The position numbers were made by a program, and so were the translations under genes. A DNA stretch of 64,000 bases from contig JABDDQ010000001.1 of assembly GCA_013287545.1 (NCBI GenBank), positions 59,898 through 123,897 on the forward strand, written 5' to 3'. Numbering within the stretch: position 1 is the first letter of the stretch; every line of letters starts with the position of its first letter. Under the pieces are notes generated by a model. It searched no databases. It saw only the letters and a program-made list of their open reading frames with translations, and had not been told where the DNA came from. Origin of the DNA: Bacteroidota bacterium. GTDB lineage: Bacteria; Bacteroidota; Bacteroidia; B-17B0; Aurantibacillaceae. Shown here one piece after another: positions 1 through 64,000 of the stretch.

Positions 1-251
1 TCTATAAACTCAAAAGGTTTCATGCGTAGGCGTTTTGCTACACGTTCAATGTCTTTTTGGTAAAAAATAGGACTGGTAGTTTTGCAACAGTTAGCACAGG
101 TTAAGCAATCTATTTCTTCAAAAGCTTCTTCATGCGCTGTATGAAAAACATCATCAAGGTTTCGGAATCTTTTTGATTTTAATTTATTTAGGAAAGCTTT
201 ATTAGTAGCACTTTGCGACTTTGCTTTACCAAAAAAGGAAGGTAAATTCAT
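1..251 (-). CDS. YkgJ-family cysteine-cluster protein, C-terminus outside the window (partial)
   Basis: Reverse-strand translation from ATG at 251: MNLPSFFGKAKSQSATNKAFLNKLKSKRFRNLDDVFHTAHEEAFEEIDCLTCANCCKTTSPIFYQKDIERVAKRLRMKPFEFI; CxxCANCC cluster typical of YkgJ/UPF0153 proteins; absent from the ORF track because it is truncated. Confidence 0.75.
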   Translation of the reverse strand, partial: MNLPSFFGKAKSQSATNKAFLNKLKSKRFRNLDDVFHTAHEEAFEEIDCLTCANCCKTTSPIFYQKDIERVAKRLRMKPFEFI

Positions 252-542
252 TTACTTTTTTACAATTACAAAAATATCCTCGTTATCTCTTTTCATCAGA
301 TAAGTTTCGCGGGCAAATTTTTCTAAGCTTTTCTGGTTAGTATGCAGCTCATCAATTGCCTGATTATTGGCTATAATTTCTTGAAGATAATAATTGCGCT
401 CCTTTTCTAATTTTAATACTTGTTGCTTTAAATCATACTGAGTAAAAATATCGTTTCTGTCAAAAAAAGTAAGCCATACTACCAAGCCAACAATAGTTAA
501 CAGGTACTTATTAGCCACAACAGAAAATATCTTTTTAAACAT
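252..542 (-). CDS. Septum formation initiator (DivIC/FtsB family) protein
   Basis: Short protein with one TM segment then coiled coil (MFKKIFSVVANKYLLTIVGLVVWLTFFDRND...LEKERNYYLQEI...ARETYLMKRDNEDIFVIVKK); start moved to the internal Met at 542 because a -7 box lies at 547-554. Confidence 0.85.
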   Translation of the reverse strand: MFKKIFSVVANKYLLTIVGLVVWLTFFDRNDIFTQYDLKQQVLKLEKERNYYLQEIIANNQAIDELHTNQKSLEKFARETYLMKRDNEDIFVIVKK

Positions 543-546
543 ATTG

Positions 547-554
547 CAAATATA
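547..554 (-). promoter_or_regulatory. Bacteroidota -7 box TATATTTG, 4 nt upstream of the DivIC-like ATG
   Basis: + strand CAAATATA at 547-554; ATG begins at 542. Confidence 0.55.
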
Positions 555-609
555 AAGCCTTAATAAGTCAATAACAGCGTAAAACACTTTGTTTATGAAT
601 AACCACCTG

Positions 610-1179
610 TTAAAAAGCAGTTTTTAACTTAACCTCTGTGTTTTGGTAGGCCGATAGGCTATCGATGGCAGCATCTATTTTGTGTATCCAGCTTATTTGC
701 GCATCGTGCGCCATGGAGGAATTGGTTTCATCATCATATTTATCCTGAAAGGCATCCATATCAGCATCAATTATTTTGTGTAGCGAATCTAATTTCTGCT
801 CCGCATCCTCTTCATTCCGTATTTTTATTTGTGTAAGTTGTTTCCGTAGTTTTCGGGCATAAAGCTCTACAATATCAAAATGCTTTTGTTCGTGTGCCAG
901 TAAAGCATCATCAATCCAATGGCTTTTCCACGAATCTTTAGGATAAAAAAGAGCCTTAACTGTTGCTATAATTTTCCCCGATGAGGTTTTCGATATATTT
1001 CTGTACATGCTGTATACGGTAGATGCTGCTGCAAAACGTTTCTGTCGCTTGCCCTGATAATCATCCCAGGTAAGTTTTCGATTTTTTTGCCATACCATAG
1101 CTGTTTCATCTCCATCATCTTGTATAAAAGATGTATTAGTACAACTAACCAATAACAATATGATGAAATAAAAACGCAT
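610..1179 (-). CDS. DUF922-like putative zinc-dependent lipoprotein
   Basis: Lipoprotein-like N-terminus (MRFYFIILLLVSC); W...LTWDDYQGK and HEQKHFD (HExxH-type) motifs of the DUF922 family. Confidence 0.7.
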   Translation of the reverse strand: MRFYFIILLLVSCTNTSFIQDDGDETAMVWQKNRKLTWDDYQGKRQKRFAAASTVYSMYRNISKTSSGKIIATVKALFYPKDSWKSHWIDDALLAHEQKHFDIVELYARKLRKQLTQIKIRNEEDAEQKLDSLHKIIDADMDAFQDKYDDETNSSMAHDAQISWIHKIDAAIDSLSAYQNTEVKLKTAF

Positions 1180-1821
1180 CTATTTTTTTCTTATTAAAGT
1201 TACGCCATCCCGTAAAGGCAACATCACTTTTTCTACTCTTGTATCTTTTACCACCTTTTCATTAAAGGCCTGCATGCTAAGTGTGTCTTTATCATTATTC
1301 GTAGCTAAGTCAAGTACTTTACCGCTCCACAAAACATTATCTGCTATTATTAAACCACCACTTTTTAGTTTATCAAAAACCAAATCGTAATAAAGCGCGT
1401 AGTTTTTTTTATCGGCATCAATAAAAACCAAATCAAAAGTGTAGGGTAGGGTGGATATAACTTGTGTAGCATCGCCCGAAATAAATTCTATGTAATTTTT
1501 ATATAAAGATTTTGTAAAAAAATCTTTCGCAATAACAGATGTTTCAGGATTGTTATCTAATGTAATTAACTTACCGTTTTCAGTTAAACCTTTTGCTAAA
1601 CATAGTGCCGAATAACCTGTAAAAGTTCCTATTTCAAGTATATAAGTAGGCTTTATAAGTTGAGTTATCATTGATAAAAAAGTACCCTGTAAATGCCCGC
1701 TAAGCATGCGTGGTTTTAAGGTTTTTAAATGTGTTTGTCGGGCAACTTCTTTTAATAATTCATCTTCGCTATCACTATGTTGAGTACAATAGGCGGTTAT
1801 GTTATCTAAATCAATGTTCAT
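1180..1821 (-). CDS. Class I SAM-dependent O-methyltransferase (caffeoyl-CoA type)
   Basis: ILEIGTFTGYSALCLAKGL, DLVFIDADKKNYALYYD, LIIADNVLWSGKV motifs. Confidence 0.92.
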   Translation of the reverse strand: MNIDLDNITAYCTQHSDSEDELLKEVARQTHLKTLKPRMLSGHLQGTFLSMITQLIKPTYILEIGTFTGYSALCLAKGLTENGKLITLDNNPETSVIAKDFFTKSLYKNYIEFISGDATQVISTLPYTFDLVFIDADKKNYALYYDLVFDKLKSGGLIIADNVLWSGKVLDLATNNDKDTLSMQAFNEKVVKDTRVEKVMLPLRDGVTLIRKK

Positions 1822-1825
1822 AATA

Positions 1826-1833
1826 CAAAGTTA
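1826..1833 (-). promoter_or_regulatory. -7 box TAACTTTG, 4 nt upstream of the methyltransferase ATG
   Basis: + strand CAAAGTTA at 1826-1833; ATG at 1821. Confidence 0.55.
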
Positions 1834-1876
1834 AAAAAATGAGTGAAGAGGGGGGTGTGCGCAAACAGATAAAATA

Positions 1877-1884
1877 TATCTTTG
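1877..1884 (+). promoter_or_regulatory. -7 box TATCTTTG, 3 nt upstream of the gmk ATG
   Basis: TATCTTTGcacATG; the TTG start of the listed ORF lies inside the box, so ATG at 1888 is preferred. Confidence 0.55.
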
Positions 1885-1887
1885 CAC

Positions 1888-2463
1888 ATGCAAGAAGGAA
1901 AGTTAGTAATATTTTCTGCCCCATCGGGCTCAGGGAAAACAACCCTTGTAAGGCACTTGCTGTCTGTAATGCCCGATAAATTACAGTTCTCAATTTCAGC
2001 TACCAGTCGCCCTAAAAGAGGAGTAGAGTTAAATGGTAAAGATTATCATTATTTAACAGTAGAGGAATTTAACGAGAAGATAAAAAATAATGAGTTTTTG
2101 GAGTGGGAAGAAGTTTACGCTGGTACTCATTATGGCACTTTACGTAGTGAAGTGGAGCGCATTTGGAAAGAAGGCAAACATGTAATTTTTGATATTGATG
2201 TGCAAGGTGGGTTAAACTTAAAACATCAGTTTGGCGATAGGGCGTTGGCTGTATTTGTAATGCCACCATCCATAAAAATATTAGAACAACGCTTAAATTC
2301 TCGCCAAACAGATAGTCCGGAAAGTATAGCATTACGAGTAGAAAAAGCAGAGCAAGAATTGCAAACCGCTAAATTGTTTGATTGCTTTATTTTAAATGAG
2401 CATTTAGAAACTGCCTGTAAAGAAGCTGAACGAGTGGTAAACGAATTTTTAAGTAAAAAATAA
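1888..2463 (+). CDS. gmk: Guanylate kinase
   Basis: MQEGKLVIFSAPSGSGKTTLVRHLL...FSISATSRPKRGVE.NGKDYHYL...GTLRSEVERIW.EGKHVIFDIDVQGG. Confidence 0.97.
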   Translation: MQEGKLVIFSAPSGSGKTTLVRHLLSVMPDKLQFSISATSRPKRGVELNGKDYHYLTVEEFNEKIKNNEFLEWEEVYAGTHYGTLRSEVERIWKEGKHVIFDIDVQGGLNLKHQFGDRALAVFVMPPSIKILEQRLNSRQTDSPESIALRVEKAEQELQTAKLFDCFILNEHLETACKEAERVVNEFLSKK

Positions 2464-3255
2464 CTACAGGTTATTTGCTTTAACTACCAGCTCAGCTACA
2501 TCAAGCACTTTGGTTTTATCTTCTTTATTAAAATGCTTTACGCCATCTGTCATCATGGTGTTGCAAAAAGGGCAACCTACTGCAATTACATCCGGATTTT
2601 CTGCTAAAGCTTCTTCAGCACGCTCTACGTTAACTTCTTTGTTTCCTTTTTCGGCTTCTTTAAACATTTGTGCACCACCTGCACCGCAACATAAACCTTT
2701 TGCTTTGCTACGTTTCATTTCAACCAAATCAACATCTAAATTTTTTATTACATCGCGCGGTGCTTCATACACATCATTAGCACGACCTAAATAACAGGGG
2801 TCGTGGTACACAATTTTCTTTCCTTTAAATTCTCCGCCTTGTACTTTTAATTTTCCTTCATTAATAAGCTCTTGTACTAATTGAGTGTGGTGTATAACTT
2901 CATACTGACCCCCTAATTGCGGATACTCGTTTTTAATCGTATTAAAGCAATGCGGGCAACCAGTTACAATTTTTTTTATACTGTAATTATTTAACGTAGT
3001 AATATTTTGCATGGCTTGCATCTGAAACAAAAACTCATTACCGGCACGTTTAGCGGGGTCGCCTGTGCAACTTTCTTCCATGCCTAAAATGGCAAACTTA
3101 ATATTTACATGGTTTAATATGCGAACAATGGCGCGCGTAATTTTTTTCGCTCTGTCATCAAAACTACCCGAGCAGCCTACCCAAAAAAGAATTTCAGGAG
3201 TTTCTCCGCTTGCGGCCATTTCGGCCATAGTACTTACTTTAATTGTATCGCTCAT
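2464..3255 (-). CDS. Heterodisulfide-reductase-related (CCG domain) Fe-S oxidoreductase subunit
   Basis: VGCSGSFDDR..., HDPCYLGRANDVYEAPRDV, CCGAGGAQMF: two cysteine-rich CCG modules. Confidence 0.88.
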   Translation of the reverse strand: MSDTIKVSTMAEMAASGETPEILFWVGCSGSFDDRAKKITRAIVRILNHVNIKFAILGMEESCTGDPAKRAGNEFLFQMQAMQNITTLNNYSIKKIVTGCPHCFNTIKNEYPQLGGQYEVIHHTQLVQELINEGKLKVQGGEFKGKKIVYHDPCYLGRANDVYEAPRDVIKNLDVDLVEMKRSKAKGLCCGAGGAQMFKEAEKGNKEVNVERAEEALAENPDVIAVGCPFCNTMMTDGVKHFNKEDKTKVLDVAELVVKANNL

Positions 3256-3288
3256 ATTAATTATGATTCAAAAACGTACTGTATAATT

Positions 3289-4596
3289 TTAATTTTCGTT
3301 TACCCAATTAGCTCTATCAGCAGGAGAGAATTGCCAAGGAGCACCATTGTTTTCTAAATTACTAAACATGCCATTTAACTCGGTTGGTGCCGTGCTTTGC
3401 TCCATTACTAAAAACCTTCGCAGATCGGTAATAATAGAAAGCGGGTCTATGTTTACCGGGCACTCCTGCACACAAGCATTACATGTGTTACAAGCCCAAA
3501 TTTCTTCGTTTGTAATATAATCTCCTAATAAAGATTTTCCGTCATCTACAAAAGTGCCTTTATTTGCATCAATATTTTTTCCAACCTCAACAAGTCTGTC
3601 GCGGGTATCCATCATTATTTTACGTGGAGATAATGTTTTACCTGTAATGTTTTGCGGACAAGAACTGGTGCATCTACCACACTCAGTACACGTATAAGCA
3701 TCTAATAATTGTTTCCAATTTAAATCAAAAACATCTTTAGCGCCAAAACGTTGTGGATTGTTTGGGTCGGTTACCGGTTGATAGCTTGGGTCAAAATTTG
3801 GTTTTACAACATCGGTAACGCTATCTAAATTGGTAAACTTTCCTTTTGGGTTTAGGTTAGATAAATACGTGTTTGGAAACGCCAACAGAATATGAAAATG
3901 TTTTGAATAAGGCAGATAGTTTAAAAAACCAAATATGCCAAAAATGTGTAACCACCAACAAAAACGTTCAATAAAAACTAAACCACCATCACTCATCCCA
4001 CTTAATAAAGGTGCAATAAAATGCGATATAGGAAAACTACCCGCTGTATGATAATGTTCGTTGCCACGTGCTTGTAAAGTTTGGTCGGCAGCATTCATTA
4101 AAAATAAAGCACTCATTAAAACTATTTCAGAACAAAGAATAATATTGGCATCCATTTTAGGCCAGCCGCTTAACTCTTTCATGGCTAAGCGTTTTACATG
4201 CACCACATTTCTGCGTATAAGAAAAACAGCACAACCAAAGGTTACTAAAAAGGCAAGTATCTCAAAAAAACCGATTAAGAAATTATAAAAGCTACCTAAA
4301 AAAGAAAAAACACGGTGTGTGTGAAACAAGCCATCAACCACCATTTCTAATACTTCAATATTGATAAGCACAAAGCCTACATATACAAACAAATGAAGAA
4401 TAAAAGGAATGGGGCGAGTTGCCATTTTGCTTTGCCCAAAAGCTACACGTAGCATGGTGTTTAATCGCTTAGATGAGTCGCCCGAAATATCAACATCTCT
4501 TCCTAAAAAAATATTACGACGAACTTTTTTGGCGTTGTAAATAAAAAAAGCGGTACTTGCTATTGCCAGTATAATAAAGATGATTGATGAAATCAT
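3289..4596 (-). CDS. Membrane-anchored (Fe-S)-binding protein, HdrC/GlpC-like with N-terminal TM domain
   Basis: Multiple N-terminal TM segments; C-terminal CTECGRCTSSCP and CNTCNACVQECPVNID 4Fe-4S motifs; adjacent to the CCG-domain gene. Confidence 0.87.
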   Translation of the reverse strand: MISSIIFIILAIASTAFFIYNAKKVRRNIFLGRDVDISGDSSKRLNTMLRVAFGQSKMATRPIPFILHLFVYVGFVLINIEVLEMVVDGLFHTHRVFSFLGSFYNFLIGFFEILAFLVTFGCAVFLIRRNVVHVKRLAMKELSGWPKMDANIILCSEIVLMSALFLMNAADQTLQARGNEHYHTAGSFPISHFIAPLLSGMSDGGLVFIERFCWWLHIFGIFGFLNYLPYSKHFHILLAFPNTYLSNLNPKGKFTNLDSVTDVVKPNFDPSYQPVTDPNNPQRFGAKDVFDLNWKQLLDAYTCTECGRCTSSCPQNITGKTLSPRKIMMDTRDRLVEVGKNIDANKGTFVDDGKSLLGDYITNEEIWACNTCNACVQECPVNIDPLSIITDLRRFLVMEQSTAPTELNGMFSNLENNGAPWQFSPADRANWVNEN

Positions 4597-4604
4597 GCGC
4601 GTGT

Positions 4605-5585
4605 TTATTTTTTAGGTTTACTCTTGTCTTTTCCGCCAAACATTGAAACACTTACGTAACGTTTAGGATGTTCGCGTAAATCAATTAATAATAAATCTAA
4701 ATCGTTGCTGGCACGGTTTAAATTATTATAAATAGAATCGTTTTTAACCAGCTTACCAATCGTACCCTTGCCGTTGTTTATGCCATCTAATAAAACATTA
4801 ACCTGAGCTATGGCAAGATTTGCATGCTCTATAGTTGTTTTGATATTTGATTTTGCCAACGAATCGCTGATACTCGAAAAGTTATTTAGTACGTTGGTTA
4901 TTTTATCATTGTTTTTTTCCAGGTTAGCTGCTAACGATTCTACCTTACTAAGAATCATAGATACTTTACTTTTTTGAGTAGTTACCAATGTATCTATCCC
5001 CGACGCAGCGTGCTGTAAAGAAAATAGAGTTGTTTTTATACTCTCAAAAGAGGCTACTAAACCTTGTCGTACATTTGCATTTAGTACTTCTTGCACTACC
5101 TGCATAACCGAATCGATAGAAGAAATCAAGCTTTCTGCTTTTTTCTGCAGAGGAGCTATACGCTTATCTACAGCTGTTTTTAAATCATCTTCATAATCAG
5201 CTAAAATAGTATCACCTGTATTTATATAAATGGTAGAATTAGAAAACTGTAAATCAATGGCTTTAGAGCCTAATAAATCTACCGAAACAAGTTTTGCTTT
5301 ACTGTCTTTTGGGATTTTTATATCTTCCGATAAAATAAAAGTAACTAAAACTTTGTATTTGTTATCGCGTTTAATAAGGGTTGATTTGTGTACTTGTCCA
5401 ACTTTTACGCCACTTACGTACACTGGGCTGGCATCTATTAAACCATCTGTTTTATCATAAATTGCGTAAATGTATCTGCTCTTTTTAAATATGTCGTTAC
5501 CATTTAAAAAATTAAACCCCCATACCACTACAGCAATAGCGATTAAGGTAACAATTCCGGTTTTTACTTCTTTAGATAATTTCAT
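4605..5585 (-). CDS. MlaD/MCE-family lipid transport protein
   Basis: One N-terminal TM then MCE domain: VKTGIVTLIAIAVVVWGFNFLNG...YDKTDGLIDASPVYVSGVKVGQV...DLLGSKAIDL. Confidence 0.88.
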   Translation of the reverse strand: MKLSKEVKTGIVTLIAIAVVVWGFNFLNGNDIFKKSRYIYAIYDKTDGLIDASPVYVSGVKVGQVHKSTLIKRDNKYKVLVTFILSEDIKIPKDSKAKLVSVDLLGSKAIDLQFSNSTIYINTGDTILADYEDDLKTAVDKRIAPLQKKAESLISSIDSVMQVVQEVLNANVRQGLVASFESIKTTLFSLQHAASGIDTLVTTQKSKVSMILSKVESLAANLEKNNDKITNVLNNFSSISDSLAKSNIKTTIEHANLAIAQVNVLLDGINNGKGTIGKLVKNDSIYNNLNRASNDLDLLLIDLREHPKRYVSVSMFGGKDKSKPKK

Positions 5586-5736
5586 TCAAACATCAATTCA
5601 AAAAAAACACAATAATCAATAGGCAAAAATAACATTTATATTGGCTCAAGCCATATTTGGGCATTTCATTCTTTTAAAAAATAAAATTATATTTACGGCT
5701 ATTGTTTTTTAACCACCAAAACTAAAATGTATCTAA

Positions 5737-6969
5737 ATGGATAGATTTACCGGACTGATTGGCGTTGCTGTTATTTTTGCTATCGCTTTTATATTATCAA
5801 ATAATCGTAAAGCTATTAATTACCGCTTGGTTATAAGTGGCGTAGGTTTGCAAATAGCTATTGCCTTATTAGTGTTAAAAGTACCACCTGTTACTCGTTT
5901 TTTTGCCATGTTAGGTAAAGGCATGGGTAAAATAGAGCAGTTTGCTGCGCAAGGTGCCAGTTTTGTATATGGGGGTATAATGATTGACTCGCACGACGGA
6001 ACCTCTAAAGGTTTTGGCGCACCGCACACATTTGTATTTGCTTTTAGTGTTACGGCTACAATTATATTAGTTTGTGTGCTGGTGGCTATTTTATATCACA
6101 TAGGGTTTATGCAACGTGTGGTTTCATTAATTGCTAAAGTGATGAACTTTGTTATGCGCGTTAGCGGTGCCGAAGCATTAAGTAATGTAGCCAGTGCTTT
6201 TGTTGGTCAGGTTGAGGCACAGGTTATGATACGTCCTTACATTTCTACTATGACGAAGAGCGAGCTTTTATCATCCATGGCGGGTAGCATGGCTTGTATT
6301 GCAGGCGGTATTTTAATTGTATATGTAAATATGGGTGCACGTGCCGAATATTTGCTTACTGCCAGTTTAATGGCCGCCCCTGCGGCTTTGGTAATTTCTA
6401 AAATTATTTATCCTGAAACCGAAGAACCTGTAACCAAAGGCAAAGTAAGCTTAGAAGTTAAAAAAGAACACACTAATTTAATCGATGCCATATCGCACGG
6501 TGCGGCCGATGGAATGAAAATTTCTATAAACGTAGTGGCCATGTTAATTGGATTTATTGCCCTTATAGCTTTTATTAATTATGGGTTGGGCAAAATTTAT
6601 GCGCCACTTTCGTTAGATTTTATTTTTGGAAAATTATTTTACCCGTTAGCCTGGTGCATGGGAGTACCCGAAGTTGATGTGCAACAAGTAGCCACCATTA
6701 TGGGACAAAAACTAACCATTAACGAGTTTGTTGCTTTTGATACATTAACACATAAACTGACTGCCCCATTAACCGATAAAGGTTTGTTAATTGTAAGTTT
6801 TGCTATTTGTGGTTTTGCTAATTTTAGTTCGGTTGGCATGCAAATTGGCGGCATTGGTGCTTTAGCACCCGAACGCCGTGCAGATTTAGCTAAACTTGGT
6901 ATACGTGCTTTAATTAGTGGTACGCTTGCTTCTTATCTTTCGGCTACCATTGCAGGGATGTTGATTTAG
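5737..6969 (+). CDS. NupC-type concentrative nucleoside transporter (CNT family)
   Basis: GYGGIMI-like, FVGQVEAQVMIRPYI, GFANFSSVGMQIGGIGALAPERR motifs; polytopic. Confidence 0.92.
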   Translation: MDRFTGLIGVAVIFAIAFILSNNRKAINYRLVISGVGLQIAIALLVLKVPPVTRFFAMLGKGMGKIEQFAAQGASFVYGGIMIDSHDGTSKGFGAPHTFVFAFSVTATIILVCVLVAILYHIGFMQRVVSLIAKVMNFVMRVSGAEALSNVASAFVGQVEAQVMIRPYISTMTKSELLSSMAGSMACIAGGILIVYVNMGARAEYLLTASLMAAPAALVISKIIYPETEEPVTKGKVSLEVKKEHTNLIDAISHGAADGMKISINVVAMLIGFIALIAFINYGLGKIYAPLSLDFIFGKLFYPLAWCMGVPEVDVQQVATIMGQKLTINEFVAFDTLTHKLTAPLTDKGLLIVSFAICGFANFSSVGMQIGGIGALAPERRADLAKLGIRALISGTLASYLSATIAGMLI

Positions 6970-7035
6970 TTTTCACCTCTTTTCCCGCCCTTAAACCACT
7001 TAAAACAATAGTGGGTTATTAACTTATTATTTTTA

Positions 7036-7043
7036 TAGATTTG
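7036..7043 (+). promoter_or_regulatory. -7 box TAGATTTG upstream of the M2 peptidase gene
   Basis: TAGATTTG, ~20 nt before ATG at 7063. Confidence 0.5.
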
Positions 7044-7062
7044 CTTTCATTAAAATTTACAC

Positions 7063-8901
7063 ATGAAAAAAAGTATAGTGCTATCTGTTGCAACAAGTTT
7101 ATTGTTTGTGGCATGTAATAATAAACCATCACAAGAAAAAGATACTGCCGTTGCAAAAGTCAGTGTTGATAGTTTTTTGGTTGATTATAATAAGCAGTTT
7201 CAAAAATATTTAATCGCATCTAACGAAGGGCAGTGGAAATTAAACACACACATTGTAGCTGGAGATACAGCTACCGAAAATGCAGCTGCTCGTGCCGATG
7301 AGGCTATGGCTAAATTTACCGGAGCAAAAATGCTTACCGAAACGGCAAAAACCTTTTTAGATAAAAAAGATACGTTACAGTTAAGTGATTTACAAGTTCG
7401 ACAGTTAAAAGCCATCATCTTTAATGCAGGTGCAAACCCCGAAGCAGCAGGCGATATTGTAAAACAAAAAATTGCCGCGCAAAATAAACAAACCGGTTTA
7501 TTGTATGGTTTTAAATTTACGTTGAATGGAAAAGAAATTACACCAAACGATATAGATGGTAAATTAGAAAAATCATCTAACGAAGCAGAAAGATTAGCCG
7601 TTTGGAAATCGAGCAAAGAAGTTGGTAAGGTTTTAAAAGATGGCTTGGTTAATTTACGTGAGCTTAGAAATAAATCGGTACAACCTTTGGGTTATGCAGA
7701 TTTCTTTGCCTATCAGGCTTCTGAATATGGAATGAGCACAGATGAATTAATGACTACCACACGTGGTATGATTAAAGATATTTGGCCTTTATACCGTGAG
7801 TTGCACACATGGGCACGTTACGAGCTGGCAAAAAAATATAACAAACCCGTACCCGATTATATTCCGGCACATTGGTTGCCTAACCGTTGGGGACAAGAGT
7901 GGTCGCAGCTTGTTGAGGTTAAAGGTTTTGATTTAAACCCATATTTAAAACAACAAGGCGCTGAGTGGATTGTAAAAAAAGGCGAAGAGTTTTATAAAAG
8001 TATAGGTTTTGGTCCGTTGCCTGCAACTTTTTGGGAACGTTCAAGTCTTTATCCGGTTGCGGCTAATGCAGGTTATAAAAAGAACACGCACGCTTCTGCC
8101 TGGCATATAGATAATGATAAAGATGTTCGCTCATTAATGAGTGTAGTGCCAAATACAGAATGGTGGAGTACAGCCTTGCACGAACTGGGGCATATTTATT
8201 ATTACCAATCATATAGCAACCCTGATGTGCCGATTGTATTACGTAGCGGTGCTAACCGCGCTTACCATGAAGCTTTTGGAACCATGATGGGCATGGCATC
8301 GTTGCAAAAACCTTTTTTACAAGGCCTTGGTATGATGGATAAAAATTTGCAAACCAACGATACACTTATGTTGTTGAAAGAAGCATTGGAATATGCGGTA
8401 CACATACCGTGGGGTAGTGGTACTATGACCGAGTTTGAGTATAATTTATATGCTAAAAACTTGGTGCCAGACCAATACAATAAATTATGGTGGACTTTGG
8501 TAAAACGTTTCCAGGGTATAGAGCCTGCTGAGGTACGTGGTGAAGAATATTGTGATGCAGCAACCAAAACACACATTAATGATGATGCAGCACAGTATTA
8601 TGATTATAGTATGAGCAATGTTTTATTGTTTCAATTCCATCAGCATATTGCGCAAAATATTTTAAAGCAAGATGCACATGCTACAAACTATTGGGGGAAT
8701 AAAGATGTAGGTGCATTTTTACAACAGGTTATGAAACCAGGTGCCAGTGTTGATTGGAGAGAACATTTAAAGAAAAGTATAGGTCAGGATTTTTCGGCTA
8801 AACCTATGCTTGAATATTTTCAACCGCTAATGGCTTATCTTAAAAAAGTAAATGCCGGAAGAAAATATACTTTGCCAGAACAACCTGATTTTAATTACTA
8901 A
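7063..8901 (+). CDS. M2-family (peptidyl-dipeptidase A / ACE-like) metallopeptidase lipoprotein
   Basis: Lipobox-like LLFVAC; ALHELGHIYYYQ zinc motif with downstream HEAFGTMM. Confidence 0.92.
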   Translation: MKKSIVLSVATSLLFVACNNKPSQEKDTAVAKVSVDSFLVDYNKQFQKYLIASNEGQWKLNTHIVAGDTATENAAARADEAMAKFTGAKMLTETAKTFLDKKDTLQLSDLQVRQLKAIIFNAGANPEAAGDIVKQKIAAQNKQTGLLYGFKFTLNGKEITPNDIDGKLEKSSNEAERLAVWKSSKEVGKVLKDGLVNLRELRNKSVQPLGYADFFAYQASEYGMSTDELMTTTRGMIKDIWPLYRELHTWARYELAKKYNKPVPDYIPAHWLPNRWGQEWSQLVEVKGFDLNPYLKQQGAEWIVKKGEEFYKSIGFGPLPATFWERSSLYPVAANAGYKKNTHASAWHIDNDKDVRSLMSVVPNTEWWSTALHELGHIYYYQSYSNPDVPIVLRSGANRAYHEAFGTMMGMASLQKPFLQGLGMMDKNLQTNDTLMLLKEALEYAVHIPWGSGTMTEFEYNLYAKNLVPDQYNKLWWTLVKRFQGIEPAEVRGEEYCDAATKTHINDDAAQYYDYSMSNVLLFQFHQHIAQNILKQDAHATNYWGNKDVGAFLQQVMKPGASVDWREHLKKSIGQDFSAKPMLEYFQPLMAYLKKVNAGRKYTLPEQPDFNY

Positions 8902-8905
8902 GATT

Positions 8906-9442
8906 TTGCAAATTCGTTTCTATAAGGATATAAAAATTAAAGCATTTCTTTTTATGTTATGCTTTGCACATTTTATGTTTTCGCAAGTGGTGCCTGCGCC
9001 TAATATACAACCATTAGATGCTAAAAATGGCATTAATAAATTTAAGCTTTGTTCTTTTTTTGAAATTCATAAGGTAAACTTAAAAGAAATGCCTGCTAAA
9101 GATGAGGTACATGTAAAATGGTATACCTATACAGGAACAGATGTGCCAACCGTGTTCGATTACAAGGTAAAACAATTGGATTTAGGTTACTACAAAAATA
9201 AACTATACAAAATTTTAGTACAGTTTGATGGAACTGAAAAAGAAGAAGTAGATGGTATAAAAAGTAAATTAGAGTTATTATTTGGTACAGGCAAAGAAAT
9301 TGAAAAAGATAACGACCCAACTCACAAATATGCTTGGGAAGCAACAAAAGTTTACTTGTATTTTGAACATAATGATAAAGAAATTAATCTTTTTATGTCA
9401 TCAAAAATACTGGGCAAACAAATTATATTGGATGAACTGTAG
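8906..9442 (+). CDS. Hypothetical exported protein (start uncertain)
   Basis: In-frame TTG at 8906 just after the M2 stop; hydrophobic signal-like segment AFLFMLCFAHFMFSQVV; the upstream 8852 start overlaps the M2 gene. Confidence 0.6.
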   Translation: MQIRFYKDIKIKAFLFMLCFAHFMFSQVVPAPNIQPLDAKNGINKFKLCSFFEIHKVNLKEMPAKDEVHVKWYTYTGTDVPTVFDYKVKQLDLGYYKNKLYKILVQFDGTEKEEVDGIKSKLELLFGTGKEIEKDNDPTHKYAWEATKVYLYFEHNDKEINLFMSSKILGKQIILDEL

Positions 9443-9460
9443 GTTGTAGAAATTAAGAAG

Positions 9461-9490
9461 AAAATCCTGCAAAATAGGCGGGATTTTTTA
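9461..9490 (+). terminator. Rho-independent terminator
   Basis: AAAATCCTGC-AAAATAG-GCGGGATTTTTT hairpin. Confidence 0.65.
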
Positions 9491-9517
9491 TTTGTATACA
9501 TCCAAGCATAAAGCAAG

Positions 9518-9525
9518 TATCTTTA
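9518..9525 (+). promoter_or_regulatory. -7-like box TATCTTTA, 4 nt upstream of the rluF ATG
   Basis: TATCTTTAccaaATG. Confidence 0.45.
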
Positions 9526-9529
9526 CCAA

Positions 9530-10225
9530 ATGAAAATAGATAAATATATTGGGCATTCGGGTTTCACTTCAAGGCGAAAAGCTTGTGACCTTATTGATGA
9601 GAAAAAGGTTTTTGTAAATGGAAAATTAGCCAATTTTAGTACCCGGGTAAAAGAAGGCGATGTTATTGTAATTGATGGAAAAACATTAGAACCTAAGGCA
9701 TTTGTGCCAACTTATATTGTTTACAATAAACCTAAAGGCATAGCATGTACATCTGAAAAAATTGCCAATAATATTATTGATGCCATTGGGCATACGGAAA
9801 CTATCTATCCGGTAGGTAGATTGGATAAAGATTCGGAAGGATTAATTTTACTTACTAACCATAGTGAAGTAATGGATAAAATTACCAACCCCGAATATGG
9901 GCATGAAAAAGAATATATTGTTACATTGAACTTACCGGTACGTAAACAATTTTTAAAAGAGATAGCGGAGGGCATTGAAATACACGGCGAAAAAACTAAA
10001 CCTTGTGTAGTAAGTTTAGAGCCTAATGCCAAACGAATTTTTAGAATTACCTTGACACAAGGGCTTAACCGACAAATTCGGCGTATGTGTAACGCGTATG
10101 ACTATCAGGTAATAAAATTACAACGCGTACGTGTAATGAATATAAAATTAGGGAAACTTAAAATAGGTGAGTGGCGTGATTTAACTGAAGATGAATTAAT
10201 GGAATTATTTTTAGCCTTAAAATAA
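9530..10225 (+). CDS. rluF: 23S rRNA pseudouridine synthase, RluF type
   Basis: S4 domain N-terminus; KPKGIACTSEK, YPVGRLDKDSEGLILLTN, GLNRQIRRMC. Confidence 0.9.
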   Translation: MKIDKYIGHSGFTSRRKACDLIDEKKVFVNGKLANFSTRVKEGDVIVIDGKTLEPKAFVPTYIVYNKPKGIACTSEKIANNIIDAIGHTETIYPVGRLDKDSEGLILLTNHSEVMDKITNPEYGHEKEYIVTLNLPVRKQFLKEIAEGIEIHGEKTKPCVVSLEPNAKRIFRITLTQGLNRQIRRMCNAYDYQVIKLQRVRVMNIKLGKLKIGEWRDLTEDELMELFLALK

Positions 10226-10620
10226 TGAAACAAAACATTGTACATATTGCATTAGTGGTTGACGATTACGATAAGGCCATTGAGTTTTATACACAAAAAT
10301 TACATTTTACCTTAATAGAAGATACTGTTTTAAGCGAAACAAAAAGATGGGTTTTAGTAGCTCCCAAAGGCTCAACAGGTTGTTGTTTATTATTGGCAAA
10401 GGCCGCTAATGAAGAACAACAAAGCAGAGTTGGTAATCAAACAGGCGGACGAGTTTTTTTGTTTTTAAATACAGATAATTTTAAAAGAGATTATCAAAAT
10501 TTACAATATCATGGAATTAAAATTGTACGAGAACCTGTTGTAGAAAAATGGGGTACCGTAGCTGTTTTTGAAGATTTGTATGGTAACCTTTGGGATTTAA
10601 TAGAGCCTTTTGCTAAATAA
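10225..10620 (+). CDS. VOC (glyoxalase/bleomycin resistance) family protein
   Basis: VHIALVVDDYDKAIEFYTQKLHFTL...VFEDLYGNLWDLIEP. Confidence 0.9.
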   Translation: MKQNIVHIALVVDDYDKAIEFYTQKLHFTLIEDTVLSETKRWVLVAPKGSTGCCLLLAKAANEEQQSRVGNQTGGRVFLFLNTDNFKRDYQNLQYHGIKIVREPVVEKWGTVAVFEDLYGNLWDLIEPFAK

Positions 10621-10623
10621 AAC

Positions 10624-10660
10624 AAAAAAACCAAGTAACTTTTTGCTACTTGGGTTTTCC
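10624..10660. terminator. Bidirectional terminator between convergent VOC and sppA genes
   Basis: AAAAAAACCAAGTA-ACTTTTTGC-TACTTGGGTTTT. Confidence 0.7.
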
Positions 10661-10678
10661 TAATTAAACGTTAAACTT

Positions 10679-12502
10679 TTAGTTAATAGTCATTTCAAAC
10701 GGAAGGCGTGCTTGTACGCCTTTTGCTTTTATAACGCTTTGCGCATATTTTATATAATCGTAAAATATACCAAGGTTTTTTTGCAGCACTTTTGTTTCTT
10801 CTGCGTCTTTTTTACCGTTTAATAAATCTTTAATTGGGTCTTTTTGTTTTGGTAATGAAAGCAATTCATATTCGCCTTCTTTTAAGTTAGCCTTCTTAAC
10901 TGTATAATTAATGGCATCGTTTATGCCACCTAATTCATCTACTAATTTTATACCAATAGCATCTGCACCACTCCACACGCGCCCTTGTCCAATACTATCT
11001 ACATCAGCTTGCGACATGCCACGTCCTTCGGCAACGCGTTTAGTAAATGTGCTATAAACTTGTTCAACACTTTTTTGTATGTAAGCTGCCTCTTGTACAG
11101 ATGCAGGACGGTACAAACTTCCTAAATCGCTATGCTTATTGGTGTTTACAGTATCTATATTAATGCCTAATTTTTCTGAAAACAATTTCTGCGCATTAGG
11201 CGATAAACCAAACACACCAATAGAACCTGTAATGGTATTTGGTTGAGCAAAAATTCTATCAGCCGCGCAAGAAATATAATAGCCACCCGATGCAGCTACA
11301 TCACCCATAGAAACTACAACCGGTTTAACTTTTTTGGCCAAGGTAACTTCACGCCAAATAACATCGCTGGCAAGTGCGCTTCCACCCGGAGAGTTTACAC
11401 GCAACACAATGGCTTTAATAGTGGTATCTAAACGTGCTTCGCGAATAGATTTAGCGGTTGATTCAGAACCAATCTTATCTGCATCACCTTCTCCGCTCAT
11501 AATTTCGCCAACAGCATAAATAACGGCCAGCTTGCTTTTTTTGTCAGATTTTTTATCGTCTTCTTTATCTTCATCATCATCGCCTTTTTTGCTGATGTGA
11601 GAAAAATAATCGCCCAAACTAACAAAGTTTATTTTTTGTTTTTCTTTTAAACCAAGTTTTTGTTTTAAAGCATCGCTTACTTCATCTTTATATTTTAATT
11701 CGTCAACTAATTTTAATTGTTGGGCATCTGCCGGAAAATTAATTTTTAATTCGTCGGCAATCGATTGAAGTTCTGCAACTGAAACACCGCGTTGTTTAGA
11801 AATGCCTTCCAACATGTGCATCCAAATGCTATTTAAAAGTGTCTCTAATTGTAAACGGTTGGGTGCACTCATTTTATCTAATAAATAAGGCTCAACGGCG
11901 CTTTTAAATTTACCATGACGAAACACCTGCATTTCTACATTTATTTTTTCAAGTGCATTTTTGTAATACATAATTTGAGCACTTAAACCTTTAAACATAA
12001 AATCGCCTTCGGGGTGCAAATAAATTTTATCGGCAACACTTGCTAAATAGTAGTTTTTTTGTGAGTAGCCTTCGGCATATGCGTATATAAATTTTTTGCT
12101 TGCTTTAAATTGCAATAAACTGTTACGAACTTCTTCTAAAGTGGCAGAAGAAGCTATAATATCATCCGTCAAATCCAGGTAAATCCCTTTAATGGCGGTA
12201 TCAGTTTCTGCCTTTTTAATAGATTTCATTAAATCATCTAAACCGGTACCACTTTTGTCTCCAATAACATCTCCTAAACCCAATTCAGCAAAAGGATTGC
12301 TTACACCACGCTCTTTAATGGCATCTTTAAATTTTAGCATTAAGATGGAGTTGGGTTTTACGCGAACCTCTTTTTCTTTTCCGAAATGGAATTGGGTTTT
12401 AAAACTTGATACAATGATGGTAGCGAAAATAACAGTACATAAAATGCCTGCTACAATAACACCTACTATGGCTCCAAAAAATGTTGAGAAAAAATTTTTC
12501 AT
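10679..12502 (-). CDS. sppA: Signal peptide peptidase SppA, 67 kDa type
   Basis: Two ClpP/SppA-like halves; LRVNSPGGSALASDVIWREV, GDVAASGGYYISCAAD, TGSIGVFG. Confidence 0.95.
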   Translation of the reverse strand: MKNFFSTFFGAIVGVIVAGILCTVIFATIIVSSFKTQFHFGKEKEVRVKPNSILMLKFKDAIKERGVSNPFAELGLGDVIGDKSGTGLDDLMKSIKKAETDTAIKGIYLDLTDDIIASSATLEEVRNSLLQFKASKKFIYAYAEGYSQKNYYLASVADKIYLHPEGDFMFKGLSAQIMYYKNALEKINVEMQVFRHGKFKSAVEPYLLDKMSAPNRLQLETLLNSIWMHMLEGISKQRGVSVAELQSIADELKINFPADAQQLKLVDELKYKDEVSDALKQKLGLKEKQKINFVSLGDYFSHISKKGDDDEDKEDDKKSDKKSKLAVIYAVGEIMSGEGDADKIGSESTAKSIREARLDTTIKAIVLRVNSPGGSALASDVIWREVTLAKKVKPVVVSMGDVAASGGYYISCAADRIFAQPNTITGSIGVFGLSPNAQKLFSEKLGINIDTVNTNKHSDLGSLYRPASVQEAAYIQKSVEQVYSTFTKRVAEGRGMSQADVDSIGQGRVWSGADAIGIKLVDELGGINDAINYTVKKANLKEGEYELLSLPKQKDPIKDLLNGKKDAEETKVLQKNLGIFYDYIKYAQSVIKAKGVQARLPFEMTIN

Positions 12503-12641
12503 CTGTTTATCTTTATTTTGTTGTTATATGCCTTAGCCCTGCTATCTTTGGTTTTAGTTTAAACAGCAAGGTTGCTTCATATTTGTTAAATTAATTTGAC
12601 ACAAAAATAAAGCAGTCTACTGGTTTTAAGGCATAATTGTT

Positions 12642-13139
12642 ATGAACGAAGTATATTTATGTTTGGGCGGTAATTTGGGCAATTGTTTAGTGACTTTTGG
12701 GCAAATCTACTCCCTTATAGAGCAAACCGTGGGGAAGGTTACCGAGCAATCCTCGCTTTACCAATCACAGGCATGGGGCATGGAAAATGCACCTGATTTT
12801 TTAAATCAGGTTATTAAAATAGAGACAGAAATATCTGTAGAAGCATTATTAATTGCTTTGTTAGACATAGAAAAAAAATTGGGCAGAGAAAGGACAGAAA
12901 CGACTGCGTACCAAAGCCGTTTGATAGATATAGATATTTTGTTTTTTAACAAAAAAATTGTAAAAACAGAAATATTGGAAATCCCTCACCCAAGATTACA
13001 CCTTCGAAAATTTGTATTAGAACCTTTAAATGAAATTGCTCCTAATTTTATACATCCTATACTTAATAAAAGCATTTCAGAATTGTTAGAATTATGCTCT
13101 GATACGGGGCAAGTAAAAAAACTGACTCATGTTATATAA
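12642..13139 (+). CDS. folK: 2-amino-4-hydroxy-6-hydroxymethyldihydropteridine diphosphokinase
   Basis: CLGGNLGN, PDFLNQVIKIET, ALLDIEKKLGRERT, SRLIDIDILFF, IPHPRLHLRKFVLEPL. Confidence 0.95.
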   Translation: MNEVYLCLGGNLGNCLVTFGQIYSLIEQTVGKVTEQSSLYQSQAWGMENAPDFLNQVIKIETEISVEALLIALLDIEKKLGRERTETTAYQSRLIDIDILFFNKKIVKTEILEIPHPRLHLRKFVLEPLNEIAPNFIHPILNKSISELLELCSDTGQVKKLTHVI

Positions 13140-13755
13140 TTCTATTTGCATAGAAGGAAATATTGGTGTTGGTAAAACAACCTTGGTAAAAAAGTTAGCC
13201 AAACATTATAAAGCCAATTCTTTTTTTGAAGAGTTTAATGAAAATCCTTGGTTGCCTTTGTTTTACAAAAATCCAAAAGATACTGCCTTAGCTTTAGAGC
13301 TCTCTTTTTTAACGGATAGATGCAAACAGCTTTTACAAATGGAGAAGAAACATTCTTCCAAACTAATTGTAAGCGATTATTGTTTAGATAAATGTTTGTT
13401 ATTTGCTGAAGCTAATTTATCTAAAACCGATTTTGAAACGTATAAAAAGCTATACAATAGAATATCGGCAACAATAAAAAAAACCGATTTAGTAATTGTG
13501 CTTCACACTTCGGTTGATTCACTTATAACTAATATTAAAAAACGAGGAAGAGTTTATGAGCAAAACATTCAACCTGCTTATCTTAAAAAACTAAATAGGA
13601 GTTATGCCGGCCACTTTTTAAGAAAGAACGAATATGTTGTATTAAATGTTTTTGTAGAAACAATAAACGATAAAGTTTATAAAAGTATATTTAATGAAAT
13701 TGTATCTTTCATTCAAATAAAACCAACGTTAAAAATAAATTCCATTAAGTTATAA
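13129..13755 (+). CDS. Deoxynucleoside kinase family protein
   Basis: ICIEGNIGVGKTTLVKKLA P-loop, FEEFNENPWLPLFY; overlaps folK by 11 nt. Confidence 0.88.
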   Translation: MLYNSICIEGNIGVGKTTLVKKLAKHYKANSFFEEFNENPWLPLFYKNPKDTALALELSFLTDRCKQLLQMEKKHSSKLIVSDYCLDKCLLFAEANLSKTDFETYKKLYNRISATIKKTDLVIVLHTSVDSLITNIKKRGRVYEQNIQPAYLKKLNRSYAGHFLRKNEYVVLNVFVETINDKVYKSIFNEIVSFIQIKPTLKINSIKL

Positions 13756-13768
13756 GTGCGATAAATAT

Positions 13769-15175
13769 ATGTCAGAAACAAAGCGTACACTTTCATTATT
13801 AGATACCACTTTAATTGTTTCAGGCTCTATGATAGGTTCCGGAATTTTTATTGTGTCGTCTGATATGGCCCGTTCGGTAGGTGGTAGCGGATGGTTATTG
13901 TTGTGTTGGTTGCTAACAGGGGTACTTACTTTATTTGCCGCATTAAGTTATGGCGAGCTTGCCGGTATGATGCCAAAAGCAGGCGGACAGTATGTGTACA
14001 TTAAAAAAGCTTTCGGGAGTTTAACTGCTTTTTTATATGGGTGGACAGTTTTTTTAGTCATTCAAACAGGCGTAATTGCTGCGGTGGCAGTGGCTTTTGC
14101 AAAATATGTAGGCGTTTTTATTCCTTTTTTTAATGAGGATAATGTGTTGTTACAAATAAGTAATTTTAAATTAACCTATGCGCAATTATTGGCTATTGTG
14201 TCTATAGCTTTTCTTACATTTATTAATGCACGTGGTGTAAAAAACGGAAAAATTATACAACGTGTTTTTACGTTGGCAAAACTTATTGCCTTATTCGGGT
14301 TAATTATTATTGGTTTATATGCCGGCTTTACCAAAAATATTTTTTCTGAAAACTTTGCGGATGCTTGGAAAGCATCATCAATCAATGGCTCGGTAACTAC
14401 ATTGTTAAGCGGTTCAGCTATTTGGGTTGCCGTTGGTGTTGCCATGATAGGTTCTTTATTTAGCAGTGATGCATGGAATAATGTAACTTTTATAGCAGCA
14501 GAAATTAAAGAACCACAAAAAAATATTCCGAGAGGATTAATGTTAGGCACTTTTATAGTAACTGTAATTTACATTTTAGCTAACGTGGCTTATTTGTGTT
14601 TACTATCTATGCACGATATTCAAAATGCACCGCACGATAGAGTAGGAGCTGCAGCTATGGCAACTGTTATGGGCGGTAATGTGGCGGTTTATGCAATGGC
14701 AGGATTAATTGTGATTTCTACTTTTGGTTGTAACAACGGTTTAATTATGGCGGGTGCCAGGTTATTTCAAGCCATGTCGGTAGATAAATTATTTTTTAAA
14801 AAAGCAGAAAATAATAACACGTTTGGTGTACCGGGTTACGCGCTTTTAATACAAGGCATTTGGGCCTGTGTATTATGTTTAAGTGGTTCTTACGGAGATT
14901 TATTAGAGTACGCAACATTTGCCTCTTTGCTTTTTTATATGGTAACCATAAGTGCCATTTTTGTGTTGAGAAAAACAGAACCCGATACCCCTCGCCCATA
15001 TAAAGCTTTGGGCTATCCGGTAGTTCCACTGATATATATATTGCTAACGCTATTAATTTGTATTGATTTAGTTTACAACAAGCCCGATAACACGGTTAAG
15101 GGGTTAATTATAGTTGCCTTGGGCATACCGGTTTACTATTTTATACAACAAAAAACAAAACAACAAAGTGTTTAA
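13769..15175 (+). CDS. APC-family amino acid permease
   Basis: 12-TM pattern; SMIGSGIFIV, ELAGMMPKAGGQYVYIKKAFG. Confidence 0.92.
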   Translation: MSETKRTLSLLDTTLIVSGSMIGSGIFIVSSDMARSVGGSGWLLLCWLLTGVLTLFAALSYGELAGMMPKAGGQYVYIKKAFGSLTAFLYGWTVFLVIQTGVIAAVAVAFAKYVGVFIPFFNEDNVLLQISNFKLTYAQLLAIVSIAFLTFINARGVKNGKIIQRVFTLAKLIALFGLIIIGLYAGFTKNIFSENFADAWKASSINGSVTTLLSGSAIWVAVGVAMIGSLFSSDAWNNVTFIAAEIKEPQKNIPRGLMLGTFIVTVIYILANVAYLCLLSMHDIQNAPHDRVGAAAMATVMGGNVAVYAMAGLIVISTFGCNNGLIMAGARLFQAMSVDKLFFKKAENNNTFGVPGYALLIQGIWACVLCLSGSYGDLLEYATFASLLFYMVTISAIFVLRKTEPDTPRPYKALGYPVVPLIYILLTLLICIDLVYNKPDNTVKGLIIVALGIPVYYFIQQKTKQQSV

Positions 15176-15608
15176 CCGCATTTCAAAATACTTTACACTT
15201 AATCGTCGTGAACGTAACGGAATGATTGCCATTGTTACGCTACTTATTATTTTATTGGTTGTTAAATATTTTATTATTTATAACTACAATCCAACTACTA
15301 CAAGTGTTAATGTAATTGCTTTAGATAGTTTAGCCACTGAACTTACTCCTGAACAGAAAAAAGCTAAAAAAGGAGATGATGCAGATACTTCAATAACCAA
15401 AGAAATTAAATTACATAATTTCGACCCTAATATAATAAGCTATAAAGAAGCCGTACAACTTGGTTTTCCTAAAAAGGTGGCACATATATTAATTAACTAT
15501 CGTAACAAAGGAGCTGAATTTCATAAAGCTGAAGATTTAAAAAAAGTATATGGCATGACAGATGAGTTATATGAAAAATTGGCGCCTTATGTTTCTATCA
15601 AAAAATAG
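15168..15608 (+). CDS. Helix-hairpin-helix (ComEA-like) DNA-binding protein with N-terminal TM
   Basis: GTG start at 15168 overlaps the permease stop; NLRRERNGMIAIVTLLIILLVV-like TM; FDPNIISYKEAVQLGFPKKVAHILINYRNKGAEFHKAEDLKKVYGMTDELYEKLAPYV HhH. Confidence 0.78.
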   Translation: MFNRISKYFTLNRRERNGMIAIVTLLIILLVVKYFIIYNYNPTTTSVNVIALDSLATELTPEQKKAKKGDDADTSITKEIKLHNFDPNIISYKEAVQLGFPKKVAHILINYRNKGAEFHKAEDLKKVYGMTDELYEKLAPYVSIKK

Positions 15609-15664
15609 ATTTGTGTTAATGTCTACACCTTAACAAGAAAAAATCTTTTGTAAATTGCACAGCT

Positions 15665-16705
15665 ATGTATAAGTTATTTGTAAAACCAATTCTGTTTTTA
15701 TTTAATCCTGAAAAAGCGCATCATATAACTTTTGCTTCACTTCGTTTTTTTTTAAGCATTCCTTTTGCAAAAAAAATAACAAGTACACTCTTTGTAGTTA
15801 AATCAAATAAACTTGCCAAAACAATAGTTGGCTTAAATTTCCCTAACCCTGTAGGACTTGCAGCCGGTTTAGATAAGAATGCACTTGTTGTTGATGAGTT
15901 AGCTTGCCTTGGTTTTGGTTCTATTGAAATTGGTACAGTTACCCCAAAGGCTCAGCCTGGCAATGATAAACCACGTTTATTTCGTTTACCAAAAGATGAA
16001 GCCTTGATAAACCGTATGGGTTTTAATAATGATGGTGTAAATGAGGCAGCTATTCGTTTAGCGAAAAGAAAAAAAAAGAATATTATTATTGGAGGCAACA
16101 TTGGTAAAAATAAAATTACCCCTAATGAAAATGCCACTCAAGATTATATAATTAGCTTTCATGCCTTATATGATGTGGTTGATTATTTTGTGGTAAATGT
16201 AAGTTCGCCTAACACACCTAATTTACGTGAGTTACAAGAGAAAGAACCGCTTACTAATTTATTAAGTAGTCTTCAAAAAGAAAATGCAAGTAAAAAAAAT
16301 CAAAAACCTATTTTCTTAAAAATTGCGCCCGATTTAACCGATACACAATTACAAGATATTGTGGATATAGTTATCGAAACAAAAATTGCAGGCGTAATTG
16401 CTACTAACACAACTATATCGCGAGATAATTTGGTTACACCGCAACCAGAAATACAAAATATAGGTGCAGGTGGTTTAAGTGGCAAACCACTTACAGCAAG
16501 AAGTACCGAAGTAATAAAATTTTTGCGCAGTAAACTAAGTAAGCAAATTGCTATTATTGGTGTAGGTGGCATACATAGCGCACAAGATGCTATAGATAAA
16601 TTAAATGCAGGTGCCGATTTAATTCAACTATATACGGGCTTTATTTACGAAGGCCCCGCGCTTGTAAAAGCAATTAATAAGCGTATTCTTTCAGAAACTA
16701 AGTAG
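15665..16705 (+). CDS. pyrD: Dihydroorotate dehydrogenase (quinone)
   Basis: [65 protein letters not shown]. Confidence 0.97.
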
Positions 16706-16714
16706 TAAAAAAAA

Positions 16715-17557
16715 CTACTTAAGGTTTTTCTTAATAAACGCTAACGAATTTTTCATAGCATCATCTGCAAACTCCTTACTGTATTTAGGATTACTTGGGT
16801 TTGCAAAAGCATGGTCGGCATCGTATTTTTTTACTTCTAAAGGTTTGTTTAGTGTTTTCATATTTGCTTCAAACTTAGTAACCACCTCTTTATTTATCCA
16901 TTGGTCTTTTTCTGCCCAAACAAATAATACAGATGCATTTAGTGTTTTAAGTTTTTCTATTTTTTCTTCGGGCATGCCATAATACATTATGCAAGCTTTA
17001 CCTTGTTTACCTGCTAATAAACTTGCTTGCATCGACCATCCGCCACCAAAACACCAGCCAATAGTTGCTATGTTTGCTTTGGCACCTGCATAATTTATAG
17101 CACCTTTAATAATTGCTTCTCCTCTTTCTTGGGTTAGGCTCTTCATATATTTGCCTGCCGAATCGCGAGTAGTAGCTATTTTTTTATCATACATATCAAG
17201 TGCTATAATATTTACGTTGCCAAGTTCTTTATATATTTTTTCCGATTCTTGTTTTACATAATCATTTAAGCCCCACCACTCATGTATCACCAATACATAA
17301 TTATTGGTTGGTGTAGTGGCTTTTATTTCGTAACCATAACCTTCTTTTCCATCAGGAGTTTTAAAAGAAATTTCGTTACCCATTGGGTTTGCTAATACAA
17401 AGGGTGTAGGTTCTAAATGCGATGCCACAAATTTTTTATCGTGACTTAGCATGGCAAAAGTATTAGTTGATGATGGTTTTGCACAGCAAGATAATTGTGC
17501 AAAACTGTTAGCTGCAAATGCAAGTGTTAACCCTATAGTTGTAAAAATGTTTTTCAT
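16715..17557 (-). CDS. Dienelactone hydrolase family protein, exported
   Basis: Signal peptide; VIHEWWGLNDYVKQE, IGWCFGGGWSMQ, DADHAFANP. Confidence 0.9.
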   Translation of the reverse strand: MKNIFTTIGLTLAFAANSFAQLSCCAKPSSTNTFAMLSHDKKFVASHLEPTPFVLANPMGNEISFKTPDGKEGYGYEIKATTPTNNYVLVIHEWWGLNDYVKQESEKIYKELGNVNIIALDMYDKKIATTRDSAGKYMKSLTQERGEAIIKGAINYAGAKANIATIGWCFGGGWSMQASLLAGKQGKACIMYYGMPEEKIEKLKTLNASVLFVWAEKDQWINKEVVTKFEANMKTLNKPLEVKKYDADHAFANPSNPKYSKEFADDAMKNSLAFIKKNLK

Positions 17558-17633
17558 GGTTGTTTGTTTTTAAGGCTAAATTAATAGTTAGTAAAAAACA
17601 AGCTTATTAAGATTTGTTAATGTAAGATTAAAT

Positions 17634-18026
17634 TTATCTTGCCATTATAGAGCCCGCACATACATCGCCTTCTTCCATAGGTTTTAACCATTGTTGTAAT
17701 GTTTTGGTACGGGTTTCGGTTAAATCTTGCATATAGCTATACCAGCAAACAGGTTGCATGCTATAATACTCGCTTTCTTTTAAGGGGTACTTCATTTTCA
17801 TTTCGGCATCTCTAAATTCAATCCAAATTCGTTGCGAAGCTTTTAAATTTTTAAGAAATAGTGTATCTGTATTATAGTCTTTCAAAATTTGCTGATATAC
17901 TTGATTAAGCTCTTTATCTGCTTTTAAAAATTCTTTTTTAGTAGAATCATTCATTTGTATTTGAGTTTGTGAAAAACCAAAGCTTGCTATAAATAGTAAA
18001 ATGATAGTTGTTATTGTTTTTAGCAT
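17634..18026 (-). CDS. LprI/DUF1311-like exported protein
   Basis: Signal peptide; ADKELNQVYQQIL...LKASQRIWIEFRDAEM. Confidence 0.82.
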   Translation of the reverse strand: MLKTITTIILLFIASFGFSQTQIQMNDSTKKEFLKADKELNQVYQQILKDYNTDTLFLKNLKASQRIWIEFRDAEMKMKYPLKESEYYSMQPVCWYSYMQDLTETRTKTLQQWLKPMEEGDVCAGSIMAR

Positions 18027-18069
18027 AGTAGTTTTTTTATGATGATGAGAAAGATTTTCTGTTTAATAA

Positions 18070-18100
18070 AAAAGCCACCCGTTTAAGAGTGGCTTTATTT
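18070..18100 (-). terminator. Terminator downstream of nrdA
   Basis: AAAGCCACcCGTTTAAGaGTGGCTTT hairpin with A/T tracts. Confidence 0.65.
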
Positions 18101-18118
18101 TATATCTTATTTGGTTGC

Positions 18119-20536
18119 TTATGATCCGCAAGCTTCGCAAGCATCCGGATTATCTAACGAGCAGCTAATTTGTGCCTGTAATTCTTCTTCAGATAAAATG
18201 TGTGCTTGTCCGCGTTCTACTAACAATTGGTCTTCGTTACCAAGTACAGTTACTTTTTCTAACAAAGCACTTTGATCAACTGTAAACTTAATAGCATCTG
18301 CAGCAGCTTTAGTACGTAAGTAGTACATGCCGGTTTTCAATCCTTTTTTCCAAGCATAAAAATGTGCCGAAGAAAGTTTTGCAAAGTTAGCATCTTGTAT
18401 AAACAAGTTTAGTGATTGCGATTGATCAATATATGCACCACGGTCAGCAGCCATATCAATAATAGTACGTTGTTTAATTTCCCAAACAGTTTTGTAAATA
18501 TTTTTTATGTTTTCTGGTATTTCGGCAATATTTTGTACAGAACCGTTAGCAGCAATAATTTTGTTTTTTAGGTTCTCATTCCATATACCAAGTTTTACTA
18601 AGTCTTTTAGTAAATGTTTGTTTACAACAACAAACTCTCCGCTTAACACACGACGAGAATAAATGTTTGATGTATATGGTTCAAAACATTCATTGTTACC
18701 TAATATTTGAGATGTAGAAGCAGTTGGCATTGGCGCCATTAATAATGAGTTACGTACGCCGTATTTTTTAATTTCTTCGCGTAAAACATCCCATTCCCAA
18801 CGTGGACTTGGAGTTACATTCCACATGTCTTGTTGAAAAATGCCTTTGCTTATTGGTGAACCAGGATATGTTTCGTAATGCCCGTCAACTTTTGCTAAAT
18901 CTTTACTTGCCGTTAAAGCCGCGTAATAAATAGTTTCAAAAATTTCAGCATTTAGTTTACGAGCTTCTTCGCTTTCAAAAGGGTAACGCATTAAAATAAA
19001 CGCATCAGCTAAACCTTGTACACCTAAACCAACCGGACGGTGACGCATGTTACTGTTACGTGCTTCTGGTACCGGGTAATAGTTTCTATCAATTACTTTG
19101 TTTAAGTTTTTAGTAGCTACATAAGTTACTTCAAATAAACGTTGGTGGTCAAATTCTCCTTTTTCTAAATCTACAAAGCGAGGTAATGCAATAGATGCTA
19201 AGTTACATACGGCTACTTCATCAGCAGCTGTGTACTCAATAATTTCAGTACATAAGTTAGATGACTTAATGGTACCTAAATTTTGTTGATTAGATTTTGA
19301 GTTAGCGGCATCTTTAAACAACATGTATGGGTTACCTGTTTCAATTTGAGACTCGATGATAGCACCCCATAACTCACGTGCCGGTATTTGTGTGCGGAAA
19401 CGTCCTTCACTTTCGTATTTAGTATATAACTTTTCAAACGCTTCGCCGTGGCAATCACTTAAACCTGGGCATTCGTTAGGACACATTAAACTCCAAACAC
19501 CTTCTTCTTCCACACGTTTCATAAACAAATCCGGTATCCAAAGTGCAGTAAACAAATCACGTGCGCGCATTTCTTCTTTACCGTGGTTTTTACGGATATC
19601 TAAGAAATGGTAAATGTCTGCATGCCATGGCTCTAAATAAACAGCAATAGAACCTTTACGCTTTCCACCACCTTGGTCAACGTAACGAGCTGTTTCGTTA
19701 AACACTTTTAGCATTGGTATAATGCCATTTGATGTGCCGTTAGTTCCTTTAATGTAAGAACCTGTTGCGCGTACATTGTGGATGTTTATACCAATACCAC
19801 CCGCGCTTTGCGAAATTTTAGCACATTGTTTTAAGGTGTTGTAAATTCCATCAATGCTGTCGTCTTGCATTTGTAAAAGGAAGCAAGAACTCATTTGTGG
19901 TTTTGGCGTACCTGCATTAAATAAAGTTGGTGTTGCATGTGTAAACCAACGCTCGCTCATTAGGTTGTATGTTTCAATAGCGGCTGCAATATCTTCTTTA
20001 TGTATGCCAACTGCCACGCGCATAATCATATGTTGTGGGCGCTCAGCCACCTTACCATTCATTTTTAACAGGTACGAGCGCTCTAATGTTTTAAAACCAA
20101 AATAATCGTAACCAAAATCTCTATCGTATATGATAGAAGAATCTAATTGTTGTGCATTTGCCTGTATAATTTCATATACATCATCTGCAATTAACGATGC
20201 ACGTTGCCCTGTTTTAGGGTCGATATATAAAAATAAATCGTGCATGGTTTTTGAAAACGATTTGGTCGTATTTTTATGCAAGTTAGAAACCGCTATACGC
20301 GATGCTAAAATTGCATAATCAGGATGGTTAGTAGTTAACGAAGCGGCTGTTTCAGCAGCTAAGTTATCTAACTCCGTTGTTGTAACTCCGTCAAATAATC
20401 CTTCAATAACTTTCATAGCTACTTTAATAGATTCAACATGAGTTGGTTCTAAGCCGTAGCAAAGTTTTTGTACGCGTGCGGTGATTTTGTCAAACTTAAC
20501 TGACTCGCGGGTGCCGTCTCTTTTTATTACAAACAT
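18119..20536 (-). CDS. nrdA: Ribonucleoside-diphosphate reductase class I, alpha subunit
   Basis: N-terminal ATP cone ([20 protein letters not shown]); [48 protein letters not shown]-terminal CEAC. Confidence 0.97.
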
Positions 20537-20668
20537 ACCTGGTTAATTTTTTTGGTTTACTTAGTTAAAAATGGTTAATGCAAATTACTTCTACAATGTG
20601 CGTTTTGGTGTTAAATCTTTATTTTCTATTAACAATGTTTTCTTAATTACTTTACTTTGACAAATTTT

Positions 20669-20703
20669 GGGGCTAAACGCCCCGACGAGGCTGCTATCCT
20701 CGT
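20669..20703 (-). repeat. Two tandem hairpins in the nrdB-nrdA intergenic transcript (REP-like or attenuator candidate)
   Basis: GGGGC-TAAAC-GCCCC (20669-20683) directly followed by ACGAGG-CTGCTAT-CCTCGT (20685-20703). Confidence 0.55.
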
Positions 20704-20731
20704 TTACTTTAGTTCTTTTTAAGATTAAGGA

Positions 20732-21709
20732 TTAAAAGTCTTCGTCTAATTTAAAGACGTTATTCGATTCGTTATTCTTATTCATAACGCCCGCCTTTTG
20801 ATATTCGGCTACGCGTTTTTCAAAGAAATTGGTTTTACCCTGTAATGATTGCATCTCCATAAAAGGGAATGGATTGGTTGCATTGTAAAACTTAGGACAG
20901 TTAAGGGCTACCAACAACCTATCGGCGCAAAACTCAATGTATTGGCACATCATATCGGCATTCATGCCTATAAGACGTACAGGAAGAGCATCTGATACAA
21001 ATTCTTTTTCAATAGCTACTGCATTGGTTATCACTTCGGTAACACGTTCTACAGGTAGTTTGTTTACTAATTGGTTGTATAATAAACACGCAAAATCACA
21101 ATGTAAGCCCTCATCACGAGAAATTAACTCGTTACTAAAGCTTAAACCCGGCATTAAGCCACGTTTTTTCAACCAAAAAATAGAGCAAAATGACCCTGAA
21201 AAGAAAATCCCTTCTACGGCAGCAAAAGCAATTAAACGCTCAGCAAAATTTCCTTTCGATATCCAGCGTAAAGCCCACTCGGCTTTTTTAGTTACACAAG
21301 GCAGGGTGTCAATGGCGTGTAGTAAGCTGTCTTTTTCTACAGCATCTTTAATATACGTATCAATTAATAGAGAATAAGTTTCTGAGTGAATGTTTTCCAT
21401 CATTATTTGGAAACCATAAAAGCAACGAGCTTCAGGATACTGAACTTCGTTTAAAAAGTTAATGGCTAAGTTTTCATTTACGATACCATCACTTGCAGCA
21501 AAAAAAGCAAGTACGTGTTTAATGAAATGTTTTTCATCGGCATTTAATTTTGTTTCCCAATCTGTTAAATCAGATGCAAGGTCAATTTCTTCAGCCGTCC
21601 AAAAACTGGCTTCAGCTTGCTTGTACATTTGCCAGATGTCGTTATGTTTAATTGGAAATAGAACGAAGCGATCTTTGTTCTCGGTTAATAAGGGTTCGTT
21701 TGCCATAAA
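20732..21709 (-). CDS. nrdB: Ribonucleoside-diphosphate reductase class I, beta subunit (start may be up to 21763)
   Basis: [96 protein letters not shown]. Confidence 0.95.
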
Positions 21710-22031
21710 TTTATCTACTCTATATATTTTATCAGACAAAAAATGAATGGCTTTACCATTCATTGCTTAAGTCTCGTTATTTTATCTTTCTTAAAGAACT
21801 TTTTAGTTAATCAACACTTATTTTCTTTGCTTTCTGTTTTACAAAACAAGTTTAAAAAACTGCGTTCCACAAATAATTCAATTAACATTTTGAGCGCACT
21901 TTTAAACATTTTTATTTTTTTAAAAATTGTTGATAAACTCGTGAAACCCCTTATTATCAATACTTATAGGGTGATATGAAAAAAAATAAAAAATAAATGC
22001 GAAATGTATTTGCGTGTTAAAATTAAAATGT

Positions 22032-22040
22032 TTATACACA
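22032..22040 (+). promoter_or_regulatory. DnaA-box-like nonamer TTATACACA upstream of nrdB
   Basis: Exact match to TTATNCACA in the AT-rich intergenic region. Confidence 0.3.
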
Positions 22041-22094
22041 GTTAAGTGATGTCAATGTTTACTAATAATAATGGTTTTTTAGATAGAAATTTGA

Positions 22095-22490
22095 CTAAGC
22101 AGATTGCATTATTTCATCTGCAATAACCTTATTGGCCAAATTTTGAAAAGAGAAAGTAAGAGAGTTTTTTTCTATTAATTGCAACATATATAAATATTGC
22201 GATAAAAACCGTTTAGCGGCCTTAGGTTTGTTTTGTTGGTGTGCGGTTATCCCCAACTCAAAAAGTATATCGGCTAAGGCCTGTTGTTTTTGTGGAGTAA
22301 ACTCATTTACATCTGTATCATGCTCTACCGTTTCTAAATCAAAGTCTTCGCCAAATAAACTTCTTAATCCTGTTTTAGCAGCTAATTCAATTTCCGAGAA
22401 AGTTTTATTTTCCTTTTTTAAATTTAAAATATAAGCAATAATTAAACTTAGTTTTTCAAACTCACGTTCTAAATAATCTTTACGGTACAT
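22095..22490 (-). CDS. Conserved-looking hypothetical protein, helical
   Basis: 131-aa ORF with a -7-like box TAACTTTA 4 nt upstream of ATG; no recognised domain. Confidence 0.65.
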   Translation of the reverse strand: MYRKDYLEREFEKLSLIIAYILNLKKENKTFSEIELAAKTGLRSLFGEDFDLETVEHDTDVNEFTPQKQQALADILFELGITAHQQNKPKAAKRFLSQYLYMLQLIEKNSLTFSFQNLANKVIADEIMQSA

Positions 22491-22538
22491 AACGTAAAGT
22501 TACATTAACTTCATTGCTTATCAAAGTAGCTGAGGAGA

Positions 22539-23270
22539 TTATTTTATTTTATATGCACCACTTGCCTCTACCATTATTTGTGGAAGCTGTTTTTTAACCT
22601 CAAAATAATTATATCCTGTGGCAAGGTTACTCCAAAAATCAATTAAGGGTTTGTTATATTGTTTTTTTACCTCCTCTAATTTTTTAGCATCTAACTTAAA
22701 TGGAAAGTTGTGTACAATAACATCATGTCCGGCTCCTTTGCTAAACAAACAAATTAAATAAAGCTCTTTTATTTTATCATCTGTAATAGGAATACAGCCA
22801 ATGGTTACACAATTGCCATGTATCATAATTTCGCCGCCAAAAGGTTTATGCCCTAAAATTTTATCACTTTGGTTAGGATAATCAACCTGCATTGCTAAGT
22901 AGTAATCACTATATGCATTAAAAAAATTTACTTTATAAAAACCTTCAGGTACTTGTAAATCTCCTTCGGTACGTTTCGGACCTAATATGCCCGAACTTCT
23001 GCAAATAGGATAACTTGTATAGTAAATATACTTGTTGGCATTTTTTGCTTTAAGCCAAAGCTCAACTGTTTTTTCTTCCTTAAAAACACGTATTAAAACG
23101 TTGAAATCGTTCGCATCAATGCCTTTTTCTTTTAAGGTTTTAGAAATAGCACTCCATTTTTCTTTATGGGCTTGCGCTACGTGCGGATATTTTAATTGCT
23201 GTTTTAAAAACGAGGGCTGAGCTACCGCATAAAACGACAGTAGTAAAAAGCAAACAAAACTTTTAACCAT
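22539..23270 (-). CDS. L,D-transpeptidase (YkuD/YafK-like) family protein
   Basis: Signal peptide; catalytic IMIHGNCVTIGCIPITDDKI. Confidence 0.88.
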   Translation of the reverse strand: MVKSFVCFLLLSFYAVAQPSFLKQQLKYPHVAQAHKEKWSAISKTLKEKGIDANDFNVLIRVFKEEKTVELWLKAKNANKYIYYTSYPICRSSGILGPKRTEGDLQVPEGFYKVNFFNAYSDYYLAMQVDYPNQSDKILGHKPFGGEIMIHGNCVTIGCIPITDDKIKELYLICLFSKGAGHDVIVHNFPFKLDAKKLEEVKKQYNKPLIDFWSNLATGYNYFEVKKQLPQIMVEASGAYKIK

Positions 23271-23276
23271 GATAAA

Positions 23277-24638
23277 CTAAGGCTTAACTTCAATTTTAAA
23301 CAACTTATCCTTATCTACTTTTTTTACTTCAACATTATGGTATAGCTGTTTGCTAATGGCGCCATAAGGGGCGGTAATTATTTCATCTTTAATGGTTAGG
23401 CCTTCTAAAATTTGTATGTACTCGTTATCCTGTATGCCTGTTTTTACAAAAATTATTTTTGCTTTACCATCTCGTAATACAAAAATGCAAGCTCTTGGTT
23501 TTTTATTTTTCTCTTCGGTTTTCTTTTCTTTTTTATCTGAGCCTGCTTTTTCATCGTCAGATGATTTATTTTCAACAGCTACACCTATCGGTTTTTGTAA
23601 AGAATCGGTTCTGGTAGTTACTGCCTGTATAGGAATAGATAATGCGTTTTTTACTTTACGGGTTAGTATTTCAACCGAGGCACTCATACCTGGTCTAAAC
23701 ACAACCGGATTTGTTTCTGTTATTAAATCCTGATACGATTCGCGTAGCACCCTAATTTTTACCGTGTAGTTAGTTACCTGGTCGGCATTTATACCGCTTG
23801 TATTTGCTGAGTTTGCTACTTCGGTTACTAAGCCCCTAAATTTTTTATCCTGATAAGCATCTACTTCAATTAGGGCAGTATCACTTTTGTGTACACGTAT
23901 AATGTCGTTTTCGTTTACATCAACATTTACTTCCATTTCGTTCAAGTCAGCAAGGCGCATAATTTCGGTACCCTCCATAGTTGCGGTACCAACCACGCGT
24001 TCCCCTAATTTTTTATTTAGTTTAGATACTGTTGCATCAACCGGTGCATAAATAAATGTTTTTGCCAAATTGGTGCTGGCTTCTTTTAATGATGCTTGCA
24101 CGCCATTTATATTATACTCAGCACTTTTTACACTTTCCTCTAAGGCTTTAATTTGCGCTTTTCCACTTTCGTATTGGGCTTTAGATGCATCAAAATCTTG
24201 CTGAGAAATTACTCCTTGGTCAAATAACTTTTTGTTACGATTATAATTTGTTTCGGTGTTAATAAGGTTTGCCTTCGCTTGTTCTAAAAGTGCCATGCTG
24301 TTTTGCATGCCCGATTTGGTGCTGTTTACCGTAGCCGATGCACGCTCTAAAGCCGATTCATAAATATCGGGTTTAATGCGACAAAGTAGCGTTCCTTTTT
24401 TTACACGGTCGCCTTCTTTCACATACAATTCAACAATCTCTCCCGATACGTCTGAACTTATTTTTACTTCTGTTTCGGGCTGTATTTTTCCGTTGGCACT
24501 AACAATTTCTGTAATGTTTCTAAGTGCAGGAAATTCTGTACTTACAGATATTCCATCGTTACCCGAAAAGGCTTTAAGCCAAACAATTACTCCAATAACT
24601 AATACACCCGCTAAAATAATCCAGATAAATCTTTTCAT
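23277..24638 (-). CDS. Periplasmic adaptor (membrane fusion) protein of HlyD/MacA type
   Basis: EIVELYVKEGDRVKKGTLLCRI lipoyl-like domain, coiled coil, TFIYAPVDATVSKLNKKLGERV. Confidence 0.93.
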   Translation of the reverse strand: MKRFIWIILAGVLVIGVIVWLKAFSGNDGISVSTEFPALRNITEIVSANGKIQPETEVKISSDVSGEIVELYVKEGDRVKKGTLLCRIKPDIYESALERASATVNSTKSGMQNSMALLEQAKANLINTETNYNRNKKLFDQGVISQQDFDASKAQYESGKAQIKALEESVKSAEYNINGVQASLKEASTNLAKTFIYAPVDATVSKLNKKLGERVVGTATMEGTEIMRLADLNEMEVNVDVNENDIIRVHKSDTALIEVDAYQDKKFRGLVTEVANSANTSGINADQVTNYTVKIRVLRESYQDLITETNPVVFRPGMSASVEILTRKVKNALSIPIQAVTTRTDSLQKPIGVAVENKSSDDEKAGSDKKEKKTEEKNKKPRACIFVLRDGKAKIIFVKTGIQDNEYIQILEGLTIKDEIITAPYGAISKQLYHNVEVKKVDKDKLFKIEVKP

Positions 24639-24640
24639 GC

Positions 24641-26056
24641 TTAAAACGCTAAAGGTTTACCTTGGTAATAATCTAAAACTTTAAGTTTAAATACAAAGTC
24701 ATACTTAGCATTAAGCATATCAGTTTGTGTTCTTAAGGTACGGTTTTTACTATTGTTATAATCAAAGGAGTTAATGGCTCCTGCATTAAATTTTTGCTCG
24801 GCATAATTAAACGATTGTACCGATACTTCGTAAGCTACTTTAGCTGATGCGTATTTATTTAAAGCACCTTGCGCATCCACATAAGCTTGTACAATGGTTT
24901 TATATAATTGTTGTTTAGCAATATCGTAGCCATACTGATTACTTAGCATTTGTAGTTTTGCTGTTTGAATGTTTGCATAGGTTGACAAGCCATTAAAAAG
25001 GGGGATACTTAGTGTAAATGCTAAACTTTTATTTAAGTTATTACCCATTTGGGTGGTCCAGGGTGTTTTTTTTGTAACTGTATTTATTACCGGCGATACA
25101 ACTTCTTCTCCGCTGGATGTATAATAACCCGTTGGTTGAACGCCACCGGTATAGTTGGCGCTAACGAGGGTTTCATCAAGTCCTGAGTAACCGCTACCTA
25201 TAGTTCCTGCAAAGGATAAGGATGGGCTAATGCGCCCTTTAGCATAAGAAAGATTTTTTTGAGAACTCATTAAAGTATATTCCGAGCTTTTTATTTTATG
25301 CTGTGTTTTTAAAGCTGTTTGGTAAATATCAGCGGGTTGGTAGGCGGCTAAATCTGCAGCAGATAATTCAAAATCGGGTTTTTCAATCGAAAAACTGTTT
25401 AAAGAATCTAAGTATAAAAGTTGTTTTAATGAAAGTAACGAAAGATTGAAATTATTTTGCGCAGTTACGTAACTATATTGGTCGGTAGCTAATTGAGCTT
25501 TAATATCGTAAACCGAACTCATAGCAGCGGCGCCTGCATCAGCTAATTTTTGCGTACGGTCTAATTGCTGCTGGCTAATTTTTACTTGCTGGTCGGCTAC
25601 TTTTAATAATTCGGTATTATAAACCACCTGTAAAAAAGAAGAAGCCACGTTGAGTGCTAAATCATTTTTTTGTTGCTCGTAATTTTCTCGGCTCGATAAG
25701 TAAGCGTATTGGTTTTTCTTTACGTTGTTGTATTGTTGCAACCCGCTCCACAAAGTTACTTGTGCCTGTGCATAAAAGTTTTCCGATAAAACGGTTGCAT
25801 TAGCAAACTTGTTGGTATACCTATCAATGGTTTGCCCCATGTTATAAGTATGGTTACCACCTGCGTTTACCGATGGTAATATAGTAGCCTTACTTTGGTC
25901 GTAACTTACTTTATTAATATCTGTATTAAGCGCATTTTGCTTTAGCGTAGGGTTGTTTTTTAAAGCATAATCAATGCACTGTTGTAAATTCCAACTTTGA
26001 GGGAAGACACCTAAACTAATACAGGATAGGATAAACGTAATTACTGTTTTTTTCAT
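24641..26056 (-). CDS. TolC-family outer membrane efflux protein
   Basis: Signal peptide; WNLQQCIDYALKNNPTLKQ; YANIQTAKLQMLSNQYGYDIAKQQLYKTI; YAEQKFNAGAINSFDYNNSKNR. Confidence 0.94.
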   Translation of the reverse strand: MKKTVITFILSCISLGVFPQSWNLQQCIDYALKNNPTLKQNALNTDINKVSYDQSKATILPSVNAGGNHTYNMGQTIDRYTNKFANATVLSENFYAQAQVTLWSGLQQYNNVKKNQYAYLSSRENYEQQKNDLALNVASSFLQVVYNTELLKVADQQVKISQQQLDRTQKLADAGAAAMSSVYDIKAQLATDQYSYVTAQNNFNLSLLSLKQLLYLDSLNSFSIEKPDFELSAADLAAYQPADIYQTALKTQHKIKSSEYTLMSSQKNLSYAKGRISPSLSFAGTIGSGYSGLDETLVSANYTGGVQPTGYYTSSGEEVVSPVINTVTKKTPWTTQMGNNLNKSLAFTLSIPLFNGLSTYANIQTAKLQMLSNQYGYDIAKQQLYKTIVQAYVDAQGALNKYASAKVAYEVSVQSFNYAEQKFNAGAINSFDYNNSKNRTLRTQTDMLNAKYDFVFKLKVLDYYQGKPLAF

Positions 26057-26157
26057 ATGGTATAAATTAGCGTAAAAGTAAAAACAAGTAAGATATATTT
26101 ACATAGTTTAGTAAATGCGGAAATTTTTAAGGCTAAGTGGTTTTATGGGTAGTTGTG

Positions 26158-27009
26158 CTACAATAAACCCATTAAAGCCAGATAACAAAAAACAAAAGGG
26201 GTAGCAAAAAAGAGGCTATCAAACCTATCTAACACCCCACCATGCCCTGGCATAATGCTGCCACTATCTTTAACACCTGCCATTCGTTTAAGCATAGATT
26301 CTACTAAATCGCCTAAAGTGCCAAAAACAGCCACTATAATAGAAATAACTACCCAATGTTTTTGGGCTAATTGCGGAAACATACCAGCTACAACAAACGA
26401 TAAACCAATACAAAAGGCAATGCCACCAAGGGTACCTTCCCAAGTTTTATTTGGTGATATTTTTTCGTAGAGTTTATGCTTGCCAAAAAAACTTCCTACA
26501 AAATAAGCTCCTGTATCATTCAGCCAAATAAAGAAAATCATGCCTACTATTCTTTCAGGTTGAAATTCATTTCTAACTTCTGCATAATTAAAATGTAAAA
26601 CCATCGAAATAAGCATGCAACAAGGTACAGTAACATAAAGTAATGATAAAAGCAGGTAGGCCACATTTTGTAAAGAGGATGTTTCTCTAAATAATTCTAC
26701 AATAAATAAACAGAAGCATACAACAACAAATAAATGGGGTAAAAATCTAAGATAGTTTGGCATCTGTATAAAAGGATACCATATTGCAATTACAATGGCT
26801 AATAAATTTAAGGAGTAGCCAACTATTTTGGTAGGATGTGCATGTAAGTTTTCGCTTAACTTAAAAAACTCATATAAACCAATAAAGCTGACTACAGTAA
26901 AAAAAAGAATAAATGATAAATAATTGTACCAAACACAACCCAACAACAACGCCACAAATACTAATGCAGTTGTGGCGCGTGTATAAAAAGTTTTAACGTT
27001 AAATGCCAT
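26158..27009 (-). CDS. cdsA: Phosphatidate cytidylyltransferase
   Basis: NDTGAYFVGSFFGKHKLYEKISPNKTWEGTLGG; GDLVESMLKRMAGVKDSGSIMPGHGGVLDRFDSL. Confidence 0.97.
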   Translation of the reverse strand: MAFNVKTFYTRATTALVFVALLLGCVWYNYLSFILFFTVVSFIGLYEFFKLSENLHAHPTKIVGYSLNLLAIVIAIWYPFIQMPNYLRFLPHLFVVVCFCLFIVELFRETSSLQNVAYLLLSLLYVTVPCCMLISMVLHFNYAEVRNEFQPERIVGMIFFIWLNDTGAYFVGSFFGKHKLYEKISPNKTWEGTLGGIAFCIGLSFVVAGMFPQLAQKHWVVISIIVAVFGTLGDLVESMLKRMAGVKDSGSIMPGHGGVLDRFDSLFFATPFVFCYLALMGLL

Positions 27010-29117
27010 TAAGCTTCGGTTGGTGCGCTATTTATGGCAGCGGCCACTTCTTCTTTATCAAAAGGGCGTTTTCCAAAAATAAGTTCTAAATCATCGCGGA
27101 AAATAACTTCTTTCTCCAATAATTTTTCGGCCAATAAAGTTAGTTTAGCCTTATGTTCCGTTAAAAGCTCTTTGGTTTTAACGTAGGCTTTATCAATTAA
27201 TTTTTTTATCTCTTCATCAATTGTTTGTGCCGTATGCTCGCTATAAGGCTTACCAAACTGGTATTCTTGTTGTCCGCTGCTATCGTAATAACTTACATTT
27301 CCTATTTTATCGTTTAAGCCGTAATACACAACCGATGCAAACGCTTGTTTGGTAATTTTTTCTAAATCGCTTAAAGCGCCTGTACTAACTCTGCCAAACA
27401 TAATTTCTTCCGCAGCACGTCCACCAAGGGCAGCGCACATTTCATCGAAAATCTGATCCATTGTATTTAGTTGTCTTTCTTCGGGTAAGTACCAAGCCGC
27501 ACCTAACGAACGACCACGAGGTACAATGGTTACTTTTACCAAAGGAGATGCGTGTTCAAGCATCCAGCTAACCGTAGCATGCCCTGCTTCGTGAAACGCA
27601 ATAACGCGTTTTTCTTGTGGAGTAATAATTTTGTTTTTCTTTTCTAAACCTGCAATAATACGGTCTACAGCATCTAAAAAATCTTGTTTCTCAACAAATT
27701 GTTTATCGTTACGTGCAGCAATTAAAGCGGCTTCGTTACAAATGTTAGCGATATCGGCACCACTAAAACCGGGTGTTTGTTTTGCTAAAAAATCAATGTC
27801 TAAATCTTTATCTAATTTAATTGGTTTCAAATGCACTTGAAAAATCTCTCTGCGTTCATTTAAATCAGGTAAATCAACATGTATTTGCCTGTCGAAGCGA
27901 CCGGCACGCATCAATGCTTTATCTAAAATATCGGCGCGGTTAGTTGCTGCTAAAATAATTACACCGCTGTTAGAACCAAAACCATCCATTTCGGTTAAAA
28001 GCTGGTTAAGTGTATTTTCACGTTCATCGTTTCCACCAAACGAAGCATTTTTCCCGCGTGCTCTACCAATAGCATCAATTTCATCTATAAAAATAATGCA
28101 AGGTGATTTTTCTTTTGCCTGACGGAATAAATCTCTAACACGCGATGCGCCAACACCTACAAACATTTCCACAAAATCAGACCCCGATAAAGAGAAGAAC
28201 GGAACTTTAGCTTCGCCTGCAACAGCTTTTGCTAATAAGGTTTTACCGGTACCCGGAGGGCCTACCAATAAAGCCCCTTTAGGAATTTTAGCACCTAAGT
28301 CGGTATATTTTTTTGGTGTTTTTAAAAAGTCAACAATCTCTTTAATTTCAACTTTTGCACCTTCTAATCCGGCAACATCACTAAATGTAATGTTTACGTT
28401 AATGTCTTTATCAAATAAAACGGCTTTACTTTTTCCTATGTTAAAAATTTGTCCGCCACCTGCACCACCATTCATACGACGCATAATAAACATCCATACA
28501 ACAATCATTAATACAATTGGCCATATCCACCCAAAATATTCCGACCAATTAGTACGTGTTTCGTTAGTTGGAGTAATCATTTTGTCTTTTGGTATGCCGG
28601 CTTCTTGTTGAACTTTTTCTATCCTATCCCAAAATTTTTCTACAGGAGGAATGCTGGTAACTACAAATTGAGGACCTTGTATTGCTTTTGGATTTGCAAT
28701 AATAGGTTTATTGCCTACAGTATATCTAAAAAGAGATAAACTATCCGGGTTTACACGTATTTCGGCAGTTTTTTCATTTACTATGGTAATGGAAACTACA
28801 TCACCTTTTGCTAGCATATTTTGCTCGAAAGAAGTTTCGTTTACCTGTTTCATTCCTCCACCAAAACCAACTCCCTCGTTTCCTAACAACGTAAAAGCAA
28901 TAAGTATAATAATGATTATGGCATATATCCAATAAAAATTGAAACCGCCACCGCCGCCTTTGTTGGATGGCATGCCGCCTTTGCGTAAACGCTCGCGCAT
29001 TTTTTCAAATTGGTCTTTTAACTCTTCATTGTTTTTTTGAGAAGAAGGTTGAGGAGGCTTATTGGCAGACGAGCTGTTTTCGGCAGGTTTTGGTTCTTCT
29101 TGAATATTTTCGCTCAT
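27009..29117 (-). CDS. ftsH: ATP-dependent zinc metalloprotease FtsH
   Basis: [36 protein letters not shown] motif, [10 protein letters not shown]. Confidence 0.98.
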
Positions 29118-29136
29118 AATTTTTATATGAAATTTT

Positions 29137-29709
29137 TTATTTAAGTCTTGTTATTTCTGCATCAGCCCACAAATCTTCTAAACGATAAAAATCGCGTGTT
29201 TGTTGCTGAAATACGTGTACCATAATATCTACATAATCTAATAAAATCCATTCAGAATTTTCCCAACCTTCGGTATGAAAAGGGCGCTCATTTAATTGTT
29301 TCTTTACAGTCTCTTCTACCGAAGATGCAATTGAATCAACATGGGTAGACGATTCTGCATCGGCAATTACAAAAAAATCAAACGATCTGTTTTTAATATT
29401 GCTAAGGTCTAAAACAGTTATGTTTTTTGCTTTGCGTTCCTCTAAACCATCTATAATACTATCTAATAAAGGGTTTTTAATTTTTAATTTCGGCTCTTCT
29501 TTTTTAGCAATTGCCTTTTTAACAGCTACTTTTTTTACAACTGCTTTTTTAGCTGCCGCCTTTTTGGCAACAACTTTCTTAACTGCCACTTTTTTAGCTG
29601 CAGTTTTTTTAGTAGTTACTTTTTTTACCGAAACTTTTTTAGCAACCTTTTTTACTGTTGCTTTTTTAACCGCCTTTTTAGTCGCAGTTTTTTTTGTAGT
29701 TTTTGCCAT
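29137..29709 (-). CDS. rsfS: Ribosomal silencing factor RsfS with lysine/alanine-rich N-terminal extension
   Basis: C-terminal LLDSIIDGLEERKAKNITVLDLSNI...FDFFVIADAESSTHVDSIASSVEE...GWENSEWILLDYVDIMVHVFQQQTRDFYRLEDLWADA; N-terminal MAKTTKKTATKKAVKKATVKKV... Confidence 0.93.
   Translation of the reverse strand: MAKTTKKTATKKAVKKATVKKVAKKVSVKKVTTKKTAAKKVAVKKVVAKKAAAKKAVVKKVAVKKAIAKKEEPKLKIKNPLLDSIIDGLEERKAKNITVLDLSNIKNRSFDFFVIADAESSTHVDSIASSVEETVKKQLNERPFHTEGWENSEWILLDYVDIMVHVFQQQTRDFYRLEDLWADAEITRLK
29500..29709 (-). repeat. In-frame degenerate ~15-nt (KKxxx pentapeptide) repeat encoding a histone-H1-like tail
   Basis: KK dyads at about every 5 residues across the first ~70 codons of rsfS. 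Confidence 0.85.
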
Positions 29710-29755
29710 ATAATTTTTTACCGAAACTTTATTTTTCACGCCAAAGCGTATCATG

Positions 29756-29763
29756 CAAAGATA
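29756..29763 (-). promoter_or_regulatory. -7 box TATCTTTG for rsfS
   Basis: + strand CAAAGATA, 4 nt from the oppositely oriented birA -7 box. Confidence 0.5.
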
Positions 29764-29767
29764 ACAT

Positions 29768-29775
29768 TATTTTTG
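29768..29775 (+). promoter_or_regulatory. -7 box TATTTTTG for birA, 7 nt before ATG
   Basis: TATTTTTGccgttaaATG. Confidence 0.5.
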
Positions 29776-29782
29776 CCGTTAA

Positions 29783-30544
29783 ATGGATACGCTTTTTATT
29801 GGTCAACATATACTTGAGTTAGATGAAACAGAGTCTACCAATACTTATGCCACTAATTTAATTAAGGAAATACAGGTTGCCGAGGGAGCAGTAGTTTTTA
29901 CACATAACCAAACAAAGGGCAGAGGGCAAGTTGGCAACACCTGGCAGGCTGAAAGCGGTAAAAACCTTACATTTTCGCTTATTTTACACCCCAATTTTTT
30001 GGCAGTAGATAAGCAGTTTTATTTAAGTAAAATAACATCGTTAGCGGTTTATGGCATGCTGACAGATTTTTTGAATACAAGCCTTTATGACATAAAAGTT
30101 AAATGGCCTAATGACATTCTGGTAAACGATAAAAAAATAGCCGGCATTTTAATTGAGAACGTTTTGCGAGGTAATTTCTTACAAAGTTCAGTAATTGGTG
30201 CGGGTATAAATATTAACCAGCAAAACTTCAGTAATGTAGATAAACAAGCTACTTCCCTTAGTATATTACTTCAACAGAGCTTTGAATTAAAAGAGATGCT
30301 ACATAGTTTTTGTAGGCATTTCGAAGCACTTTATCTATCGCTTAAGCAAGGTAATTTTGATAAAGTAAGCCAAGCTTATTTTAAACAGCTTTATAAGTTT
30401 AATGAATGGGCTGTTTATCAAGCTAAAGAGCAAAAATTTACGGCAAAAATCCTTAAAGTTGAAGAAACCGGCTTGCTTGTACTTTCAACTGAACAAAACG
30501 AGACGCTAAAGTTTAACTTTAAAGAGGTCCAATTAATTGGGTAG
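29783..30544 (+). CDS. birA: Biotin--[acetyl-CoA-carboxylase] ligase
   Basis: ESTNTYA, QTKGRGQVGNTWQAESGKNLTFSLIL, KWPNDILVNDKKIAGILIEN. Confidence 0.95.
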   Translation: MDTLFIGQHILELDETESTNTYATNLIKEIQVAEGAVVFTHNQTKGRGQVGNTWQAESGKNLTFSLILHPNFLAVDKQFYLSKITSLAVYGMLTDFLNTSLYDIKVKWPNDILVNDKKIAGILIENVLRGNFLQSSVIGAGININQQNFSNVDKQATSLSILLQQSFELKEMLHSFCRHFEALYLSLKQGNFDKVSQAYFKQLYKFNEWAVYQAKEQKFTAKILKVEETGLLVLSTEQNETLKFNFKEVQLIG

Positions 30545-30545
30545 T

Positions 30546-31703
30546 TTACAGTTTACACAAAATTTCTGCAGCTTTTTCTAACGTTTCGTCTTTTTTAGCC
30601 AAGCAAAAACGCAATAGTTTATTATCAATTTTTTCGTGATAAAAAACCGATAAGGGTATAGAAGCCAATTTATGTTCCTTAGTTAAACGTATGGCAAAAT
30701 CTACATCTTTTTCATCGCTTATAGCATCGTATTTTAATAATTGAAAATAGGTGCCGGTACTCTGTTCGTACGAAAATTTTGAGCCTTTAATTAGCTTAAT
30801 AAAATAATCGCGTTTTTGTTTGTAGAAATTTTTCACTTCCAAATAAGTATCTTTATCCTTTAAAAAATCGGCTAAGGCCAACTGTATAGGATGGTTAATG
30901 GCAAACACCAAAAATTGGTGCACTTTTCTAAATTCGGTCATTAAATTAGCCGGAGCACATACATAGCCAATTTTCCAACCGGTAGTGTGTACTGTTTTTC
31001 CAAAAGAAGAAACCAAAATACTGCGCTCAGCTAAATTTTTATAACGTGCTACACTTTGATGAGGTTCGGTTGTAAAGCACATGTGTTCATATACTTCATC
31101 ACTTAAAATAATAATATCGGTGTTATTGGTTAGTTTTTCCAGCTCAGCCATATCTTTAGCTGAAAGTACAGTACCACTGGGATTATGCGGACTATTAATA
31201 ATTATCATTTTGGTGCGATGGTTAATTATTTTTTTTACCGCATTCCAGTCAACAGAAAAATCTTTCGGGTTTAATTGAACGTAAATAGGTTTTCCGCCAT
31301 TCATCTCTATAGCGGGTGTGTAACAATCGTATGCAGGCTCAAAAATAATTACTTCGTCTTCCTCTTTTATAAAAGCAGAAATGGCAGTATATATGGCTTG
31401 TGTAGCTCCGGCGGTAATCGTTATTTCAGTTTCGGGGTGATACGAAGTCTTGTATAGCTCCTCAACCATAACAGAAATTTGTTCGCGTAATGGCAAAACG
31501 CCTGGCATAGGCGCATACTGGTTAAAGCCATTTTTCATATAATGATTAACCAATTCAATTAACTTATCTGAACAAGAAAAATCGGGAAACCCTTGAGAAA
31601 GATTAATGGCTTTATTTTCTTGCGCCAGCTTGCTCATGGTTGAAAAAATAGTAGTACCAACATCTGGCAATTTAGAGTTTACAAGACCTTTGTATGAAAT
31701 CAT
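30546..31703 (-). CDS. PLP-dependent aminotransferase (methionine / kynurenine aminotransferase-like)
   Basis: INLSQGFPDFSCSDKL, NQYAPMPGVLPLRE, INSPHNPSGTVLS, SDEVYEHMCF, SFGKTVHTTGWKIGY. Confidence 0.93.
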   Translation of the reverse strand: MISYKGLVNSKLPDVGTTIFSTMSKLAQENKAINLSQGFPDFSCSDKLIELVNHYMKNGFNQYAPMPGVLPLREQISVMVEELYKTSYHPETEITITAGATQAIYTAISAFIKEEDEVIIFEPAYDCYTPAIEMNGGKPIYVQLNPKDFSVDWNAVKKIINHRTKMIIINSPHNPSGTVLSAKDMAELEKLTNNTDIIILSDEVYEHMCFTTEPHQSVARYKNLAERSILVSSFGKTVHTTGWKIGYVCAPANLMTEFRKVHQFLVFAINHPIQLALADFLKDKDTYLEVKNFYKQKRDYFIKLIKGSKFSYEQSTGTYFQLLKYDAISDEKDVDFAIRLTKEHKLASIPLSVFYHEKIDNKLLRFCLAKKDETLEKAAEILCKL

Positions 31704-31755
31704 AAAGCAGATTAATTTTTGTGTTAAACTAAGATTTTTTGTATAAAAAATTAAG

Positions 31756-31763
31756 TATATTTG
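31756..31763 (+). promoter_or_regulatory. -7 box TATATTTG upstream of the T9SS cargo gene
   Basis: TATATTTG, 24 nt before ATG at 31788; a divergent CAAACTTA (31767-31774) may serve the aminotransferase. Confidence 0.5.
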
Positions 31764-31787
31764 GCACAAACTTAAAAACAAATAGAA

Positions 31788-32705
31788 ATGATTAAAAAAT
31801 TATTTACATTAGGATTAGCACTTGTAGCGTTTGCAGGTAATGCGCAACAAGCCAGACTAACAAAACAAAATTCAGCTTCTCTTTCGAAATTAGGGGGAGT
31901 AACTCCGCCATCTGTTATGGCAACAACCAATTTAGGTTTTGAAACTTGGTCTGGTGGTAATCCGACAGGTTGGACTACACTTAACGTACTTGGTGCAACA
32001 TGTGCAACTCAATATACAACAAGCCCTGGTACAGGTACTTCATCTTTACAGTTAACTACAGTAAGTTGTCCTTCTTGTCCTACTTATGGTTTACCTACAA
32101 AAGCAGGTGTAGCTTTTCAGTTTGTTCCATACGTGGGTCAACCTACTACTTTATCTTTTCAATATAAAACTGCTGTTGCAGCAGGAGATACTGGTTCTAT
32201 ACTTGTAACTCTTACTGCGGCAACTAATGTTACTGGTCAAGCAGGATTTAGTTTTGAAGGAACTGTTAGCACTTGGACTACGGTTACTGTTCCTTTTCGT
32301 TATGCTAATCAAGCAAATTCAGATAGCGTTAACATCTTTATTGCTTCTAGCGACTCAGGTGTTGTAACTGGTTTAGGCGTGGGACGTCCTGTACTTGGAT
32401 CTAAAGTATATATTGATGCTATTGCTCTTAACACTGCAGTTGGTATCCAAACTATTTATACTTATAGCGATTATGTAATGTTCCCTAATCCTGCTAAATC
32501 AGAATTAAACTTTATAATTAAAGATACTAAAGCTAAAACAGTAGAAGTTTATAACATTGCTGGAGTTTTAGTTCAATCTTTTATAATTGAAAACGAAAGA
32601 ACACAAATTGATGGTAATAATATGAGCAGCGGAATGTATTTTTATCATGTGAAAGATGCTAATGGTGGCGTTTTACATACGGATAGATTTACTGTTACTA
32701 AGTAA
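31788..32705 (+). CDS. Secreted protein with T9SS type A sorting domain
   Basis: Signal peptide; C-terminal YVMFPNPAKSELNFIIKDTKAKTVEVYNIAGVLVQSF...MSSGMYFYHVKDANGGVLHTDRFTVTK. Confidence 0.88.
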   Translation: MIKKLFTLGLALVAFAGNAQQARLTKQNSASLSKLGGVTPPSVMATTNLGFETWSGGNPTGWTTLNVLGATCATQYTTSPGTGTSSLQLTTVSCPSCPTYGLPTKAGVAFQFVPYVGQPTTLSFQYKTAVAAGDTGSILVTLTAATNVTGQAGFSFEGTVSTWTTVTVPFRYANQANSDSVNIFIASSDSGVVTGLGVGRPVLGSKVYIDAIALNTAVGIQTIYTYSDYVMFPNPAKSELNFIIKDTKAKTVEVYNIAGVLVQSFIIENERTQIDGNNMSSGMYFYHVKDANGGVLHTDRFTVTK

Positions 32706-32724
32706 TTTAGTACTCTATATTTTT

Positions 32725-32756
32725 AAAAACCTCGCCGTTTTGGCGGGGTTTTTTAT
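32725..32756 (+). terminator. Rho-independent terminator
   Basis: AAAACCTCGCC-GTTTT-GGCGGGGTTTTTT. Confidence 0.75.
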
Positions 32757-32840
32757 TTTTATTCAAATGCCAATAAACAAAGTCTATATGCCAGCTAAAA
32801 TAATTCGGCTAATTTAAACATGCGGCGTGTTTTTTTATTT

Positions 32841-32848
32841 TACATTTG
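32841..32848 (+). promoter_or_regulatory. -7 box TACATTTG upstream of kup
   Basis: TACATTTG, 22 nt before the GTG start at 32871. Confidence 0.5.
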
Positions 32849-32870
32849 TGCCTGAAAAATTAACTCCACT

Positions 32871-34832
32871 GTGAGCAACACCCATACTGACCACATCAAC
32901 AAAGTTTCACTCGGTGGTCTTTTAGTTACCTTAGGAATTATTTACGGTGATATAGGTACATCACCATTATATGTAATGAATGCCATTATTGGTAATGATG
33001 TTATTCAAACAGATATTATATTAGGCGGTATATCTTGTATTTTTTGGACATTAACTTTACAAACAACTGTAAAATATGTTTTTTTAACCCTTAAAGCCGA
33101 TAACAAAGGTGAGGGTGGAATTTTTGCTCTTTACGCTTTAGTACGTCGATTTAAAATTAAATGGTTAATTGCACCTGCCATTATTGGCGGAAGTGCTTTA
33201 TTAGCTGATGGTATTATTACTCCACCCATATCTATAGCATCTGCCGTTGAGGGGTTGCGTGCTTTTAGGCCCGATATAAATACAGTGCCTATTGTTATCG
33301 GAATTTTAATCGGATTATTTTCGATACAACAATTCGGAACGAAATTTTTGGGTCGTTTTTTTGGTCCCATGATGCTTACTTGGTTTTTAATGTTAGGTAT
33401 AATGGGCTCAATGCAACTTGTTACCAATGTAAGCGTATTAAAAGCTTTTAATCCATATTATGCCATTCACTTATTATCTATTCATAAAGAAGGCTTTTTT
33501 GTTTTAGGTGCTGTGTTTCTTTGTACAACGGGTGCCGAGGCTCTTTATTCTGATATGGGGCACTGTGGGCGTAACAACATTCGTGTAAGTTGGATTTTTG
33601 TAAAAAGTATGCTGGTGCTTAATTATTTTGGACAAGGTGCTTTTTTAATTAAGCATAGCGGACAAACATTAGCTGAAATTGGTGGCGCATCTATCAATCC
33701 GTTTTATTTAATAATGCCCGAAAAATTCTTACCTATAGGCATTGTTATTGCAACAGTATCTGCTGTAATTGCTTCGCAGGCTTTAATTAGTGGTGCCTAT
33801 ACATTAATTAATGAGGCTATGCGTTTAAACCTTTGGCCAAAAGCTTTGGTGAAATATCCTACTGAATTACGTGGACAGCTTTACATTCCGTCTATCAATT
33901 GGTTATTATTGGCAGGTTGTATAATGATAGTGCTTAAGTTTAGGGAATCTTCTAATATGGATGCTGCGTATGGTTTATCGATTATAGTCTGTATGCTTAT
34001 GACAACGCTTTTACTCTTCCATTATATGTGGATGAAAAAGTACAATCACTTTTTGGCAATAATGGTAATTAGTGTTTATATGCTTATCGAACTTAGCTTT
34101 TTATATGCCAACCTGGCTAAATTTATGCACGGTGGTTATGTAACATTATTTATTGCTGCTGTCTTAATTTCTATAATGGCTACATGGCATGCAGCTAAAA
34201 AAATTGGGAGCCGTTACACCGAGTTTGTGAAAGTAGATAAGTACAAGCATGTACTGGCAGAGTTAAGCCGAGATTTAACGATACCCAAATACGCAACTCA
34301 CTTGGTTTATTTAACGAGTGCGGGGCATTACGATGAAATAGAATCGAAAGTTATTTATTCTATTTTACAAAAACGCCCTAAGCGCGCCGATTTATATTGG
34401 TTTGTGCATGTTGATGTAGTTGATGAACCTTATAGAATGGAGTATCGTGTACACGAAATAATGAAAGACGATGTTATACGTGTAGATTTTAAATTAGGTT
34501 TTAGGGTTGCTCCAAAAATTAATTTAATGTTTAGAAAAGTAGTACAAGATTTAGTTAAAGCAAATGAAGTTGATATAACCAGTCGTTACGAATCGCTTAA
34601 CCGAAACAATGTAATAGGTGATTTTAAATTTGTACTTACTGAGAAATTTCTTTCGTACGATAATGATTTACCTTGGCGAGAACGTATTATTTTAGATATT
34701 TATTTCTTCCTGCGTAAATTTAGCGTTGGCGAATCACGCGCCTTTGGTTTAGATAGCAGTTCTGTAAAAATTGAAAAATTTCCTTTGGTGCTTACGCCAA
34801 CCAGAGAGTTTCCGCTTAAACGCATCGATTAA
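32871..34832 (+). CDS. kup: KUP-family potassium transporter
   Basis: GTG start; ALGIIYGDIGTSPLYV-like, KADNKGEGGIFALYALVRR, TGAEALYSDMGHCGRNNIRVSW. Confidence 0.95.
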   Translation: MSNTHTDHINKVSLGGLLVTLGIIYGDIGTSPLYVMNAIIGNDVIQTDIILGGISCIFWTLTLQTTVKYVFLTLKADNKGEGGIFALYALVRRFKIKWLIAPAIIGGSALLADGIITPPISIASAVEGLRAFRPDINTVPIVIGILIGLFSIQQFGTKFLGRFFGPMMLTWFLMLGIMGSMQLVTNVSVLKAFNPYYAIHLLSIHKEGFFVLGAVFLCTTGAEALYSDMGHCGRNNIRVSWIFVKSMLVLNYFGQGAFLIKHSGQTLAEIGGASINPFYLIMPEKFLPIGIVIATVSAVIASQALISGAYTLINEAMRLNLWPKALVKYPTELRGQLYIPSINWLLLAGCIMIVLKFRESSNMDAAYGLSIIVCMLMTTLLLFHYMWMKKYNHFLAIMVISVYMLIELSFLYANLAKFMHGGYVTLFIAAVLISIMATWHAAKKIGSRYTEFVKVDKYKHVLAELSRDLTIPKYATHLVYLTSAGHYDEIESKVIYSILQKRPKRADLYWFVHVDVVDEPYRMEYRVHEIMKDDVIRVDFKLGFRVAPKINLMFRKVVQDLVKANEVDITSRYESLNRNNVIGDFKFVLTEKFLSYDNDLPWRERIILDIYFFLRKFSVGESRAFGLDSSSVKIEKFPLVLTPTREFPLKRID

Positions 34833-34930
34833 TTTAGCTTTCTTTTCTTTCTCTATTCACAAATGCTACAGCTCTTAATAAGCTTACTCATACAATTTTA
34901 CTACTTTAGCACACATTTAATTTTTTGCTT

Positions 34931-37075
34931 ATGAAGAAATTTTTTCTTGCCCTAATAATTGTATCGTCTTGTTTTAAAGCTGTGGCAGATGAAGGCATGT
35001 GGTTGCCTTTTTTACTGCAGCAGCTTAACGAAAAAGATATGAAGAAAAATGGCTGTAAACTTACTGCAAAAGACATTTACGATGTAAATAACACCTCATT
35101 AAAAGATGCCATTGTGCAATTTGGCGGAGGCTGTACGGCAGAAATAATTTCTGATAAAGGATTAATTTTAACTAACCACCATTGTGGCTTTTCTGCTATT
35201 GCAGCGCATAGCAGTGTCGATAAAGATTATTTAACCAATGGTTTTTGGGCAATGAATGGTAGTGAAGAATTAACCAACCCGGGTTTAACGGCTACTATTA
35301 TTATTCGCATTGAGGACATGACAGCACAAGTGAATACAGGTGCTACAGCTAACCTTACCGAAAAAGAATTAGATGCGCTTCAACAAAAAAATATAAAACA
35401 AATTACTACCGATGTTATAAAAGGCACTAAGTACGAAGCGTTTATAAAACCTTTTTTTTATGGTAACCAGTTTATTTTATTTGTAACACAAACTTTTAAA
35501 GATGTGCGTTTAGTAGGTGCACCGCCATCGTTTATTGGCAAGTTTGGCGGAGATACCGATAATTGGATGTGGCCTCGCCACACGGGTGATTTTTCTATAT
35601 TTAGAATTTATGCTGATAAAAATAATGAGCCGGCAGATTATGCAAAAGATAACGTACCGTATAAACCAAAAAAATCCTTAACCATTTCTATGAAAGGAGT
35701 TAACGAAGGAGATTTTACTATGGTATATGGTTTTCCGGGTCGTACACAGGAGTATCTTTTTAGCGATGCAATTGATATGACCATGAATGAAAGCGATCCT
35801 ACTAAAGTTGCCTTGCGCGAAAAAAAATTGGGCATCATGAACCAGTTTATGAAAGCAAATGATACAACCAGAATTGCTTATGCTTCTAATTATGCATCAA
35901 TTGCTAATTACTGGAAAAAATGGATGGGAGAAATGCAGGGCTTGAAAAAATTTGATGCCGTAAATAAAAAAATTGAATTTGAAAAAAAGTTTTTAGAACT
36001 ACTTTCATCTGATCCGGCCGAGAAAGAAAAATTCAATAAAGTGTTTACTGATTTTCATGCCTTGTATGCAAACTACCGCGTGTATCAAAAACAGATGGAT
36101 TATTACAGCGAATGTTTGCTGGGTATAAATGCTATGGTAGCGGCTCGTTCGGCTGAAAAATTTATTGCTTCGTTAAAAGGAAAAACAGAGGAGGAAAAAC
36201 AAAAGGAGTTTACTAAAACTTTTGATGCTATGGATAAGTCATACAAAACATACAATAAAGCTATGGATAAAACCATTTGCAGAGCTATGTTGGAGATGTA
36301 CGTTCAAGGTGTAGAAAAAAAAATGCGCGTTCCTGCACTCGATTCTTTACTTACTGTATATCAAAATAAGTATGATGTTATAATAGATAAAATTTATAGT
36401 GAATGCATTTTCACTAATAAAGATAAATATCTAAACGCATTAAAAAATTCTTCTGTAACAGATATAGAAAACGATATAGTTTATAAACTATGGAAAAATA
36501 TAGCAACCTACTATAACATAAATGTAATTCCACAATATGCCGCTATTGATGCGCAACTAAATACATTATACAAACAATATATAGATAAGCTTACAAAAGT
36601 ATATAAAGACAAAAAGTTTTACCCCGATGCAAACTCAACCCTGCGTATAACATACGGAAAAGTAAAAGGGTACAAACCCAGAGATGGTGTAGATTATATT
36701 TATTATACAACATTAGATGGCATGATGGAAAAAGAAAACCCTAACGACGATGAATTTATTGTATTCCCTAAAATGAAAGATTTATACAACAAAAAAGATT
36801 ATGGAAAATATGTAGACAAGGATGGTACACTACATATGTCGTTTATAGCTACAAATCATACAACCGGGGGCAATAGCGGCAGTCCGGTATTAAATGCAAA
36901 AGGAGAGCTAATTGGCACTAATTACGATAGGGTGTGGGAGGGAACTATGAGCGATATTATGTATAACCCCAACATTTGTCGTAATATTACGTTAGATGTA
37001 CGTTATACATTATTTGTAATTGATAAATATGCAGGTGCAGGTTACTTGCTAAATGAAATGAAATTAGTGCAATGA
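34931..37075 (+). CDS. S46-family peptidase (DPP7/DPP11-like)
   Basis: DEGMWLPFLLQQL, LTNHHCGFSAI, GKFGGDTDNWMWPRHTGDFSIFRIYAD, NHTTGGNSGSPVLNAKGELIGTNYDRVWEG. Confidence 0.96.
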   Translation: MKKFFLALIIVSSCFKAVADEGMWLPFLLQQLNEKDMKKNGCKLTAKDIYDVNNTSLKDAIVQFGGGCTAEIISDKGLILTNHHCGFSAIAAHSSVDKDYLTNGFWAMNGSEELTNPGLTATIIIRIEDMTAQVNTGATANLTEKELDALQQKNIKQITTDVIKGTKYEAFIKPFFYGNQFILFVTQTFKDVRLVGAPPSFIGKFGGDTDNWMWPRHTGDFSIFRIYADKNNEPADYAKDNVPYKPKKSLTISMKGVNEGDFTMVYGFPGRTQEYLFSDAIDMTMNESDPTKVALREKKLGIMNQFMKANDTTRIAYASNYASIANYWKKWMGEMQGLKKFDAVNKKIEFEKKFLELLSSDPAEKEKFNKVFTDFHALYANYRVYQKQMDYYSECLLGINAMVAARSAEKFIASLKGKTEEEKQKEFTKTFDAMDKSYKTYNKAMDKTICRAMLEMYVQGVEKKMRVPALDSLLTVYQNKYDVIIDKIYSECIFTNKDKYLNALKNSSVTDIENDIVYKLWKNIATYYNINVIPQYAAIDAQLNTLYKQYIDKLTKVYKDKKFYPDANSTLRITYGKVKGYKPRDGVDYIYYTTLDGMMEKENPNDDEFIVFPKMKDLYNKKDYGKYVDKDGTLHMSFIATNHTTGGNSGSPVLNAKGELIGTNYDRVWEGTMSDIMYNPNICRNITLDVRYTLFVIDKYAGAGYLLNEMKLVQ

Positions 37076-38055
37076 GCTGGTTGCAAAAAATAACAACAAC
37101 CGAAAAAGGTATAAATCTTACTAATATAGTTTTAATGCTATTAAGTACAGGTATAGCATTTATTATTCCGTTTAAATTGTTTTTGTTTGTTTATGCAGTG
37201 TTAGGCCCTTTGCATTATCTCACTGAAATTTCCTGGCTCGATAAAAGAAATTTTTTTATTAAACAAAAAATACAAATATGGCCTTATATAGTTGTAGCCC
37301 TGCTACTTACTGTTGCTATATTTAATGAAAAATCAGTATTAAGATATTATTCGGTAAGCTTAATTATTTGTGTAGTGGTTTATACACTGTGCTTGGTTTT
37401 CTCGGGTAAAAATAGTGTGTCATTACTTGTTTCAACGCTTGTTTTAATTTTAGCCTTAGCTATTAAGGCAGATAAAATTGTATTTTTAATTTTGGCTTTT
37501 GGTATTTTTTTGCCAACTATAGTACATGTATTTTTATTTACCGGCTTATTTGTTTTACAGGGCGCACTCAAAAACAAAAGTATTACGGCTTTTATTTCAT
37601 TAGTTGTTTTTATAGTTTGTGCGTTGAGTTTTACCTTTATTCATGTGCCAAATGCAGAAATACTTTCGGTAGCAGAGAAAGGCTATGTGCAAAAATACTT
37701 TAGTATTCTAAACCAATCGTTAGCGGGTTTGTTTAATATTAATTTTAATAGAACCAGCAACGATATTTTTGAAATGCCTGCGCTTATTGCCGTACAGCGT
37801 TTTGTAGCATTTTCCTATACATATCATTACTTAAATTGGTTTTCTAAAACATCGGTTATTAAATGGCACGATGTTTCTAAAAGTAGGTTAGGCGTAATTG
37901 CCATTTTATGGATTGTATCTGTAATATTTTATTATGTAGATTTCCGTTTAGGGTTTATGGTGCTATTTTTATTAAGTATGATGCACGTTTTTTTAGAACT
38001 GCCACTTAACGTACATTCCATAAAAGGCATTATTGCCGGAATAAGAAATCATTGA
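37072..38055 (+). CDS. Polytopic membrane protein of unknown function with intramembrane histidines
   Basis: ~9 hydrophobic segments; GPLHYLTEISWL, FSYTYHYLNWFSKTSVIKWH, MMHVFLELPLNVHS; ATGA overlap with the S46 stop. Confidence 0.75.
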   Translation: MSWLQKITTTEKGINLTNIVLMLLSTGIAFIIPFKLFLFVYAVLGPLHYLTEISWLDKRNFFIKQKIQIWPYIVVALLLTVAIFNEKSVLRYYSVSLIICVVVYTLCLVFSGKNSVSLLVSTLVLILALAIKADKIVFLILAFGIFLPTIVHVFLFTGLFVLQGALKNKSITAFISLVVFIVCALSFTFIHVPNAEILSVAEKGYVQKYFSILNQSLAGLFNINFNRTSNDIFEMPALIAVQRFVAFSYTYHYLNWFSKTSVIKWHDVSKSRLGVIAILWIVSVIFYYVDFRLGFMVLFLLSMMHVFLELPLNVHSIKGIIAGIRNH

Positions 38056-38057
38056 TT

Positions 38058-38429
38058 TTATTTTCTTTCCTTAATTTTCTGGCGATGCTTTAAACCCCAA
38101 TCACGTAACGCCATAATAACTTCATCTAACGTTGTGCCATACGCAGTAAGTTCGTATTCTACACTTACCGGAATAGTGTCGTAAACAGTACGGGTAACCA
38201 ACGCATTTACTTCCAATTCTTTTAACTCTTTCGATAACATTTTAGCTGTAATGCCTGTAATTTCGCGGTGCAGTTCTTTAAAGCGTTTATTGCCGTGTAT
38301 TAAGGCAATTATAATTGGTATTTTCCATTTACCACTTAAAATATATAAAGCATCTTGTACGGGTAGTAAACTTTTAGAGCACTCGGTGGTGCTTAGCTTA
38401 CTCGGATTTTGTAAGAAATTTTTAGCCAT
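38058..38429 (-). CDS. HxlR-family winged-helix transcriptional regulator
   Basis: C...LPVQDALYILSGKWKIPIIIALIHGNKRFKELHREITGITAKMLSKELKELE. Confidence 0.94.
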   Translation of the reverse strand: MAKNFLQNPSKLSTTECSKSLLPVQDALYILSGKWKIPIIIALIHGNKRFKELHREITGITAKMLSKELKELEVNALVTRTVYDTIPVSVEYELTAYGTTLDEVIMALRDWGLKHRQKIKERK

Positions 38430-38475
38430 TTTATAATTATTTAAGAATTAAATAATACACAAAGGTACGTTGTTT

Positions 38476-38543
38476 AACCTACTTTTATTGTAGGTTTACA
38501 AAAGTATATCGGTATCCTTTAGTATATCGGTTACAAAAGTATA
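38476..38543. promoter_or_regulatory. Candidate HxlR operator region
   Basis: AACCTAC-N7-GTAGGTT (38476-38496); TTACAAAAGTATA twice (38496-38508, 38531-38543); AGTATATCGG twice (38503-38512, 38521-38530). Confidence 0.5.
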
Positions 38544-38554
38544 GTTAATGTACA

Positions 38555-38562
38555 TACATTTG
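38555..38562 (+). promoter_or_regulatory. -7 box TACATTTG for the yceI pair
   Basis: TACATTTG, 20 nt before ATG at 38583; on the other strand CAAAGGTA at 38460-38467 could serve hxlR. Confidence 0.5.
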
Positions 38563-38582
38563 TATCAATAAAAATAAAAATT

Positions 38583-39116
38583 ATGTCAACAACCAAATGG
38601 GCATTAGATGCCACACACTCAGAAGTGCAATTTAAAGTAAAGCACTTAATGATATCAACTGTAACCGGACATTTCAAAAAGTTCGATGCTTCGGTTGAAA
38701 CCAGTGGTGAAGATTTCACAACGGCTAAAATTAATTTTTCTGCCGATATAGATTCTATCACAACAAATAATGAGCAAAGAGATGGCCACCTAAAAACAGG
38801 CGATTTTTTTGATGCAGCTAATCATCCACAAATAAAATTTGAAGGTTCGAAACTTGAAAAAGTAACTGCTGAAAATTATAAATTGCATGGCAACTTTACT
38901 ATTAAAGGTGTTACTAAGCCTGTTGTGTTAGATGTGGAGTTTGGTGGAATTGCAAAAGATCCTTGGGGTAACACGCGTGCAGGTTTTTCAATAAACGGAA
39001 AAATTAACCGTCAGGATTTTGGTATAAGTTTTGGTGCAGTTACCGAAACAGGTGGTTTAGTAGTTAGTAATGATGTATCATTACACAGTAATATTGAATT
39101 TGTAAAACAAGCATAG
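38583..39116 (+). CDS. YceI-family protein (no signal peptide)
   Basis: WALDATHSEVQFKVKHLMISTVTGHFKKFDASV; RDGHLKTGDFFDAANHPQIKFEG; INRQDFGISFG. Confidence 0.93.
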   Translation: MSTTKWALDATHSEVQFKVKHLMISTVTGHFKKFDASVETSGEDFTTAKINFSADIDSITTNNEQRDGHLKTGDFFDAANHPQIKFEGSKLEKVTAENYKLHGNFTIKGVTKPVVLDVEFGGIAKDPWGNTRAGFSINGKINRQDFGISFGAVTETGGLVVSNDVSLHSNIEFVKQA

Positions 39117-39155
39117 AAAAAAACAATTAATTAATAACCAAAAAACAAAAAAACA

Positions 39156-39734
39156 ATGAAAAAAATCACCATTCTTGCATCAGTAGCAGCGGCTCTTATG
39201 TTCTCATTTACATCAGTAGCACAAGGCGCTTATACTATGGATAAAGCTCACTCTTCAGTAGGTTTTACTATTACACATTTATCTATTTCCGATATAGATG
39301 GGTCGTTTAAAACCTTCGACTCTAAATTTACATCTTCTAAAGAAGATTTTTCGGATGCTACTTTTGATTTTACAGCAGATGTAAATAGCATTAACACCGA
39401 TAACGAAAAACGCGATGGTCACTTAAAGTCGGCTGATTTTTTTGATGTAGCTAAATTTTCTACACTTACTTTTAAAAGTAAAACTGTAAAAAAAGTTGCC
39501 GGCAACAAATACACTATTATTGGTGATATGACAATGCATGGTGTAACCAAAACAGTTAGTTTTGAAGCTATGATTAGAAGTGGCGTTAACCCTATGAGCA
39601 AAAAAACGGTAGTAGGTGTTAAAGTAAATGGTACTGTAAATCGTTCTATGTTTGGTGTTGGTGCAAATATGCCTGGTACTATGTTAAGCGAAGATGTTGT
39701 TGTTAGAGGAAGTGCAGAATTTTCTAAAGACTAA
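39156..39734 (+). CDS. YceI-family protein (exported)
   Basis: Signal peptide MKKITILASVAAALMFSFTSVAQ; YTMDKAHSSVGFTITHLSISDIDGSFKTFDSKF; RDGHLKSADFFDVAKF. Confidence 0.93.
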   Translation: MKKITILASVAAALMFSFTSVAQGAYTMDKAHSSVGFTITHLSISDIDGSFKTFDSKFTSSKEDFSDATFDFTADVNSINTDNEKRDGHLKSADFFDVAKFSTLTFKSKTVKKVAGNKYTIIGDMTMHGVTKTVSFEAMIRSGVNPMSKKTVVGVKVNGTVNRSMFGVGANMPGTMLSEDVVVRGSAEFSKD

Positions 39735-39755
39735 GCTCTCTTAATAAATTCATAT

Positions 39756-39791
39756 AAAAAAAGCCGTTCTATTTTTAGAACGGCTTTTTTT
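39756..39791. terminator. Perfectly symmetrical bidirectional terminator between convergent yceI and porV
   Basis: A7-GCCGTTCTA-TTTT-TAGAACGGC-T7. Confidence 0.85.
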
Positions 39792-39806
39792 ATACCATAC
39801 TTTTAA

Positions 39807-41057
39807 TTATTTAGCTGCCCCTGCATCTGCAGGAGGATTTGCAGCATTTTGTGCTTTAAATGCAGAGAAATCAAACAACAAAGTAAATCGTAATGTATTT
39901 TGTAATGGGTTACGTTGTGTAAGTGGTGTTAGATAACTCATATCAATGCTAAATACACTATATTTTACACCTAAACCAAAAGTAACGTACTGCCTATCAC
40001 CCTGATATTTATTTTCATAATAGTAACCGGTTCTAAAAGCAAGTAAATTATTGTACCAATATTCTAAACCGGTCGATGCTCTAATTTCTTGCAACTCACC
40101 TGTAGCTCCGGTTGGTGAATCAGTAAAAGAACCAAGCATGCCTGGTACAATAGGTCGGTATGGGTCTTTGCCTGCTGCAATTAAATAACCACCATTACCA
40201 TCGGGTATGCGATTACCTTGCGCATCTAATTGCCAAATAGGTGGAGATGGTACCAATAACTTAGTAACATCGGCTAAAAAAGTAATTGTGTTATACTCAT
40301 CTAAATGTAATTTAAAACCACCCCCTATACGTAATTGAGTTGGTAAAAAACTTTGTGAAGATTCGTCTGCATTATCAGTATAAGAAATTTTGTTGCCTAT
40401 GTTCGATAGGTTTACCCCAAAACTTGCTTCACCTTTTTTCTCGCCAACATCTAATTTTTTGCTGTGATAATAACAAGACATGTCAACGGCAAATGCTCTG
40501 CCTGGATGTGTAGTGGTAGAACTTCCTGGTAAAGGAATACTGTTTGTAAGGTTTGAATTAATATAACGAAATGCTATCCCTACCGAAAAATGCTGACTAA
40601 GTTTTTGGCTATATCCCACATCTACAGCAAACTCGTTAGGTTTAAAAGTACCTATGGCATTTCCACTGTTATCGGTAAACTGTACACTTCCTAACGTAAA
40701 ATAACGAAGAGAGCCTGCAATAGCAGCCATTTTATTTAATTTTTTGTAACCTGAAACCGAGGTTAAACTGATGTCGGGTACCAAAGCTCTTAACCAAGGT
40801 GTATAGGACATTGACATACCGAAATCTTTATCGGCAAAGGCATATTTCGAAGGATTCCAGTACATTGAATTGGCATCAGGAGAAGAAGCAGCTCCCACAT
40901 CACCCATACCGCCGGCACGGGCATCGGGGGTTATTAATAAAAATGGCACAGCAGTAGTTACCGTACTTAAACCACCTTTGTTATAATTAATGCCCTGAGA
41001 ATATGACTGGAAAACCAAAGCACATAAACCAACCGATGTAATTATCTTGTTATTCAT
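39807..41057 (-). CDS. porV: Type IX secretion system outer membrane protein PorV (LptO)
   Basis: AVPFLLITPDARAGGMGDVGAASSPDANSMYWNPSKYAF; adjacent to porU. Confidence 0.95.
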   Translation of the reverse strand: MNNKIITSVGLCALVFQSYSQGINYNKGGLSTVTTAVPFLLITPDARAGGMGDVGAASSPDANSMYWNPSKYAFADKDFGMSMSYTPWLRALVPDISLTSVSGYKKLNKMAAIAGSLRYFTLGSVQFTDNSGNAIGTFKPNEFAVDVGYSQKLSQHFSVGIAFRYINSNLTNSIPLPGSSTTTHPGRAFAVDMSCYYHSKKLDVGEKKGEASFGVNLSNIGNKISYTDNADESSQSFLPTQLRIGGGFKLHLDEYNTITFLADVTKLLVPSPPIWQLDAQGNRIPDGNGGYLIAAGKDPYRPIVPGMLGSFTDSPTGATGELQEIRASTGLEYWYNNLLAFRTGYYYENKYQGDRQYVTFGLGVKYSVFSIDMSYLTPLTQRNPLQNTLRFTLLFDFSAFKAQNAANPPADAGAAK

Positions 41058-41086
41058 TTTTTTAATAAGCCCGCGAATTTAATTAT

Positions 41087-44000
41087 TTAATTTAAGATTA
41101 CCAGCTTCTCTATCTTATCAGCCTTACTGCCTTCACTATTTTTAACAGTTACTTTGTAAATATAAACCCCACGGGCAAGTTTATCGCCGTAATCGTCTTT
41201 ACCGTCCCAGTTAATTCCGTCAGTTCTAAAACCTTGATTTTCTACAGTCTGCAAAAGTGTTTTCACAAGTTTTCCTGTTATAGTAAATATTTGTACTTCT
41301 ATATTTAAGAAATCGCAAGACTGATTGTGCTCTACATAAAATTTAGTAGATGTAGTAAATGGATTGGGATAATTAAGCACATGTGTTAAAGCTACCTGGG
41401 CATTTTGGGCCACTACAAAATCAGTTGAGGAGGTGCTTGAATTATCTAAAACATCCCAAACTTTTAAACTTAATGTGTGGTTTCCGTTTGGTAAACTATG
41501 AAGCTGGTACAGTATTTTTCCTGACTGATATCGGTTTAAATCTGCCTGATAATAATCGTTTAAAACTGTTTCGTGTGGTGTGTTTGCATCTAAAATAGCT
41601 GTAATGTCGTGCCCTAAACCATTGCCGGTTGTGTTTACACCCGACGAGTCAGATAACATGGCATATATAAAGGGATTTTGATTGGTGGTACCACCCGATA
41701 CAAATTTATCGTCGTTCATAAATAATTTTATTCCCGGTCCTTGATTGTCAATTATAGGTGTGTTGCTGGTTCCGCCAACAATAATTTGTCCGTAGTAGCC
41801 TGAGGCATCATTATTGTTACCGGCTTGGGCATAATAACTAATTTTACCATAACCAAAGTTGTACATAATGTCTTTTGGTACAATAAAGCTGTAACTAAAA
41901 TTTCCGTTGCTAACAGTAGCATTACCTTTATACAAAACACTTTTTTGCTGGTTGAAGTTAAAAATGTAAGATGATGCAGGTGTGTTTTGCGAGTTATTAA
42001 GTGTAGTTAGTACCGATGGTTTATCAAACACACTTATATATATGTTTCCGTTAAACCCTGGTAATTTATTCCCTACACTATCAGATACAAATCCTGTTAC
42101 GGTATACTTTCCTATAGCAGATAACGTATCATTAACATTTAGTGTATAGTTATGTGCGTTTATTTTTACCGGACTTGTATGTTGTTTTGGATAGGATAAT
42201 GTAAGGGCAGGGTCGCCAAGTAGGGCAAAATGCAAATACACAGCCCTTGCCGGAACAGATTTTGTAATGCGAATAATGTCGCCTAAAGTGGGGCGTCTTC
42301 CATTAACAAGTGAATCTATTGCTGCTGAGTAAAAGTAAGGACCTAAGGCTGAACCGTCCGGTATATAAGCAACTCGGGTAGTGGTAAATAAACCTATGCC
42401 GCCTCCGTTTGGGTTTAACAAAATATCTTCGCCTGCTGATTCTAACGTAGGGTCATCGTAACGGCTAAACTCACAAGTAGCTGTAAAAAATAAGGGCATA
42501 TTATTAATATTATTCCATTGCTCTATTTGGCCAATGGTAATAATTTCTTCGTGCGATAACTCAAGCACATCTCCGTGTCCTGAGTAACCCATTATTAGAG
42601 CCCCTTTTGCTATGCGGTTATTAATAGCCGTATTTACATCGGGGTAACGTCTGCCTCCCGGCACAGTTTCTACCTGATAAGCATCTTCATAAATTTTATC
42701 AATGTTATATCTGGGGTCGCTTTGCTGTATTAAAGTTGCATTTGACTCTTGTTGGTAAAAAAAAGCTGTTTCGTCTGAGGCACCAGGGTTGGCATCATCG
42801 GCAATAAGCGAAATCCAATTACGCCAATCGGGCGTGTTTTGTGTGGCTTGGTCGCAACAGCTCGAAGTTGGTTCAACTCTATTATAATACTGCTCTATTT
42901 TATTCGTAACAGCGGTGGCCTCGCCACTATTTTTTACAACTAAACGCCCAACACCTATATCTATAAGCCCATCAGGATCCCCATTAACACTAATTAAGCC
43001 ATCGTTATCATCCAAAAAAGCATAAAAATCATCACCTGTTTTAGAGTTAGTAAAACTCCATGAGTTATAGGTTTCAAACGTAGGAACTAATACGGTATTA
43101 GAAGGGTCATATCTATCTTTTTGTCTGTAAGAACCTGTGCCAAGTAACAATGCATATTGTGGTGGACGAGAAGCATATTTATAATACATGCGTATAAACT
43201 GGCGTATAGCCATAATATCTTGCACACCCGAAGAGAACTCGTTATAAATTTCATCGGGAGTAACAATTACATAGGTTAAATTTTCGTTTGCCTGATGAAG
43301 GTCTCCAAGCTTTTTTGCTTGACCTGCAAACTCTTGAGGTGCTATAATAATATAATCTGCAGGTGTGGTAACCAAAGCATGTAAATTTTGATTAGTTACT
43401 TGCCCTACAAAAGCAGGTGTTTGGTACGATGTGCCATCAAAAGCAATAAATTGCTTTAACGAATCTGTAACAACGGCAAATGAATAACTGTTAGATGCAA
43501 AAGTTATTTGTTGTTCGGTAATGTTAAATTGGTTACTAACATTCCAAATGCGTAATGTAGGAGACGTGCTTTGTAAATTAAATTGAGAAACTGCATTTGC
43601 ACCAATACAACGGTAATCTCTAAAAGTCATTTGGTTGCCCGTCATAGTAAGTGCACGACGAACAATTAACCAAATGTAATTTAACCATCCCGTTTCGTCA
43701 GGATATATGCGATTTACACCTATATCAATAGTTGTACCTCCGTTAGTATAAATAAAATATTTTGAGCCATTGCTTCCCGGTTCGGCTACATCACTATCAA
43801 AATCAGAACCGGTTGGTGGAAAAGTCATACTGTAAGGACTTCCAACACCCGGATATGATATATCAAATTCACCCGATGGTAAAGGCAATACACGTCTGCC
43901 AACCAAATCGGTTTGTAGCCAAACGGTATCGTTGTTTTGCAGGTTAGGAAACGAAAAAGGAAACGAATAATTTTGAACGTTATCAAAATTTTCACCATAA

Positions 44001-45058
44001 AATTCTCTGCCCGATGTTACTATATTGGTAACGTCGTTTTCATGTACCTGATAATCATCAAAACTATTAACTACATTGGTTACGGGTGCGGCGGCATTAG
44101 CTACCGGGGTAATTCTTTTTCCATAAGAAGAATTATCTAAGGTTATGAAATAGAAAACTGAATCAGAATAATAATGTTTGTTTCTTGAGTATCGGGTGCT
44201 AACATTATTTCCTGCATTATATTTCCATTTATGTGGCGATTGACCATAAAATAAAATATAGTCATTAGCATCAAAACTTCCATCAGCTTCGCCTTGTATA
44301 AATATGGCATTCTCACTTAAATCGTCATAATGAAAATCACTATTGGCTTCCGATAAAATTTCGCCTCCGTTACCATATATTTTAATATTACGGGGATCAC
44401 CTGCAACATCAAAACCCATATTCTGTAACATTGTTTTATCAATTTTATATATGGCATTTTGGGCTGTACCTATTTTAAACCAAGTACCGTTTGCTAACAC
44501 AGATGATGATGTAATGGCTTGCGTTTTATTGGTTTGGTTGCCGTTACGTTGGTTAGTTTGCAGGGGTTCCGATGTTGGTTGCCATTGTATGCGGTACGAT
44601 ACTAATTTTTCTAATTTACCTGTTGTTTTATTTATGCGTAAGGGCACTACTTTGCAGCACATGTAAGACACTTTTCTGTATGGTTTTACAGAGCTTTCTA
44701 TAATATCAAAATTAGCTGTAATGTATGCTTTGTTTATACACGTCTCTTCTTGAGCTGATAAGGTTTCGGTTAACACAGGCTCTATGGTGGGCTGTAATTT
44801 AACACCTTGTTTGCATGCTTCTTGTACAAATAAACAAGGTAAAAAACCTTTTTCTTCTATAGGGGATGAGCCATCAAAAGATAAAGTTTTAACAAGTGTT
44901 CCTTGTCGTTGAAAAGAAACAGGCGCATGCCATTTAATTTTAACAACGCCAATTTCTTCTGCTTCTATACTTTTTTGTAATTTAAATGATTGAGAAACCA
45001 TTTTACAACAACAAACCAACACAAAAACTACTACATATACCCTTCTGTTAAAAATCAT
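41087..45058 (-). CDS. porU: Type IX secretion system sortase PorU (C25 peptidase)
   Basis: Gingipain-like IMGYSGHGDVLELSHEEIITI, PLFFTATCEFSRYDDP; C-terminal VLNYPNPFTTSTKFYVEHNQ. Confidence 0.95.
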   Translation of the reverse strand: MIFNRRVYVVVFVLVCCCKMVSQSFKLQKSIEAEEIGVVKIKWHAPVSFQRQGTLVKTLSFDGSSPIEEKGFLPCLFVQEACKQGVKLQPTIEPVLTETLSAQEETCINKAYITANFDIIESSVKPYRKVSYMCCKVVPLRINKTTGKLEKLVSYRIQWQPTSEPLQTNQRNGNQTNKTQAITSSSVLANGTWFKIGTAQNAIYKIDKTMLQNMGFDVAGDPRNIKIYGNGGEILSEANSDFHYDDLSENAIFIQGEADGSFDANDYILFYGQSPHKWKYNAGNNVSTRYSRNKHYYSDSVFYFITLDNSSYGKRITPVANAAAPVTNVVNSFDDYQVHENDVTNIVTSGREFYGENFDNVQNYSFPFSFPNLQNNDTVWLQTDLVGRRVLPLPSGEFDISYPGVGSPYSMTFPPTGSDFDSDVAEPGSNGSKYFIYTNGGTTIDIGVNRIYPDETGWLNYIWLIVRRALTMTGNQMTFRDYRCIGANAVSQFNLQSTSPTLRIWNVSNQFNITEQQITFASNSYSFAVVTDSLKQFIAFDGTSYQTPAFVGQVTNQNLHALVTTPADYIIIAPQEFAGQAKKLGDLHQANENLTYVIVTPDEIYNEFSSGVQDIMAIRQFIRMYYKYASRPPQYALLLGTGSYRQKDRYDPSNTVLVPTFETYNSWSFTNSKTGDDFYAFLDDNDGLISVNGDPDGLIDIGVGRLVVKNSGEATAVTNKIEQYYNRVEPTSSCCDQATQNTPDWRNWISLIADDANPGASDETAFFYQQESNATLIQQSDPRYNIDKIYEDAYQVETVPGGRRYPDVNTAINNRIAKGALIMGYSGHGDVLELSHEEIITIGQIEQWNNINNMPLFFTATCEFSRYDDPTLESAGEDILLNPNGGGIGLFTTTRVAYIPDGSALGPYFYSAAIDSLVNGRRPTLGDIIRITKSVPARAVYLHFALLGDPALTLSYPKQHTSPVKINAHNYTLNVNDTLSAIGKYTVTGFVSDSVGNKLPGFNGNIYISVFDKPSVLTTLNNSQNTPASSYIFNFNQQKSVLYKGNATVSNGNFSYSFIVPKDIMYNFGYGKISYYAQAGNNNDASGYYGQIIVGGTSNTPIIDNQGPGIKLFMNDDKFVSGGTTNQNPFIYAMLSDSSGVNTTGNGLGHDITAILDANTPHETVLNDYYQADLNRYQSGKILYQLHSLPNGNHTLSLKVWDVLDNSSTSSTDFVVAQNAQVALTHVLNYPNPFTTSTKFYVEHNQSCDFLNIEVQIFTITGKLVKTLLQTVENQGFRTDGINWDGKDDYGDKLARGVYIYKVTVKNSEGSKADKIEKLVILN

Positions 45059-45155
45059 TCGCTTTTAAAAATATGAAACTTGTTCGGCAATTTAACGTAT
45101 AAAGCTACATAATATTGTTTTTAATTATTTTTTTTGCTTTAAAAAATAAAAATGC

Positions 45156-45163
45156 TAAGTTTG
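45156..45163 (+). promoter_or_regulatory. -7 box TAAGTTTG upstream of the porP/sprF-like gene
   Basis: TAAGTTTG; lies inside the listed ORF, so the start is likely 45191. Confidence 0.45.
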
Positions 45164-45190
45164 TGGGTGAAACTGAATAATTATTATTCT

Positions 45191-46156
45191 ATGATGAAAA
45201 AAATTACGGTATGTTTTTTATTGTTTCTTAGTATTTTCGTTACAGAAAGTGCCAAAGCGCAAGACCCTCAGTTTACACAATTTTACGCAAACCCATTATA
45301 CCTAAACCCGGCCTTTGCAGGTACAGCAAGGTGTCCAAGGTTTTGTTTAAACTACCGAAATGAGTGGCCAGGATTTAATAAAACATATATTACAACAAGT
45401 GCTTCTTACGATCAACATATAGATGCTATATCGGGTGGTATTGGTTTATTGGTTATGCAGGACAGAGCGGGTAATGGAACTTTAGTTACTACAGATGCAA
45501 GTCTTATATATTCTTATCAGTTAAACATTAATAGGGAGTTTTCTTTAAAATTTGGTTTACAAGGCACTTATCATCAAAAAACATTAGATTGGACTAAACT
45601 TACTTTTGGCGATATGATTGACCGTCGTCGTGGTTTTGTTTATAACACCAACGAAAATCCAAATAATTATCCTAACCAAACAGTGCGTGCAGCTGACGTA
45701 TCAGCTGGTATATTAGGTTACAGCAAGCGTTATTTTGTAGGGGTTGCAGTAAACCATTTAACTCAGCCCGACGAACATTTTATTGGTCCCAGCAGTCCGC
45801 TTCCTATGAAATTAACGGTACATGCCGGTGCTAATATTCCTTTAGAAAAAGGTGGAGAAACATATATTAGCCCTAATATATTGTACCAATATCAAGGGCA
45901 GTTTCAGCAGCTTAATTTAGGTTTGTATTTTGTGAAGAAAAATATAGTAGCCGGTTTATGGTACCGTAACCAAGATGCTATGATTGCTTTAATAGGTTTT
46001 CAAACCGACCATTTTAAATTTGGCTATAGTTATGATGTAACTATATCAAAACTGGCTAACGTATCGGCTGGTTCGCATGAAATTTCGGCACAATTTCAGT
46101 TAGCTTGCCGCCCTAAACATCGTAAATTCCGTACGATTAGTTGCCCATCATTCTAA
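45191..46156 (+). CDS. PorP/SprF-family T9SS membrane protein
   Basis: AQDPQFTQFYANPLYLNPAFAGTARCPRFCLNYRNEWPG. Confidence 0.95.
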   Translation: MMKKITVCFLLFLSIFVTESAKAQDPQFTQFYANPLYLNPAFAGTARCPRFCLNYRNEWPGFNKTYITTSASYDQHIDAISGGIGLLVMQDRAGNGTLVTTDASLIYSYQLNINREFSLKFGLQGTYHQKTLDWTKLTFGDMIDRRRGFVYNTNENPNNYPNQTVRAADVSAGILGYSKRYFVGVAVNHLTQPDEHFIGPSSPLPMKLTVHAGANIPLEKGGETYISPNILYQYQGQFQQLNLGLYFVKKNIVAGLWYRNQDAMIALIGFQTDHFKFGYSYDVTISKLANVSAGSHEISAQFQLACRPKHRKFRTISCPSF

Positions 46157-46173
46157 AAAAATGAAAATAATTG

Positions 46174-46181
46174 TAACTTTG
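46174..46181 (+). promoter_or_regulatory. -7 box TAACTTTG upstream of gldJ
   Basis: TAACTTTG, ~41 nt before ATG at 46223. Confidence 0.5.
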
Positions 46182-46222
46182 TTCACTTTTTTACGTTAAA
46201 AGAAAATCTATACACGAATAAC

Positions 46223-47830
46223 ATGGCAAAAACAACCAAATTATTAAAATCCATAGCGCTTTTTTCAGTTGGTGGATTAATGATATTTTCTTGCAGCCAA
46301 GAAAGATCGCCTATCACCGGATGGGCCTACAACACCTCTGAAAATGGGGGGTTTGAGAAAGTGCCTTACGAAGAGCAAGAAACTGGTCCTGGATTGGTTT
46401 TAATTGAAGGTGGTACTTTTACTATGGGGCGTACAGAACAGGATGTTTTATATGATTGGAATAACATTCCTCGTCGTGTAACAGTATCTTCTTTTTATAT
46501 GGATGAAACAGAGGTAACCAACTTTGGTTATTTAGAGTACCTATACTGGACTAACCGTGTATTTGGACCAAGTTACCCTGAAGTTTTTGTAAAAGCATTA
46601 CCTGATACATTAGTATGGCGTGATAAACTTGCGTATAACGAACCTTATGTAGAATATTACTTACGTCACCCGGCTTATCGTAATTATCCTGTAGTTGGTG
46701 TAAACTGGTTACAAGCTAATGATTTTTGTACTTGGCGTACCGATAGAACTAACGAGTTTATTTTAATTCGTGAAGGTTTATTAAACCACGTACCAAACCC
46801 ATCTGACCAAGATTATTTTAGTACACAAGCTTATTTGTCAAACAAATGGCAAGGTCAATTAAAACAAAAATTACCTTCATTTGATGAACAACAACCAGAA
46901 CGTGATGTACGCATGGAAGATGGTATATTTTTACCAAATTACCGTCTGCCTACAGAAGCAGAATGGGAGTATGCAGCTTACGGCTTAATTGGAAACACAA
47001 TCGGAGAACGTATCACAGATCGCCGTATCTATCCTTGGAACGGACATGGAGTTCGTAACCCTGAAGAAAAATATATTGGTCAAATGCATGCTAACTTTGT
47101 ACGTGGTGCCGGTGACTTTATGGGTACAGCAGGTTGGTTAAATGATAACGCAGATGTTACAGCGCCGGTTTATTCGTACTGGCCTAACGATTATGGTTTA
47201 TATAATATGGCAGGTAACGTAGCTGAGTGGGTAATGGACATTTACCGCCCTATGACTTCATCTGATGCAAGTGAATTTCGTCCTTTTCGTGGTAACGTGT
47301 TTAAAACACAAGTTAAAGACTCTACCGATAACACTATTGCTACTAATACAGATGGTATTTTGATTGATAAAGTAGACCATACTAAGAAAAAAGTGAATCC
47401 TCCTACACCACATGGTGTGAGTCAGGAAACACAAGAATTTGCCGATACAAGTATCGTAAATTCGGTACCGGGACGCGTACTATGGAGAGATGTTAGCATT
47501 GCTAAACCTGAAGATAAATTAGATGAAAGAAGAAACTATAAAACAAACGATTATCGTGATTATTTAGATGGTGATGTAAACTCAAGTTTATATTATGCTG
47601 AAGGAGAAGATGCCTTTGGTGAAAGAACCGGTAAAATGATGTATGAGTATGCTAAAACATCGTTAGTAAATAACTGGAGCCGTGTTTATAAAGGTGGTAG
47701 CTGGAGAGACCGTGCTTATTGGATGAACCCGGGTAGCCGCAGATTCTTAGACGAAAAACAAGCTAAAGATTATATTGGATTTAGATGTGCCATGACTCGT
47801 GTTGGTAGCCCAACCGGATTAGGTAAATAA
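46223..47830 (+). CDS. gldJ: Gliding motility / T9SS lipoprotein GldJ
   Basis: Lipobox; TGWAYNTSENGGFEKVPYEEQETGPGLVLIEGGTFTMGRTEQDVLYDWNNIPRRVTVSSFYMDETEVTN; SUMF1-like fold; next to murF. Confidence 0.92.
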   Translation: MAKTTKLLKSIALFSVGGLMIFSCSQERSPITGWAYNTSENGGFEKVPYEEQETGPGLVLIEGGTFTMGRTEQDVLYDWNNIPRRVTVSSFYMDETEVTNFGYLEYLYWTNRVFGPSYPEVFVKALPDTLVWRDKLAYNEPYVEYYLRHPAYRNYPVVGVNWLQANDFCTWRTDRTNEFILIREGLLNHVPNPSDQDYFSTQAYLSNKWQGQLKQKLPSFDEQQPERDVRMEDGIFLPNYRLPTEAEWEYAAYGLIGNTIGERITDRRIYPWNGHGVRNPEEKYIGQMHANFVRGAGDFMGTAGWLNDNADVTAPVYSYWPNDYGLYNMAGNVAEWVMDIYRPMTSSDASEFRPFRGNVFKTQVKDSTDNTIATNTDGILIDKVDHTKKKVNPPTPHGVSQETQEFADTSIVNSVPGRVLWRDVSIAKPEDKLDERRNYKTNDYRDYLDGDVNSSLYYAEGEDAFGERTGKMMYEYAKTSLVNNWSRVYKGGSWRDRAYWMNPGSRRFLDEKQAKDYIGFRCAMTRVGSPTGLGK

Positions 47831-47850
47831 CATTGTTAATAAAACAATTT

Positions 47851-47885
47851 AAAGCCCTGAGTTTATAGCTCGGGGCTTTTTATTT
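47851..47885 (+). terminator. Rho-independent terminator after gldJ
   Basis: AAAGCCCTGAG-TTTATAG-CTCGGGGCTTTTT. Confidence 0.75.
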
Positions 47886-47905
47886 TAAGGGTCTAATAAA
47901 ATACT

Positions 47906-49201
47906 ATGAATTTACTGTACACTAAATTTCTTGCTTGTAATCAAAACATTACAACAGATACGCGTAAAATAACCAAAGGTTGTATTTATTTTGCTTTAAA
48001 AGGAGAAAAGTTTGATGGAAATATATTTGCCGAAGATGCTTTAGAACAAGGTGCAGCTTATGCCGTGGTAGATAATGCTAAAGTTATTAAAGGTGAAAAA
48101 TATATTTTGGTAGAAGATGTTTTAACCACACTTCAGCAACTGGCAAATCATCACCGTAAACAATTAAATATTCCTATTATTGGCATTACCGGTAGCAATG
48201 GAAAAACTACTACAAAAGAATTGGTACATGCTGTTCTATCAAAAAAATATAACACACAATACACACAAGGCAATTTAAACAATCATATTGGTGTACCACT
48301 TACGTTGCTAACCATAACCTCTAAGCATGAAATGGCTGTTGTAGAGATGGGTGCTAATCATCAGTTAGAAATTGATATGCTTTGCCGCATTGCAGAACCT
48401 GATTTTGGCATTATAACCAATATTGGTAAAGCTCATTTAGAAGGATTTGGTGGCATTGAAGGAGTAAAAAAAGGTAAAAGCGAATTATACAGATATTTAA
48501 AAGAAAAAAACGGCACTGTATTTTTACATGGAGATGATACGGTGTTAGCTGATTTGGCGAAGGAGAATAACAAAGTAACTTACGGAACTAACAAGTTATA
48601 CGATGTAGTTGGCAAGTGCAATAAAAATAGTTTGTTTGTAGAATTTGCTTGGCGCACACGCTACAAAGCTACCGAAGTTAAAGCAGCAGATTATATTAAA
48701 ACAAATTTGGTAGGTGTTTATAATTATAATAATGCATTATGTGCTGCTTGTGTAGGAAATTATTTTAAAATAGAGGAAGATTTAATAAACGAGGCAATAC
48801 AAAATTATGCACCAACAAACAATCGCTCGCAATTGCAAAAAACAGAACATAATAGTTTGATATTAGACTACTACAATGCTAACCCAACCAGTATGCAGGC
48901 AGCTATTGAAAACTTTTATAATATGGATGCTGCTGATAAAATGCTGGTGTTAGGTGATATGTTAGAACTTGGAGAAGAATCAATTACAGAACACCAAGCC
49001 ATTATTAGTTTACTGCACGAAAAAAAATTGAATAATTATCTTTTAGTTGGCCCTATTTTTTCATCCTTACAAAAGGAAAAAAGTTTTACTGACTCTAAAC
49101 AAGCTCAGGTGTTTTTACAAGCGAATCCACAAAAAAACAAAACTATACTTATAAAAGGTTCTCGTGGTATAGCCTTAGAAGAAGTGGTAAAAGTCCTGTA
49201 A
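47906..49201 (+). CDS. murF: UDP-N-acetylmuramoyl-tripeptide--D-alanyl-D-alanine ligase
   Basis: TDTRKITKGCIYFALKGEKFDGN, GITGSNGKTTTKELV, VEMGANHQLEI, NIGKAHLEGFGG. Confidence 0.96.
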   Translation: MNLLYTKFLACNQNITTDTRKITKGCIYFALKGEKFDGNIFAEDALEQGAAYAVVDNAKVIKGEKYILVEDVLTTLQQLANHHRKQLNIPIIGITGSNGKTTTKELVHAVLSKKYNTQYTQGNLNNHIGVPLTLLTITSKHEMAVVEMGANHQLEIDMLCRIAEPDFGIITNIGKAHLEGFGGIEGVKKGKSELYRYLKEKNGTVFLHGDDTVLADLAKENNKVTYGTNKLYDVVGKCNKNSLFVEFAWRTRYKATEVKAADYIKTNLVGVYNYNNALCAACVGNYFKIEEDLINEAIQNYAPTNNRSQLQKTEHNSLILDYYNANPTSMQAAIENFYNMDAADKMLVLGDMLELGEESITEHQAIISLLHEKKLNNYLLVGPIFSSLQKEKSFTDSKQAQVFLQANPQKNKTILIKGSRGIALEEVVKVL

Positions 49202-49292
49202 TTGCTGCCGTTGAGATTTTAACAGGTTGTTAATTAATAATTCCGTAACAAAAACACAATGTAAAATTACGGCAAATCTATTGCCTGTACAG

Positions 49293-49300
49293 TAACTTTG
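49293..49300 (+). promoter_or_regulatory. -7 box TAACTTTG upstream of a small ORF
   Basis: TAACTTTG, 21 nt before ATG at 49322. Confidence 0.5.
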
Positions 49301-49321
49301 TTTCAAATTAAACGTGTTGTC

Positions 49322-49543
49322 ATGACTTACTTTGAAAGAACTTACTTACAAAAAAATCAAACGAACATTTCTATAAAAGAAAGTAAAAAACTTCAAAAAC
49401 TGCTTAGTGCTAAGGCTCTTGCAAGCAGCTCAGATTCTAAAGGCTTAAGCACAGCTGATTTAAAAAGGATGATGAAATTAAAAACATCACCTTGTGCCGA
49501 TTTTAATGTAGAAAGCTACATTCATCCATTTGACATAGCATAA
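49322..49543 (+). CDS. Small hypothetical protein (73 aa)
   Basis: MTYFERTYLQKNQTNISIKESKKLQKLLSAKALASSSDSKGLSTADLKRMMKLKTSPCADFNVESYIHPFDIA; own -7 box. Confidence 0.55.
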   Translation: MTYFERTYLQKNQTNISIKESKKLQKLLSAKALASSSDSKGLSTADLKRMMKLKTSPCADFNVESYIHPFDIA

Positions 49544-49572
49544 TTTATGCTTTTTAACAGAGGTAAAATATT

Positions 49573-49580
49573 TACCTTTG
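49573..49580 (+). promoter_or_regulatory. -7 box TACCTTTG, 4 nt before a GTG start
   Basis: TACCTTTGctttGTG. Confidence 0.5.
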
Positions 49581-49584
49581 CTTT

Positions 49585-50985
49585 GTGCAGATAAAAAAAA
49601 ATCTAAGAGTTTCTTTTGTTATTAGTGTAGTGCTAATTATCGTTGTTTTTTCATGTAATAATGGAGAAATAAAAGAAACAGAAGATAAAACAAATTCTGT
49701 AATTACATACGCAGATAATATTTCATTCATCCTTTTTAAAAATTGTACTCCCTGCCATAGACCAAATCAGGCTGGCCCGTTTAACCTGCTTACTTATACT
49801 GATGCTAAACGGAATGCTAAAAAAATAAAATTTGTAACACAAACCCATTATATGCCACCTTGGCCTGCCGACGCAGCTTATACACATTTTGTTGATGAGC
49901 GCATTTTATCAGCAGATGAAATAGAGCAAATAAAAACTTGGGTTGATAATGGTTGCCTTGCCGGAGATACAACTAAAGTAAAAGCACCCACTTTTTACGA
50001 AGGCTCTTTTTTTGGTAAACCCGATGTGGTAGTAAAATTGCAAGAATCCATTCCTATTAAAGGAAACGGAACCGATCATTTTTATATGGTGAAAATTCCG
50101 TTTGAATTAAAACACGATACGTTTGTTCGATTTATTGAATTTGTCCCTCAACAACGTAAACTGGCACATCACGTAAATGGGCATTTACTTAATTATGAGG
50201 ATGGAAAAAAGAAGGATGTTTTTAAAGGAATTTCTTATTACAAAGATATTCCGGGCGGAGATAAAGATGTATATAAATTAATGGGTTTATTAAACGATGA
50301 TGGCACTTATCCTGTGCTAACCCCTAACCTTGTTTATTATTTACCGGGTTACACACCACCTGTGTATCCTGAAAATATTGGAGGATATAAACTAAATAAA
50401 AAAGGTTCGTTCTTTTTGAAGAATTTGCATTATGGCCCATCGGCACACGACTGTTTGGATTCATCTACACTCAATATTTTTTACGGACCAAAACTTGTAC
50501 GCCCCATACAAGAAACACAATTAGGTACCTTTGGCATTGCCCCTGTTGAGCCTGCTTTAAACATTCCTGCAAACGCAGTAAAAACTTTTATGAGTAGATG
50601 GGTAACTCCTATTGATTTATCTATTCTTTCCGTAAATCCGCACATGCATTTATTGGGCAAAACATTTTGGGCTTTTGCCTTAACTCCACAAGGCGATACT
50701 GTTCGCTTAATAAAAATAAACAAATGGGATTTTAAATGGCAGTATTATTATACGTTTAAGCATCCGCTTAAAATTCCTGCAGGTTCAACTGTATATGCTT
50801 ATGGCATGTATGATAATACAGATAAAAACCCCTACAACCCATTTCATCCACCAAGAGATTGTAAAGAGCGAAATGATTTTATGAGTATGGGCACTACCGA
50901 AGAAATGTTTCAGTTTATTTTTACCTACCTGCGTTACCAACCGGGCGACGAACAAATTGATTTAGAGAAAAGAAAAAGTTTTTAA
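49585..50985 (+). CDS. Lipoprotein with heme-c-type CxxCH motif and copper type II ascorbate-dependent monooxygenase-like domain
   Basis: Lipobox VVFSC; FILFKNCTPCHRPNQAGPFNLLTYTDAKR; HHVNGHLLNY and NPHMHLLGKTFWAFALTPQGD...YAYGMYDNTDKNPYNP. Confidence 0.8.
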   Translation: MQIKKNLRVSFVISVVLIIVVFSCNNGEIKETEDKTNSVITYADNISFILFKNCTPCHRPNQAGPFNLLTYTDAKRNAKKIKFVTQTHYMPPWPADAAYTHFVDERILSADEIEQIKTWVDNGCLAGDTTKVKAPTFYEGSFFGKPDVVVKLQESIPIKGNGTDHFYMVKIPFELKHDTFVRFIEFVPQQRKLAHHVNGHLLNYEDGKKKDVFKGISYYKDIPGGDKDVYKLMGLLNDDGTYPVLTPNLVYYLPGYTPPVYPENIGGYKLNKKGSFFLKNLHYGPSAHDCLDSSTLNIFYGPKLVRPIQETQLGTFGIAPVEPALNIPANAVKTFMSRWVTPIDLSILSVNPHMHLLGKTFWAFALTPQGDTVRLIKINKWDFKWQYYYTFKHPLKIPAGSTVYAYGMYDNTDKNPYNPFHPPRDCKERNDFMSMGTTEEMFQFIFTYLRYQPGDEQIDLEKRKSF

Positions 50986-51924
50986 TTACTTGTTTTCCCA
51001 GGCAGTCCAGTTAGTTTCTTCGCTATTTAGTATGCCAAGGTAATTGTGGTAACGTTCAGTATAAATTTTACCTTCTTCTAAAGCTTTTATAACAGCGCAA
51101 TGTGGTTCATTAGTATGTGTGCAGTTATTAAATTTACATTGGTTCATTAGTGCTCTAAACTCAGGAAAATAATGCCCCACTTCTTCTTTTTTCATTTCAA
51201 CTAAACCTAATTCTTTTATGCCGGGTGTATCAATAATATAACCACCGGCATCTAATTTATGTAATTCAGAAAACGTAGTAGTGTGTTTTCCTTTTAAATG
51301 TATTTCAGAAAGGTTACCTGTTTTTAAATGCAACGTAGGTTGTACATTGTTTACCAGGGTTGATTTACCTGCACCGCTATGCCCGGCAAGCAACGTAATT
51401 TTATCTTTTAGCTTACTTGTTATAATAGCTATATCTTCTTTCTTTAAAGCAGAAATTTCTATACACTCATATCCTATAGAAGTGTACATGTCTATTATTT
51501 CTTGCTGTGCTTTTTTTAATTCAGCATCTAATAAATCAACTTTATTAAAAATAATTTTTGCAGGAATTCTGTAAGCTTCTGTGGTAACTAAAAACCTATC
51601 TATAAATCCGGTTGAAGTGCGTGGGTAAACCAGTGTAGCTAATAAAAATGCTTGGTCTATATTAGCGGCCAGTATATGTGTTTGTTTAGATAGGTTTAAT
51701 GATTTGCGTATAATGTAATTTTTACGCGGATATATTTTAGTAATAAGAGCACTATCACCACTTTGTTCAATCTCTACATAATCGCCCACCACAACCGGAC
51801 TTGTACTTTTGCGTAACTCTAACCTAATTTTTCCGGCAAGGTTTGCCATCAACACTTCACCTGCATCTGTACAAACTCTGTATAAATTTCCGGTAGATTT
51901 TAAAATTAAGGCACGCACACTCAC
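50986..51924 (-). CDS. rsgA: Ribosome small subunit-dependent GTPase A
   Basis: Circularly permuted GTPase: FNKVDLLD, LLAGHSGAGKSTLVN, DTPGIKELG; C-terminal CKFNNCTHTNEPHCAV zinc motif. Confidence 0.97.
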   Translation of the reverse strand: MSVRALILKSTGNLYRVCTDAGEVLMANLAGKIRLELRKSTSPVVVGDYVEIEQSGDSALITKIYPRKNYIIRKSLNLSKQTHILAANIDQAFLLATLVYPRTSTGFIDRFLVTTEAYRIPAKIIFNKVDLLDAELKKAQQEIIDMYTSIGYECIEISALKKEDIAIITSKLKDKITLLAGHSGAGKSTLVNNVQPTLHLKTGNLSEIHLKGKHTTTFSELHKLDAGGYIIDTPGIKELGLVEMKKEEVGHYFPEFRALMNQCKFNNCTHTNEPHCAVIKALEEGKIYTERYHNYLGILNSEETNWTAWENK

Positions 51925-52505
51925 GCTTTTTTTAAATCCATATATTCTTTATAAGCCTTCTCCACTTTTTTAAACCAAACTTTTCCGTACTTACGAGTAA
52001 GTGGCGTCTGCAAAAATTTATATACAGGCACATTTAATTTTAAACCACAAGCGCAAGCATCTTTACAAATGTTCCAACGGTGGTAGTTAAGTGCATCGTG
52101 GTTTTTGTGTGGTGTTATGCGTATAGGATATAAGTGGCAAGAAATAGGTTTTTGCCAATCGACTACTCCATCTTTATGAGCCATTTCAATAGCGCATTTA
52201 GCCCAGTTATTTTCATCAAAAACTACAAAGGCGCATTCTTTGTTTTTACCAACAAGGGTGGTTGTATAATCGCCATCGCTATCTAAAACATAAGGTCCGT
52301 GCTTTTCAATGGCTTTTAAACCTTTTTTATTTAGATACGGTTTTACTTTATCAACTATACTTTCAATAATAGGTAATTCATCTAAATCAAGCGGAGCGCC
52401 ACTTTCGCCGCTAATGCAGCATTCGCCTTTGCAGGCATGTAAATCGCAAACAAATTTTTCCTCAAAAAGTTCGTCAGATAGTATAGTTTTATCTATTGAA
52501 ATCAT
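51921..52505 (-). CDS. DUF3109-family cysteine-rich protein
   Basis: FVCDLHACKGECCISGESGAPLD; CHLYPIRIT; C-K-D-A-C-A-C. Confidence 0.88.
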   Translation of the reverse strand: MISIDKTILSDELFEEKFVCDLHACKGECCISGESGAPLDLDELPIIESIVDKVKPYLNKKGLKAIEKHGPYVLDSDGDYTTTLVGKNKECAFVVFDENNWAKCAIEMAHKDGVVDWQKPISCHLYPIRITPHKNHDALNYHRWNICKDACACGLKLNVPVYKFLQTPLTRKYGKVWFKKVEKAYKEYMDLKKA

Positions 52506-52621
52506 TAGGCGTTAAATTTACGGATAAAAGCCATTATAACCCTAATTCAATTTTAGTTCTTCTTAACTAAATATTAAGATATAAAAGCTGTTAATTTAGA
52601 TAATGGTTCACTTGTTTTTTG

Positions 52622-52629
52622 TAACTTTA
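52622..52629 (+). promoter_or_regulatory. -7-like box TAACTTTA upstream of the Cys-rich cassette
   Basis: TAACTTTA, 12 nt before ATG at 52642. Confidence 0.4.
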
Positions 52630-52641
52630 CACTGCAACAAA

Positions 52642-52974
52642 ATGAAATCAATTATTTACATATTGCTTTTTGTGTTCGGTTTACTAACTGTTCAGCCTGC
52701 TGTGGCAGAGGTTATACGTGTTACGCAGACTACCAACGGAGTTTGTAAAATGAAATGTTGTAAAGATGAAAAAGGAGCTAAAGAAAACAATTGCTGCTCC
52801 GGTAAAATGTGTATGCCTTGTACTGTTTGTTTATGTTGTTTTACAACCACAGTAGAAAAATCTTCGTTTATTTTTCCAAGACATTCAGAAGGCAATGATT
52901 TAATGATTGCTCAAAACTCTGATTTCCTTTCAGGGTTTATTTCTCAGTGTTTCCATCCACCTAAAATTGCATAA
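52642..52974 (+). CDS. Small exported Cys-rich protein
   Basis: Signal peptide MKSIIYILLFVFGLLTVQPAVA; CKMKCC...NNCCSGKMCMPCTVCLCC; C-terminal QCFHPPKIA. Confidence 0.72.
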   Translation: MKSIIYILLFVFGLLTVQPAVAEVIRVTQTTNGVCKMKCCKDEKGAKENNCCSGKMCMPCTVCLCCFTTTVEKSSFIFPRHSEGNDLMIAQNSDFLSGFISQCFHPPKIA

Positions 52975-53051
52975 GTAATTAGTTATTCCGTATAAAATGC
53001 GGAGCAACAATATTTATGAATCAATTTTAAAAACAATTTAATTTACTAAAA

Positions 53052-53240
53052 ATGAAAAAAGTAATTATTGGCGCAGCTGCAGCTATTATGCTTGCAAGCG
53101 CCTCGGTATACGCTGTTAACAGCGCAACAAAAACAAATGAAAGCAAAACTTCATCTTGTTGCTGTAAAGATTGTGGTTGCAATGATTGTTCTTGCGGTAC
53201 GTCTTGTGGCAGCTGTTGCGGAACCAGTTGCAGCAAATAA
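53052..53240 (+). CDS. Small exported Cys-rich peptide, metallothionein-like
   Basis: MKKVIIGAAAAIMLASASVYAVNSATKTNESKTSSCCCKDCGCNDCSCGTSCGSCCGTSCSK; 11 Cys after the signal peptide; terminator follows. Confidence 0.72.
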   Translation: MKKVIIGAAAAIMLASASVYAVNSATKTNESKTSSCCCKDCGCNDCSCGTSCGSCCGTSCSK

Positions 53241-53257
53241 AGGTTTAGCCCTTTAAC

Positions 53258-53296
53258 AAAAAATCCCCTGCTCATTGAGTGGGGGATTTTTGTTTT
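53258..53296 (+). terminator. Rho-independent terminator after the Cys-rich cassette
   Basis: AAAAATCCCC-tgctcattgagtg-GGGGATTTTTGTTTT. Confidence 0.7.
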
Positions 53297-53360
53297 ATAT
53301 GCTATCCGTTATATAATTGAAGTAGACGAAACCTTTATCTTTTACATCACAAACTTTTCA

Positions 53361-53368
53361 TAGATTTG
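53361..53368 (+). promoter_or_regulatory. -7 box TAGATTTG, 4 nt before the TPR gene ATG
   Basis: TAGATTTGgttgATG. Confidence 0.5.
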
Positions 53369-53372
53369 GTTG

Positions 53373-54725
53373 ATGAAAAAACACCTGCTTTTCATATTTT
53401 TAATTGTTAACTCCTGCCTTTCTTGTGCTCAAAACCTTGATTCTTTATGGGCGGTGTATAATAACAAAGCAGAGGCAGATACAAACCGTCTAAAGGCCAT
53501 ACAAAAGCTTATACGGAATTATGCTGGCAACAACCCTGATACAGCTATTGTTTTAGCACAACAAGAAGAACAACTGGCTGATTTATTACCACCTTCAAAT
53601 AAAAAAACATGGATTGCTGACGCCTTTGGCAATGCAGGTTTTTGTTTTATGAATAAAGGAGATTTACCCAAAGCATTAGATTATTATTTAAAAAGTTTAA
53701 AACTGTATGAAGAAATTAAAGATAAAAAAGGCATAGGATATTGTTACGTATATCTTGGTCTTTTTTATTATTACCAAGCTGAAGATTTAAAAGGCTTAAC
53801 ATACTTTTTAAAGGCTTTAAAAATAAAACAGGAGCTTGGAGATAAAAACGGCATAGGAGCTTGCTATGTTAACATAGGGAATTTTTATATTGGAAAAGCC
53901 GATCACACAACTGCATTATACTATTTTCTGAAGGCATTAGAAATACTTACTGAGGTTAAAAATAAAAAGTATATAGAAAATTGTTATGGCAATATAGGGA
54001 ATCTTTATTTCGATCAATTTGATTATACTAAAGCACTTGAATATTATATAAAGGCTTTGCGGATGCAACAAGAAATTAATGATAAAAATGGTATAGCTAT
54101 AACTTATTTAAATATTGTTGAGTTGTATGGAAGAACAGCTGATTATAAATTATCTATACTATATGGCGATTCAGCTTTACAAACAAGTAAAGAAATTGGA
54201 GACATAGATAGCGAACGTTTAACGTATTGGAAATTGGCCAAAACGTACAGCAAGATGAATAGGTATAAGGAAGCTTATGAGTGTCATGTAAAATTTAAAA
54301 CACTGACAGATAGCATTTTTAATGCTGATAATAGTAAACAACTGGGAGATTTAAAAACGCAGTTTGAAGTAGAAAAAAAGGAAGCTGAACTCAAAATTAA
54401 ATCGGATACTGAAAAAGAGAAAATTAAAGCGGTTTCTTTAGAAGAAAAGAAACGACAGGAATTAATAATAGGAGCAGTAGCGGGCATATTGTTGGTTGTA
54501 GTTATATTTTCTCTGTTTTTGTATAAACGGTTTAAAGTAACTCAAAAACAAAAGCAAATTATTGAAGAACAAAAACTGTTAGTTGATAAAGCTTATGATG
54601 AGTTGCATGAGAAGAATAAAGAAGTAATGGACAGCATTTATTATGCTGAAAAGATACAAAGAGCACTCATTACACCTGAAAAATACATAGCGAATAGCTT
54701 AAATAAATTAATGAAAAACAGTTAG
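53373..54725 (+). CDS. Tetratricopeptide repeat sensor-like protein with one TM and short cytoplasmic coiled coil
   Basis: Signal peptide, TPR units (ALDYYLKSLKLYEEIKDKKGIGYCYVYLGLFYY...), TM IIGAVAGILLVVVIFSLFLY, C-terminal KEVMDSIYYAEKIQRALITPEKYIANSLNKLMKNS. Confidence 0.88.
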   Translation: MKKHLLFIFLIVNSCLSCAQNLDSLWAVYNNKAEADTNRLKAIQKLIRNYAGNNPDTAIVLAQQEEQLADLLPPSNKKTWIADAFGNAGFCFMNKGDLPKALDYYLKSLKLYEEIKDKKGIGYCYVYLGLFYYYQAEDLKGLTYFLKALKIKQELGDKNGIGACYVNIGNFYIGKADHTTALYYFLKALEILTEVKNKKYIENCYGNIGNLYFDQFDYTKALEYYIKALRMQQEINDKNGIAITYLNIVELYGRTADYKLSILYGDSALQTSKEIGDIDSERLTYWKLAKTYSKMNRYKEAYECHVKFKTLTDSIFNADNSKQLGDLKTQFEVEKKEAELKIKSDTEKEKIKAVSLEEKKRQELIIGAVAGILLVVVIFSLFLYKRFKVTQKQKQIIEEQKLLVDKAYDELHEKNKEVMDSIYYAEKIQRALITPEKYIANSLNKLMKNS

Positions 54726-54732
54726 CTCCTTA

Positions 54733-55077
54733 CTAAGTAAGTATATCGTTCTTTTTAAAATATTCTAAAACAGCTTTTATCATCAGGTTATTTTGTTCAG
54801 CTGCTTTTAAAAAAGGTAATTGTTCTTTGGTTTTAAAATGGGGCCACCCATCTGCATCGCGCCCTTCAAACTCGTAGTAACCGTAGGGCTCTAACAATGT
54901 GCAAATAGCAATATGCATAATGTTTACTTTTTCATCTTTTTTAAATTTTTTGTAACCCATGCCAAGTTCTTGCACACCAATTAAAAAAATAATAGCATGT
55001 AAATCAGGCTCCATACCAAATTTTTCGGCAAGTGTTTCTTGCAATTGTGTCCACTCGCTTTTTGGTTTTTCTTGCAT
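54733..55077 (-). CDS. Hypothetical protein (114 aa)
   Basis: Complete ORF directly upstream of a convergent gene end and adjacent to the dsbD-like gene; no recognised domain. Confidence 0.65.
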   Translation of the reverse strand: MQEKPKSEWTQLQETLAEKFGMEPDLHAIIFLIGVQELGMGYKKFKKDEKVNIMHIAICTLLEPYGYYEFEGRDADGWPHFKTKEQLPFLKAAEQNNLMIKAVLEYFKKNDILT

Positions 55078-55084
55078 GGTTTTT

Positions 55085-57544
55085 TTAAGGATGTTTTTCT
55101 TTATACTTTAAAATGGAATTGCTTAACCAGGCTTTAAAAACGGGTAAATCTTTTCCGGTATCATAACCTATGCCGTTGTTACTTAACAAACTCTCATCAT
55201 CGTTTACAATTACATAATAAGGCTGCGAGCTAATTTTGTATTTGCTTAATTGCATAAAGCCCCACTTCATGCCTTCGGTTTCAAGCGTTACTTTGTCATC
55301 ACCCCATTGTACTTCTTTTTGTTCTGCTTTAGCAAGCTCGTGTCTGTCATCTACAAATAAAGAAACAATAACTAAATCATTAGCTAAAATATTTCTTATT
55401 TCAGGTTCAACCCAAACGTTGTCTTCCATTTTACGGCAGTTAGCACAGGCATGTCCTGTAAAATCTACCATTAAAGGTTTATGAACTTCTTTTGCATAAG
55501 CCAAAGCACTTTCATAATCGTTATGGAAAACTTTTAATCCATCCGGACCATTAATCATTTTTGCAGCCAAGGCAGATGAACTATTTTGAGTAGATGATTG
55601 TACCGATGTTGTTTGTCGTTTCCATTCAGAATAGGTTGAAGGGGGAATAACTCCGCTTAATAATTTTAACGGTGCGCCCCATAAACCCGGAACCATATAA
55701 ACGGTAAAAGCAAAAGCAAGTATGGCAAAAAATAATCGTGGTATAGTTAAAAAGGGTGCCTCAGTATCATGACTTAATTTAAACCAGCCCATTAAATAAG
55801 CTCCGGTTAAACCAAATAGCACAATCCACAAAGTAAGAAACACCTCGCGGGTAAGTATATGTGTTTGATGAACTAAATCTGCATTCGATGCAAATTTTAA
55901 AGCCAATGCTAATTCTAATAAACCAAGTGTAACTTTAACAGTGTTAAGCCATCCGCCCGATTTTGGCATGCTTTGTAACCAACTGGGTACAATGGCAAAC
56001 AAACCAAATGGTAAAGCAAACCCAAACCCAAAACCTAAGAAACCAAAAAATGGTCCGGTAGGGGAGTTACTTACTAAGGGAATTAAATTACCAATAAAAA
56101 TACCGGTACATGAAAATGAAACTAACGACAGCGTGGTAGCCATAAAAAAGATGCCGATAAAACCACCTCTGTCACTTTGCGAATCTATTTTATTAAGCCA
56201 TGAATTGGGTAATACAATTTCGAAAGCACCCAAAAAACTAATACCAAAAATAATAAGCATAATAAAAAAGAAAATATTAAAAGCCGCACTTGATGCTATG
56301 GCGTTTAAAGCAGTTTCGCCAAACACGGCGGTAATTAATAACCCCAGTGCAGTGTAAATAATAATTATGCTAAACATAAATAATAGAGCTTCTTTAATAG
56401 CTCCACTACGTGTTTTATTACGCTTTAAAAAGAAACTTACGTTCATTGGTATCATAGGAAAAACACAAGGTGTAATTAATGCGGCTAAACCAAAGCCTAT
56501 GCCTTTTAAAAATATTAGCCACCAAGGCGTACTCTCGCTTGTGGTTTTTTCTGGAGTATTAGTTTCTGCTACCGGCGTTTTAACTTCAGTAGATATTGTG
56601 GTATCTGTTTTCGTACTTGTATCTGCAATTGTCTCTTGAGTAGAAACAACTCCTTCTCCTATATTTAAAGAGAATTTTTTAGCAGGAGGAAACTCACATT
56701 TTTCTTCCGTACAAACCTGAAACACATCAAACTTACCTGTTAATGTAAATAGTTTACCAGTTTTTACTTTAATGCGTTGAGTAAAAGTGGCTTTGTTCTC
56801 AAAGTAATAAACAACTGCTTTAAATTGCGGATCCATTTTTTTTATAGGCGTACTTTCTTTAAGCTTGCCTACAAATTCGTAATCTGCAGATGGGTTAAAT
56901 TCTATGTGAGTTGGGTTTGGCCCCCCTGTTTGGTTAACAGAAAATATGTGCCATCCATTTTCAATAGCTGTATTAAAAATAATATCATACTCAGTATCCG
57001 ATACTTTTTTAGATTCTATCTTAAATATTACAGGACTGGCACCTTTTGTTGTAGTGTTTTCTATTTTTTCAACCGGCGCAGCTGCTTGCTCTATGTTAAG
57101 CGAAAACTTTTTAGCAGGCGGAAAGGTGCACATTACATCCGTACAGGTTTGAAATTCATACTTGCCCGTTACCTCAAATGTTTTATCTGTTTTTGCTTTA
57201 ATGCGTTGGGTAAAAGTGGCTTTGGTTTTGAAATAAGCTACCTGCATATCAAACACCTTATCCATTTCCTGTATGGGTGTACTTTCTTTAAGTTTTCCTG
57301 CCAGCTCATAATCTGCAGATGGGCTAAGTTCTATACGGGTAGGGTTTGGGCCATCCCCCGTTTGGTTAATAGAGTATATGTGCCAGTCTTTTTCAATAAC
57401 AGCATTAAAAACAATATCGTACTCGGTAGCCGATACTTTTCTATATTCTATATTAAATTTTACCGGATTTTTTTCTTGAGCAAATGCTTGTAATGTACCC
57501 AGCAGAATAAAAAGCAAGGCAATTTTATAGAGTAATTTTTTCAT
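55085..57544 (-). CDS. DsbD-family thiol:disulfide interchange protein with duplicated N-terminal domain
   Basis: Two DsbD-alpha-like domains, multi-TM core (GLAALITPCVFPMIPMNVSFFLKRNK), C-terminal thioredoxin DFTGHACANCRKMED. Confidence 0.94.
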   Translation of the reverse strand: MKKLLYKIALLFILLGTLQAFAQEKNPVKFNIEYRKVSATEYDIVFNAVIEKDWHIYSINQTGDGPNPTRIELSPSADYELAGKLKESTPIQEMDKVFDMQVAYFKTKATFTQRIKAKTDKTFEVTGKYEFQTCTDVMCTFPPAKKFSLNIEQAAAPVEKIENTTTKGASPVIFKIESKKVSDTEYDIIFNTAIENGWHIFSVNQTGGPNPTHIEFNPSADYEFVGKLKESTPIKKMDPQFKAVVYYFENKATFTQRIKVKTGKLFTLTGKFDVFQVCTEEKCEFPPAKKFSLNIGEGVVSTQETIADTSTKTDTTISTEVKTPVAETNTPEKTTSESTPWWLIFLKGIGFGLAALITPCVFPMIPMNVSFFLKRNKTRSGAIKEALLFMFSIIIIYTALGLLITAVFGETALNAIASSAAFNIFFFIMLIIFGISFLGAFEIVLPNSWLNKIDSQSDRGGFIGIFFMATTLSLVSFSCTGIFIGNLIPLVSNSPTGPFFGFLGFGFGFALPFGLFAIVPSWLQSMPKSGGWLNTVKVTLGLLELALALKFASNADLVHQTHILTREVFLTLWIVLFGLTGAYLMGWFKLSHDTEAPFLTIPRLFFAILAFAFTVYMVPGLWGAPLKLLSGVIPPSTYSEWKRQTTSVQSSTQNSSSALAAKMINGPDGLKVFHNDYESALAYAKEVHKPLMVDFTGHACANCRKMEDNVWVEPEIRNILANDLVIVSLFVDDRHELAKAEQKEVQWGDDKVTLETEGMKWGFMQLSKYKISSQPYYVIVNDDESLLSNNGIGYDTGKDLPVFKAWLSNSILKYKEKHP

Positions 57545-57563
57545 ACATGAGATTAGTCGGTTC

Positions 57564-57571
57564 CAAAGGTA
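57564..57571 (-). promoter_or_regulatory. -7 box TACCTTTG for the dsbD-like gene
   Basis: + strand CAAAGGTA, ~19 nt upstream of the ATG at 57544. Confidence 0.5.
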
Positions 57572-57672
57572 AAAAATTACAAGCTGAAAACGTTTTTTAC
57601 AAAACCTTTATTTAGAAACATTATAAATTAAACAGTTTATAAGTTAGGCTTGATATTACGGCTTTGGGTGTG

Positions 57673-57680
57673 TAAATTTG
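57673..57680 (+). promoter_or_regulatory. -7 box TAAATTTG upstream of sdhC
   Basis: TAAATTTG, 24 nt before ATG at 57705. Confidence 0.5.
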
Positions 57681-57704
57681 ACGCCGCTAAAAGTCTTTAA
57701 TATT

Positions 57705-58370
57705 ATGAGCAAAGAAAATTTTCTTCAATCAAGTCTGGGTAAAAAATTAGTAATGGGTATAACGGGTTTATTCCTTATAACCTTTTTAATAGTGCACGTT
57801 GGCTGTAATGCCTGCATTTTTGCCAACGATGGAGGTGTACTTTTTAACGAAGTATGCCATTTTATGTCGCATAACTTTTTTATACGTGTTATGGAAATTG
57901 TTTTGTTTGCCGGCATTTTTACGCATATGATACAGGCTTTATTATTAACCATGAAAAACAACAAAGCTCGTCCAATAAAATATGCGGTAACTAACGGCGC
58001 TTCTAATAGCAAATGGTATAGCCGTAGCATGGGTGTTTTAGGTTCGTTATTATTAATGTTTTTTGTAGTGCATTGGGCTCATTTTTGGGTTCCTACTAAG
58101 GTGGCAGTTTTTACCGGACAAGAAGAAAACACCTTTGAACATATGAAAGAAATTTTCTCGAAAGAATATGTTGTAGCAATTTATTTATTGGGTATCATTT
58201 CTCTTTGTTACCACTTATTACATGGTTTTCCATCTGCTTTTCAAACAGTAGGTTTAAATAATAAAAAATACACCCCGCTATTAAAAAAAGCGGGTGCAAC
58301 TTTTGCTATTGTGGTGTGCACATTGTTTGCAGCTATGCCAATAACTGTGTATTTAGGAATCATTAAATAA
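57705..58370 (+). CDS. sdhC: Succinate dehydrogenase cytochrome b subunit
   Basis: SSLGKKLVMGITGLFLITFLIVHVGCNACIF, HMIQALLLTMKNNKARP, followed by sdhA and sdhB. Confidence 0.93.
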   Translation: MSKENFLQSSLGKKLVMGITGLFLITFLIVHVGCNACIFANDGGVLFNEVCHFMSHNFFIRVMEIVLFAGIFTHMIQALLLTMKNNKARPIKYAVTNGASNSKWYSRSMGVLGSLLLMFFVVHWAHFWVPTKVAVFTGQEENTFEHMKEIFSKEYVVAIYLLGIISLCYHLLHGFPSAFQTVGLNNKKYTPLLKKAGATFAIVVCTLFAAMPITVYLGIIK

Positions 58371-58394
58371 TTTAAGAATTTAAAAGTTTTATAT

Positions 58395-60383
58395 ATGGCA
58401 ACTTCACCAAAATTAGATGCTAAAATCCCTAAAGGAGAGATAGACCAAAAATGGAGTAAATATCGCTCTACTGTACACTTGGTTAACCCGGCTAATAAAC
58501 GTAGCCTCGAGGTTATCATTGTAGGTTCTGGTTTAGCTGGTGCATCGGCAGCAGCTTCGTTAGCTGAGATGGGATATAAAGTAAAAGTATTTTGCTTTCA
58601 AGATTCTCCTCGTCGTGCGCACTCTATTGCCGCACAAGGTGGTATAAATGCTGCAAAAAACTATCAAAACGATGGTGATAGCGTTTATCGTTTATTTTAC
58701 GATACCATTAAAGGAGGCGATTACCGTTCTCGTGAAGGAAATGTGCATCGTTTAGCTGAGGTATCAGGCAACATTATTGACCAGTGTGTAGCTCAAGGCG
58801 TACCTTTTGCTCGCGAATATGGCGGGGTTTTAAGTAACCGTTCATTTGGTGGTACACAGGTACAGCGTACATTTTATGCAGCCGGACAAACCGGACAACA
58901 ACTATTATTAGGGGCTTATAGTGCCTTACAACGCCAGGTTGGTATGGGGGCTGTTAAATTATATGCGCGTCACGAAATGTTAGACGTGGTAAATATTGAT
59001 GGTAAATGCCGTGGCATTATTGCCAGAGATGTAATTACCGGAAAATTAGAAAGACATTTTGGTCATGCAGTGTTAATTGCATCAGGTGGATACGGAAACG
59101 TATTTTACCTTTCTACCAACGCAATGGGTAGCAACGTGACTGCAGCCTGGAAAGCGCACAAAAAAGGTGCCTTTTTTGGTAACCCATGCTATACACAAAT
59201 TCACCCAACTTGTATTCCCGTTAGTGGCGACCATCAATCTAAATTAACCTTAATGTCTGAATCACTTCGCAATGATGGACGTATTTGGGTTCCTAAAAAA
59301 GCAGGTGATACACGCAAGGCGAGTGAAATTCCGGAAGAAGAAAGAGATTATTACTTAGAGCGTCGTTATCCTGCCTTTGGTAACTTGGTTCCACGCGATG
59401 TGGCATCACGTGCCGCTAAAGAGCGTTGCGATGCAGGTTTTGGTGTAGGTGCAAGTAAATTAGCGGTGTATCTTGATTTTTCTGCTAACATGATGCGTTA
59501 CGGGCAAATTGAAGCCAACAAACAAAACATACATAACCCAAGTAAAGAAAAAATACGTGAGCTGGGTATGGGGGTTGTAAAAGAAAAATATGGTAACCTG
59601 TTTGATATGTACAAACAAATTACAGGCGAAGATCCATATGAAATTCCAATGCGCATTTACCCTGCAGTGCACTATACAATGGGTGGCCTTTGGGTTGATT
59701 ATAATTTAATGACTACCGTGCCTGGTTTATATGCTTTGGGTGAAGCTAACTTCTCTGATCATGGGGCTAATCGCCTTGGTGCATCTGCATTAATGCAAGG
59801 TTTAGCTGATGGTTATTTTGTTATCCCTTATACTATCGGAGATTATTTATCAGAAGAAATTCGTACTAAAGCAATTCCAACTGATCACGAAGCTTTTGTA
59901 AAAGCAGAAGCAGAAGTTCAAGAGCGCATCAATAAATTGATGACAATTAAAGGCACAAAATCGGTAGATCATTTCCACAAACAATTAGGTAAAATTATGT
60001 GGGAAAAATGTGGAATGGCACGTAACGCAGCAGGTTTAAAACAAGCAATAGAAGAAATTAAAAAATTGCGTGAAGAATTTTGGAAAGATGTACGTGTTAC
60101 CGGTGAAGCAAACGAGTTTAATCCTGAATTAGAAAAAGCAGGCCGTGTGGCTGATTTCTTAGAACTTGGTGAATTAATGTGTATGGATGCTTTAAACCGT
60201 AACGAAAGTTGTGGTGGGCATTTCCGTGAAGAGTACCAAACCGAAGAAGGCGAAGCAAAACGCGATGATGATAATTTTGCTTACGTGGCTGCTTGGGAAA
60301 ATAAAGGGAATAATGCTTGGGAATTACATAAAGAAGAATTGATTTTTGAGAATATAAAAATTGCTGCACGTTCATATAAATAA
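58395..60383 (+). CDS. sdhA: Succinate dehydrogenase / fumarate reductase flavoprotein subunit
   Basis: [92 protein letters not shown]. Confidence 0.97.
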
Positions 60384-60389
60384 AAAGTT

Positions 60390-61154
60390 ATGAGTCACGG
60401 AAACATGAATTTAACCTTAAAGGTTTGGAAACAAAAAAATAAAGATGCTAAAGGCGCTTTAGAAACATATCAGGTAAAAGGCATTTCGCCCGATATGAGT
60501 TTTTTAGAAATGTTTGATGTGCTTAACGAGCAACTGATAACAGAAGGAAAAGACCCTATTGCATTTGACCATGATTGTCGCGAAGGAATTTGTGGCATGT
60601 GCAGTATGTTTATTAATGGTCGCCCACATGGGCCTGTTAAAGGAGTTACAACCTGCCAACTACATATGCGTAGTTTTAAAGATGGCGATACTATTGTGGT
60701 TGAACCTTGGCGTAGTGCAGCTTTTCCGGTGGTTAAAGATTTAGCGGTTGATAGAAGTGCTTTTGATAGAGTTATTGCAGCAGGTGGTTTCGTATCGGTA
60801 AACACAGGTAATGCAAAAGACGCTAACAATATTTTAATTAATAAAGATGATGCCGATGATGCGTTTAATGCGGCGGCTTGTATTGGTTGTGGTGCTTGTG
60901 TAGCTACGTGTAAAAATGGTTCGGCTATGTTATTTGTATCGGCAAAAGTTTCGCAATTAGCTTTATTACCACAAGGGCAAATTGAAAAAGAAGCCCGTGT
61001 ACTTAGTATGGTTGGCCAAATGGATGATGAAGGCTTTGGAGCTTGCAGCGTAACAGGTGCTTGTGAAATAGAATGTCCTAAAGGCATTTCGTTAGAGAAT
61101 ATTGCGCGTATGAATAGAGAATATTTAGGTGCAAATATTAAATCTAAACATTAG
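60390..61154 (+). CDS. sdhB: Succinate dehydrogenase / fumarate reductase iron-sulfur subunit
   Basis: [56 protein letters not shown]. Confidence 0.97.
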
Positions 61155-61179
61155 TATTAGTAAAATAACATTTTTGTTG

Positions 61180-61216
61180 AAAAACGGCCAACTATACCAG
61201 TTGGCTGTTTTGTTTT
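61180..61216 (+). terminator. Rho-independent terminator after sdhB
   Basis: AAAACGGCCAAC-TATACCA-GTTGGCTGTTTTGTTTT. Confidence 0.65.
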
Positions 61217-61356
61217 CTGGAAATCGTGAAAAAATGACATTTAGTCGATTTTACGGTTAAAAAAAGTGTCAATCCACCTATTTTGTTTGCAAAAATTTGT
61301 TTTTAGGTAAACTATTTTATACAATTGCAGTAATCAAAACCACTAACTAAAAACAA

Positions 61357-63873
61357 ATGAAAAAAACACTATTAACAACAGCAGCTTTTGCCTTGCTTTC
61401 AGCAGGTGTAATGGCTCAGGGGCAAAAAAATAAAGCCCCTATTAAAAAGGCTTATGCAACGACGAGTCAAACATCGCGTAACATAACCGTTCAAGAAAAT
61501 GCGGCAACCCCAGTACCAAATCGTGGCTGCGGTACAGCTGTTCCTACTAAAGAATGGGACGAAGCATTTAATAAAATGGTTGAAGCTCATAAAGCTGATA
61601 TGGCAACAGGAAGAGCTACTGCTACTACTTACACAATTCCTATTATATTCCATATTATTTCTTCTACTGGTGAAGCAGTAAACTCAGCTTCTGCTACTAG
61701 CGGTCATAATTTAAATGCTGCCCAAATACAATCTCAAATTACCATTTTAAATAATGATTATAATGGTACTGGTTATAATACTAATATATATGCTACTTAT
61801 ACAAATACCGGCGGTACACCGGCTTTTTATGATTATGCGCATGCTAATACTACAGGTACTAATAGTGTATCACCTTCCAGCTTAAATTCGGGTGGCGGTA
61901 TTGCTATTGGGGTTTCTGGCATTTACTGGTGTTTAGCTACTAAAAACCCTAGCGGAACAACTTTAGCTGAGCCCGGCATAGACCGTGTTACATGGGAAAG
62001 TTGCTCTGGTGCTGTAGACCCTGCTACAGGAACCCAAACTACTTTTAACACCAATATGGATACCAAAATTAAACCGGCAACTATTTGGGATCCTACTAAA
62101 TACTTTAACGTATGGGTAAGTGATGGTGGTACAGCTGGCTTATTAGGTTATGCTACTTTCCCTCCGGTATCTGCAAGCAGTACATCAGCAATATCAAGTA
62201 GTCAAAATGCCGGTACTACTACCGGAAGTTTTGGTGAAACTAATAGCGGTACCCCTTCACAAACTGATGGAGTATGGGTGGCGTACACTGCAGTTGGTAA
62301 CACAGGTACTGTACAATCACCTTATCAATATGGTCGTTCATTAACGCACGAATCTGGTCACTGGTTAGGTTTACGCCATATTTGGGGAGATGGAACTTGT
62401 GCAAATGATTTTTGTAATGACACTCCTCCTGCAGCGGCAGCTAATATTAATTTAACAGCTTTTCCAAACCCAAGATACCCATATCACAAAGGTACATGTA
62501 CAACCGCACCAACTAACTCTACAGATGGAGAGATGTACATGAACTTTATGGATTATAGTGGAGATGCTGAATTATGGATGTTTACAAATGAGCAAGTTAA
62601 CCGTTTTCATGCATCTTTAGCGAGCAGCCCATACAGAAGTGGTTTAACAGCATCAGCAGCTAATTTATGTACAGGTGTTACCGTAACTACTCCTACAGCA
62701 GCATTTACTTATCCTACTACTTTATGTTTAGGTGTAGCTGAGCAGTTTACTGATGCTTCTACAGGCCCTCCTTCAACGTGGTCTTGGAGTGTAACGCCAA
62801 GTGCAAGTGTAACAATTGCAAGTGCTACAAGTCAAGATCCTATGATTACTTTCCCTTCAGCAGGTTCTTATACAGTAACTTTAGCAGCTACTAACACAGT
62901 AGGTACAAACTCTACATCTCACGTAGTAACTGTAACGTCTTGTGCATTAACTAAATGCGATACCTTAACTAACTTTTCAACCAGCGATACGTTAACTATA
63001 TTCCCATTAGGTATGCCGGTTCAAGATTCTGGTTATATTAGTGGTACTAATATTTATGGAGATTTAGCTAAAGCTGAGTTTTATAATTCTACTACCTTGG
63101 CAAATACTCAAATTAGTGGTGTAGTTTGCTTATTCTTTAAAGATGGTACACGAGGTACAGGTGGAACAGGTACTGTAAGTTTAAATATACTTAGTGGAGA
63201 TAATACAAACGGACCGACAGGTACTGCTATAGGTACTGCAACAGCAAACTTAGCTACCATTGCGGCAACTACTGCAACAACAGGTGTTAAGTATTGTGGT
63301 AACCCAAATATAGGTTTCTCTACGGCACTTATAGTTCCTTATAAATTTACATTTGCTACTCCGGTACCTACACCAACTGCAACAGGTGGTTTCTTTGCAA
63401 GTTTAAATATTCCTGCTGCAACAGGTGGAGATACTTTAGTTCTTTTCCAAAACACAAACTTTAGCCCTAATACTGTAGCTACTGCTTGGGAATTAAATGC
63501 ACCATCTCCAGGAACATGGGCAAGTGCTAAAACAGATTGGGGCTTCGGTGATGGAGTTTCATTTGCTATATTACCGGTTGTTTGCCCTACAGGTACAACA
63601 GGTATCCAATCTAACGAGTTAGCGAGTGGAGTTAACTTATTCCCTAACCCTAATAATGGTCAGTTTAACTTTGCAGTTACTTTATCAGAAGCGACTAACT
63701 TAAACTTTACTATTATAAACATGTTAGGTCAGGTTGTTTATACTAAATCAGAAAATAACATAACAAACGCTGTATTAAGCTGCAATTTATCGCACTTAGA
63801 AAAAGGTGTTTACTATGCAAGCATTACTGATAGCAATAACAATAAAACAGTTAAGAAAATTATCATCGAATAA
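61357..63873 (+). CDS. Secreted M43 (pappalysin-like) zinc metalloprotease with PKD-like and T9SS type A sorting domains
   Basis: Signal peptide; LTHESGHWLGLRHIWGDGTCANDFCNDTP; MNFMDYSGDAELWMFTNEQVNRFHA; PKD-like segment; C-terminal GVNLFPNPNNGQFNFAVTLSEATNLNFTIINMLGQVVYTKSE. Confidence 0.93.
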   Translation: MKKTLLTTAAFALLSAGVMAQGQKNKAPIKKAYATTSQTSRNITVQENAATPVPNRGCGTAVPTKEWDEAFNKMVEAHKADMATGRATATTYTIPIIFHIISSTGEAVNSASATSGHNLNAAQIQSQITILNNDYNGTGYNTNIYATYTNTGGTPAFYDYAHANTTGTNSVSPSSLNSGGGIAIGVSGIYWCLATKNPSGTTLAEPGIDRVTWESCSGAVDPATGTQTTFNTNMDTKIKPATIWDPTKYFNVWVSDGGTAGLLGYATFPPVSASSTSAISSSQNAGTTTGSFGETNSGTPSQTDGVWVAYTAVGNTGTVQSPYQYGRSLTHESGHWLGLRHIWGDGTCANDFCNDTPPAAAANINLTAFPNPRYPYHKGTCTTAPTNSTDGEMYMNFMDYSGDAELWMFTNEQVNRFHASLASSPYRSGLTASAANLCTGVTVTTPTAAFTYPTTLCLGVAEQFTDASTGPPSTWSWSVTPSASVTIASATSQDPMITFPSAGSYTVTLAATNTVGTNSTSHVVTVTSCALTKCDTLTNFSTSDTLTIFPLGMPVQDSGYISGTNIYGDLAKAEFYNSTTLANTQISGVVCLFFKDGTRGTGGTGTVSLNILSGDNTNGPTGTAIGTATANLATIAATTATTGVKYCGNPNIGFSTALIVPYKFTFATPVPTPTATGGFFASLNIPAATGGDTLVLFQNTNFSPNTVATAWELNAPSPGTWASAKTDWGFGDGVSFAILPVVCPTGTTGIQSNELASGVNLFPNPNNGQFNFAVTLSEATNLNFTIINMLGQVVYTKSENNITNAVLSCNLSHLEKGVYYASITDSNNNKTVKKIIIE

Positions 63874-63890
63874 TTAACTAACTAAAAACT

Positions 63891-63925
63891 AAAAGCCGCC
63901 TCAAGCAATTGGGGCGGCTTTTTTA
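63891..63925. terminator. Bidirectional terminator
   Basis: AAAAGCCGCC-tcaagcaattgg-GGCGGCTTTTTT. Confidence 0.75.
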
Positions 63926-63936
63926 TTTATATGTTT

Positions 63937-64000
63937 TTACATAGGAAGCGCGTCAATTACATCAAATACGTGTTTAGGAACTACGCTGCGTTTTTGCCAC
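63937..64000 (-). CDS. C-terminus of an unidentified protein (partial)
   Basis: Reverse-strand reading ...WQKRSVVPKHVFDVIDALPM-stop, open to the window edge and ending just before a terminator. Confidence 0.45.
   Translation of the reverse strand, partial: WQKRSVVPKHVFDVIDALPM

Follow-up and report, generated by a model that had tools for sequence, protein, structure and literature searches.

RsfS (YbeB/Iojap) is, to our knowledge, nearly universal in bacteria. Apart from tailed forms such as the one described below, it appears in this analysis and in the papers cited here solely as a compact domain bound to uL14 of the 50S subunit. In Staphylococcus aureus, residues E70, W77, D81 and Y98 contact uL14 (PMC7125091, PMC9503621), and Q49, R53 and K56 are reported to touch 23S rRNA. 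Lysine-rich low-complexity regions have been generally linked to nucleic-acid binding in prokaryotes (PMC6821194); the lysine repeats of actinobacterial topoisomerase I stabilise nucleic-acid binding and keep the enzyme on DNA (PMC7398561), and the lysine-rich tail of mycobacterial HupB aids DNA binding (PMC5676037). Here, we report that the window, i.e., the whole 64,000-nucleotide stretch of Bacteroidota DNA that was analysed, encodes an ordinary single-copy RsfS with an added N-terminal arm of lysine repeats, and that this arm is a feature of the lineage, which belongs to the uncultured Bacteroidia.

An ordinary RsfS core behind a lysine-repeat tail

Residues 84-181 of the window RsfS match the Pfam RsfS family (PF02410, E 9.4e-32, 109.6 bits versus a cut-off of 21.6), and TIGR00090 gives 106.5 bits versus a cut-off of 56.9. 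The core is modelled by AlphaFold with pLDDT values of 80-95, and Foldseek ranks 50S-bound S. aureus RsfS first among its matches (6sj6 chain 9, TMt 0.85). The four S. aureus residues that contact uL14 align with E147, W154, D158 and Y175, which are invariant among 34 family sequences; a larger collection of tailed RsfS has the E, W and D in 37/37 and the Y in 36/37. Domain score, fold and these four residues bear out the normal RsfS core of the original prediction, and since both the fold and the contact residues are kept, docking on uL14 is very likely preserved in the window organism.

The three S. aureus positions with reported 23S rRNA contacts (Q49, R53 and K56) align with D125, S129 and E132, respectively, and the core of the window RsfS is acidic, with a charge of -10. 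Glutamate at the K56 position is found in 34/37 tailed versus 26/92 untailed RsfS, a difference that is confounded by ancestry. We considered charge compensation between core and tail and set it aside, because the correlation between the two charges is weak (Spearman -0.19, p 0.03, without ancestry correction). In the alignment, E. coli RsfS has neither the S. aureus rRNA-contact residues nor a tail, so that RsfS function does not depend on having one.

The tail, together with a short linker, takes up 80 residues rather than the ~70 first estimated, with a composition of K32 A16 V14 T8. Its KK dyads stand at residues 6, 11, 15, 20, 24, 29, 34 and onwards to 69, in steps of 5,4,5,4,5,5,5,5,5,5,5,5,5, and the triplets between them are rich in Ala, Val and Thr, just as had been described. 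The DNA beneath is a diverged 15-nt repeat, in which TRF detects 15-, 30- and 45-nt periodicities with 62-74% matches; the first 75 codons include 25 AAA and 5 AAG. AlphaFold predicts the tail to be disordered (pLDDT 42-53), so that it has the makeup of the topoisomerase I and HupB tails, i.e., disordered Lys-rich units that recur at one end of a conserved domain. Residues 4-71 score 37 bits against the histone H1-like HC2 family (PF07382), under the curated Pfam cut-off of 40, and the NCBIfam histone H1-like models give 22.7 (cut-off 135) and 27.6 (cut-off 80). The HC2 likeness of the tail is a compositional resemblance and not membership.

Table 1. Coordinates of the rsfS locus in the window and of other tailed proteins from the same assembly
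Feature	Position	Strand	Remarks
rsfS	29137..29709	-	190 aa, ATG start at 29709, stop codon 29137-29139; open frame
Polycationic N-terminal tail and short linker, residues 1-80	29470..29709	-	32 Lys, net charge +30, predicted disordered
(KKxxx)n repeat, residues 6-70	29500..29694	-	14 KK dyads, 15-nt DNA period
RsfS domain, residues 81-190	29140..29469	-	uL14-contact residues E147, W154, D158, Y175 present
GTG, codon 41	29587..29589	-	sole in-frame alternative start-type codon within the tail
Bacteroidetes-type -7 promoter box TATCTTTG	29756..29763	-	54 nt upstream of the tail ATG
FtsH gene, downstream of rsfS	27009..29117	-	same-strand conserved neighbour, 42/42 family loci
Biotin--protein ligase (BirA-like) gene, divergent neighbour	29783..30544	+	38/42 family loci; name from sequence and conserved context
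AhpC/TSA peroxiredoxin, N-terminal (KKxxx)n tail	L214:1527-2114, genome C8:44026-44613	+
DNA topoisomerase I, C-terminal lysine-repeat tail	L215:1476-3998, genome C17	-
SWIB/MDM2-domain protein, N-terminal MAKK... tail	L310:9565-9948	+
VOC/3-dmu-type protein, N-terminal MAKK... tail	L308:17588-18202	+

The likely start of rsfS is the ATG at 29709, because the -7 box directly adjoins the upstream ATG at 29754, which is the start given in a mechanical list of open reading frames; the upstream start was also rejected on account of stops just upstream of MAK in several relatives. The + strand open frame 29399-29713 runs antisense to the tail and was set aside. Please note that window positions 29756-29775 hold two divergent -7-like boxes with 4 bp between them: TATCTTTG on the - strand faces rsfS, and TATTTTTG on the + strand faces the BirA-like gene, the leader of which would be very short.

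Spread, transcription and selection of the tail

RsfS was extracted from 57 genomes of the window's family, one of which is cut by a contig end. All 56 with a complete N-terminus carry an extension (44-200 aa, median 80, net +15 to +53), with no tail loss among these 56 genomes from 10 genera, and 14 further family members have open frames of at least 184 aa. A frameshift or other sequencing artefact, which had been named as a possible explanation, is ruled out by a tail common to 56 genomes. The comparison of RsfS homologues suggested with the original prediction also uncovered long Lys-rich tails in several other Bacteroidia families (nine cases), while in the sampled remainder of the Bacteroidia the extension is mostly ~10-14 aa, often with a few Lys (MAKKKK...), and many untailed relatives have short K-rich stubs such as MAKKKKKK. 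On an RsfS-core tree of Bacteroidia, which is built from few columns, 7 changes are required for the tail, and the starred branches are compatible with one origin. One record in our set, titled as a Rhizobium sp. MAG, has a Flavobacterium-like RsfS, probably from binning contamination.

Between the KK repeats and the core, ~34/56 family members have a conserved linker, EANxIANxEKKK...KRPKKxSTxxQTxSL, as counted by a strict motif that misses variants; this linker is absent from the window's genus. The model of one linker-bearing RsfS has a predicted helix there, at modest confidence (pLDDT ~56-64).

Of the 56 family genomes, 55 have a -7 box of the form TAnnTTTG in the 100 nt preceding the tail ATG, compared with a mean of 2.8 and a maximum of 7 after shuffling, and none has one within the tail, from which we conclude that the tail is transcribed. 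It had been claimed that no Met lies between tail and core; this holds, with the addition of one in-frame GTG at codon 41. A start downstream of the tail was rejected, as there is no Met, the lone GTG is non-conserved, and the tail of no genome has a -7 box. The MAK start of the tail is conserved.

Where computable in same-genus pairs, dN/dS is 0.08-0.35 for the tail and 0.007-0.05 for the core; these are pairwise counts on repetitive alignments and hence approximate, and the direction is equal in every pair giving a ratio. Between the window and one sister species, the tail has a dN/dS of 0.08 and keeps 32/32 Lys, seven of them via silent AAA/AAG swaps, and differs by one 5-residue (15-nt) insertion, KKAPA. 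Across the same-genus pairs, the Lys kept are 32/32, 30/33 and 24/24, again with silent AAA/AAG changes. What is conserved in the tail is Lys, and the A, V, T and S positions turn over. Judged by these substitution patterns, the tail evolves as coding sequence under purifying selection. We are nearly certain that the tail is real, that it is transcribed and that selection maintains it. The upstream promoter in 55/56 genomes, its absence inside the tail, the low dN/dS and the conserved MAK start are comparative evidence in favour of the earlier view that the tail is probably translated, and the expected variability in repeat number is seen as between-species length differences in 15-nt units.

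Such differences by repeat units, the repetitive DNA and the MAKKKKKK-type stubs of many untailed relatives as a starting point could also be explained if a short basic N-terminus had expanded by slippage of the 15-nt repeat into a merely harmless tail. We disfavour this explanation as improbable, because Lys is kept by silent codon changes while A, V and T turn over, dN/dS is well below 1, no loss is seen among the 56 genomes from 10 genera, and a costly arm of 44-200 residues would be expected to decay.

Possible roles of the arm

The tail is probably a nucleic-acid-binding arm of some kind. As to its main job, we tentatively favour the anchoring of RsfS to the rRNA of the 50S or pre-50S, rRNA being the putative ligand. 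As in other bacteria, uL14 of the 50S or pre-50S would serve as the docking site for the folded domain, and the arm, which is flexible, would bind the neighbouring 23S rRNA backbone by non-specific electrostatics; this binding may raise the affinity of RsfS and slow its release, by analogy with the lysine repeats that hold topoisomerase I on DNA. With an acidic core and D125, S129 and E132 at the S. aureus rRNA-contact positions, a separate basic arm could supply the rRNA contact.

Similar tails were sought in a sample of 874 kb (~40%) of the window's assembly with 791 ORFs; this sample is not blind, because the peroxiredoxin stretch was fetched after a pattern search had found the peroxiredoxin. 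Five of the 791 ORFs have such a terminal arm: RsfS, topoisomerase I, a SWIB-domain protein, an AhpC/TSA peroxiredoxin and a VOC/3-dmu protein. Since so few sampled ORFs have such a segment and the RsfS tail is family-wide, the tail is not a chance occurrence, and four further tailed proteins in ~40% of the genome mark lysine tails as a habit of the lineage. The lysine-repeat tail of topoisomerase I is also found in four relatives, and in many family members the peroxiredoxin has longer KK tails, up to 100 residues or more. In two other families of Bacteroidia, we recognized by eye DksA/TraR-like proteins that likewise begin with a long, KK-rich tail.

Two of the four other tailed proteins, topoisomerase I and the SWIB protein, are DNA-linked, which favours DNA as the common ligand and which, like the tailless E. 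coli RsfS, we count against rRNA. The main rival explanation is accordingly that a histone H1/HC2-like DNA-binding tail holds RsfS, perhaps with its bound 50S or pre-50S, at the nucleoid, and similar tails may do likewise for the topoisomerase, SWIB protein and peroxiredoxin of the window genome. The 37-bit HC2 similarity, the DNA complexes stabilised by the topoisomerase I repeats and the role of the HupB tail agree with it, and long KK tails on the peroxiredoxin of many family members would fit DNA protection. However, the HC2 likeness is compositional and under the cut-off, no DNA role is known for RsfS, neither peroxiredoxin nor VOC proteins are known to bind DNA, and a polycation without specificity should encounter RNA no less often in a cell rich in rRNA; we consider nucleoid attachment rather unlikely. 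A broader proposal, which we hold to be quite unlikely, is that histone H1-like lysine arms are, in this Bacteroidia lineage, a shared localisation code on a handful of unrelated proteins (RsfS, topoisomerase I, SWIB, peroxiredoxin and VOC) that directs them to the nucleoid or to a nucleic-acid-rich compartment. If true, such a code would, in the case of RsfS, tie the silencing of ribosomes or the assembly of the 50S physically to the chromosome.

A disordered, lysine-rich tail of net +30 on a factor active in starvation might instead promote condensation by charge, with RNA or polyphosphate as partner, when cells starve, and concentrate RsfS with stored 50S; condensation driven by lysine and RNA has been reported (PMC6606616). 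This proposal overlaps with RNA binding as such, and we consider it decidedly unlikely as the main role of the arm. It is highly improbable that the Lys run acts as a nascent chain, i.e., that it slows or stalls its own translation and so matches RsfS production to the status of ribosomes or lysine. The 25 AAA and 5 AAG codons would suit such control, but the KK dyads are interrupted every 5 residues with no long poly-Lys, and the C-terminal tail of topoisomerase I cannot slow the synthesis of the enzyme preceding it.

A highly charged arm selected family-wide means that the silencing factor itself is open to evolutionary re-engineering, and the natural length series, from ~10 to 200 residues, offers a way to find out if it is electrostatics that determine how strongly ribosomes are silenced.

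Comparison with described systems

The mitochondrial RsfS homologue MALSU1 also has a long N-terminal region before its RsfS domain (domain at ~95-195 of 234 aa), part of which is a mitochondrial targeting sequence; unlike the window tail, this region is not a lysine repeat. With RsfS/YbeB/Iojap (PF02410, TIGR00090), the window protein shares the complete domain, the fold, the uL14-contact residues, the single copy and the FtsH/BirA-like neighbourhood. The matched solved bacterial RsfS, in contrast, are short (most 105-139 aa, the longest 152 aa), align from near their own N-terminus and have no lysine-repeat arm in the aligned part. We found no report of a lysine-repeat-tailed RsfS in the literature searched, the coverage of which leaves out most subscription journals; what is new is the combination, as this type of lysine tail and the host protein RsfS are each already known.

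The KK dyads and the Ala/Lys/Val/Thr-rich composition recall HC1/HC2 (PF07382, NF038052, NF038053), but these are free-standing DNA-binding proteins, and the match of the RsfS tail is sub-cut-off and compositional. The 'eukaryotic-like' tail of mycobacterial HupB (PMC5676037) is likewise a lysine-rich terminal extension on a conserved bacterial protein; HupB, however, is an HU-type nucleoid protein with DNA as ligand and a C-terminal tail. Actinobacterial topoisomerase I (PMC7398561) similarly has degenerate histone H1-like lysine-rich repeats added to a conserved enzyme domain, with the difference that its repeats are C-terminal and on a DNA enzyme, whereas the window tail is N-terminal and on a 50S-binding factor. 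That topoisomerase I, SWIB, peroxiredoxin and VOC proteins have this arm as well suggests that lysine tails are a general strategy beyond the GC-rich bacteria, on which the review of that topoisomerase lays emphasis (PMC7398561).
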